From an uncultured Saprospiraceae bacterium (GTDB lineage Bacteria > Bacteroidota > Bacteroidia > Chitinophagales > Saprospiraceae): a DNA stretch of 38,563 bases. The position numbers and the translations under genes were made by a program. Below, piece after piece: positions 1-38,563 of this stretch. Location of the stretch: positions 1 through 38,563 of the forward strand of contig CAKZTD010000019.1 in assembly GCA_937921595.1 (NCBI GenBank), written 5' to 3'. The notes below the pieces were generated by a model, which was not told where the DNA came from, searched no databases, and was given only the letters and a program-made list of their open reading frames with translations. Numbering within the stretch: position 1 is the stretch's first letter; the number at the start of each line of letters is the position of its first letter.

Positions 1-1392
1 AATATCAGTCGAGGCCGTCGATAAATTGTATGTTTTCGAAATGCGATTGAATCTATTCGTTACCGTTAGAGAGCTATGATCTTTATCATGAGCTCCGATT
101 GTTACGGATAAGCCTTGATCTACTAGCGAATTTGGTATTTCTATGGTAATGATTTCACCAGGCGCTGCATAATAACCAGTTGGTCTTTTCGCGTCATCTA
201 AATCTGAAACTACTCTTGCTGCGGGATCATAGGTATGCGTGCCGTTTATCTCTACGGTGGCATCATCCACTCGAACAGCAGTAGCGGCAACTGGTCCTGG
301 AAAGACTTCTGAAAACTCATAAACTACTCCAACTAAGTCATTCACATGATCAAGAATATACTCATGGTCAAAAATGGACTGTTGTAAAAAAATAAGTAAT
401 TGTGATTCAGGTAATAAGTTTGTGATCAATACTTGATTTCGATCAAGATAAACAGGAGGATAATTAGCTTCGTAAGCATTGAGATATTCAAATACTTCCG
501 TTGAAACTAAGTTGTGATTGTTGAAGTAATTTAAATATAATTCATTGAGGTAAGCGTTTCTTTGATCCAATGTTAGGGTATTGCTACCATCAACATGTGC
601 GGTCATTGCTTGTAATGCTGTGATAATAATATCTGTATCTCCAGCTTGTCTAGGCGAATAGAAAGTCAATTCGTCCAGAGATAAGGAAGATGTCCAAGTA
701 TTCGGATCAAAGATGACGTCATCTTCTTGTCCATTGTGCCAGCCAAAATTCCAATCATTATTTTGTAAACTCTGTAGTAGTAGATCCCAATCATAATAAT
801 CATTAATTGTCAGGCTATTGTAGTTTCCATTTACAATGGAAGTCCAAGTTCGATTTTCAAAATCCAATATCAGTCTTACATCAATGACATCACCTACAAA
901 ATGAGATCCTATGGTTATTTGATCATGACCGGGATGATCAGGTACGCCTTGATTAAATCCACCATCAGCATACGAAAAGATTATGTCAAAGTCATCTTCA
1001 TTGCTGAATTCATCGTGCCGGATATAGATCGTAAAACCTGGTTCATTTGCTTGAACTTGGCAATTCCATAGATCTTTAATCCCCGGACCTTCTCCAATAT
1101 CAGTTATTGTAAAAGTAAATCCGATCTCTAAGCTTTGGCTAAAATCAACCGCATTAATCAAGGAGGTTGGAAACTCTAAACCTTGTGTTGGATCTAATGA
1201 AATTTGAATGACACTAGGATCATTTAAATAAGTAGGAGCATCTGGACTAGATAAACCATTTATCAAATAAGTAGCTTCTTCAAGACTTGTTTGATCCGTT
1301 ATATTGTTGTCAAAGTTATACTCTGAAATCTGAGCTACAATAAAAGTAGAGGCAAAGAATATTAGTAAAAATGATAGGGTATATTTTTTCAT
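1..1392 (-). CDS. M60-like secreted peptidase, 5' part (runs off the window)
   Basis: An open frame of 464 codons starts with ATG at 1392 and continues past position 1 without a stop, so only the N-terminal part is here. It opens with a Sec signal peptide (MKKYTLSFLLIFFAS...), followed by a region resembling a LamG/concanavalin-like beta-sandwich (about residues 25-220). The last 70 or so residues contain TGYYAAPGEIITIEIP, then GLSVTIGAHDKD, then RFNRISKTY. This pattern is typical of the accessory domain that precedes the M60 (enhancin/SslE-like) metallopeptidase domain. The HExxH catalytic segment would lie outside the window. M60 enzymes cut glycosylated proteins such as mucins; activity here is inferred. 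Confidence is good for the CDS and moderate for the family. Confidence 0.72.
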   Translation of the reverse strand, partial: MKKYTLSFLLIFFASTFIVAQISEYNFDNNITDQTSLEEATYLINGLSSPDAPTYLNDPSVIQISLDPTQGLEFPTSLINAVDFSQSLEIGFTFTITDIGEGPGIKDLWNCQVQANEPGFTIYIRHDEFSNEDDFDIIFSYADGGFNQGVPDHPGHDQITIGSHFVGDVIDVRLILDFENRTWTSIVNGNYNSLTINDYYDWDLLLQSLQNNDWNFGWHNGQEDDVIFDPNTWTSSLSLDELTFYSPRQAGDTDIIITALQAMTAHVDGSNTLTLDQRNAYLNELYLNYFNNHNLVSTEVFEYLNAYEANYPPVYLDRNQVLITNLLPESQLLIFLQQSIFDHEYILDHVNDLVGVVYEFSEVFPGPVAATAVRVDDATVEINGTHTYDPAARVVSDLDDAKRPTGYYAAPGEIITIEIPNSLVDQGLSVTIGAHDKDHSSLTVTNRFNRISKTYNLSTASTDI

Positions 1393-1579
1393 TTGCTGGT
1401 TTGGTTTTTTAATGAGTTGTATATTTTTAGGTAATTGTAGACTCATCCCAGTCATATACACTAAAACTATTTTTTTAGATAGGTAAAGTACATCTTTTTA
1501 CAGAGTACAAGAGTCATGTATTTCACTTTTGACGTAAATATGATAAATTATTATTAGAGCAGTTTCTTGTGGGCAATTG

Positions 1580-1587
1580 TAAATTTG
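1580..1587 (+). promoter_or_regulatory. possible Bacteroidota -7 promoter box
   Basis: TAAATTTG matches the TAnnTTTG -7 element of Bacteroidota promoters and lies about 100 nt upstream of the DUF6624 gene at 1691. No convincing TTTG-type -33 element is present at the expected distance, so this is weak. The rest of the 1393-1690 gap, which also serves the leftward M60-like gene, shows nothing else I recognise. Confidence 0.25.
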
Positions 1588-1690
1588 CATGGCTTGTGTT
1601 TGATGTTTTATTAAATTAGCATTCTAAGTTTTATGAATACTTTACTTAAATTTAGGAATTGATCTAAGAGGTTAAAATAGAATAAGATTT

Positions 1691-2344
1691 ATGGGCCTAT
1701 TCGATATTTTTATAAAAAAGATGAATCAAAACACAATCAATAGGATGGATTACAAAAGCATTGCTGAAAAAATAATTGAATTGAGAAATGCGGATTTAGA
1801 ACTGCGGGATAAGCTAGTTCAAAAGGGAGAACTTGGAGAAGGGTACAACGAAGAAATGGAAGCCTTACATAACAGAAATGCTGAGGTATTAAATGAAATA
1901 ATTGATGCCATTGGTTACCCAACAATTGGCAAGGTAGGTGAAGAAGCGAGTGATGCAGCTTGGTTAGTTATACAGCATGCAATCGGAAAGCCATTCTTTA
2001 TGAAAAAGTGTTTGAAGCTATTAGAGAATGCAATAAGTGAAAATAAAGTAAACCCAAAAAACTTAGCTTATCTGACTGATCGAATAGCTTCGTTTGAAGG
2101 GAGTCCGCAACAATATGGAACTCAATTTGATTGGGACGAAAATGGAGAACTAAGTCCAAAAATATTTGATGATTTAAGCAAGGTGAATGAAAGAAGAAAA
2201 TCTGTAGGACTCAACACACTTGAAGAACAGACAGAAATCATAAGAAGACAAGCAGAAAATGAAAATCAATCACCACCAATAGATTTTGAAAAAAGGAAAG
2301 AGGGTTTTGAAAAATGGAAAAAAAAGGTTGGTTGGACAAAATAA
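1691..2344 (+). CDS. DUF6624 family protein
   Basis: A 217-residue protein without signal peptide or membrane segment, hence probably cytoplasmic. The central part (YGTQFDWDENGELSPK, then VNERRKSVGLNTLEEQ) is the hallmark of the DUF6624 family, whose function is unknown. The N-terminal half is helical and charged (LRDKLVQKGELGEGY). The C-terminus is rich in Lys, Glu and Trp. The start at 1691 is the first in frame; Met11 (1721) and Met19 (1745) are possible alternatives, and residues 1-18 look atypical for the family. It stands alone, convergent with the S41 peptidase gene. No function can be given. Confidence 0.85.
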   Translation: MGLFDIFIKKMNQNTINRMDYKSIAEKIIELRNADLELRDKLVQKGELGEGYNEEMEALHNRNAEVLNEIIDAIGYPTIGKVGEEASDAAWLVIQHAIGKPFFMKKCLKLLENAISENKVNPKNLAYLTDRIASFEGSPQQYGTQFDWDENGELSPKIFDDLSKVNERRKSVGLNTLEEQTEIIRRQAENENQSPPIDFEKRKEGFEKWKKKVGWTK

Positions 2345-2457
2345 AATTGTCTATCAACGTAAATATGAATGACATTCTTTGCAAGAAAAACTCGAAAGGG
2401 AGTATTCAAAATCCATGTAATTTTCACTCAACTTTCCGTAATTTATTATTGACAAAA

Positions 2458-4380
2458 TCACTTTGCTTTATTAAGTATTTTAATCGCATATTCTAAAACT
2501 GAATCTCGACCTGATAATATATCTTCTAAAGTTTCTTTTACAATAAAATCAGGTTTAATACCATATCCTACAAACTCTTTCCCGTTGGGATACATGTCTC
2601 TCTTTGTACAAATTCTAGCAGATCCTCCTCCCGGTAAATTCATTATTAAAGGTTGCCCTGTGCTTCCGTAAGTATAATCCCCAACCGTTTTGAAGGATGG
2701 AATACTCTCTGCAGCTACCAAAAAATCTTCTGCAGCTGAAGCTGTATTATTGCCTATTAGCACTATAACAGGGATATCAAAAATAGTAGTATGATTGCTT
2801 AACAATGTATCAGGAGGAGATTCGTACCAATAATCACCCTGATAAGTTTTTTTTGACATACTGGCCCATTCATTTAATTCTTCAGAACTGTTATCAATAT
2901 ATTTTCCCCAGGCTTTATATGAAGCCTTATGTTCGCGGGTGCTCCATTTCGAAGTGATGATGGGTTCCTTTGTAAAGTATTTTAAAATCTCATAACCATT
3001 TGATGAATTACCACCACCATTATTTCGGAGATCGATTATTAGATTTTGTGCTCCTTTTATGCTATCAATATATTGCTCAAATAATTCAACAACACTATTT
3101 CTTCCAAAAGAATTTATTTCGATAATGCCAGTGTTATCTTTTTTTTGAAAACTAACTAAATTCCATTCTGATGCTTTTCTAATCCAGTTTTCATTAGAAA
3201 CATATGCTCTCACAATATCGATTGATAATTGCTTTTTGTCTGAATTCTTAAAACCTAATTTTATTTTTGAATCTTTCTGACCCTCAAGCATTTTTGAGAT
3301 GCTTTGTTTTCTTTTGATGTGATCTGTCGATGAAGAGATATACGGGAGAATGTTTTCATGTAGATAGTCTGATACCTTTAAATCATCAATAGAAATTAAC
3401 TCAAGCCCCAATGCTAGTCTTGGGTCCAAGCTCTTATCAAAGTTGGTTAAAAATATCTGATTGCCTATTTCTGTGAATTTTAATGGCGGGTTAATTAAGT
3501 TCTCCGTTAATTGATCGGGGAAATAAATATTTGTATGTCCATCATTCAATAAAGCGCAAACTTTTGCAAGTGTTTGATAGTATTCTAAATTCGTTTGATC
3601 AACTGAGATAATTGGAATGTAATCAATTAGAACTTGTTTCCAATCGAGGTCTGGTACTTGGTCAAAAAAAGCGAAGTTGTATTCAACCTCAGACCAAAAT
3701 GTAAAAAAACCAAAAAGCCTTTCTTCTTGGGTTAGTAATCTTCCATCTAAGGATTTATACATTTGATCTTTTGGAGCTATCAGGTATTTTTCCAATAAAC
3801 TTAAACGATTGTTTATTTTATTTATAGCGGAAAGGTATTCGTCAATTTCTGCAGTTGTCCAATTATCAATTTTGTTGTTAGAAAAAGATAGTTGTTGCTT
3901 AACACTTATTATGTATTTATCAGTCCTAAAAGTTGCATTTACATTAATCTTCTGAGAACCTTCTAGCTTTAAATAATATTTCCCTTTAGCTCTATTTTGA
4001 ATTCCTGAATACTTACCAATGTTTGAATCTATTTCCTTCCATCGTTCGATTAATCCAAGCTTTGATGAAAAATCTTCAATAATAAGATTTTCTGTTGAAT
4101 CAATGTTTATAAAGAAATGACTATTAGAAATTTTACTTACTTTATTATTTGCTATCTCTATTTGCTTCTTTTTATTACTTGGATATAAGCCATCAGTTTT
4201 AAGGGTTTTAAGAAGAGTTGACCAGTCATCTTCTTTCAAAATATTTGATTCACATTTAGAAAGAAATTCCATTACAAAATAACCTTCTCGCATTGAGTTA
4301 AAAGCATCAAATTCATATTGACCTGAACTTTTGAAGCTGAAGATGAAAACTGCAAATAATATAAAACTTATCTTTTTCAT
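2458..4380 (-). CDS. exported S41 family peptidase
   Basis: A 640-residue protein with a Sec signal peptide ending near SFKSSGQ. The N-terminal half (about residues 25-210) is lineage-specific. Then come the S41-associated segments RLFGFFTFWSEVEYNF and LLNDGHTNIYF, a PDZ-like stretch around LGLELISIDDLKVSDYL, and the S41 core NLIIDLRNNGGGNSSNGYE. Ser548 in NTASAAEDF is the predicted nucleophile, in a tricorn/CtpB-like SxxE setting, followed by GDYTYGSTGQP. S41 peptidases are serine proteases that trim C-terminal or unfolded polypeptides; here the site would be the periplasm or cell surface. No lipobox and no T9SS tail. The gene lies 107 nt downstream of an AraC gene on the same strand, which could control it (inference). 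Confidence 0.88.
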   Translation of the reverse strand: MKKISFILFAVFIFSFKSSGQYEFDAFNSMREGYFVMEFLSKCESNILKEDDWSTLLKTLKTDGLYPSNKKKQIEIANNKVSKISNSHFFINIDSTENLIIEDFSSKLGLIERWKEIDSNIGKYSGIQNRAKGKYYLKLEGSQKINVNATFRTDKYIISVKQQLSFSNNKIDNWTTAEIDEYLSAINKINNRLSLLEKYLIAPKDQMYKSLDGRLLTQEERLFGFFTFWSEVEYNFAFFDQVPDLDWKQVLIDYIPIISVDQTNLEYYQTLAKVCALLNDGHTNIYFPDQLTENLINPPLKFTEIGNQIFLTNFDKSLDPRLALGLELISIDDLKVSDYLHENILPYISSSTDHIKRKQSISKMLEGQKDSKIKLGFKNSDKKQLSIDIVRAYVSNENWIRKASEWNLVSFQKKDNTGIIEINSFGRNSVVELFEQYIDSIKGAQNLIIDLRNNGGGNSSNGYEILKYFTKEPIITSKWSTREHKASYKAWGKYIDNSSEELNEWASMSKKTYQGDYWYESPPDTLLSNHTTIFDIPVIVLIGNNTASAAEDFLVAAESIPSFKTVGDYTYGSTGQPLIMNLPGGGSARICTKRDMYPNGKEFVGYGIKPDFIVKETLEDILSGRDSVLEYAIKILNKAK

Positions 4381-4487
4381 TGTATTCTACTATGTTTACT
4401 GATTTAACTTAAAAAAAAATATTTTTTCAAAGCAAATTTAAGTTAGAATACAGAACTAAAATTGTAAAAAACCTGCATCTTTTATTC

Positions 4488-5306
4488 TCAGCCTATTATG
4501 ACCTTGTTGTCAATAGCGATTAAATTGTTTTTTAATGTTTTGGGCAAAACATTACACATTGATTTTGTTTCTTTGATGAAATGACTTTGATCTGAATATC
4601 CACATTGATAAGCTATTTCAGTCAATGATAAAAGCGGATTATAAGTTAATAATTGGATGGCTTTTCTTATTCTTAAAATCCGAATATACCACCTTGGCGT
4701 GATCCCAAAATGATCCATAAATAATTTATACATTTTCCGTTCACTACATTGTGTATGTCTTAGTACTTCTTTGACTGAAACAATTCCTTCCTTTAAGTGG
4801 ATGTATGAAATGGCTAACTGTAGATTGTCTTTGTCAAAAGATTTTAATTTGGTCAAAAGAAATTGTTCAATTGCAATAGAACGATTTTTTAGATTGGTTT
4901 CGTTAAATATACTACGAAATAAGATTAGATCTTTTTGAGAGAAAAAAGAATTTGTAAATCCATCATTTATAATTTTTGGTTTACTTGGGAAATTAAAAAA
5001 ATGATAGTATCCACAGGGATGGAAATCAATACAAATCTCATCCCAATTATTCAAAACTTTAAATTCATGTGGAGTGGTATATAGACCAGTTGTATAAGCA
5101 AAAATATTGCTTGTTTTGCCTTTTTTACTTACAAAGGTATTTTCCTCTTGATCTAAAGAGTTATCTTTTGTAATCCCTAAACAAATATTTGTATTAGGGA
5201 AAGATTTTACTGAATGTTCTAAATTACTACTATATCTGTTATATAAAATGTACTGTATATAAGGTAATAGTTTTTTAGATCTTATTCTATGTACTTCAGA
5301 TATCAT
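4488..5306 (-). CDS. AraC family transcriptional regulator (DUF6597-like N-terminus)
   Basis: A 272-residue cytoplasmic regulator. The N-terminal part (LPYIQYILYNRY...ICIDFHPCGYYHFFNFP) matches the DUF6597 sensor-like domain common in Bacteroidota AraC proteins. The C-terminal 100 residues hold the two helix-turn-helix units: EGIVSVKEVLRHTQCSERKM, then SLTEIAYQCGYSDQSHFIKE. The second is the AraC signature with the typical GY/FxDQSHF motif. The start is ATG at 5306. It is followed 107 nt later by the S41 peptidase gene on the same strand. The ligand and targets are unknown. Confidence 0.9.
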   Translation of the reverse strand: MISEVHRIRSKKLLPYIQYILYNRYSSNLEHSVKSFPNTNICLGITKDNSLDQEENTFVSKKGKTSNIFAYTTGLYTTPHEFKVLNNWDEICIDFHPCGYYHFFNFPSKPKIINDGFTNSFFSQKDLILFRSIFNETNLKNRSIAIEQFLLTKLKSFDKDNLQLAISYIHLKEGIVSVKEVLRHTQCSERKMYKLFMDHFGITPRWYIRILRIRKAIQLLTYNPLLSLTEIAYQCGYSDQSHFIKETKSMCNVLPKTLKNNLIAIDNKVIIG

Positions 5307-5430
5307 TGTTACTTTGTCTTGTTCTAAATTACTTCTAGAGTTAAGAGTTCATTACAATTTATAAAATTGGATTTTAAAGATCAGAGTTATAAAAACAACT
5401 TAGATTCATTTTTAATATTGTTTTATCAAG

Positions 5431-8400
5431 TTATTTTATTACCATAATCTTTCTGGTCACTACTTGGTTGTTGACATGAAGAGAAAGGAAATACACTCCT
5501 TCTTGAATATTTTTTATATCAAAAGATGACTTTGATGAGCCACCTTCAGGTGCATGATAATTTTTTATTTTTTGCCCAATGGAATTGTATAAATGGATTT
5601 GCCAATCATGTTTGTCTGTCAAATCAAAATCGATTTGGATATTTCCCCTTGATGGATTCGGACTAATAGATAGTTGCCATTTATTTTGCTCTTCCTCAGT
5701 TAGCGAGGTAGTGAGCAATTGAATCGTTACGGTATTGGTTTGAATTGGCGGATTGAAATCAAAGAAAATATTTGCTGTATTATTGATTTCAGCACTCTGA
5801 GGAAGTCCGTCATTAAGTTGTATTTTATATTTTATAAAACCCTGACTAGCTTGTAAATTGGTGGATGAATCCGGCAGTAAAATATTATTGAAATTAAAAG
5901 TCAATTGTCCATTATCTTCAAGATAAACTAAATGCGAGTGACTGGAACCAATGATGCCAAATGTGGACCAATCCAAATTTGGATCAAGTTGATCTTCTAG
6001 CCGAACATTGAAGGCAGTATCGGTACCCGTATTTTGAAACCGAATTGTATAATGTAATGTATCTCCAAAGAGTTCATAGTTTTCAAAATCAACAAATTCA
6101 GGTTCGACAAGTTTGTCATTCGGATCATAAGCACAATTGATCTCAGATTCAAAATGATGATTGTCAGTAAAAATTAAACCACCATTATCATCGGTCAATG
6201 AAATGTTGGTATTCATTTCTATGATTTCCCCAATATTATCTACGCCAGGCATTTGTAAAATTAAATTTATCCTTTCAGAATAAGTAGGAGTGAGGTTCTC
6301 AAAATTCCAGGTAAGTAAATTGCCATTGATTTGATCTGGTTCAGGATCTGCACTTTCGAAAGTTACCAAATCATCCAACTCCAAAGTGATGGTCCCATCC
6401 GCATAAATGGTTCCGGTGTTTTGATAATTGATCCAGAAAGGAACCTGAAATCCACATCGGGTTGCAGCTGAACTGAGATCGACAAAAGCTTCAGGAACAT
6501 TTGAAGAAGGAGTCAAACCGAAGTTTTGAGTTTCAGAATTATTGCTAATACTTATATCAATGTTTTGATCAGTGGTGAGTTCCCAGTTTGGAGCAGGTTG
6601 ACAGCTGAGTTGGTAATCTCCTGGCGATATAGTATAGACAAAATCCCCCCCGCCATTCGACCATGAACTAACTTCATCTGGTTGCAAAAGAACATTTTGA
6701 AGATAAAGCCCTGGTTCTGAATTATCTAGGGTTCCATTTTCATTTACATCCCAAAAAGTACGTCCTTGAATTTTAAGACTGGTCTCAAGATTATCAAACC
6801 AAAACATGTTGTGATCTGTAAAATCAGTTATTGTAATAAGATCTCTTCCTCCATTGTTATTGATGTCGACGGTAGCGATAAATTGGAAATTTGCTTCCAA
6901 GTTCGATGCTACCTCATGAGCATCAAATACTCCTCCTGTGTTTCTATATAACCAAAGTTCTCCGTCATCACTGGCTGAAGAAAGGATATCTACAAAACCA
7001 TTCTCATCAATATCTTCCAAAAGAATATGGGAAGCATTTCCGGATACATTTTCTAAAAGTTGTTCTGGTGCAAAATCACTTCCATTATTTAAATTTTTAT
7101 GCCAAGATAATTTTAGCGCAGTTAAGGTCACGATGTCATTAAGGCCATCAAGATCTACATCCGCGACACCAAGTTTTCTTAAAGATTGGAGACCGTCCGT
7201 GATGAATATTTCTGAACTAAAAACTCCGCCGGTATTTTCATACCATGCAATATAATCATCTTGAAAATTGTCAGCTTCTACTGCTACGATGAGATCATTA
7301 TCACCATCATTGTCAAGGTCTGCACATTGAATGTCATAAAAATTTTCAGCATCTGAAGTAATGGTATGTGTTGTTCCAAAACCATTGTTATTATTTTCTT
7401 TCCATAGGGTTGTGTATGGAGAACCCTTTGTAATTATTAAGTCTAAGTCATTATCATTATCGATATCTGCCAAACAAACATGGTCATGAAAAGAATCATA
7501 TATGGTAATCGGGGCACCAAAGTTTCCAAGGCCGTCCAAATTTCTATACCATCTGAGTGGTCCTGAATCCCATTGAGCCACGACATCATTATCGCCGTCA
7601 TTGTCAAGGTCTAATGCAAAAAGTTTTTTGACATCATTAGAAGTATTATCGTCTTCAATATCGATAGCTGATCCATAGTTTCCCAAACCATCAATATTCT
7701 CTAACCAAAGCGCTCCGTCCGAAGCAATCAAAAGATCTTCATCGCCATCGCCATCCAAATCAGCAGGAGTAGCTGAAGTGGCCATCGGCATTTTACGCAT
7801 GATATAATGTTTGTCAGAGAAAGTTCCGGCACCGTCGATGTTTGGAAACCAGGAAACCTCCCAGCCATTATTTTTAACAAACAAAATATCTTGATCATTA
7901 TCATTATCTGGATCACCTAAATAAACTTCCTGGATATAGCTGGGTTCACTGGATATTAAGGTGGCAGGCCCAAATGAGGTTCCATTGTCCAAGTTTTTAT
8001 ACCAAACCAAATTAGAAGAACCTTCAAGAGAAAGGATGTCCGTGTTTCCATCTCCATCCATATCAACAGTTCTAATATTAGGGCTAGGAAAAGAGATGAT
8101 ATCGCCACTTACGATTTCCTGAAGATCTCCAAAACTACCAGCGCTATCTTCATTTTCCATCCAAAATATTCCTTCGGGATTATTGGACATAACCGCTATA
8201 TCCTGGTCGCCATCATTATCTATATCAGCAGTAGAAAAACTATGTAGGGTAGAGAAAGAGTAAACAGATTGACCAGCCTCAAAGATTGTGTCCGCGTTTT
8301 CATGCCAGTACATTTCATTATTGAAATTTTCTAAAATCATATCCTTATCACCATCCTGATCTAGGTCTTCAAAAGATAAACCTCCACCTATTTGAAGCCC

Positions 8401-8931
8401 TTCAATCATTATTCTTTCTTCTTCAAAGTAACCGGCTCCACCATTCTCCAACCAGGTTATTTTATCAGAAGCTTGAGACACTATATCTATGTCGTTGTCA
8501 TTATCAATATCAGTAAGAAAACGAGGGGCGTTAGCGGTTAAGAAAGAGGTGCTAATTATTTGTTCCTCATCAAAGGTTCCATCTCCAAATCCTGGCATCC
8601 AATAAATCTCATTTTGGACATATACGATATCCAAATTACCATCGCCGTTTAAATCGTTTAAGTATATTTGACTTATTTGATCCACAAGGGTTTGTAGTCG
8701 TTTGATACGAGCATATTTTGCAGGAAACCCTAAGTTTTCTTGCCAACCCAATGGAAAGTCTGAAGCGTTACCATTTAAAGACAAAATATCTGCATCCCCA
8801 TCGTTGTCGATATCACCGATTGCGATTGCTTCAACTGTCCTATCCGAGAATATGAGATTTTTAGAACTGAATTGACCAAAGAGAATTAAAGAGAATCCGA
8901 TTAATGTCAGAGAGAGAATTAATTTTTTCAT
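5431..8931 (-). CDS. large T9SS cargo protein with FG-GAP/VCBS repeats
   Basis: A 1166-residue secreted protein. The order is: signal peptide (MKKLILSLTLIGFSLILFGQ); 14 FG-GAP/VCBS-type repeats to about residue 720, each with a calcium-loop-like DxDxDGDxD core such as DIDNDGDADILSL or DLDNDGDNDLIVA; an SdrD B-like stretch beginning KIQGRTFWDVNENGTLDN; a DUF7619-type region (YDPNDKLVEPEF...YTIRFQNTGTDTA); and a C-terminal T9SS sorting domain (LSISPNPSRGNIQIDFD...KIMVIK). Fourteen repeats would fill two seven-bladed propellers. This suggests a surface-exposed, calcium-stabilised binding or adhesion protein; no catalytic motif is visible. It lies downstream of the M6-like protease gene, but a terminator separates them. 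Confidence 0.92.
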   Translation of the reverse strand: MKKLILSLTLIGFSLILFGQFSSKNLIFSDRTVEAIAIGDIDNDGDADILSLNGNASDFPLGWQENLGFPAKYARIKRLQTLVDQISQIYLNDLNGDGNLDIVYVQNEIYWMPGFGDGTFDEEQIISTSFLTANAPRFLTDIDNDNDIDIVSQASDKITWLENGGAGYFEEERIMIEGLQIGGGLSFEDLDQDGDKDMILENFNNEMYWHENADTIFEAGQSVYSFSTLHSFSTADIDNDGDQDIAVMSNNPEGIFWMENEDSAGSFGDLQEIVSGDIISFPSPNIRTVDMDGDGNTDILSLEGSSNLVWYKNLDNGTSFGPATLISSEPSYIQEVYLGDPDNDNDQDILFVKNNGWEVSWFPNIDGAGTFSDKHYIMRKMPMATSATPADLDGDGDEDLLIASDGALWLENIDGLGNYGSAIDIEDDNTSNDVKKLFALDLDNDGDNDVVAQWDSGPLRWYRNLDGLGNFGAPITIYDSFHDHVCLADIDNDNDLDLIITKGSPYTTLWKENNNNGFGTTHTITSDAENFYDIQCADLDNDGDNDLIVAVEADNFQDDYIAWYENTGGVFSSEIFITDGLQSLRKLGVADVDLDGLNDIVTLTALKLSWHKNLNNGSDFAPEQLLENVSGNASHILLEDIDENGFVDILSSASDDGELWLYRNTGGVFDAHEVASNLEANFQFIATVDINNNGGRDLITITDFTDHNMFWFDNLETSLKIQGRTFWDVNENGTLDNSEPGLYLQNVLLQPDEVSSWSNGGGDFVYTISPGDYQLSCQPAPNWELTTDQNIDISISNNSETQNFGLTPSSNVPEAFVDLSSAATRCGFQVPFWINYQNTGTIYADGTITLELDDLVTFESADPEPDQINGNLLTWNFENLTPTYSERINLILQMPGVDNIGEIIEMNTNISLTDDNGGLIFTDNHHFESEINCAYDPNDKLVEPEFVDFENYELFGDTLHYTIRFQNTGTDTAFNVRLEDQLDPNLDWSTFGIIGSSHSHLVYLEDNGQLTFNFNNILLPDSSTNLQASQGFIKYKIQLNDGLPQSAEINNTANIFFDFNPPIQTNTVTIQLLTTSLTEEEQNKWQLSISPNPSRGNIQIDFDLTDKHDWQIHLYNSIGQKIKNYHAPEGGSSKSSFDIKNIQEGVYFLSLHVNNQVVTRKIMVIK

Positions 8932-8993
8932 TTGCTTATATTTTTAATCAAGATAATTAATTTTCTTTATTTATTCCCTAACATACTTTAAAT

Positions 8994-9033
8994 TAAAAAA
9001 AGGACTACGATTTTTTATCCGTAGCCCTTTTTT
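8994..9033 (-). terminator. hairpin terminator after the M6-like protease gene
   Basis: An 8-bp stem (GGACTACG at 9002-9009 with CGTAGCCC at 9020-9027, one G-T wobble) encloses a 10-nt AT-rich loop. It is flanked by an A-run on the left and a T-run on the right, so it can act in both directions. Its natural client is the leftward gene ending at 9077, so the downstream FG-GAP gene (start 8931) probably has its own promoter. Confidence 0.85.
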
Positions 9034-9076
9034 CTTTATTTATTATTTCGATAAAAAGTCAATAAAATATTTTTTC

Positions 9077-10978
9077 TTATTGCTTTAATAATTTAACTAC
9101 ATGTTTTGAGTCGGCTCCAGTAATTTGAACAAAATATATCCCTTTAACAAAAGATTGCAAGTCAATGGAATTGCTTGATCCTGAAATGGTTTTGCTTAAA
9201 GTTAATTGCCCATAAGTATTGTATATTTCTAAAGTTATATTTTCAATATCTGGAGTTTCGATATTCAAGATATCGTTAGCAGGGTTTGGAAATATTTTAT
9301 ATTCCTCTTCGAAATTATGAGTAGAAATATTTGTTGTGGAGGTTAAGACACCTCTTATATTTATTTCAGCAATTGATGTTCGACTATCATCATTGATAAA
9401 AGAATTGATAGCTGAAAATTTTACATACCTACCATTGGTTTCAGGGAATAGAATGTATTGTCTAATCTTTGTTTGAAAAAAAGTGCCAGCGTTAATAGCT
9501 GTTCCCCAGTTAGTGGTATCGTTGCTTATGTATAATTCATAATCTCGGATTCGTCCTTCCCAAGGTGGAGTATAGTTTTTGTTAGCAGTGTAATAAAATT
9601 CATTGATCGTATACTCATCCCCTAAATCTAATACAACATCATAAGGTCTTAGTCCTGAATCTGTCCAGAACGGAACATGGTAATAAGTATCGATATCATT
9701 GTCAAAAGCTTTAGTCGCATCAAAACCTGCTTGGGCTAGAGTTTCCGAAACCACGCTCCAATTGGATTGAGATATTTCAGGATAATGATCTTGATGTATT
9801 TCAGGAATAGTAACTGTGAATTGAATGTGATCAGTGCCAATGAATTGAATATCATTTATTTCAAAATGCGATTCTTCTCCTGTCCACCAGTTAGAATTAG
9901 GAGTGCTTGTACTACTAAAAGAAGTTCCAGGTAAATAAATGTCTCCAATATTTCCACCGATATTAATATCATTTTCAAGCTCAAATAAGCCATCTGCTTG
10001 TTCGATAGAATGCAAATAATGACTCGATGGAGTCATATTTTCTAATGTGTTGGAAGTATTTACTTTATTGTCCGAATGCCATAAAAGTAATCCCAAATCT
10101 GCTGGGAATAATGCATTTCCCAAAGTGCTTTGTTTACGAGCTTCGATGGTAAAGAATTCAAAAGGGTCATGTGGATTTCTGAAAACCACGACGCTATCTC
10201 CATCTGCTTTTAATGTAATGGTATGTGTTCCTACCGATGGTTCTACAGTATACCCCCAATTATTTTGTACTAAAAATGGTCCTCCTAAAGGTTCTATTTC
10301 AGGTTGTCCTCCAGACATTAAACAATAGAATGAAGTTCCTCCTGAATTGTATTGCGTATCATAAGTATCTGGCAAACGATAAATGCCATGGCCAGCTTCA
10401 TGCAAGGTCATAAACAGATTCAAATCAGTATCCCAAGGTGCTTGAAGTACGGAGCCATAAGTTCGTTTTATGTTGACTCCATTTGAAAGCGTCCAATTTG
10501 GACCATGGCCACCTCCGACACCAGCAGGGTCAAAGGATGAACTGATAATCATTGCAGAGAGAAGCCCTCCATCTTGATCCAGGCTTAATGTATTCCAATC
10601 GTAGCTTGGATGATTGCTGATTACCCATTCGAAAGCATCCCTCCATAATTCAATGCCTTCGTACCAAGGAACTGAGTTATAATGAGATGCAGAGAGTGGT
10701 GCCGTAAAAAAGAAAATATCGTGTTGTATATCAACATTTCGTTTACTTTGCTCATGCCAATACTTTCTAAAAGTACGTTGTACTGTTGGCTCTTGGTAAG
10801 TTATCCCATTGATTAAACTATCAAGCTGAACGCTTCCAATGGTTGCGGGTACATCTGGGTAGTCAATGTAAATAGTAATGCCTTTGTAAGGAATATTTGC
10901 GTCGGTCTGTCCGATTGTAATTATTGAAAATTGAAAAAGGAACAAGCTGAAAGCTATTTTTATAAAAATATTTTTCAT
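9077..10978 (-). CDS. M6-like secreted metalloprotease with discoidin domain and T9SS tail
   Basis: A 633-residue exported protein: signal peptide (residues 1-23); catalytic region with H193 E194 A G H197 in TLHEAGHGIYRLPDTYD, followed by YCLMSGGQPE; an F5/8 type C (discoidin-like) domain at about 395-545 (ATKAFDNDIDTYYHV, VVLDLGDEYTINEFYY, GRYVKFSA); and a T9SS sorting domain (YKIFPNPANDILNIE...). HExxH plus a downstream PD and a Met-turn-like CLMSGG fits the M6 (immune inhibitor A-like) family. Such enzymes are zinc endopeptidases acting at the surface or outside the cell, with discoidin domains usually binding glycans or lipids. Specificity is not deducible. Its upstream region carries a 21-bp-period direct repeat (11063-11099). 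Confidence 0.87.
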   Translation of the reverse strand: MKNIFIKIAFSLFLFQFSIITIGQTDANIPYKGITIYIDYPDVPATIGSVQLDSLINGITYQEPTVQRTFRKYWHEQSKRNVDIQHDIFFFTAPLSASHYNSVPWYEGIELWRDAFEWVISNHPSYDWNTLSLDQDGGLLSAMIISSSFDPAGVGGGHGPNWTLSNGVNIKRTYGSVLQAPWDTDLNLFMTLHEAGHGIYRLPDTYDTQYNSGGTSFYCLMSGGQPEIEPLGGPFLVQNNWGYTVEPSVGTHTITLKADGDSVVVFRNPHDPFEFFTIEARKQSTLGNALFPADLGLLLWHSDNKVNTSNTLENMTPSSHYLHSIEQADGLFELENDINIGGNIGDIYLPGTSFSSTSTPNSNWWTGEESHFEINDIQFIGTDHIQFTVTIPEIHQDHYPEISQSNWSVVSETLAQAGFDATKAFDNDIDTYYHVPFWTDSGLRPYDVVLDLGDEYTINEFYYTANKNYTPPWEGRIRDYELYISNDTTNWGTAINAGTFFQTKIRQYILFPETNGRYVKFSAINSFINDDSRTSIAEINIRGVLTSTTNISTHNFEEEYKIFPNPANDILNIETPDIENITLEIYNTYGQLTLSKTISGSSNSIDLQSFVKGIYFVQITGADSKHVVKLLKQ

Positions 10979-11062
10979 ATGAATTTTGTAAACTGTTTTA
11001 ACTGACTTTTAAAAAAGTCAACTTAAAGGTATTTTTTCAGTTATCAAATTTTTAAAAGAAAG

Positions 11063-11099
11063 ATGTTCTGAATGGTAGCTATTATGTTCTGGATGGTAG
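11063..11099 (-). promoter_or_regulatory. tandem direct repeat upstream of the M6-like gene, candidate LytTR site
   Basis: Two 16-mers, ATGTTCTGAATGGTAG (11063-11078) and ATGTTCTGGATGGTAG (11084-11099), differ at one base and have a 21-nt period. On the coding strand of the leftward M6-like gene they read CTACCATTCAGAACAT. They end 84 nt before its start codon, with a TACCTTTA -7-like box further down. LytTR regulators are known to bind two imperfect direct repeats about two helical turns apart. The CCATTCA core recurs in the repeat at 16846-16878. Binding is inferred. Confidence 0.5.
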
Positions 11100-11198
11100 G
11101 TTTGAATTGAACTTGTTCATTCTGACAAGGAGTATTGAGTAAAATTTTGATTTTCGGAATTTTACCGAAGAAGTGAACAGCAACTTAGTAAATTATAA

Positions 11199-11993
11199 CT
11201 ATTGCAAGCCAACCTTCAACATCCTAATCAAATGATCTACATCTTTCAATTTCAAAAAAGGGTACTCAATTTTGCTAAGATAAAGACCATTCGGATGAGC
11301 GGGCTGCTTTTCGGTAAAAGTTTTATTCTGATTTAAAACTTCTTCAAATTCTTCCAAAGTCATTTTTCCACTTCCCACTTCCAGCAAAAAGAAAACGCAA
11401 TATCTAACCATTCCTCGGAGAAATCGATTGCTGGTGATGGTGAACCGTAATCGGCCATGTTCCTCATCGACGAACAATTCACAATTTTTTATATAACACA
11501 AGGTATTATTGTACAAATCTGGTTGTTTGCACAAGGGTCTAAAGTCTTTGGTTCCAAGGATAAGGGTCGCAGATTTTTTCATTAGGTCGAAGTTTAATTT
11601 CAAACCTTCATAGAAAGAACTGTATCGAATGAGAAGTGGATCATTTTTCAAATGAATGAAATAGTCGTAGGTTCGTGCCTCCGCATGATATCTACAATGT
11701 TGACTTTCAGTGACTTCGATGATTTCAAAAATTGAAATGCTAGTGGGTAAGTTTTTATTTAGTCGAAACTTTAAATCAAATAAAGGAGCTTCATCAAGAT
11801 TGATATGCATGACGTATTGGCTTGCGTGAACACCAGAATCGGTACGCCCACAGCCGAAAACAGTTATGCTTTTTTTGAAAATCTTAGCGAGTATATTCTC
11901 TATGACTTCCTGAACCGTATTTCTTGGTTTCTTTTGCCTCTGCCAACCCCTGTAGTTGGTCCCATCGTACGCTAATTGTAAAAAATACCTCAT
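11199..11993 (-). CDS. truA: tRNA pseudouridine(38-40) synthase TruA
   Basis: A 264-residue cytoplasmic enzyme that isomerises uridines 38-40 in the anticodon arm of many tRNAs. It opens with RYFLQLAYDGTNYRGWQRQ, typical of TruA, and carries the catalytic aspartate (D52) in GCGRTDSGVHASQ. Later family segments are RTYDYFIHLKNDPLL and NRFLRGMVRYCVFFLLEVG. The frame can be extended to a TTG at 12035, but ATG at 11993 gives the exact family N-terminus, so I chose it. Length is normal. It appears monocistronic; the 11000-11198 stretch downstream has only a weak 5-bp TTCGG/CCGAA hairpin near 11153. Confidence 0.95.
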   Translation of the reverse strand: MRYFLQLAYDGTNYRGWQRQKKPRNTVQEVIENILAKIFKKSITVFGCGRTDSGVHASQYVMHINLDEAPLFDLKFRLNKNLPTSISIFEIIEVTESQHCRYHAEARTYDYFIHLKNDPLLIRYSSFYEGLKLNFDLMKKSATLILGTKDFRPLCKQPDLYNNTLCYIKNCELFVDEEHGRLRFTITSNRFLRGMVRYCVFFLLEVGSGKMTLEEFEEVLNQNKTFTEKQPAHPNGLYLSKIEYPFLKLKDVDHLIRMLKVGLQ

Positions 11994-12124
11994 TTGTAAA
12001 CGAATATAGATATTGCAAGTGAGATCTTTGCACAATGAGACGATTCCTTTATTTTTATATTTTAAAGTAGGAGGTCAAATGACCCAATAAAAAAACATTA
12101 AGGAAAACTAACGATATAAATATT

Positions 12125-12748
12125 TTACGGTTTATTAGAATCTTTATCTACTCTATATAGAATATAAATTAGAGTTGAATTCTCAGGTATATTTCCTCCT
12201 CCTTTTTCGCCATAAGCTAGTTTAGGGCTAATTTTTATTACTCTTATTTCTCCAGGCTTAGTGTTTGCTAATCCAATAGAAAAGCCTTCAATAAGTTGTC
12301 CTAGTTTAGCTTTTGAAGGATTGTTTTTGATTAAGCTATTATCAAATGGTTCAAGGTTCATAAAGTATCCAACATAGTGAAAAATCACAGTTTCTTCTTT
12401 ATCATATGAATCTGTAAAATTTTCATCTTCATGAACAGCGTTAATCCATAATCCATCAGTAATAGATGTCCAGTTTAGATCATTCAACTCTGCTGGAAGC
12501 TCAATTTGGGCTGTATTATCTCCAGAGATAATTTTAAGCTTATTAACTAAGCCTTTATTTACATATTTCGTTGTTATTGAAAGATTATATTCTTTTTGAA
12601 ACGAAACATGCTTTCCAACTGCACGAGAAGTTTTACTCTTTTTAATGTATCTATTACTTAAAAATTTCCCATCATAAAAATCTTGTGAGTAGAGATTTGT
12701 AAATGAAAAAAGAGATATAAATAATAAAACTAGATTTTTCGAATTCAT
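12125..12748 (-). CDS. exported FKBP-type peptidyl-prolyl isomerase
   Basis: A 207-residue protein with a Sec signal peptide (MNSKNLVLLFISLFSFTNLYSQ) and no lipobox. The C-terminal 90 residues form an FKBP domain: EETVIFHYVGYFMN, FDNSLIKNNPSKAKLGQLIEG, then PGEIRVIKISPKLAYGEKG and IPENSTLIYILYRVD. The usual hydrophobic active-site framework is recognisable, though the FDSS-like motif is FDNS. The N-terminal 110 residues are not assignable. The likely role is folding of periplasmic proteins. It is divergent from the endonuclease/exonuclease/phosphatase lipoprotein gene across a 141-nt gap. Confidence 0.88.
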   Translation of the reverse strand: MNSKNLVLLFISLFSFTNLYSQDFYDGKFLSNRYIKKSKTSRAVGKHVSFQKEYNLSITTKYVNKGLVNKLKIISGDNTAQIELPAELNDLNWTSITDGLWINAVHEDENFTDSYDKEETVIFHYVGYFMNLEPFDNSLIKNNPSKAKLGQLIEGFSIGLANTKPGEIRVIKISPKLAYGEKGGGNIPENSTLIYILYRVDKDSNKP

Positions 12749-12889
12749 GTATTTTAAATTAAAGTTGTTTATTTAGAAATATAACCAAATGATTCTACTT
12801 AATTCTTCTGCAATACTTATATGCAATAATGCTACCTAATTCAATACAAAGTCTTAATTTCAGTTAACGAAAAAAACAAAAATAATTTT

Positions 12890-13687
12890 ATGAAAAAAAT
12901 ATCATTTATCCTTGTTGGCTTAATTTTGTTTAGTTTTTATGCTTGTAAAAAGGAACAGATCATCAGTTTGAAAATAATGTCTTACAATATCCGTCATGGT
13001 GTAGGCATGGATATGGTTTTGGAATTATCTCGTTCGGAAAGAATTATAAAATCACATTCACCGGACTTATGTGGATTACAGGAAGTGGATAATTTCTGTT
13101 TGCGTTCAGGCAGTATTGGACAAACAGATTATTTGGCTCAAAAAACATTGATGAAAGGAACTTTTGGAAAGTTCATGGATTATCAAGGAGGTGAATATGG
13201 AATGGCAACTTTGATTGCAAAACCTTTGATCTCAACAAAAGTATTGCAGTTGCCTGATGGGAGAGATGAACCTCGTTCTTCAATTATTCATGAAATACAA
13301 ATAGCAGAAAATTGTATCATTGCGTTTGCAAATGTTCACTTCGATTGGATAGATGGAAATGAAGGAGTAACCAATCGTTTGAACCAATCAAAAGCATTGG
13401 TAAAGTATTTAGATTCATTGGGACGAGCAACTATTATCACGGGGGATTTTAATTGTACACCTGATTCACCAAGCATGCAATATTTTGCGGAACAGGGTTT
13501 TGTTTTTGTAGAAAAAGGGGAAGACAATTTAAGTTTTCAGGGTGATGCTAAATCTGAAATAGATCATGTAATTTATCGGAATACAGGTGATGTAAAGTTT
13601 AAAAAGAAAAGCATACAATTGTTAGATGAATCCATTGTATCTGATCATCGGCCATTAGTAGCGGAGTTAGATGTAATTTTTAATTAA
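12890..13687 (+). CDS. endonuclease/exonuclease/phosphatase family lipoprotein
   Basis: A 265-residue protein. The N-terminal signal ends in a lipobox-like FYAC at Cys19, so it is probably a membrane-anchored lipoprotein. All family motifs are visible: KIMSYNIRHGVGMD (metal-binding Asn), CGLQEVDN (metal Glu), FANVHFDW, ITGDFNCTPDS (Asp/Asn), EIDHVIY and the catalytic SDHRPLVAEL. The family includes DNase I-like nucleases and phosphodiesterases acting on sphingomyelin, phosphoinositides and similar substrates. An extracytoplasmic location suggests phosphate scavenging or lipid/nucleic-acid hydrolysis (inference). The VOC gene follows 67 nt later on the same strand. Confidence 0.9.
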   Translation: MKKISFILVGLILFSFYACKKEQIISLKIMSYNIRHGVGMDMVLELSRSERIIKSHSPDLCGLQEVDNFCLRSGSIGQTDYLAQKTLMKGTFGKFMDYQGGEYGMATLIAKPLISTKVLQLPDGRDEPRSSIIHEIQIAENCIIAFANVHFDWIDGNEGVTNRLNQSKALVKYLDSLGRATIITGDFNCTPDSPSMQYFAEQGFVFVEKGEDNLSFQGDAKSEIDHVIYRNTGDVKFKKKSIQLLDESIVSDHRPLVAELDVIFN

Positions 13688-13754
13688 CTTTAAATTGATC
13701 CGACTGTTATAAACATAAAGTACGGATTGTTTAAACTAGGATAGAAAAAAGAAT

Positions 13755-14168
13755 ATGAATAATGATTTCATTATAGGATTTATTGATCATGTAGCCATTC
13801 GAGTTAAAGATTTGAAAATATCAATTGATTGGTATGAGAAAGTATTGGGCTTAAGAAAATATCAATTAGAAAAATGGGGAGAATTTCCAGTTTTTATGAT
13901 TAGGAATAAATGTGGAGTCGCATTATTTCCTGCAAATCTTGATGATGACTATCTTAATCCGAATTCGAAAAACATAAAAATTGATCATTTCGCATTTAAC
14001 CTTAGTCAAGAAAATTTTGAGAAAGCTAAAAGGAAATATATTGACTTAGGAATTAGTTATCAAATTCAAGATCATTATTATTTTAATTCTATATACACAA
14101 AAGATCCTGATGGTCATACTGTTGAATTAACAACAATTAAAGTAAACGAAGAAGAGTTTTATAAATAA
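13755..14168 (+). CDS. VOC (glyoxalase/dioxygenase superfamily) protein
   Basis: A 137-residue single-domain vicinal-oxygen-chelate protein with two beta-alpha-beta-beta-beta modules. The first begins IDHVAIRVKDLKISIDWYEK and the second KIDHFAFNLSQENFEKA. Candidate metal ligands are the His in each IDH motif and Glu in PDGHTVELTT. No signal peptide, so cytoplasmic. Members include glyoxalase I, fosfomycin-resistance proteins and extradiol dioxygenases; nothing here separates these. It may share a transcript with the upstream lipoprotein gene. Confidence 0.88.
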   Translation: MNNDFIIGFIDHVAIRVKDLKISIDWYEKVLGLRKYQLEKWGEFPVFMIRNKCGVALFPANLDDDYLNPNSKNIKIDHFAFNLSQENFEKAKRKYIDLGISYQIQDHYYFNSIYTKDPDGHTVELTTIKVNEEEFYK

Positions 14169-14188
14169 TTTAGAGCTTGATTAAAAAT

Positions 14189-14890
14189 TTAAATACCCCA
14201 TTTCTCACGTAAGGATTTATACCTGCTTCGACTAATTGGCACATGGATGTCGCCTTTAAGAACTAAGGTATACTTACTTCCTGGTTCCACTAATATTTCT
14301 TCAATTTCTTGTTTGTTGATGATGTATGATTTGTGAATACGATCAAAATAAGTCGGTAACAACTGGCTCAGTTTGTCAAGATTTTTATTATGAATTTCTT
14401 TGCTGCCATCCTTAAAAAATAACTCCGCATAAATACCAGCTCCCTTTATATATAATAGATTATCGATAGCCATCATCTGATAACGTCCCTTTTTTTGAAT
14501 GGATAAGAATTTAGTTTCAGTACTTGATTCGGAGCTTGGTTTTTGAAAACGTTGAAAAGCTTTGGCTAGACGATTCTGATTAAAAGGTTTGGGCACAAAA
14601 TCCAGTACTCCATATTCGAAGGCAGTGATGGCCTTTTCTTTATAAGCAGAAATGACGATCGTATGAAAGGGAGCGGCCACCATTTGTTCCAAAATAGAAA
14701 ACCCATCTGCTCCATGCAGATTCAAATCTAGTAAAAGCAAATCAATTTCTTGCTCCGCCAAATAAGCCAGACCACTTTCCACTGAATGGCAAATATGGAT
14801 GTGCTGAATTTGTTCGCTCAAGATAGATTGAGTGAGGCGTTGGGTGCGCCGAGCAATAGCAGGTTCGTCTTCGATGATTAAAATTTTCAT
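14189..14890 (-). CDS. LytTR-family response regulator
   Basis: A 233-residue response regulator. The receiver domain (1-120) has the acidic pair in IIEDEPAIA, phospho-acceptor D55 in LLLLDLNLHGADGF, the conserved Ser/Thr region VISAYKEKA and Lys101 in FVPKPF. The C-terminal LytTR DNA-binding domain (about 133-233) includes YIKGAGIYAELFFKDG, FDRIHKSYIINKQEI and PISRSRYKSLREKW. It follows the sensor kinase gene on the same strand after a 199-nt gap and is almost certainly its partner. LytTR domains bind paired direct repeats about two turns apart; two candidates are in this window, at 16846-16878 and 11063-11099. Confidence 0.95.
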   Translation of the reverse strand: MKILIIEDEPAIARRTQRLTQSILSEQIQHIHICHSVESGLAYLAEQEIDLLLLDLNLHGADGFSILEQMVAAPFHTIVISAYKEKAITAFEYGVLDFVPKPFNQNRLAKAFQRFQKPSSESSTETKFLSIQKKGRYQMMAIDNLLYIKGAGIYAELFFKDGSKEIHNKNLDKLSQLLPTYFDRIHKSYIINKQEIEEILVEPGSKYTLVLKGDIHVPISRSRYKSLREKWGI

Positions 14891-15089
14891 TGTAAAGTCA
14901 ATTGATTTAGGCGAGCTTTAAGTTATTTTAATAAAACCAATCAGGGGGTAAATAATGTTTTTTATAGCTAACTCTAAGCTAAGGCAAAACGTCATAAGGT
15001 TAATGCCGAATACCTAATACCGCTGATACTCCCGTTGAAATTAAGCTCTTAATGTCCTTAGTCATTTTTAAACCTGGTTTACTTTATTT
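14891..15089 (-). other. 199-nt gap inside the two-component locus
   Basis: The kinase and regulator genes of such pairs usually touch or overlap, but here they are 199 nt apart. I see no open frame, no clear hairpin terminator and no copy of the CCATTCA repeats in this stretch. It could hold a second promoter for the regulator gene or a long leader. Nothing specific is identifiable. Confidence 0.4.
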
Positions 15090-16820
15090 TTATTTAAAAA
15101 GTATAATTTTAGTCTCCCAGCCCACTTCTGTTGCTTTTGATTCAAGACTCCATTGGTCCCCATAATTTTCAGCCAAGCGTGACCGGATATATTTCATCCC
15201 CGTTCCTCCTTTCTTTTTATGAGTAGTGGGGCGACTTTTGCCATAGGTTTTTAAGCTATAGATTTTTGAAAGATTATTTTCTTCAAAGTGTAAAACCATC
15301 TTGATTCGATTTTGGTGATCTGGCAAATTATGGGTGATGCCATTTTCAATGACGGTATGCAATATGGCAGGTGGAATGAATTCTCCCTCAGGAATATTTT
15401 TTACTTCGAAAGTATAATTAACTTCTTTTCGATATCGCATAATTTGGATATGCTTTTGACAAAGCTCAATTTCTTGTTCAAGTGGAATGAGTTTTTTCTC
15501 GGCGATGTCGCTCATGATCTCAAACTCTCCTGATAGTGCCTCGATAAACTGTACACTTTCTTTTGGTGATTCTTCTACCCAACTCATCAAAGAGGTGAGT
15601 GTGTTCATGATAAAATGAGGCTGAATATTTTTCTTCAACAACTCATTTTGCAAACGTGAAGATAAGAGGAGTGATGCTTCATAGGCTTCCTTTTGTTCGC
15701 GGGCTCTTTTGGCCAAGAGATACATCATCGATAATACCAATAAACTAAAACTGATGAACAAACTGATGTCATAAGAATAAATCATTGATCGAAAACCAAA
15801 GTTGTAAAATGATATGATACAACCAGAAATAAAAAATACAACTAATACTAATAGCGCTTCTTTTTTCTTTTTCAAAGTCGAATAAATCAAAATTCCCATG
15901 CTGCTCAACCACATGGCTAAACCTAAGTTTTTATTTGTAAAATCAGTTCCTATTCCCCAAAAACTGGTAGCTATAATCAATAAGGTTATAATGCCCCCTG
16001 ATATCCATTTCTTGTTTGAAATATTAAAATAAACAATTAAAAAATAAGGGGTCAAAAAAGAAATCAGACTGGTCAATATAAAGATGATCCACAAACGATA
16101 TAAGTGCCAATGATAAGGATAGGCATATAAAAATTTTACATACTCCATCACGATTAATCCAAAAAATAAAAAGCAAAGTGTACTGAAAATTAATACCTCT
16201 TTTTTTCTGTGACGCAAGATATACAAAAATAAATAGTAGAGCGCTGCCATAAGATAAATACCAGCCAGAATAAATATTTTAGCAGAAAGAATGAGGTCGT
16301 TTTTTAATGATTGCTGATACTCTTCCATGAAGAAAATATTCCAACTGCCATTATTTATTTTTGGACTACGAAAATTGGAAACTCTGATCGCAATGGTATG
16401 AATACCATGATTTAATAAGGAATCTGCTAAAGGAATTTGAGTTAAAAATTTACCAGGCACTTCTTCTGCTTTTGTTTTTCCGACTATTCCATTTCGACTA
16501 ATAAGGTGACTATCCCAATAAAATTCGTAAGCGCCCAATGAGATTACTTGTATACCAGGATGATCGTATAAGTCAGTTATACTATCACATCTGAATTTGA
16601 AACGAAGCCAATATACTCCCACATTATTTGTCGACCCGCTGGGGTCCCAGTCTTGATGATCGAATTCAGGATTGGCCCACTCCATATTATCTCCAACTTG
16701 AATGACCCTTTCATGCGGATATATAATATAACCTGACTTGGCCATACTTGATGGTATACCAAATCCCACGATCAACAAACAAATAAGAACTAAATTTTTC
16801 AATTGATTTCTTTTATACAA
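15090..16820 (-). CDS. LytS/YehU-type sensor histidine kinase with sugar-binding-like and 7TM regions
   Basis: A 576-residue membrane kinase: signal peptide; an extracytoplasmic beta-sandwich (about 30-165; VGVYWLRFKFRCDS, GAYEFYWDSHLISRNG) resembling 7TMR-DISM/galactose-binding sensors; seven hydrophobic helices (about 175-375); and a His_kinase domain with phospho-acceptor His402 in NIQPHFIMNTLTSL. The ATPase N-box-like segment is ILHTVIENGITHNLP and the G-box is KGGTGMKYIRSRLAENYG. No ATG is available at the N-terminus. The frame opens with TTG at 16820 after an in-frame stop; a second TTG at 16802 gives a cleaner signal peptide (MKNLVLICLL) and may be the true start. It partners the LytTR regulator downstream and is divergent from the serine hydrolase gene. 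Confidence 0.93.
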   Translation of the reverse strand: MYKRNQLKNLVLICLLIVGFGIPSSMAKSGYIIYPHERVIQVGDNMEWANPEFDHQDWDPSGSTNNVGVYWLRFKFRCDSITDLYDHPGIQVISLGAYEFYWDSHLISRNGIVGKTKAEEVPGKFLTQIPLADSLLNHGIHTIAIRVSNFRSPKINNGSWNIFFMEEYQQSLKNDLILSAKIFILAGIYLMAALYYLFLYILRHRKKEVLIFSTLCFLFFGLIVMEYVKFLYAYPYHWHLYRLWIIFILTSLISFLTPYFLIVYFNISNKKWISGGIITLLIIATSFWGIGTDFTNKNLGLAMWLSSMGILIYSTLKKKKEALLVLVVFFISGCIISFYNFGFRSMIYSYDISLFISFSLLVLSMMYLLAKRAREQKEAYEASLLLSSRLQNELLKKNIQPHFIMNTLTSLMSWVEESPKESVQFIEALSGEFEIMSDIAEKKLIPLEQEIELCQKHIQIMRYRKEVNYTFEVKNIPEGEFIPPAILHTVIENGITHNLPDHQNRIKMVLHFEENNLSKIYSLKTYGKSRPTTHKKKGGTGMKYIRSRLAENYGDQWSLESKATEVGWETKIILFK

Positions 16821-16845
16821 AGATAGATATCCTCATTTATAATTG

Positions 16846-16878
16846 TGAGCCATTCACAAGAATGATGAGCCATTCACA
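16846..16878 (+). promoter_or_regulatory. perfect 13-bp tandem direct repeat, candidate LytTR operator
   Basis: TGAGCCATTCACA occurs twice without mismatch (16846-16858 and 16866-16878), separated by 7 nt, so the period is 20 nt. It lies between the divergent sensor-kinase and serine-hydrolase genes. Just downstream on the + strand are TTTT (16881-16884), 19 nt, and TACGTTTT (16904-16911), plausible weak -33/-7 elements, which puts the repeats in an activator position for the hydrolase. The spacing fits LytTR binding sites, and the neighbouring genes encode a LytTR system. Binding itself is inferred. Confidence 0.6.
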
Positions 16879-16947
16879 TGTTTTACGAGCATGCTATCCG
16901 ATATACGTTTTAATATTGTAACATCACTTACTACAAAATATATAATT

Positions 16948-18360
16948 ATGAAAAATCGAATCTTTTTAATCTTGACCTTAGTTTTCTTGACTTCATTTCT
17001 TTCTATCCATAAAATAGAAGCTCAATCAGTTACATCCAAGGAGTTTTCATTATTGGCTGCCAAAGCTGATACGATGCTTAACGATGCTATTCAACATGAA
17101 GAACATGTAGGGCTTACAGCTGGTATTTTTGCCGATGGCCAAATTGCCTGGACAGGAGGAGCGGGGTACCGTAATCTAAAATCCCAAGCACCTGCCAATG
17201 GAGATATGGTAAATAGAATTGCTTCTATTTCGAAATCTATGACTGCCGTAGCCATTATGCAGTTGGTGGAAAAAGGCAAGGTGGACTTAGATGCTTCATT
17301 ACAAACCTATGTAGCTGATTATCCGATAAAGCCAGAAGGAGAAATCACTATTCGTCAATTGCTCACACATACCTCCGGTGTTCCGCATTATAAAGGCAGC
17401 CAAGATGGTTTTTCACGGAAGGAATATAAAAACCTAAACAAAGCCATGAATCGATTTAAAAAACGCGACTTGAAAGGAACCCCTGGAAAGCTTTATCAAT
17501 ACACTACTTATGGCTATGTATTATTGGGTTTGGTTATTGAGAAAAGTAGCGGGATGTCGTATGAGACTTATATGAAAAAAAATATTTGGGACGTAGCAGG
17601 TATGTATAATACTTCTGTTGAACATAAAAAACAAAAAGTAACCAACAAGTCTCGTTTTTATAAAATGAATAAAAAAGGTCGATTGAAAAAAGATATTAAA
17701 TCAAATTTGAGTATGAAAGTTCCTGGTGGTGGGATTCAATCAACAGCAGGCGACTTACTAAAATTCGGTCAAGCAATTTTTGATCATAAGTTGATTTCAA
17801 AGGAGACTTTAGATAAAATGTTTTACGATCCTAAACTCAAGGGACGTGGCAATCCTTATATTTTTGGTTTTTTTCTTTATGCTGATGATGAGCGAGGACG
17901 GATCATAGGGCACAGCGGAAGTCAGGTAGGAACCTCTACTCAAATGATGATTTTATTGGATAAAGGTATCGTTGTTTCTTGTCTGAGCAACACCCGTGAG
18001 CAATGGGGTAAAGTGCATAACCTAACTTGGCAATTGATTGAACTTGCTCTAAATAAAGAGTCTAGAGAAGAGCCTATTAGAAGAGCTATTCTAGCCAGCA
18101 ATACACAATTGGATCGATTTCTTGGGACCTTCGATTTTGGGAAAGACCAAATTTTGATCATTAGCAGAAAAGGGGAGAAATTGTTTTCAAAAATGAATGA
18201 CAATCCTACTTTACAATTGTATGTGCAAAATGACTCTACTATTTTTTATCGCGACTTTAATGCAAGGTTTGAATTTGAATTTGATGATCAAAAAGAACAG
18301 ATCGTAAAGACTACCTATGTACAAAATGGTAAAACCTCAATTCCGAAAAAAATAAAATAG
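16948..18360 (+). CDS. secreted serine hydrolase, class C beta-lactamase-like
   Basis: A 470-residue exported protein of the beta-lactamase/transpeptidase-like fold (Pfam Beta-lactamase, S12). The frame extends to ATG at 16891, but Met at 16948 starts a clean signal peptide (MKNRIFLILTLVFLTSF...IEAQ), so I chose it. The SxxK motif is S93-I-S-K96 in IASISKSMTA. The YxN motif is replaced by YTT in YQYTTYGYVLLG, and the third motif is HSG in GHSGSQVG. Most relatives are esterases or D-amino-acid peptidases, not drug-hydrolysing lactamases. A roughly 95-residue C-terminal extension follows the domain. It is divergent from the LytTR two-component pair, across the paired repeat that probably regulates it. 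Confidence 0.9.
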   Translation: MKNRIFLILTLVFLTSFLSIHKIEAQSVTSKEFSLLAAKADTMLNDAIQHEEHVGLTAGIFADGQIAWTGGAGYRNLKSQAPANGDMVNRIASISKSMTAVAIMQLVEKGKVDLDASLQTYVADYPIKPEGEITIRQLLTHTSGVPHYKGSQDGFSRKEYKNLNKAMNRFKKRDLKGTPGKLYQYTTYGYVLLGLVIEKSSGMSYETYMKKNIWDVAGMYNTSVEHKKQKVTNKSRFYKMNKKGRLKKDIKSNLSMKVPGGGIQSTAGDLLKFGQAIFDHKLISKETLDKMFYDPKLKGRGNPYIFGFFLYADDERGRIIGHSGSQVGTSTQMMILLDKGIVVSCLSNTREQWGKVHNLTWQLIELALNKESREEPIRRAILASNTQLDRFLGTFDFGKDQILIISRKGEKLFSKMNDNPTLQLYVQNDSTIFYRDFNARFEFEFDDQKEQIVKTTYVQNGKTSIPKKIK

Positions 18361-18376
18361 ATGGAGCTCTAAGAAA

Positions 18377-18418
18377 TAGAGGGTAGTTATCGTATGATAA
18401 CTACCCTCTAGATTATTT
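18377..18418 (+). terminator. strong rho-independent terminator after the serine hydrolase
   Basis: A perfect 15-bp stem (TAGAGGGTAGTTATC at 18377-18391 with its complement at 18396-18410) carries a GTAT tetraloop and is followed by GATTATTTTTTT. It starts 17 nt after the hydrolase stop and separates it from the convergent HbpS-like gene. The reverse strand lacks a good T-run, so it is mainly a + strand terminator. Confidence 0.92.
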
Positions 18419-18454
18419 TTTTAATAAAAAATGCTAAAATAAATCAGTCATTAT

Positions 18455-18853
18455 TTAGTAAGCTGCAATACCTGCTTCTGCAACCGCATGGTCGTTTTCT
18501 ACACTACTTCCGCTTACTCCAATAGCTCCGATTACTTCACCGTCAGCATTTTTGATAGGCATTCCACCAGGAAAAGTAATTAAGCCACTATTTGAATGCT
18601 CAATATTATAAAGTGGGCCACCAGGTTGAGACAATCCTCCAATAACTCCAGTATTCATATCAAAAAAGCGAGAAGTTTTTGCCTTTTTGATAGAGATGTC
18701 TAAAGAACCCAACCAAGCACCGTCCATTCGGGCAAAAGCTACCAAATTTGCGCCGCCATCCACGATAGCGATGTTCATTTTCGTATCCAATTCTACAGAT
18801 TTTTTCTTTGCTGCACTAATCATTTTCTCAGCTTGCTCTAACGTAATATTCAT
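18455..18853 (-). CDS. GlcG/HbpS-like (DUF336) heme-binding-type protein
   Basis: A 132-residue protein matching the GlcG/HbpS family along its whole length: [19 protein letters not shown], then [37 protein letters not shown]-type [19 protein letters not shown], and the C-terminal [17 protein letters not shown]. Family members form oligomers; HbpS of Streptomyces binds heme, others sit in glycolate or diol pathways. No signal peptide is seen. It lies 108 nt downstream of an AraC gene on the same strand and may be its target or co-transcribed with it (inference). Confidence 0.92.
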
Positions 18854-18961
18854 GAAATAAAATTTTAATGATTAAAAAATTAATTACGTCGCAAAAGTAA
18901 AGTAACATTGGGTTTTTAAGTTACGGATAAAGGTCAATCACTTATGAAAAAAGGTCAAAAA

Positions 18962-19801
18962 TTAAGAATCTATTAAATTGGGACTTTTCCCAAATTTGTT
19001 TTTAAAAGCAGCACTAAAATTTGACAAATTGTTATAGCCGAAATCCAAATAAATATCAGATGGTTTTATTTTACCATCTTTCAACATCTCTTTCGCTTTT
19101 CGCAACCTTTTGTCTTGCAACCACTTCCCAGGAGAAGTTTTGTATTCTTTTATAAAATTACGTTTGAAAGTCGAAAGGCTCATTTGGCATAAAAAAGCAA
19201 TTTCATGAACCTTTAAATTCGAGTACACATTATTCTCTATAACATTCTTGAAAGCTGAGCGCTCTTTTGAAATCAATGATTGCAAATATATTTCAAACTC
19301 GTTCCCATATTTGTTGATCAAATAAAGCATCAATTCTTCAAATTTAATGGAAAGTAAATTTTCGTTAAAGATGGTAGGCGAATCAGCAACTGTCGAAAGG
19401 GAATTTAAATAAGAATGAATGTAATCATCATTTTCAATAATAAAGTAAGAAGGCGTTTCCTCTTCAATGGGAGTGAACTGGCTGTGTTTTTTTAAGAAAT
19501 CTCTGAGCTTGCTTTCGGAAAAGAAAAAGAGTTTGCAATAATAAATGTCATCATTATCCAATAACTCTGACCAGATGCAATTGCCTTTTTTAATTAGCAA
19601 GGATTGTTTGCCATTAACAGCAACAGATGAATCTGCAAAATGGACTTGCTTTTTACCTTTTTGTAAAAAACTAAACATGTGTAAACTTAAATTCACTTTG
19701 CTTTTAAAAACATCGTCTGTCATCTTGAAATCATGAACAAAGAGTTCTAATTTATTGACCTTCGTTTTAGTAAATGTTTCGGGTATATTTTGTATTATCA
19801 T
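18962..19801 (-). CDS. AraC family transcriptional regulator (ExsA-like layout)
   Basis: A 279-residue regulator. The N-terminal 170 residues form a cupin-like sensor region (LSLHMFSFLQKGKKQVHFAD...KGNCIWSELLDNDDIYYCKL). The C-terminal DNA-binding domain has LKVHEIAFLCQMSLSTFKRN, then YKTSPGKWLQDKRLRKAKEM and the second HTH IKPSDIYLDFGYNNLSNFSA with FKNKFGKSPN. The start is ATG at 19801. It is followed by the HbpS-like gene on the same strand. The ligand is unknown. Confidence 0.92.
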   Translation of the reverse strand: MIIQNIPETFTKTKVNKLELFVHDFKMTDDVFKSKVNLSLHMFSFLQKGKKQVHFADSSVAVNGKQSLLIKKGNCIWSELLDNDDIYYCKLFFFSESKLRDFLKKHSQFTPIEEETPSYFIIENDDYIHSYLNSLSTVADSPTIFNENLLSIKFEELMLYLINKYGNEFEIYLQSLISKERSAFKNVIENNVYSNLKVHEIAFLCQMSLSTFKRNFIKEYKTSPGKWLQDKRLRKAKEMLKDGKIKPSDIYLDFGYNNLSNFSAAFKNKFGKSPNLIDS

Positions 19802-20117
19802 TTGTTGTTGTCATGTCCTGAAATACGTCTACAATTAGAGACTTAATAACAAAGTGCAATATTAGCTATAAAAAGGTCAGGATTGTTTTAAACAAGCTTT
19901 AAATTTAAAGAAAAAAACTAATTATGAAAGGGGGAGAAACTATAGAGAATAACGTATAAGTCGAATTGAAAAGTTAGGTGAGTTAATGGTTTTTCTTAGA
20001 GAAGGAGGAAATAATTAGCTATTATTAAAACTGAAGGCTCAAAAATTATTTTACCTTTACTTCGATATTTAAACCCAATGTGTTGGATACTTTTTAACCA
20101 AAAAACAATATAAATTA
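19802..20117. other. 316-nt divergent intergenic region
   Basis: It lies between the leftward AraC gene and the rightward T9SS cargo gene. No coding frame is convincing. A possible rightward promoter is TTTA near 20070 followed after about 17 nt by TACTTTTT near 20090, but this is weak. Several short AT-rich palindromes (for example AAGCTT and TTTAAA near 19895-19915) are unremarkable in such a base composition. Confidence 0.35.
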
Positions 20118-20927
20118 ATGAAACAATCTTTACTTACTCTATTTGTTTGCCTTCAACTAATGGTAAACGCTCAAACAGTTATTGAAGCAGATACTGTTTT
20201 CTCAGATGCAGGATCTTTCAATGATGCACTTGCACCTGCATGGATGCTCGGAATGGATGTAAATGCCACGACCACAAGTATCACTACATTCCCTTATGCT
20301 CCAGGTCTTAATTTTGCACCTGATATTGGATATGTCAGTGCAAATAACGTCTCAACAGGAACCATTACTCATGTATTTGCCAGTTCGGAGTCTATCTCGC
20401 AGGTTTTGATTTGGAATGCCTATTTCGACTTTGAATTGGATCATAGTGTTCAGAACGCTCAATTGGTTTTTAGAGATGAATCAGGTGCTGAAATTGCAAC
20501 TGAAGCTGTTACATTTCCTATTTCAACTGCAGCTAATTTAGAACCAACGGTATTAGATCTGCCAACTGAGATTCTTGGTGTAAAAGAAGTTGATTTAGTG
20601 GTAGGTGACCTATGGGGTGGAAATGAAATTAGCATACGTCGCTTGGCATACGCTGGCAACCAATTGACTTCGATTTATTCGATACCTGTTGCAAAAGAAA
20701 TTACAGTTTTTCCAAATCCTGCTATTAATAAGGTGACTATTCCTGTTGGAACTATCAGTTCAATAGAAATGATGGACGTTTTAGGAAATAAGATTCTTAC
20801 TACATTTTCTTCTTTTGCAGAAAGCACTGAGCTATCGTGGAATTCAGTTGAATCAGGAATATATTTTATCAAAATATTATCTGAAGATGAACTCTATATT
20901 TCACGAATTAAAGTCATCGGGAATTAG
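20118..20927 (+). CDS. small T9SS cargo protein of unknown function
   Basis: A 269-residue exported protein: signal peptide (MKQSLLTLFVCLQLMVNAQ), a central region of about 170 residues predicted to be mostly beta strand (for example SQVLIWNAYFDFELDHSVQN and VKEVDLVVGDLWGGNEISIR), and a C-terminal T9SS sorting domain (ITVFPNPAINKVTIP...YISRIKVIGN). The beta-sandwich-like middle could be a carbohydrate-binding or discoidin-like domain, but I cannot name a family. It is followed by a strong terminator and is probably transcribed alone. Confidence 0.85.
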   Translation: MKQSLLTLFVCLQLMVNAQTVIEADTVFSDAGSFNDALAPAWMLGMDVNATTTSITTFPYAPGLNFAPDIGYVSANNVSTGTITHVFASSESISQVLIWNAYFDFELDHSVQNAQLVFRDESGAEIATEAVTFPISTAANLEPTVLDLPTEILGVKEVDLVVGDLWGGNEISIRRLAYAGNQLTSIYSIPVAKEITVFPNPAINKVTIPVGTISSIEMMDVLGNKILTTFSSFAESTELSWNSVESGIYFIKILSEDELYISRIKVIGN

Positions 20928-20989
20928 ACATTTTTTATACTTCATGAGTAGAAGTTAAATTTCAAAAGTACAATAAATGTGTTTATAAA

Positions 20990-21023
20990 AAAAGCGGTTT
21001 GGGTATTGTCCCAAACCGCTTTT
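20990..21023 (+). terminator. rho-independent terminator after the T9SS cargo gene
   Basis: A 14-bp stem (AAAAGCGGTTTGGG at 20990-21003 with its complement at 21010-21023) has the loop TATTGT. The arms include the A-run and T-run, so it can work on both strands. It lies 63 nt after the stop codon at 20927. Confidence 0.9.
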
Positions 21024-21077
21024 GTAATGAATATACTTTTGAATATTATTTAAGGTAAAACCTTTTGGTTGCCAAAT

Positions 21078-21180
21078 TTAAATATGACTCAAAACTTCAC
21101 TCGGCTCAGCACACTCCATCCAATTTGGATTAATGGAAGCAAATTTAATTTTCTGATTTTGATCAATGATGAAAGATATA
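21078..21180 (-). pseudogene. 3' remnant of a peroxiredoxin-like gene
   Basis: On the minus strand the last 32 codons before a TAA at 21078-21080 read SFIIDQNQKIKFASINPN and then WMECAEPSEVLSHI. This resembles the C-terminal end of AhpC/TSA-type peroxiredoxin-like proteins, which typically show F-hydrophobic-I-D-x-N-G-x-I, then an E/R-x-EP-x-E-hydrophobic-L end. The whole N-terminal part, including the peroxidatic Cys, is missing: just upstream the sequence becomes the antisense of an AraC fragment. The assignment is by eye from a short stretch. Confidence 0.55.
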
Positions 21181-21185
21181 AAAAC

Positions 21186-21266
21186 ACATCTGCATTTAAC
21201 CGAGTGTTTAAAGATACGTATAACATTTCTCCCAATAGGTTTAGGAATAAAAATGTTCAAGAGTAA
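21186..21266 (+). pseudogene. 3' remnant of an AraC family regulator gene
   Basis: On the + strand the 27 codons before TAA at 21264-21266 include SAFNRVFKDTYNISPNRFRN, which is the end of the second helix-turn-helix and C-terminus of AraC proteins (consensus SxFNRxFKxxxGxSPxxFR). The remaining roughly 250 residues are absent. The fragment abuts a peroxiredoxin-like 3' end on the other strand. The recognisable part is short but characteristic. Confidence 0.7.
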
Positions 21267-21296
21267 GTGTTTGGCAGTTATTGGTTTTTTTATCTT

Positions 21297-22235
21297 TTAT
21301 AGCTTAGCTTTTTTAATTTCATTTATAATGGTCTCAATTCCTTCTTTATAGGTGGTGACTTTGAAATTAGGGAATCTGTCTTTAAATTTTGTTGAGCTGA
21401 AAATATTATCAGTTTCATATCTAGGAAATAATTCTTTAGTTTCTTTCATTACCGGGTTGAACAAACAAACAACTTTTAATAGCCATTTTGGTAGAATTGA
21501 ATAGTCTAATTTTTTTCCATAAAGTTCAGAAGTTGTTTTGATAAATTCTTTATAGGTAAGCCTGTCGTCGTCGCAAGGTAAGTGCCATGTTTGTCCAAAA
21601 GTGTCTTCTGTATTTCCAATTAATGCCATAGCTTTGCTAGCATCAGGTGTATAAATTAAAGTTCTCTTTTTATCATCTCTTATGAGTACTTTTATCTTTT
21701 TATCTTTTTTTATATTTTCAAAGATTAAAGTGTTTGTTATCCCTTTTGTTTTTCCTGGCCCATAAAATTCTGGTGCTCTACAAATTGAAGCGATTACTTC
21801 TTTTTTTTGAATAGCATCGAGGAGTAGTTTTGCCGCAATTTCTTTTGCAATTCCTTTCTTGCCACTAGGTTCAAAAGGACTTTTTTCAGTTTGGAATTTG
21901 CTACTTTGATTATACATGTAGGTATTGTCAAAGTAAACTAATTTAGCATTATAATGAGCACAAGCAGCAATCGTATTTTTTAGAATAATAGGCCAGTCTC
22001 GTAGAAAGATTTCAGAAGAATAGGGTAGTCCAACAGTTAAAAAAACAACATCACTTCCTTTAACTGCTTCTTTAGTTTTTTCAAGGTCTAGAAGATCAGC
22101 TTTAAATACTTGATCGGTTTCATTTACTTTGCTTGGGTTTCTTCCTACTATTCTAATATCGGTCGTATAATTGAGGAACAATTCTTTTGCTAGTTCTTCT
22201 CCAATTATTCCATTCGCTCCTAATATTGTTTGCAT
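21297..22235 (-). CDS. atypical short-chain dehydrogenase / NAD(P)-dependent epimerase-like protein
   Basis: A 312-residue cytoplasmic Rossmann-fold protein. The nucleotide-binding glycine motif is at the very start (MQTILGANGIIGEELA, GxxGxxG type), with IRIVGRNPSKV as the second strand and ADLLDLEKTKEAVKGSDVVF after it. The usual YxxxK catalytic pair is not at its place; the equivalent region reads FEPSGKKGIAKE. This is characteristic of the extended/atypical SDR subgroup (NAD-dependent epimerase/dehydratase family) in which catalysis is uncertain. Later segments are ICRAPEFYGPGKTKG and TWHLPCDDDRLTYKEF. No operon partner is evident. Confidence 0.88.
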   Translation of the reverse strand: MQTILGANGIIGEELAKELFLNYTTDIRIVGRNPSKVNETDQVFKADLLDLEKTKEAVKGSDVVFLTVGLPYSSEIFLRDWPIILKNTIAACAHYNAKLVYFDNTYMYNQSSKFQTEKSPFEPSGKKGIAKEIAAKLLLDAIQKKEVIASICRAPEFYGPGKTKGITNTLIFENIKKDKKIKVLIRDDKKRTLIYTPDASKAMALIGNTEDTFGQTWHLPCDDDRLTYKEFIKTTSELYGKKLDYSILPKWLLKVVCLFNPVMKETKELFPRYETDNIFSSTKFKDRFPNFKVTTYKEGIETIINEIKKAKL

Positions 22236-22394
22236 AAGATATAATTTACAAGGTGATCTTTTTCAATGCTCAAAACTTAAGAGTGAAGTTAATGTTTTTA
22301 GTCGAAGTTTAGATTTTAAAATATAATTAACCGAATAATCTAGGTAGGTTGATTGAATCACTTCTTGTTAGATTTAGAAAATTTGATAACTACT

Positions 22395-23903
22395 CTAATG
22401 TCCTGAAGTAAGATTGTCCTCTTTTAGATTCGACCATAAAACGACCTTTTCTTTTTCAAAAGTTAATACAGAAGTACGAGGATATTTTAGTGATTCTTCT
22501 AATGAAGGATCGTAACCGATATCGCCTTGTGGATCGGTGAGAAATAAAAAGTAATCTGCTTGACTTTTATCTAAATTGTCTTTTAATGTTTTGATGTAAA
22601 CGACGTTATTATACTTCTTTTTCCATTTGTAATACTGGATAGAACTGCTGAATAATTTGGTGGAATCCAAAATAAATGTCTTGCCTTCTTTTTTACCTTT
22701 TGTATCTATGTATTCTAATACATCGGGTACTGTGGCATCGTAATACCAGTTGATGGTTCTTCGTAAATTTGCATTATTGCCAAGGTTGATTAGGGAGGTA
22801 ATTACAAAGAGAAAGAGTAGACCTCGTACAAAAATGGCACTTTGTTTACTGGTATTGTATTGAACGCAAAACGCAAAAGTCATGGAAGAAATTGGTAACA
22901 AAAAAATGGCCGTTCTATTGATCAGAAATTTAGTGTCGAAAGTATAATGTAAAAAGGTATTGAGAACAAGTGGCCCTAAAAAAAGGAAAGTCAAAATAAT
23001 AGGACCTAGTGGCCATTTCGTTTTTTTAGAGCGATGTGCAATAAGAAACAATCCTAAGATGACTGATAAAGTTACTAGGAAAACATTGAGCAGAATTGCC
23101 ACCTTCGCGCCCTCAACTTCTTGGGCTAATGAATAATTCATCAAGGAGTATAGTGTATCCGAATAGCTACTTTGAATTCCTCCATACCAAAGCGCTTCTG
23201 CCTCTCTTAGTTTGCTTATGGGGTAATAAATAATTGAAGTTAACAATATTCCAATTCCTGAACTAGATTGAAAAATTTTAGACAAACTATATCTGTTTTT
23301 TATAAAAGCGATCATATGGATGGCTGCAAACATATTTAACCATAAAAACAAAAAGGTATAATTGCTCAAGACTGCCAGGCCTCCAAAACAAAGTGCTTTT
23401 ATGCTATCTCTTTTTTTAAGCTCTTTGTTGTATTTCAATAGATAGTAAATCGAAGCCATCATAAAGGAAAGTGCCAAACCATAACCACGAGCTAAACCAA
23501 AAAAATCTAATACAAAAGGATTTGAAATAAGTAGTAGAAACAAACAAACTCCCAACCACTTTTCAAAATAATTAGAACATATACGGTAAGCAAAAAACAA
23601 ATAAATCAGCAGAGAAAACAAATTGGGAAGTCGAGCCGCAAAGGTTGATTTAAAGCCAGTAAGGTAGATTAATTTGATGAAAATAGAATTAAGTAAGTGG
23701 TTGTTTGCAGCAGCCGGATTGTATAAAAGTACTTCCTTAAAAGGTCTACTTGACAGGACTCCAATAGTGTACGATTCATCAAAGGTAATTCCCACAAATA
23801 GAGTTCGTGCTAGGACATAAAGAAATAGGCTAGCCCCAACTATTAGGTACATTATAGCAGTATAGTTAACCGCTTTTGATTTAAAGGGTCTAGTCTTATT
23901 CAC
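22395..23903 (-). CDS. multi-spanning membrane glycosyltransferase-like protein (PMT/ArnT superfamily type)
   Basis: A 502-residue integral membrane protein with about ten hydrophobic helices and a soluble C-terminal part of about 110 residues. The first extracytoplasmic loop has FVGITFDESYTIGVLSSRPF; an acidic DE motif at this position is the hallmark of GT-C glycosyltransferases that use polyprenyl-phosphate sugars. It is followed by NNHLLNSIFIKLIYLTG and AARLPNLFSLLIYLFFAYR, as in ArnT/PMT relatives. The start is GTG at 23903; ATG at 23852 (MYLIVGASLF) is an alternative. The acceptor and sugar are unknown. Confidence 0.8.
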   Translation of the reverse strand: MNKTRPFKSKAVNYTAIMYLIVGASLFLYVLARTLFVGITFDESYTIGVLSSRPFKEVLLYNPAAANNHLLNSIFIKLIYLTGFKSTFAARLPNLFSLLIYLFFAYRICSNYFEKWLGVCLFLLLISNPFVLDFFGLARGYGLALSFMMASIYYLLKYNKELKKRDSIKALCFGGLAVLSNYTFLFLWLNMFAAIHMIAFIKNRYSLSKIFQSSSGIGILLTSIIYYPISKLREAEALWYGGIQSSYSDTLYSLMNYSLAQEVEGAKVAILLNVFLVTLSVILGLFLIAHRSKKTKWPLGPIILTFLFLGPLVLNTFLHYTFDTKFLINRTAIFLLPISSMTFAFCVQYNTSKQSAIFVRGLLFLFVITSLINLGNNANLRRTINWYYDATVPDVLEYIDTKGKKEGKTFILDSTKLFSSSIQYYKWKKKYNNVVYIKTLKDNLDKSQADYFLFLTDPQGDIGYDPSLEESLKYPRTSVLTFEKEKVVLWSNLKEDNLTSGH

Positions 23904-24234
23904 AGCTTTAACTTTGTGTTAAAGATAAAATAGGGAGGCTTGAATTTAGAACCGAAAATATTTAAAAGTCAGGTTTTATATTTTTGGTTTGCGCTGTTAT
24001 TATCCGATGAAATATATTCAAGTCGGTTTTTAATTTCATGATTTAAGAGGGAAGAGAAAGAGTATTAAAGTTCATGATTTATGCTAAACTGTTAAGTAGT
24101 TGCCAGTCTTGTTTTTAGTGTTTTTTTGCTAGGAGATTTTTTCAGACAAGGCATGAAGGGGGGAGAGGATATGTACGTTCTTTCGTTTAAAATAGGTTTC
24201 TTTCTTTTCTCAGATGGAGCAGATAATTCAATTG
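23904..24234. other. 331-nt gap without recognisable content
   Basis: It lies between the glycosyltransferase-like gene and the end of the methyltransferase gene, both leftward. I found no coding remnant, no convincing terminator hairpin and no repeat. A promoter for the leftward glycosyltransferase gene must be somewhere here, but no TAnnTTTG box stands out. Confidence 0.3.
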
Positions 24235-25326
24235 TCAACTTCCTTTTTTATGTTTTAATACCCATAATTCCACCGATTCTGTAGAACGCCAATGTTGGTT
24301 TCTTTTTGTGTTTGTCGATGCCTTTTTTACCGATTTTTCAAGATACTTATCTAGCTCAAAACGAGTCTCATCCGAAAGCTCTTTTTCTATAGGATGCTCT
24401 TTGCTTACCTTTGTTATCTGACCTAGATTAGAAAATAATAAAACGATTCTACCATCTGGGAGTAATCGTTTTTTTGCTTCTTTAAAAAAATCAGGAAAGA
24501 GTTTTTTATTATAATAAATGGCTTCATCCAGGCGATCAATATCAAGGTCTGTCGGCAACCAAGGTGGATTAAAAATTATCAGTTCTGTTTGTTTTTCCCA
24601 CTTACCAAATAAATGACCAAAATCAAGTTCTATTTTTTTTGATAACTTAGTTCCTTCCATGGACTCTCTCAACCCAATAATTGCATTGGGATTCATATCT
24701 GTGCCAAATGATTTTTGAAAACCATATTTCATCAGTAATAAAGATAGTACACCGCTTCCTATACCGACATCAATAGCTGATTTCTTTGGTCCTTCATAAC
24801 GTTTTAACCAATTATCAAAAAGTTGCAAATGTTCAAAACGGGTTGGAAAATAAACCCCATAATAAGGATGTATCTTATTTCTTAAACCAGGAATAATTAC
24901 TCCATTAATATACCATTGCCATGCACTATTTAATCCTTGAACTTGTGGGAAGGGTAACATGAAATCATCTGATTCCGGATATAGTTTTTTTAGCCATCCT
25001 ATCAATGGAGCTTTTTTCACCACTAATTTGTGTTCATTGATTTCTATTAAAATAAGATTTGATAACTTTTTGTATTCTAAACGAAATGCTCGCTGACCCT
25101 GAAAAGCTTGATCCGGATGTTTTTTTATGAGATAAGATTGTAATGCATTTAAAAGATCCAAGCCATTGCTATAGAATCCATCAATCAAAATATTTTTACC
25201 TGAAAGTAAAATATCGATAGTATCCTGAGTATCAGTTTTTCGATTAAAATGGGCTAATTCCGGTCCGAGTTTTATAGGGGGAGGCTTGTTGGTTTTTAGG
25301 TAGTCATCTTGCGATTCCTTTTTCAT
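24235..25326 (-). CDS. class I SAM-dependent methyltransferase
   Basis: A 363-residue cytoplasmic protein. The SAM-binding motif I is SAIDVGIGSGVLSLLLMKYG, with GTDMNPNAI as the acidic motif II and the NPPW motif in LIIFNPPWLPTD. NPPY/NPPW is typical of enzymes that methylate exocyclic amines or amide nitrogens in nucleic acids or proteins (RsmC/RlmG, PrmA/PrmC-like). The N-terminal 170 residues (IKLGPELAHFNRKTDTQDTI...) form a separate region I cannot assign. The last residues are basic. No neighbour indicates the substrate. Confidence 0.88.
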   Translation of the reverse strand: MKKESQDDYLKTNKPPPIKLGPELAHFNRKTDTQDTIDILLSGKNILIDGFYSNGLDLLNALQSYLIKKHPDQAFQGQRAFRLEYKKLSNLILIEINEHKLVVKKAPLIGWLKKLYPESDDFMLPFPQVQGLNSAWQWYINGVIIPGLRNKIHPYYGVYFPTRFEHLQLFDNWLKRYEGPKKSAIDVGIGSGVLSLLLMKYGFQKSFGTDMNPNAIIGLRESMEGTKLSKKIELDFGHLFGKWEKQTELIIFNPPWLPTDLDIDRLDEAIYYNKKLFPDFFKEAKKRLLPDGRIVLLFSNLGQITKVSKEHPIEKELSDETRFELDKYLEKSVKKASTNTKRNQHWRSTESVELWVLKHKKGS

Positions 25327-25452
25327 TTTAGTAATGTACCTATATTCTTTGGTAGGAAGGCATTAAAAGAAGATTCCTTTATTTTAATTTGCTTCATCAC
25401 CTTCAAGGCTTAGTATTTTTGATTTTTTACTTTCCTTTTTCGTTAAATAAGT

Positions 25453-26439
25453 TTAAGCATTTTTCAATAAAATTTTATTTCCAGTAGGATCATATAACCA
25501 ATAGCCTTCTTCTTTTTCTTCGTAACTAGAAACATTGTTTAGCGCTTGAAGCATCTTTGATTTGTCTTTATAATTTATTTGGAAATATCTCATTCCTGCA
25601 CTATCTTTTGGAGCTAGTGGTTTGTTTTGACCATGCCATGAATTCATAACTATGCGGTGTGTGTAAGAGCCCCCGGCACCTAAATCTGCGAACATATATT
25701 GTGGAAGATAGTTGGATTCAACAAAACCCATTTTTTTATAAAAGGCATTGGAGTTCTGGACGCTATTAGCATACAAATGAACATGGCCTAGATAAGTGTC
25801 ACTAGAGATGATATTATGTACATTTGTATCTTTTAATGCTTTCATTACTTCGTTTAGATCCAAGCGATCTGAAGCAGAACGAATAACTCCATCTGTACCT
25901 TCCATTTTCAGCCCCCCGGTGGTAATTAATCTTTTAAATCTTTCTGGTGTTTCCAATGTAAATTCTACATTGATTCCATCTGGATCATCTAGATAGATTG
26001 ACTTCGACATGGTATGGTCAACAGGAGAGTAAGGATATTTATGGACGTTCAATCGGTTTATCATGCTGGCAAACTCTGCAGCATTGGGTGCATGAATAGC
26101 AAAATGATAAAGCCCACTATATCCTTTTTTATATTTGGTTCTTGCGGTTTGATGCAAGACTACTAGTGTCTTGTTTTCTGTTCCAAATTCAGCGATGTTT
26201 TGGGTAGCACTTCTCTTTTTCATACCTACAACTTTCGTCCAGAACAATGCGGATTTTTCAAGGTTTGTGATGTTCAAGTGAATGGCACCATAACTGGCAA
26301 ATTCATTTGAATTATTATCTGTATTGTTATGTGACAAAGCATTTACTATATTAGAGAATCCATCCATTGATATTAAAGTTGATGCTGTTATTAAAGTTGC
26401 TCCTCCTAAAAGGCTTTTTAAAAATATTTTACGTTTCAT
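25453..26439 (-). CDS. exported two-domain VOC (catechol dioxygenase/glyoxalase-like) protein
   Basis: A 328-residue protein with two tandem VOC domains: the first from YGAIHLNITNLEKSALFWTK to PDGINVEFTLETPE, the second from LGHVHLYANSVQNSNAFYKK to a degenerate GNKILLKNA end. The arrangement resembles the CatE-like 2,3-dioxygenase group. The N-terminus (KRKIFLKSLLGGATLITAST) looks like a Tat signal with Lys-Arg in place of the twin Arg, so export in folded, metal-loaded form is possible. It is the third gene after the metallophosphoesterase and ferredoxin genes, 57 nt downstream of the ferredoxin. The substrate is unknown. Confidence 0.86.
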   Translation of the reverse strand: MKRKIFLKSLLGGATLITASTLISMDGFSNIVNALSHNNTDNNSNEFASYGAIHLNITNLEKSALFWTKVVGMKKRSATQNIAEFGTENKTLVVLHQTARTKYKKGYSGLYHFAIHAPNAAEFASMINRLNVHKYPYSPVDHTMSKSIYLDDPDGINVEFTLETPERFKRLITTGGLKMEGTDGVIRSASDRLDLNEVMKALKDTNVHNIISSDTYLGHVHLYANSVQNSNAFYKKMGFVESNYLPQYMFADLGAGGSYTHRIVMNSWHGQNKPLAPKDSAGMRYFQINYKDKSKMLQALNNVSSYEEKEEGYWLYDPTGNKILLKNA

Positions 26440-26496
26440 ATTTTATAATTTAGGATCATATAGATTTTTTTAAAGCCAAGATTATGGAAGTAAAAT

Positions 26497-26799
26497 CTAA
26501 GATACCATCTTTGTTAATTTAATAGCATTTTCAGGACAGGCTTGTATACATAAGCCACAAGCATGACATAAAGAAGGTGCGGTCAGATAAGCTTTATTTT
26601 TAAAAAAGAACGTTTTGATTTTTCCTTTCAAATTCAAATTAGCCTTGTCTTCTTTCTCAATCGGATGCATTTCAAAAACATCATAAGGACAAATAGCGAC
26701 ACAGTCTTCTTTCGCTCCGCAATTATTAAAATTTACTAAGGGCAATAGTTTCCCTCCCTCATCATCACAATTACTTTTAAATTGTTTTTTATTGGCCAT
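26497..26799 (-). CDS. small ferredoxin with one canonical and one atypical Fe-S motif
   Basis: A 100-residue protein with eight cysteines (11, 27, 33, 37, 78, 81, 84, 88). The C-terminal motif CHACGLCIQACP (78-88) is a canonical CxxCxxCxxxCP. The N-terminal one is C27-x5-C33-x3-C37-P (CGAKEDCVAICP): the second cysteine is replaced by Lys30. In the known bicluster fold this pattern fits a [3Fe-4S] plus [4Fe-4S] (7Fe-type) ferredoxin, though C11 might be an extra ligand. About 35 residues separate the motifs, more than in minimal ferredoxins. The gene starts 2 nt after the metallophosphoesterase stop, so the two are translationally linked. Confidence 0.92.
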   Translation of the reverse strand: MANKKQFKSNCDDEGGKLLPLVNFNNCGAKEDCVAICPYDVFEMHPIEKEDKANLNLKGKIKTFFFKNKAYLTAPSLCHACGLCIQACPENAIKLTKMVS

Positions 26800-26801
26800 G
26801 A

Positions 26802-28034
26802 TTACTTAGTTTTTAAAGTGAAAACTGTTATCTCTGGAGCAATACCGATTCTTCCAGCAAAAGCCATAAAACCAAAACCTCTATTTACATAAAGATATTG
26901 ATTAAGCTCTTGATATAAACCTGCCCAATATTTATAAAAGTATTGAATTGGACTCCATTTTATTCCTAATGATTCAATACCCATTTGCGCTCCATGTGTG
27001 TGTCCCGATAAAGTTAGATGAATATGTTTCGAATGTTTTAGAACGACTTCTTCCCAATGTGTCGGGTCATGCGACATTAAGATGGAAAATTCATCATCGT
27101 CACAATTTTCAATAGCTTTATCTAAATCTCCTTCCTTGATAAAACTATTTCCCCAGTTTTCAACACCCAATAATCGAATGAATGCATTGTCTTTTTTAAT
27201 TTTTTTATTAGCATTGTTAAGCATTTGAAATCCAGCGTCCTCCTGATATTGTTGAATAGCTATAAAGTTTTTTTTCTTGGATGTTTCGTCTGGAAATATA
27301 CCGTCGTCTTCTGAATAATCATGATTCCCCAAAACAGAATATTTTCCGAATGGAGCGTGGAGCTTTTTTAGTAAATCAATATAGGGGAGTATCTCCTCTG
27401 CTAAATCATTTACCAAATCTCCTGTAAAAAGAATAAGGTCTGCTTGTTGAGCTTGGATCAAATCAAAACCTCGTTTTACATCTTCATAAGAATCAAAACC
27501 ACCGGAGTGCAAATCTGAAAACTGAACAATTTTAAAACCATCAAAACCTTTTGGTAAATCTGAAAATGTTAGCGTTTGTTCAAATACTTTGAAATTATAT
27601 TTTCCTTTAGTTATTCCATAAAGAAAAGAAGCGAAGGGTAGGGAACTCAAGACCAAACCTGTGGTTTTAAAAAAACGTCTTCTACTATTGGTATTAATAT
27701 TATTTTCAGAAGCATTGCTTTTCTTTTCGCCAATCCATTTAAAAAATAAAACCAAGTCATCTCCTATGAAAAATAAACCTAAAATAAGTTCGCAAATAAT
27801 AACTGACATCATTAGAGCAATTACCAAATTTTGACCAGTACTAAATCCAATTAATCCTTTTGGAAATGTATTAACAGAAGTAATGACGCCTACTATTAAA
27901 GTGCTTATCGAAAAAAGAGTATACCATAGCTGGCATGTTTTAGAAGCCGTTGCTTGGAAAACACCTCTGGATATATAGCCTTTAAAAGCTAGGACAAATA
28001 AAAGAACGAAAACAAAGAAAAACCAAAACTTCAT
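26802..28034 (-). CDS. membrane-anchored metallophosphoesterase (YkuE/YaeI type)
   Basis: A 410-residue protein: four hydrophobic helices (about 1-95), a basic linker with a Tat-like SRRRFFKTTGLVLSSLPFAS, then a calcineurin-like phosphoesterase domain. All metal motifs are present: QFSDLHSGGFD (DxH), LFTGDLVND (GDxxxD), VLGNHDYS (GNHD), LMSHDPTHW and SGHTHGAQMG (GHxH). Relatives of the YkuE/YaeI kind hydrolyse phosphodiesters such as UDP-diacylglucosamine or act on lipid pyrophosphates; the true substrate here is unknown. It is the first gene of a probable operon with the ferredoxin and two-domain VOC genes. A TTAAG-N4-CTTAA dyad lies 143 nt upstream of the start. Confidence 0.92.
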   Translation of the reverse strand: MKFWFFFVFVLLFVLAFKGYISRGVFQATASKTCQLWYTLFSISTLIVGVITSVNTFPKGLIGFSTGQNLVIALMMSVIICELILGLFFIGDDLVLFFKWIGEKKSNASENNINTNSRRRFFKTTGLVLSSLPFASFLYGITKGKYNFKVFEQTLTFSDLPKGFDGFKIVQFSDLHSGGFDSYEDVKRGFDLIQAQQADLILFTGDLVNDLAEEILPYIDLLKKLHAPFGKYSVLGNHDYSEDDGIFPDETSKKKNFIAIQQYQEDAGFQMLNNANKKIKKDNAFIRLLGVENWGNSFIKEGDLDKAIENCDDDEFSILMSHDPTHWEEVVLKHSKHIHLTLSGHTHGAQMGIESLGIKWSPIQYFYKYWAGLYQELNQYLYVNRGFGFMAFAGRIGIAPEITVFTLKTK

Positions 28035-28176
28035 AGTGTTATTTTAAAAGCCATTTAGCACTGTTCATCAATAAACGTAGGTCTATTCAAATTTTTAAAC
28101 AGGCTCTCCATTTCTTCTTTTCTAATTCAATTTAAAAGTGATGATGTAAAATTGGGCAATAAAATGCTATGAAAAA

Positions 28177-28190
28177 TTAAGATAGCTTAA
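28177..28190 (-). promoter_or_regulatory. TTAAG-N4-CTTAA dyad, second copy
   Basis: TTAAGATAGCTTAA is a 5-4-5 inverted repeat, the layout of FNR-type sites (TTGAT-N4-ATCAA). It lies in a 27-nt block (28171-28197) that matches 35958-35984 with one mismatch. The block adjoins a decayed duplicate of the crp-like gene. It is upstream of the metallophosphoesterase operon, on whose strand it would act. Confidence 0.5.
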
Positions 28191-28191
28191 G

Positions 28192-28290
28192 AAATGAAGT
28201 TTTTGTATTTTTTATCTTTGGTCTCTCAAGTGTTTTGGAGTGCGACTGTTGTAGGAAGTGATTAGTTTTAGATTGCGTTTTATTGGGCAG
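28192..28290 (-). pseudogene. remnant of a Crp/Fnr-type regulator gene (decayed paralogue of 35994-36515)
   Basis: Minus-strand translation of this stretch gives KRNLKLITSYNSRTPKHLRD, then QR, a stop, and KIQK. The intact regulator ends RLPLKLIASYIGITPEYLSD then LRRKIAKQK, so helix-turn-helix and C-terminus align residue by residue with an internal stop. At the DNA level 28220-28271 matches 36023-36074 at 39 of 52 positions without a gap. Upstream of about 28290 the similarity is lost. The rest of the 28035-28453 gap shows no gene. Confidence 0.8.
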
Positions 28291-28453
28291 AGTATTTCCT
28301 TGGGGATTATGAGGTCGGAGTAAACTTACCAGTGTTTAGTGTGAGTGACGAAATCGACTTAAGAATTCTAGGTGAGTTTAGAAAAACCAATTGATTTTTG
28401 AAGAAATAGATGTTTTAAAAGAGACGACAATTAAAGCAAAATAGAAATATAAT

Positions 28454-29050
28454 ATGGATAAATTGAAATCCTTCCTGACAGGAAAATATATACTTTGGTT
28501 AATTCTGGCTTTTCCTGGGGTGATGTTATCTAAGGATTATTTAGTGGGTAAAGTTACTTACGATATGATCATGCATATTACTGGTGAATTTGCAGGTCGT
28601 TTTTTAGTCATTAGTCTAATTGCAACTCCTATAGCATTGATGTTTCCTAAAACAAGAATTGCTAAATGGTTAATCAGGAACCGTCGGTTTTTTGGAGTAG
28701 CTGCATTTGCATACACCTTGTTGCACACTATTTTTTATATTTTGGAATATTCTTTAGCTCAGTTAGTCGATGAGTTTTTAGAGGTTGCTATTCTAACAGG
28801 TTGGATTGCATTTTTTATTTTTATTCCATTGGCAATAACCAGTACTGATGCCGCTGTAAAAAGAATGGGGCCTGCATGGAAAAAATTACAACGTTGGGTT
28901 TATCTTGCAGGAATAATGGCGTTTGTGCATTGGGCATTGTTGGGTTTGCAAGGAGATCACGCTAGTATGGGGGGAGCATTGTTCCATTTTGCTCCAGTGA
29001 TGTTACTTCAGATATATAGAGTTTGGAAACAGCGGTTTTCTACAAAATAA
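28454..29050 (+). CDS. ferric-reductase-like transmembrane heme protein (MsrQ/YedZ type)
   Basis: A 198-residue protein with about six membrane helices. It matches the ferric reductase-like transmembrane domain that holds b-type heme: candidate axial histidines are in MIMHITGEFAGRFLV, TLLHTIFYILEY and MAFVHWALLG. The segment AWKKLQRWVYLAGIMAFVH is typical of MsrQ/YedZ, which passes quinol electrons to the periplasmic MsrP. No msrP gene lies next to it here, so the partner is unknown; a flavinylated or thiol-based partner is conceivable. The start is ATG at 28454. It is transcribed away from the metallophosphoesterase operon across a 419-nt gap. Confidence 0.88.
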   Translation: MDKLKSFLTGKYILWLILAFPGVMLSKDYLVGKVTYDMIMHITGEFAGRFLVISLIATPIALMFPKTRIAKWLIRNRRFFGVAAFAYTLLHTIFYILEYSLAQLVDEFLEVAILTGWIAFFIFIPLAITSTDAAVKRMGPAWKKLQRWVYLAGIMAFVHWALLGLQGDHASMGGALFHFAPVMLLQIYRVWKQRFSTK

Positions 29051-29258
29051 AATTATGACCGATAAAGTCAGTAGTTTTGTAACTAGATTTATTTTAAGAG
29101 GAAGCGTCAGATTTACTGCATGAACTGAATTTGAACAGATCATTATTGAAACAAAATATTTTGATGTAAATGAAAAATCATTATAGTGTTTTGAAGAACA
29201 TTAAGTTGTTTTCGTTAATATTACTTATTCTTTTTTAATTAAAAATAAAACTAGATAG

Positions 29259-31190
29259 ATGAATAAATTATGTTTTTTCTTCTTGCTAATATTTTTAGCG
29301 TCAAGCTGTGAAAATACTACTACAGAAAATGAAAAAATGACTCTGCCAAGCGACCTTACTCAAAAGTCAAAAGTGTTCCTCGAAAAAGATGGACAAACAT
29401 TTAGAGACTTAAATGAAAATGGAAAACTAGATGTCTATGAAGATACTGATCAGTCCATTGATGCAAGAATAGATGACTTGTTGAGTCAAATGAATCTGGA
29501 GGAAAAAGCAGGAATGATGTTTATTAACGGGGCACCTGTAAGTGAAAATGGAGAGCCTGCTGAAAAAAAAGGAATTAATGGTCCAAGTGCAATGTTACCA
29601 CCAGTAGTTGAAAACATGGACAAGTTAAAAATGACTCATTTTAATATCTGGGACATTCCTGCTGATCCAGCTGTTTTTGCTAAATGGCATAATAAAGTCC
29701 AGCAGTTAGCGGAAAAAACAAGATTGGGTATTCCGATCACCATTGCCTCTGATCCTCGTCATCATCTTGGACAAAATGTTATCGGTATGGCTGCTACAGG
29801 TTTTAGCCAGTTTTGTGAAATGCCCGGTTTTGCAGCAATGGATGATGAAAAATTGGTTCGTGATTTTGCGGATATTGTTCGCCAAGAATACTTAGCGATT
29901 GGAATCAGAGAAGCATTACATCCTCAGATTGACTTAGCGACTGAACCACGTTGGCCGAGGATTAGTGGAAATTTTAGTGAAGATGCTGAACTGACTGCTC
30001 GATTAGTAAAACCCTATATCGAAGGTCTTCAAGGTGAAAACCTTAGCAATGGTGTTGCTTGTATGACCAAACACTTTCCTGGTGGTGGTCCTCAAAAAGA
30101 AGGTTTAGATCCACATTTTTCTATTCAAAAAGGACAGATCTATCCAGGTGATAATTTTGACTATCATCTTATACCTTTCGAAGCTGCTTTTGAAGCGAAC
30201 ACATCTGCAATCATGCCTTACTATGGCATTCCAACTGACCAGACGGACGAGAATGTTGCGATGGCTTATAACAAGACGATTATTACGAGCCTATTAAGGG
30301 AGAAATATAAATACGATGGAGTGGTTTGTACAGATTGGGGATTGATTACAGATTTACCGATGGGACCAGATGTGGTATGGAAAGCAAGGGCTTGGGGCGT
30401 TGAAGATTTGAGTGAAAAGGAACGAGCTTTAAAAATAGTAAATGCAGGTTGTGATCAGTTTGGAGGAGAGACTCGACCGGAGCTAATCATCCAATTAGTA
30501 AAAGAAGGAAAACTTACAGAAGAGAGAATTGATGTTTCTATAAAAAGATTATTGCGACAGAAATTTCAACTGGGTTTATTTGATAATCCTTTTGTGGATG
30601 AATCAAAAGTAGCCGAAATTTTAAGCAATAAAGAATCTAAAACATTAGGCGAACGAACTCAGAAAGAGTCGATGACACTTTTGAAAAATGATAAAACTTT
30701 GCCACTTTCAAAAAATAAATGGAAAGTATATATCGAAAATATAGACAGTGCGATTGTCGCCAACTACGCTACGGTGGTTGCAAAACCTGAAGCCGCAGAC
30801 TTTGCGATTATCAGAATCAATACACCTTGGTATCCTGCTGATTCTAAAGTTCCATTTGCAAAAGGATTTCATCATGGAGATTTAGATTTTAAAGGAGCTG
30901 AAAAAACAAGGATTTTAAAATTATTGAAAACAGTTCCAACAATAGTTGACCTCTATTTGGACAGACCTGCTGTGGTTCCTGAAATTGCTCAAGCTGCGAA
31001 AGCTTTAATTGCGGATTACGGAGCAAGCGATCAGTCTGTTTGTGAAGTACTTTTTGGAAATGCATCGCCTAAAGGGAAATTACCTTTTGAATTGCCATCT
31101 TCTATGGAAGCGGTTAAAAATCAAAAAACGGATGTCCCTTATGATAGTGAGAATCCATTGTATAAATTTGGATTTGGTTTGAGTTATTAG
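29259..31190 (+). CDS. glycoside hydrolase family 3 lipoprotein
   Basis: A 643-residue protein with lipobox FLASSC (Cys17), so anchored to a membrane. An EF-hand-like loop (RDLNENGKLDVYED) precedes the catalytic TIM barrel, which starts LLSQMNLEEKAGMMF. The barrel shows FPGGGPQKEGLDPHF (substrate-binding KHFPGGG-type motif) and the predicted nucleophile Asp359 in GVVCTDWGLITD. The second domain begins ESMTLLKNDKTLPLSK and ends YKFGFGLSY, the usual GH3 end. It most resembles beta-glucosidase/xylosidase-type exo-glycosidases acting on plant or algal oligosaccharides; specificity is inferred only broadly. No SusC/D pair or other CAZyme is adjacent. A hairpin terminator follows. Confidence 0.93.
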   Translation: MNKLCFFFLLIFLASSCENTTTENEKMTLPSDLTQKSKVFLEKDGQTFRDLNENGKLDVYEDTDQSIDARIDDLLSQMNLEEKAGMMFINGAPVSENGEPAEKKGINGPSAMLPPVVENMDKLKMTHFNIWDIPADPAVFAKWHNKVQQLAEKTRLGIPITIASDPRHHLGQNVIGMAATGFSQFCEMPGFAAMDDEKLVRDFADIVRQEYLAIGIREALHPQIDLATEPRWPRISGNFSEDAELTARLVKPYIEGLQGENLSNGVACMTKHFPGGGPQKEGLDPHFSIQKGQIYPGDNFDYHLIPFEAAFEANTSAIMPYYGIPTDQTDENVAMAYNKTIITSLLREKYKYDGVVCTDWGLITDLPMGPDVVWKARAWGVEDLSEKERALKIVNAGCDQFGGETRPELIIQLVKEGKLTEERIDVSIKRLLRQKFQLGLFDNPFVDESKVAEILSNKESKTLGERTQKESMTLLKNDKTLPLSKNKWKVYIENIDSAIVANYATVVAKPEAADFAIIRINTPWYPADSKVPFAKGFHHGDLDFKGAEKTRILKLLKTVPTIVDLYLDRPAVVPEIAQAAKALIADYGASDQSVCEVLFGNASPKGKLPFELPSSMEAVKNQKTDVPYDSENPLYKFGFGLSY

Positions 31191-31219
31191 ATTGTAGTTA
31201 CATTTTTTGATAACAATAA

Positions 31220-31262
31220 AAAAGACCGAATTTTTGGTTAAACCCAAGGTTCGGTCTTTTCT
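31220..31262 (+). terminator. terminator after the GH3 gene
   Basis: An 11-bp outer stem (AAAAGACCGAA at 31220-31230 with TTCGGTCTTTT at 31250-31260) encloses a 19-nt interior that can itself pair (TTGGTT with AACCCAA). The ends supply A- and T-runs, so it can act on both strands. It lies 30 nt after the stop. The rest of 31263-31462 holds nothing I recognise. Confidence 0.87.
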
Positions 31263-31462
31263 TTTCTAGAATGAAATAGTTAGCGTTTTGTCAATGATCA
31301 CTCGAAAGTTTTTATTCTTTAATTTTTACCACCAACAGGCCCATAACCCAGAACTACAACGGTAGGACGGGCATGGGACTTAAAGCGGAGGTTTGTTTTT
31401 TATGATTTAAGAATGAAAGATTGTTTGTTTTAATCTATCATTTCTAGCCTATTCTATTTTTA

Positions 31463-32785
31463 TCAGTCCTTTATAAACTTAACTCCTAGGGTAATAATAC
31501 TGGAGCTGAACGTAGTGTTTCTGTCATATTGATAGAATTTTAAATCAACACTTTTTAGTCCCCATTTGCCAATATGAGCCTTGGTGAAAATGTCAGTATA
31601 AGAAATTCCAAATCCAAACTGATTTGCAGAATATTCAGATAGATCATAATCTGAAGTATAAAATTCATCAGTTGATAATGCTGTTTTATATGGCTTAAAA
31701 TACTCAGCAGCAGTTTGATTATAAAAACGGTAAGAAGGGTATAATGTAAACTTTCTAGTAATTTTAATCGGCACTTCAATACTTGCGGTATGTGAAGTAA
31801 TATCCCAGTCATCAGAATAATACCGGTAATAAGTTCTCAATGAAACCACTTCATTTAAATACCAATTTAGTCTACCACCAATAGCCACTTTAATTCTACT
31901 ATCAGGCAATCGTTCAATCGCATCTGCTAATTGAAAATTATCAATAAAAGAATCTGCTACATCGCTAAAATATACTCTTTGAAAAGGGGTAGATAATAGG
32001 CCTTGTTGTTGGACAAAATCTAAGGATAAAGAACCTTGAACGTTTTTATGTAGAATTTGAGAAAACCCTAATCCTAAAGAATAAGAATTTCGTCCCTTGT
32101 CATCAAATGCACTAAAAATAGGGGAGTAGTTCGTATTCCCTGAAATGGTATTATTTACAAATAAACTATTATCCAATCCATTTTCTCCTTCTCCGAATGG
32201 TCTTAATTCGAATGGATAAATAGTAGTCCAGGTATCAAAAAATGCATTAGCATTTATGCTGAATTCCGTGTTTTTTTCATTGAATAATTTTGTAAAAGAA
32301 CCACCAAGTCCAGTAGACAAATAGTCATACTCATTAGAGATTGAAACATTCGCTGACCAAATAGTATTGCGATCATCAGAACTATGGCTATAACCTCCAG
32401 TAAGGTTTATCCACAGATCACCGCTAGAGGCACCAGATGATGCTTGGAAAGCGTCTGCCGGACCATCATCAAATGGATCTACATTGCTGGATGATGCAGA
32501 AGAGTAAGCAGATATTCCCGCGTCTATCGTCAGAACATCATCATCATTAAGCGGAATTGATATGATATAGGTTGCGGTGAAATCAGTTAACTCTTCAGTT
32601 CCTAAACCACCACTGACAGCAGCGTTTTCGCCATCTTGACTATAGTAACTTGATAAGATATCGACTTCAGTACTTTCTAGTACTCGTTTTTTATAAACTT
32701 GGGTACTATCTTGAGTTTGTTGAGCAATACTTACAAATGATGTAAGAAAGAAACTAATTAAAAATATATATTTTAAGGTATTCAT
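31463..32785 (-). CDS. DUF3570 outer-membrane barrel-like protein
   Basis: A 440-residue exported protein: signal peptide (to SIAQQ), then about 400 residues of alternating, aromatic-rich strands ending in FSSSIITLGVKFIKD, as in outer-membrane beta-barrels. The sequence fits DUF3570, a family of unknown function that I recall next to ApbE and DUF4266 genes. A serine-rich stretch DAFQASSGASSGD at 111-123 contains SGAS, partly like the S/T-G-A-T/S core of ApbE flavinylation sites, but the usual Asp spacing is not met. It is the last gene of the thioredoxin-ApbE-DUF4266-DUF3570 unit, 36 nt after DUF4266. Confidence 0.87.
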   Translation of the reverse strand: MNTLKYIFLISFFLTSFVSIAQQTQDSTQVYKKRVLESTEVDILSSYYSQDGENAAVSGGLGTEELTDFTATYIISIPLNDDDVLTIDAGISAYSSASSSNVDPFDDGPADAFQASSGASSGDLWINLTGGYSHSSDDRNTIWSANVSISNEYDYLSTGLGGSFTKLFNEKNTEFSINANAFFDTWTTIYPFELRPFGEGENGLDNSLFVNNTISGNTNYSPIFSAFDDKGRNSYSLGLGFSQILHKNVQGSLSLDFVQQQGLLSTPFQRVYFSDVADSFIDNFQLADAIERLPDSRIKVAIGGRLNWYLNEVVSLRTYYRYYSDDWDITSHTASIEVPIKITRKFTLYPSYRFYNQTAAEYFKPYKTALSTDEFYTSDYDLSEYSANQFGFGISYTDIFTKAHIGKWGLKSVDLKFYQYDRNTTFSSSIITLGVKFIKD

Positions 32786-32821
32786 AATTTGTAGCTAAGT
32801 AAATAGACTTTTTTATTAAAA

Positions 32822-33034
32822 TTAATTACAGCCGCAGCCTCCTCCTGTTTTTCCTCCGTTTGCACCAACTGCAGCTTCTCGATAAGAATGCATAGTGCTT
32901 ACATTGCGATTAAATTTCTTTTCAGAAAGTGCCATGTCAGGATCGTTAATGTTTACTTTTTCATATTCTTTTACGACAACACAACTACTAAAAAAACATG
33001 TTGTAACTAACAATGCTAAAAATATTTTTTTCAT
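32822..33034 (-). CDS. DUF4266 small lipoprotein
   Basis: A 70-residue precursor with a lipobox (FFSSC, Cys18), giving a mature lipoprotein of about 53 residues. The core YEKVNINDPDMALSEKKFNR and the Gly/Cys-rich end GGKTGGGCGCN mark DUF4266. The CGC tail could bind a metal ion or form a thiol pair with the thioredoxin encoded upstream (inference). The start ATG overlaps the ApbE stop (ATGA at 33031-33034), so the two are translationally coupled. It always seems to travel with DUF3570, from memory of the family. Confidence 0.92.
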   Translation of the reverse strand: MKKIFLALLVTTCFFSSCVVVKEYEKVNINDPDMALSEKKFNRNVSTMHSYREAAVGANGGKTGGGCGCN

Positions 33035-34011
33035 AATTTGTCTATTTCAATGTTTTTAGATTTTATGATATTTCCTTTGTCATCTATGATGATGCATTCT
33101 ATTTTGGGTAACTGATTAATGCGATCTAATCCAGCCTCTTTACCCATAACAAAAACAGAAGTGGCCAATGCATCTGCCAATTCTGCCTTGGGCGCAAAAA
33201 CGGTAACGCTAATAATACCACTAGAAGGATAGCCTGTTCGAGGGTCAATTATATGTGTGAATCGCTTGCCATTAAAGTCAACGTATTTTTCGTAGTTACC
33301 AGAAGTTACAACTGCACTGTTGCTTATTGGTAATATTGCAAAAGCTTGATTTTTATTTAGTGGATTGGTAATGGCGACTTTCCATTCGCTACCATTAGGT
33401 TGTTTTCCCCAAGTGTTCATATCGCCTGAAGCATTGATGATACCAGACGTAACCCCTTTTGAAATCAGCAGATCTTTTGCCATATCTGCTGCATAACCTT
33501 TTCCAATAGCGCCAAAACCAATTTTCATTCCTTTGGTTTTTAGGAAGACCGTACTATTACTTTTGTCTAAGGATATATTTTTATAACCCACCTTGCTTAT
33601 TGAAATTCTAATTTCTTCTTCGGAAGGCATTTTTGTCATGCTACCATCAAATTTCCAAATTCTATCCATAGAAGCATAGCTGATGTCAAAAGCACCATCA
33701 GTCAATTTTGAAATTCCAATTGCCCGTTCAATAAGATCAAAAAGTTCTGCATCAACTTTAACCGGTTTAATACCAGCGTTTTTATTTATTTCGGAAGTTT
33801 GAGAATTTTTATCCCATGACGAAATTAATTTTTCTATTCTTTCAATTTCTCCTATTGCGATTTCAATATGCTCGTTTGAAGTAATAGTATCTTCCGCAAC
33901 AACTGTTATATCAAAACGACTACCCATTAATTTGACTGTACGTTTGTATGGCTGTTGAGCAGAACAAGCATTTATAAAAAGGATGAGTACGATGGTAAAT
34001 AGCTGTTTCAT
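33031..34011 (-). CDS. apbE: FAD:protein FMN transferase (ApbE family), lipoprotein
   Basis: A 326-residue enzyme with a lipobox (FINAC, Cys16). ApbE moves FMN from FAD onto Ser/Thr of exported redox proteins outside the cytoplasm. Family motifs are clear: VKLMGSRFDITV near the N-terminus, GFGAIGKGYAADMAKDLL, SGIINASGDMNTWG, and the Mg-binding THIIDPRTGYPSS. Length is normal. The gene starts 1 nt after the thioredoxin stop and overlaps DUF4266 by 4 nt. No classical FMN-binding-domain substrate is encoded nearby, so the target may be DUF3570 in the same unit or a distant protein. Confidence 0.95.
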   Translation of the reverse strand: MKQLFTIVLILFINACSAQQPYKRTVKLMGSRFDITVVAEDTITSNEHIEIAIGEIERIEKLISSWDKNSQTSEINKNAGIKPVKVDAELFDLIERAIGISKLTDGAFDISYASMDRIWKFDGSMTKMPSEEEIRISISKVGYKNISLDKSNSTVFLKTKGMKIGFGAIGKGYAADMAKDLLISKGVTSGIINASGDMNTWGKQPNGSEWKVAITNPLNKNQAFAILPISNSAVVTSGNYEKYVDFNGKRFTHIIDPRTGYPSSGIISVTVFAPKAELADALATSVFVMGKEAGLDRINQLPKIECIIIDDKGNIIKSKNIEIDKL

Positions 34012-34012
34012 A

Positions 34013-34453
34013 TTATTTGATAAAGCTATTTAGTTCTTTAATATATGCCTCGGGTGTAGTTTTTTTATAACTTGTTTCACCCAATACATTTCCTTCATTA
34101 TCTAAAATCACCACAAAAGGAAAAATACCATTCTTGTTATAAATTTCAGCCAATTTAGCGTTCGCTTCATTTTGAGTTTTTGATAAATTGTTTTTCCTTC
34201 TTCTTGGAAAATCTGCTTGCAACATGATGTAATTATCCTTTGCATAGTTTTTAAATGTTTCAGCGCTCCAAATTTCGCGATCTAACTTAATGCAAGGTGC
34301 ACACCAATCTGAACCTTGGAAAACTAAGACAATGTGCTTGCTTTCTTTGCTTGCAATTTCTTTCGCTTTTGAAAAATCTGTTTGCCAATCTTGTGCGAAG
34401 AGTGTACTTAAATTTAGAAGCGAAACAAATAATATTATTATTTCCTTTTTCAT
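34013..34453 (-). CDS. exported thioredoxin family protein
   Basis: A 146-residue protein with signal peptide (to TLFAQD) and one thioredoxin-like domain. The active site is W-C51-A-P-C54 in FQGSDWCAPCIKLDRE; the conserved cis-Pro lies in GIFPFVVILDNEGNVLG. It belongs to the DUF255/thioredoxin_7-like exported group and likely works as a periplasmic thiol reductant or oxidant. It is the first gene of the unit with ApbE, DUF4266 and DUF3570. A long dyad (34497-34531) lies between it and the DoxX gene upstream. Confidence 0.93.
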   Translation of the reverse strand: MKKEIIILFVSLLNLSTLFAQDWQTDFSKAKEIASKESKHIVLVFQGSDWCAPCIKLDREIWSAETFKNYAKDNYIMLQADFPRRRKNNLSKTQNEANAKLAEIYNKNGIFPFVVILDNEGNVLGETSYKKTTPEAYIKELNSFIK

Positions 34454-34496
34454 ATTTGTATTTTATTTTTAGATAAAATCATTTTAAAGCAAAGAA

Positions 34497-34531
34497 TTGT
34501 ATCCTTAATTGTGAAATAATTAAGGATACAA
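34497..34531 (-). terminator. 14-bp perfect inverted repeat between doxX-like and thioredoxin genes
   Basis: TTGTATCCTTAATT (34497-34510) and its exact complement (34518-34531) flank a 7-nt loop, GTGAAAT. It begins 9 nt after the DoxX stop. On the minus strand it is followed by TTCTTTGC, only a modest T-run, and the stem is AT-rich, so it may terminate the upstream unit partially or be a protein-binding site for the thioredoxin unit. Confidence 0.5.
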
Positions 34532-34539
34532 ATATGGTG

Positions 34540-34950
34540 TTAACTCTTCGCAAGAATCGGCGCTTTTTTACTTCTGCCCCATGCAATAAATGCAAACAAA
34601 GCTATCATGACTACATTCACTCCAATAGCCGAAAATTCTCCTCTTGATCCATGAAATATAGCCGCTAAAAGCATCACTACTGCAAGACCGATTGCTGCCC
34701 AAACGGTTAAGAATGGTTTGATACGAAGTATGGAAGGTAGTAGTAATCCTAAGCCACCTAATAATTCGCTGACACCAATAAAACGCACTAATCCAGATGA
34801 TACGGTTGTTACCCATGGGAGTGATTCTGCCATTGCTTCTATAGGTTGAGTAGCTTTCATTGCTCCTGCCATTAGAAACATAAGTCCTAATAATACTTGG
34901 AGTATCCAAAGCCCAATATTCATTGCCTTGTTATTCTTTTGATTAGTCAT
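34540..34950 (-). CDS. DoxX family membrane protein
   Basis: A 136-residue protein with four membrane helices (starting WILQVLLGLMFLMAGAMK). The pattern SSGLVRFIGVSELLGGLGLLLP followed by IKPFLTVWAAIGLAVVMLLA and a C-terminal VNVVMIALFAFIAWGR is the DoxX/DoxD-like layout. DoxX proteins are small quinone- or redox-associated membrane proteins; the specific role is unknown. It starts 1 nt after the upstream membrane-protein stop, and an internal ATG (Met10) could also be used. Confidence 0.9.
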   Translation of the reverse strand: MTNQKNNKAMNIGLWILQVLLGLMFLMAGAMKATQPIEAMAESLPWVTTVSSGLVRFIGVSELLGGLGLLLPSILRIKPFLTVWAAIGLAVVMLLAAIFHGSRGEFSAIGVNVVMIALFAFIAWGRSKKAPILAKS

Positions 34951-34951
34951 T

Positions 34952-35350
34952 TTATAAAGTTTTATTTTGTTTGTTAAAAAATGGATAAATGGTTAGAAAT
35001 GCCAATGCTGGAAAAAAATGCATAGGTACAACTAGGCCAGGAAATAATTCTGGATATTCAATATCCAGCGGTAAACTCATTCCTATCGGACCAATGATAC
35101 TGGCAAATGAAAGAATGGCAATCAAAATGTTTAACCATCCTCTCCAATTTTGCTTATCGAATTTAATTAAGGCAGCATAGCCCAATGTCATTAGCATACA
35201 ACCAATAACACTTGATCCTATGATAGCGCCCGCATTGATTATTTGATTATAATCAGTGCCAAGTGCTTCTTGGTAGATGTTGAGATAAATGATACCTGCA
35301 ATCCCCGATAACAATCCAGCTACCACTCCGTGAATGAGTAATTTTTTCAT
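34952..35350 (-). CDS. four-helix membrane protein of unknown family
   Basis: A 132-residue protein with four hydrophobic helices (about 5-25, 38-62, 70-90, 105-125). Notable segments are GLLSGIAGIIYLNIYQEALG, SVIGCMLMTLGYAALIKFD, and PELFPGLVVPMHFFPALAF. I do not recognise a family. It lies between the YceI (20 nt) and DoxX (1 nt) genes on the same strand, so it very probably shares their transcript and works in the same membrane or redox process. Confidence 0.85.
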   Translation of the reverse strand: MKKLLIHGVVAGLLSGIAGIIYLNIYQEALGTDYNQIINAGAIIGSSVIGCMLMTLGYAALIKFDKQNWRGWLNILIAILSFASIIGPIGMSLPLDIEYPELFPGLVVPMHFFPALAFLTIYPFFNKQNKTL

Positions 35351-35370
35351 AATAAGAAATTAGGATATGG

Positions 35371-35901
35371 TTATTTTGTAACAGGAACAGAAATGTCAAG
35401 CTTAATATCAAGCGGTACTTTTTTAGACATTCCTTTGGTAGAACCGATATTGTAGTCTAATCTATTGACGGTAAAACTACTTTCAAAAACATTGTCTTTG
35501 AAGGTAAAGGGCATTGTAAACTCCTTTTTTATGCCATGCATTTCTAGCGTACCGGTCACTTCATAGCCAGCTGCTGATTTAGTGAATTTTTCAGAAGTGA
35601 AATTGATGGTAGGGTATTGGTCAGCGTCAAACCATTTTTTGCTTTTAGCATGCTTGTTTTTCATACCATTTCCTGTATTGATGGAAGCGACATCAATTTG
35701 CACATCAAATTTTGAAGCGGTTAAATCGTCTTCATCAAACTCAATGTCTCCTGTAAGTTTAGTGAAAACACCAGATGGGTCTTTGCTGCTGAATTTGATG
35801 GAGTGTCCTTCAGCAATTTTCCAAGTCGTTGAACTGCTGATAGTAAATGCGGATAGGAATATAATAGCTGCTACCATTCCTAAGAAATTAACTTTTGCCA
35901 T
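35371..35901 (-). CDS. YceI family periplasmic protein
   Basis: A 176-residue exported protein: signal peptide (to about residue 23), then the YceI lipocalin-like barrel. Recognisable parts are TTWKIAEGHSIKFSSKDPSG, GDIEFDEDDLTASKFDVQID and MKNKHAKSKKWFDADQYPTI, the family's INTGNxxRDxHLxSxDFFDAxxYP region in divergent form, and YEVTGTLEMHGIKKEFTMPF. YceI proteins bind polyisoprenoid chains such as quinone tails or carotenoids in the periplasm. It is the first gene after the crp-like regulator, with a candidate operator and promoter in the 92-nt gap. Confidence 0.95.
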   Translation of the reverse strand: MAKVNFLGMVAAIIFLSAFTISSSTTWKIAEGHSIKFSSKDPSGVFTKLTGDIEFDEDDLTASKFDVQIDVASINTGNGMKNKHAKSKKWFDADQYPTINFTSEKFTKSAAGYEVTGTLEMHGIKKEFTMPFTFKDNVFESSFTVNRLDYNIGSTKGMSKKVPLDIKLDISVPVTK

Positions 35902-35933
35902 ATTTGAAAATTATTTTTTGATTATTAATAACA

Positions 35934-35977
35934 CAAATATGGGCATGAAAAGGCTAGGAAAAATTAAGGTAGCTTAA
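35934..35977 (-). promoter_or_regulatory. TTAAG-N4-CTTAA dyad and candidate promoter of the yceI unit
   Basis: TTAAGGTAGCTTAA (35964-35977) is an inverted repeat with 5-bp arms and a 4-bp spacer, the layout of FNR-family sites. On the minus strand CATATTTG (35941-35934) is close to the TAnnTTTG -7 box. If transcription starts near 35930, the dyad centre would be about 41 nt upstream, the usual position for a class II Crp/Fnr activator. The adjacent gene encodes such a regulator. A near-identical block is at 28171-28197. Confidence 0.5.
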
Positions 35978-35993
35978 GAAATGAGATTTAATA

Positions 35994-36515
35994 CTATTTT
36001 TGTTTTGCAATTTTTCGTCTTAGGTCACTCAAGTATTCTGGCGTAATGCCAATGTAGGAAGCGATAAGTTTTAGTGGGAGTCGTTGTACTAGAGTAGGGT
36101 AGGTTTGTGTAAATTCTATATAACGTTCTTTGGCTGTAGCACTTAGTAAGCTAATGATTCTTTTGTTGGTCGCAATCAAATTATTTCTAAGCTTAATACT
36201 CATTTCAGTTAAGAGTCCTTTTTCTATACTATGAAAATCTTCAAAAAAGGATGTTGGAATAAATGAAACTTCACTGTCTTCAATAGCATCAATGAAAACA
36301 ACAGAAGGCTTTTTGTTCGTAGAACTATCCATATCTCCGATCAGCCAACCTTCAGGAGCAAATTGTAAAATATGTTCTTTGCCTGTATTGTCGATAACAT
36401 AGCTTTTTAGGCAACCACTTTCTACTTTATGTGCAAATTTAGCAATATCGCCAAAGCTCAAAAGTCTTTCTCCTTTTAAGACTTTTTTTGTTTTACTAAT
36501 TTTAATATTGTCCAT
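35994..36515 (-). CDS. Crp/Fnr family transcriptional regulator
   Basis: A 173-residue regulator, short for the family. The N-terminal cNMP-binding-like beta roll includes FAHKVESGCLKSYVIDNTGK, HILQFAPEGWLIGDMDS and the long dimer helix MSIKLRNNLIATNKRIISLL. The helix-turn-helix is LPLKLIASYIGITPEYLSDL, followed by RRKIAKQK. No FNR-type cysteine cluster is present, so oxygen sensing through Fe-S is unlikely; the ligand is unknown. It lies 92 nt upstream of yceI on the same strand and is divergent from the propeller lipoprotein gene. A decayed paralogue of its 3' end is at 28192-28290. Confidence 0.92.
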   Translation of the reverse strand: MDNIKISKTKKVLKGERLLSFGDIAKFAHKVESGCLKSYVIDNTGKEHILQFAPEGWLIGDMDSSTNKKPSVVFIDAIEDSEVSFIPTSFFEDFHSIEKGLLTEMSIKLRNNLIATNKRIISLLSATAKERYIEFTQTYPTLVQRLPLKLIASYIGITPEYLSDLRRKIAKQK

Positions 36516-36763
36516 TATTTAGTGATGGTTTATTTTTTTGAAATATATTCCTTTTTACACATAAATATAATACTATTTAATTAGATCAAGCTCTAGGAAA
36601 GCATAACTAAATTTTCGTGAGTTTTTTAATAAATGGTCAACCTATTGATATAACTTGTTATTAAGCTGTTAAGTAATTCCGAAATGCTGTTGTATCCTGA
36701 ATTTTGAATTAGATTAGTGTTGCTAATATATTATAAAGAATTCAGGAATTAAAAAAAAAACTA

Positions 36764-37921
36764 ATGATTCAAGCTCTCTTAAATTCGAAAACCAGCATTT
36801 TCCTATTCTGCTTAATTTTCACTAGTTCGTGTATCAATCAGTTATCTGAAAAGAGCAGTAATCAATCAGAACTAACTGCTACCAAGGAATTACCAAAAGA
36901 TAATGGTACTAAAAATAATCATCCAAGAGTAGATTCAGTTTTGCAATTTAGTGTTATGGTGACTTCTATGTTTGAAGATAGCAAAGGCAATTTTTGGTTT
37001 GGATCTCATGGTGATGGCCTTTGTCGATATGATGGAAAAGAATTCACTTATTTTACGATAGGTCATGGTTTACCTAGTGGTACCGTTCGTGAGTTTGCTC
37101 CTGGTCTTGATTGGTCTAAGACTAGAAAGATAAATGGTGGAAATCAAATTGGCTCCATCCAAGAAGACAAAAATGGGAATATCTGGATTTCGACAAATGA
37201 TAATATCAGTAAATTTAATGGGCAAACTTTCACTCGTATTCATCCGAATAAGGAAAGTACCTTGTTAACCAACAGGTCAAGCAAAGAATGGAAAAGAGAA
37301 TTAGATTATTTGTGGTTTGGATCTTCGGATAAATTAGGTGTCTTTCGTTTTGATGGAAACAAATTAGAATGGCTAAATTTTCCGCCTCCGTATGATTCTA
37401 AAGTTGATGGAGTATCCGAAGTGTATAAAGACAATGAGGGAAACATTTGGTTTGGAACAATGGGGAACGGAACATTCCGCTACGATGGAAAGTCATTTAC
37501 GCTTATTAATAAGAAAGATGAAATTGGTGTTTGTCGGAGTGTATTTCAGGACAATACAGGAAGGGTTTGGATTACCAATAATCGCTTCGGCTTAAATTAT
37601 CTAGAAGGAGATACATTGAGAAGCTTTAAAAAGCAATACAATTTAAGTAGTAAGAATGATCCTATAACAAAAGAATTTAAAACAGGGTATCAGTCAATTG
37701 AACAAGATGAAAATGGTGATCTTTGGTTTGGAACTTTCGGAAATGGGCTTTGGCGTTATGATGGTAAAAAACTCACTCACTACACCAATGATGATGAGCT
37801 TTCTCTAGCACTTGCTAAAACAATTTATAAGGACAAAAACGGTAAACTTTGGTTTGGAATAGGAGAAGGAACGGTTTATGGTTTCAACGGAAAATCATTT
37901 GATAGATTCGATGGTACGTAG
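36764..37921 (+). CDS. stand-alone TCR-propeller lipoprotein
   Basis: A 385-residue protein with a lipobox (FTSSC, Cys23). The rest is made of seven two-component-regulator propeller (Reg_prop) repeats, each with the core D-x-x-G-x-x-W-F-G and a following FxYDGKxF strand: for example FEDSKGNFWFGSHGDGL, YKDNEGNIWFGTMGNGTF and EQDENGDLWFGTFGNGLW. Seven repeats make one complete propeller. These repeats are best known from hybrid sensor kinases for glycans, which usually have two propellers plus Y_Y_Y, kinase and AraC domains. None of those are here, so this is probably a surface or periplasmic binding protein. The ligand is unknown. Confidence 0.9.
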   Translation: MIQALLNSKTSIFLFCLIFTSSCINQLSEKSSNQSELTATKELPKDNGTKNNHPRVDSVLQFSVMVTSMFEDSKGNFWFGSHGDGLCRYDGKEFTYFTIGHGLPSGTVREFAPGLDWSKTRKINGGNQIGSIQEDKNGNIWISTNDNISKFNGQTFTRIHPNKESTLLTNRSSKEWKRELDYLWFGSSDKLGVFRFDGNKLEWLNFPPPYDSKVDGVSEVYKDNEGNIWFGTMGNGTFRYDGKSFTLINKKDEIGVCRSVFQDNTGRVWITNNRFGLNYLEGDTLRSFKKQYNLSSKNDPITKEFKTGYQSIEQDENGDLWFGTFGNGLWRYDGKKLTHYTNDDELSLALAKTIYKDKNGKLWFGIGEGTVYGFNGKSFDRFDGT

Positions 37922-37942
37922 AAAAAAGTGATAAAAAGGTGT

Positions 37943-38266
37943 TTACTTTTTCAAGATCTTATCAGCAATTTCCTGAGCGTCTATGCAGTACTTATCATCA
38001 CCTTTTAATTTCCATTCGCCAGTTTTGTCAATGTAAAACTTAACCGTTTTTTCAACGACTTTTGAATAACCACCAAATAATGCTAACATACTGTTGACCT
38101 TTTCAAGATATTCACTAAGACTTAATTCTTCATTTAACACTAAACTCCATAGCCTCTTAATCTGCGTAGATTTTTCTTTATGAGCTGGGCTTGTCGTTTT
38201 ATATGCCATCAAAAAAAGCGAAAGCGCCTTTGCTTCTGGTGTTGGTTTTTCTAACTTTTCTTTCAT
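37943..38266 (-). CDS. small soluble protein of unknown function
   Basis: A 107-residue cytoplasmic protein, mostly helical and charged (pattern EKPTPEAKALSLFLMAYKTT, then KRLWSLVLNEELSLSEYLEK and DAQEIADKILKK). No signal peptide, no motif I can assign. It is convergent with the propeller gene (21-nt gap). Codon and residue use look normal for the window, and the ATG start at 38266 is well placed, so I take it as a real gene. Confidence 0.7.
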   Translation of the reverse strand: MKEKLEKPTPEAKALSLFLMAYKTTSPAHKEKSTQIKRLWSLVLNEELSLSEYLEKVNSMLALFGGYSKVVEKTVKFYIDKTGEWKLKGDDKYCIDAQEIADKILKK

Positions 38267-38361
38267 ACTAATTTGTTATTTATTCAGTGAAGTTGTTTAA
38301 GAATGTGCTCTGAAATTAGTTGTAAGTGCTTGATTTTTAAGACAAAGCTTATTTTCTTTTT

Positions 38362-38377
38362 CGTAGCCATAGCTACG
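38362..38377. repeat. 6-bp inverted repeat in the 38267-38492 gap
   Basis: CGTAGC (38362-38367) and GCTACG (38372-38377) flank a 4-nt loop, CATA. No T-run follows on either strand, so it is not a convincing terminator. It could be an operator for the small gene at 37943-38266, or chance. Confidence 0.3.
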
Positions 38378-38492
38378 TAAATTAAAATAGTTGAAGTATT
38401 TAGGAATCAATGACTTGGAAATAGTTCATCAATTTATTTTTAAACAACTTCAATAAGCTGCGCAATGTAACCTTATTTTCTTGATTTGCCAA

Positions 38493-38563
38493 CTACTTAT
38501 TTCTCTCAATTAAAACCCTAACACCAGCTCCAAGAGAATACGTTTGATAGAACTGTTCTTTCC
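38493..38563 (-). CDS. C-terminal end of a probable outer-membrane protein (partial)
   Basis: The minus strand is open from the window edge to TAG at 38493-38495 and reads KEQFYQTYSLGAGVRVLIER then NK. Alternating hydrophobic and polar residues with an aromatic-rich YQTYSLGAGV strand is typical of the end of a beta-barrel or PorP/OmpA-like protein. Only 22 full codons are visible, so the family is unknown and the call is tentative. Confidence 0.45.
   Translation of the reverse strand, partial: KEQFYQTYSLGAGVRVLIERNK

Follow-up and report, generated by a model that had tools for sequence, protein, structure and literature searches.

The question raised by this locus is which regulator, if any, reads the paired repeat upstream of a gene for an M6-like secreted metalloprotease. 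The repeat lies in the window, meaning the whole stretch of 38,563 nucleotides analysed here, which is contig C19 of an 8.04-Mb assembly (465 contigs, 99.2% complete). It consists of the 16-mers atgttctgaatggtag (11063-11078) and atgttctggatggtag (11084-11099), which differ at one position and repeat with a period of 21. The site ends 84 nt short of the protease ATG at 10978. The first-pass annotation had described this arrangement, and every part of the description is borne out by the sequence. Read on the coding (-) strand, the site is TACCATCCAGAACAT-AATAGC-TACCATTCAGAACAT. The annotation had also likened the site to a second pair at 16846-16878. The likeness extends no further than the 7-base core; the period (21 versus 20), the flanks and the placement relative to the promoter are different.

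The window contains two pairs of the core CCATYCA at a spacing of 13-15, where 0.01 would be expected. The bare pair CCATYCA N13/14 CCATYCA has nine matches in the genome and none in the reversed control. Four of these fall into two site classes, of period 21 and period 20; three of the remaining five are within open reading frames (ORFs) and two between them. Three of the nine places have far more than the core in common. As a site definition the bare pair was rejected as too loose, since three of nine matches lie within ORFs. The 36-bp motif, TACCRTTCAGAACAT-N6-TACCRTTCAGAACAT, comprises two LytTR-like 9-mers (ACCRTTCAG) 12 bp apart and a conserved AACAT, and the conserved half-site is 15 bp long: T + ACCRTTCAG + AACAT. 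In the 22 aligned copies used for the position weight matrix, conservation drops beyond 36 bp, A/T-rich flanks excepted. LytTR sites are direct repeats approximately 12 bp apart, according to the available part of PMC4064291, and the layout given there, two direct repeats of 8-13 bp at about this distance, is found at the protease site (ACCATCCAG-12-ACCATTCAG). Tables of LytTR Regulatory System (LRS) sites in the accessible part of PMC6193735 give 9-12-9 sites, for example ACCACTTAC-12-ACCACTTAC. The repeat upstream of the protease looks like a LytTR-type paired site, predicted from sequence, and would add a new class to a known kind of site.

The 36-bp motif is far above chance. At up to 3 mismatches, 10 sites are present in the window's genome, and the reversed pattern has no match in 119 genomes. 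A shorter pattern, CCRTTYAGAACA-N9-CCRTTYAGAACA, gives 12 sites in the window's genome at up to 2 mismatches, and occurs in 38 of 299 family genomes, which represent 27 of 112 genera; its reversed control has 3 matches in 2 genomes. The cut-off of 2 was used because 3 mismatches admits chance matches, the reversed control then giving 7 in 4 of 119 genomes. Seven matches in genome G195 form one tandem array, which is left out of the site rows and kept as motif-only in the Fisher table described below. There are 82 site rows without G195, and 77 of these were read. Seven stretches from site-bearing contigs resemble the window in composition (GC 0.33-0.37, tetranucleotide correlation 0.96-0.99), so mis-binning is unlikely.

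The sites occupy a characteristic position. The first-pass annotation had proposed comparing pairs within genes with pairs upstream of them. For the full motif, 72 of the 77 sites are intergenic although coding sequence makes up 84% of the DNA; of the nine matches of the bare pair, three lie in ORFs. A TAnnTTTG box (up to 1 mismatch) begins 36-39 nt past the site in 43 of the 77 cases, whereas 300 shuffles give 3.8 such cases on average and never more than 12; the distance peaks at 37-38 nt. When TAnnTTG is also allowed, 49 of the 77 fit, the window among them (TAAGTTG, 11025-11019). Across the 77 sites the motif is thus found upstream of a promoter-like box, and in the window it is the looser TAnnTTG that fits. 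This test supersedes an earlier one, for which 22 sites had been chosen partly by hand. In Flavobacterium the TAnnTTTG box spans -12 to -5, as given in the available part of PMC9723704, so that the site would end near -50.

Table 1. Coordinates of the predicted sites, promoter-like boxes and genes; positions refer to the window unless contig C270 of the same genome is named.
Feature	Position	Strand	Remarks
M6-like secreted metalloprotease (HEAGH, F5/8 type C domain, T9SS sorting domain)	9077..10978	-	From Pfam and sequence
Candidate -7 box TAAGTTGA	11018..11025	-	37 nt past the site; matches TAnnTTG, but TAnnTTTG only with two mismatches; putative box
Alternative -7 box TACCTTTA	11024..11031	-	31 nt after the site; better match, off the usual spacing
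36-bp paired site TACCATCCAGAACAT-N6-TACCATTCAGAACAT	11063..11098	-	One mismatch to the 36-bp motif
Site 9-mers, 12 bp apart	ACCATCCAG (11097-11089), ACCATTCAG (11076-11068)	-	
Window's LytTR response regulator	14189..14890	-	Another regulator is assigned to the protease site by this evidence
7TM-DISM / His_kinase sensor kinase (LytS-like)	15090..16820	-	ORF as listed, start uncertain
-7 box TATCTTTG of the kinase promoter	16818..16825	-	
Period-20 pair, GTGAATGGCTC twice	16846..16878	-	21 nt before TATCTTTG, towards the kinase
P0004, receiver-LytTR response regulator	C270:21714-22415		Adjoins kinase P0005
P0005, periplasmic-TPR-HisKA_2-HATPase kinase	C270, next to P0004		
Second intact P0004 paralog	C270:17015-17698		60% identical; site 133 nt after it

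The genome encodes 43 LytTR domains, so the nearness of any one LytTR gene to the site says little. Among 30 LytTR loci examined with approximately 1.5 kb of flank, the motif is present at two, both on contig C270. This contig carries three sites, interspersed among the genes for P0005, P0004, the intact paralog and a receiver-only relative of 136 residues. Within C270:8000-26000 of genome G000 (locus L060, 8850-14416) there is a tandem of three related receiver genes, encoding proteins of 234 aa, 136 aa (receiver-only) and 256 aa (a paralog). Each has a motif site no more than ~120 nt past its stop, and one site carries a third, weaker half-site. One of the genome's 12 sites (C270:16850) is without an adjoining same-strand gene, and another runs off its contig. 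Kinase-regulator pairs of the C270 type are also found beside a site in other genera (G032, G050, G052 and G006), with sites facing both directions in a divergent region of G050. Of 41 loci of the P0004 type, 30 (from 28 genomes) have a site within 5 kb, and at 15 of these 30 a same-strand site is no more than 150 nt past the stop codon. Nine C270-type proteins from eight genomes form one clade with support 100 in a tree of 82 regulators, a quick tree that includes at most 30 of the 43 LytTR loci of the window's genome.

Site and regulator also occur together across genera. P0004 orthologs (E<=1e-40) are present in 36 of 299 family genomes. With the window's own genome left out, 32 of 298 have both regulator and motif, 3 the regulator only, 5 the motif only and 258 neither (Fisher p=2.7e-34, a value that ignores the kinship of genomes and overstates their independence; 27 genera are involved). 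The exceptions mostly help the assignment. In four of the five motif-only genomes (G058, G071, G195, G288, G310), relatives or relics of a C270-type kinase or regulator lie beside a site. (i) Relics of a LytTR regulator flank the surviving site of G058 on both sides (L068 8574-8813 and 9516-9635). (ii) Two tandem C270-type kinases, the first split over two ORFs, have a perfect site in between in G071 (L069 2887-6649). (iii) The regulator of G288 is truncated by the contig end. (iv) Kinase and regulator relatives are present near the site of G310. The regulator-only genomes, which have no site at up to 2 mismatches, are G047, G154 and G213. The kinase relative of G154 is a 295-residue ORF only, a weak pair (7 mismatches) lies between the kinase and a lectin-like gene in G213, and the best match in the 14 kb examined of G047 has 6 mismatches. 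On the strength of co-occurrence and adjacency, the predicted site is reassigned with high confidence to a regulator of the C270 type. The preferred reading, to which we give a probability of about 0.85, is that the protease repeat is a predicted binding site of this regulator type (P0004) and not of the window's regulator, and that P0004 would activate a regulon of exported proteins.

The first-pass annotation had instead assigned both pairs, and with them the protease, to the window's LytTR regulator. That protein is of the LytTR family, its gene lies 3.1 kb from the site, and the CCATTCA core is common to both pairs. The idea is nevertheless very improbable, as the motif follows the other regulator (p=3e-34 versus 0.15). 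The window's regulator is approximately 25% identical to P0004 and belongs to a separate clade of 13 in the 82-regulator tree (support 100). It has orthologs in 31 of 299 family genomes; in the 298 other genomes, 6 have regulator and motif, 24 the regulator only, 31 the motif only and 237 neither. Nine window-type regulators occur in site-holding genomes, and the window's own is the single one that shares a contig with a site. The family of this regulator has a site class of its own: the best period-20 pair lies 21-22 nt before a TATCTTTG-type box at the kinases of 7 of 13 loci, the window included, and is missing before the box at the other 6. At loci L137 and L138 the pair alone is not above shuffles. 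The combined pattern of period-20 site and box has 14 matches, spread over 13 of the 299 genomes, against 3 in the control. Ten of the 14, in nine genomes, have an ortholog of the window's regulator at a distance of 1.7-2.1 kb, and four are elsewhere; the pattern is found in 9 of the 31 genomes having this regulator type. The protease site was not found to share a class with the promoter or orthologs of the window's regulator. The pair at 16846-16878 is, on sequence grounds, most likely where the window's own regulator acts on the kinase promoter, and it may also affect the divergent serine hydrolase. The kinase would start below the TATCTTTG box, where translation from a TTG near 16802 would yield a protein that begins like a signal peptide. 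A single regulator, or one regulon, for both pairs was rejected on account of the different site classes and different co-occurrence, the 16846 class being found again before kinases that belong to the window regulator's family. Two LytTR circuits are thus present in the window.

Other readings concern the manner of control. The second intact paralog on C270 is possibly, though less likely than not, the protein that reads the site, alone or together with P0004: it belongs to P0004's clade and has its own adjoining site. P0004 is the copy adjoining the kinase; the evidence is otherwise equal for both. A regulator of the C270 type that binds and represses, or merely tunes, the protease would suit the weak -7 box of the window. 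This is unlikely given that the site is fixed 37-38 nt upstream of the box, a place to be expected of an activator and not of a blocking repressor. That the repeat is mobile or structural DNA with no regulatory role is hardly credible. The many near-identical copies would fit such an element, but their conservation falls outside 36 bp, their spacing to the box is fixed and they track one regulator.

The preferred reading, control by the C270-type regulator, builds on the observed site, its genome-wide set, the co-occurrence and adjacency of the regulator, the intergenic placement and the fixed box spacing. From these we infer a signal, phosphorylation, binding, and activation rather than repression. 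The following sequence of events would be predicted. (i) The P0005 kinase would sense a signal and phosphorylate P0004. (ii) A dimer of the regulator would dock head-to-tail on two ACCRTTCAGAACAT half-sites, one 21-bp period apart. (iii) The docked regulator would aid RNA polymerase at a TAnnTTTG promoter, with the -7 box starting ~37 nt downstream. (iv) The protease would be made and then exported by type IX secretion (T9SS), alongside the other exported and surface proteins of the regulon.

The protease itself is an uncertain member of its namesake family. Residues 35-301 match the NCBIfam M6 domain TIGR03296 with 64.5 bits, under the cut-off of 110.8, so that the curated threshold for Peptidase M6 is not reached, and no M6 entry is among its Pfam matches. 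Three relatives (54-57% identity) have no site in the stretches examined. Conservation of the site along with the protease gene was rejected for this reason, and because of these siteless relatives the protease is placed outside the core of the predicted regulon. The genes behind other sites give a broader picture. A same-strand gene follows within 700 nt at 53 of the 77 sites, and 7 sites run off the contig. When 5 kinases and 1 regulator are set aside, 47 targets remain. A crude, home-made rule predicts a signal peptide in 30 of these 47, against 169 of 380 other genes of the same stretches (p=0.009). Pfam matches among the 47, listed here without a control set, include the T9SS sorting domain (8), Collar (3), SH3_3 (3) and B_lectin (2), with single cases of DM9, Jacalin, RicinB, Astacin and F5/8 type C, the last being the window's protease. 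The 'exoenzyme regulon' of the first-pass annotation survives as a regulon with often exported members; 'exoenzyme' is too narrow and the regulator is another one. 'Exported-protein regulon' fits better because of these domains and the target families.

Several families recur behind sites in different genera: a ~600-residue protein (G160, G305, G278), collar proteins (G000, G235, G121), SH3 lipoproteins (G000, G315, G185, G324), an FG-GAP leader family (G000, G235, G032) and a coiled-coil protein of ~940 residues (G000, G160, G156, G324, G345). The secreted coiled-coil protein (L065 11903-14755; L230, L236, L265, L270) is behind a site in every case found here, and its C-terminal ~210 residues are 59-65% identical across genera. 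The copy from G000 has no curated-level Pfam or NCBIfam match. In the FG-GAP exported proteins (L064 2476, L239 4270, L067 8930, L060 4287) a conserved basic leader of ~80 residues (FRALSKKLGKM...NGSF) precedes the hydrophobic signal stretch. This leader differs from the usual signal peptide, and the L067 ORF stops after 86 residues. A cluster of genes for exported proteins of the collar, lectin-like, SH3 and coiled-coil types is found at L065 7581-18340 (G000 C437), where two sites lie 4.1 kb apart.

Tentatively, and with less than even probability, a wider reading can be given: the LytTR two-component system, which is inherited patchily and occurs in 27 of the 112 genera sampled from one Bacteroidota family, would run a conserved contact programme whose exported proteins are of the lectin-like, collar, SH3 lipoprotein, large coiled-coil and FG-GAP types. 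Proteases would have been added lineage by lineage, and sites beside its own genes would let the system and a first target move as one module. The hint given by two repeats has become a testable assignment of regulator, site and promoter, which supplies a predicted site for a LytTR regulator in Bacteroidota and offers a handle on site-sharing exported proteins of unknown function. That two circuits of this type lie 6 kb apart, with similar cores but separate regulators, also warns against reading motifs by the core alone.

No description of the motif was found in the open-access literature, work on LytTR in Bacteroidetes and Saprospiraceae included; subscription papers were not covered. The closest paradigms are the AgrA, ComE and HdrR sites, which, according to the available parts of PMC6193735 and PMC4064291, are likewise two ACC-type 9-mer direct repeats, separated by 12 bp and located in front of a promoter. 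The sites described here differ in their 15-bp half-site, their Bacteroidota TAnnTTTG promoter, the 37-38 nt from site end to box and their link to a two-component system. As in the LRS, a LytTR regulator has sites beside its own gene; unlike the LRS, in which a LytTR protein is combined with a membrane inhibitor, a receiver domain and a kinase are present here. Two-component control tied to the T9SS is shared with PorX/PorY, as far as the accessible accounts of that system go. In those accounts PorX controls the T9SS machine, whereas the LytTR regulator here is tied to cargo genes.
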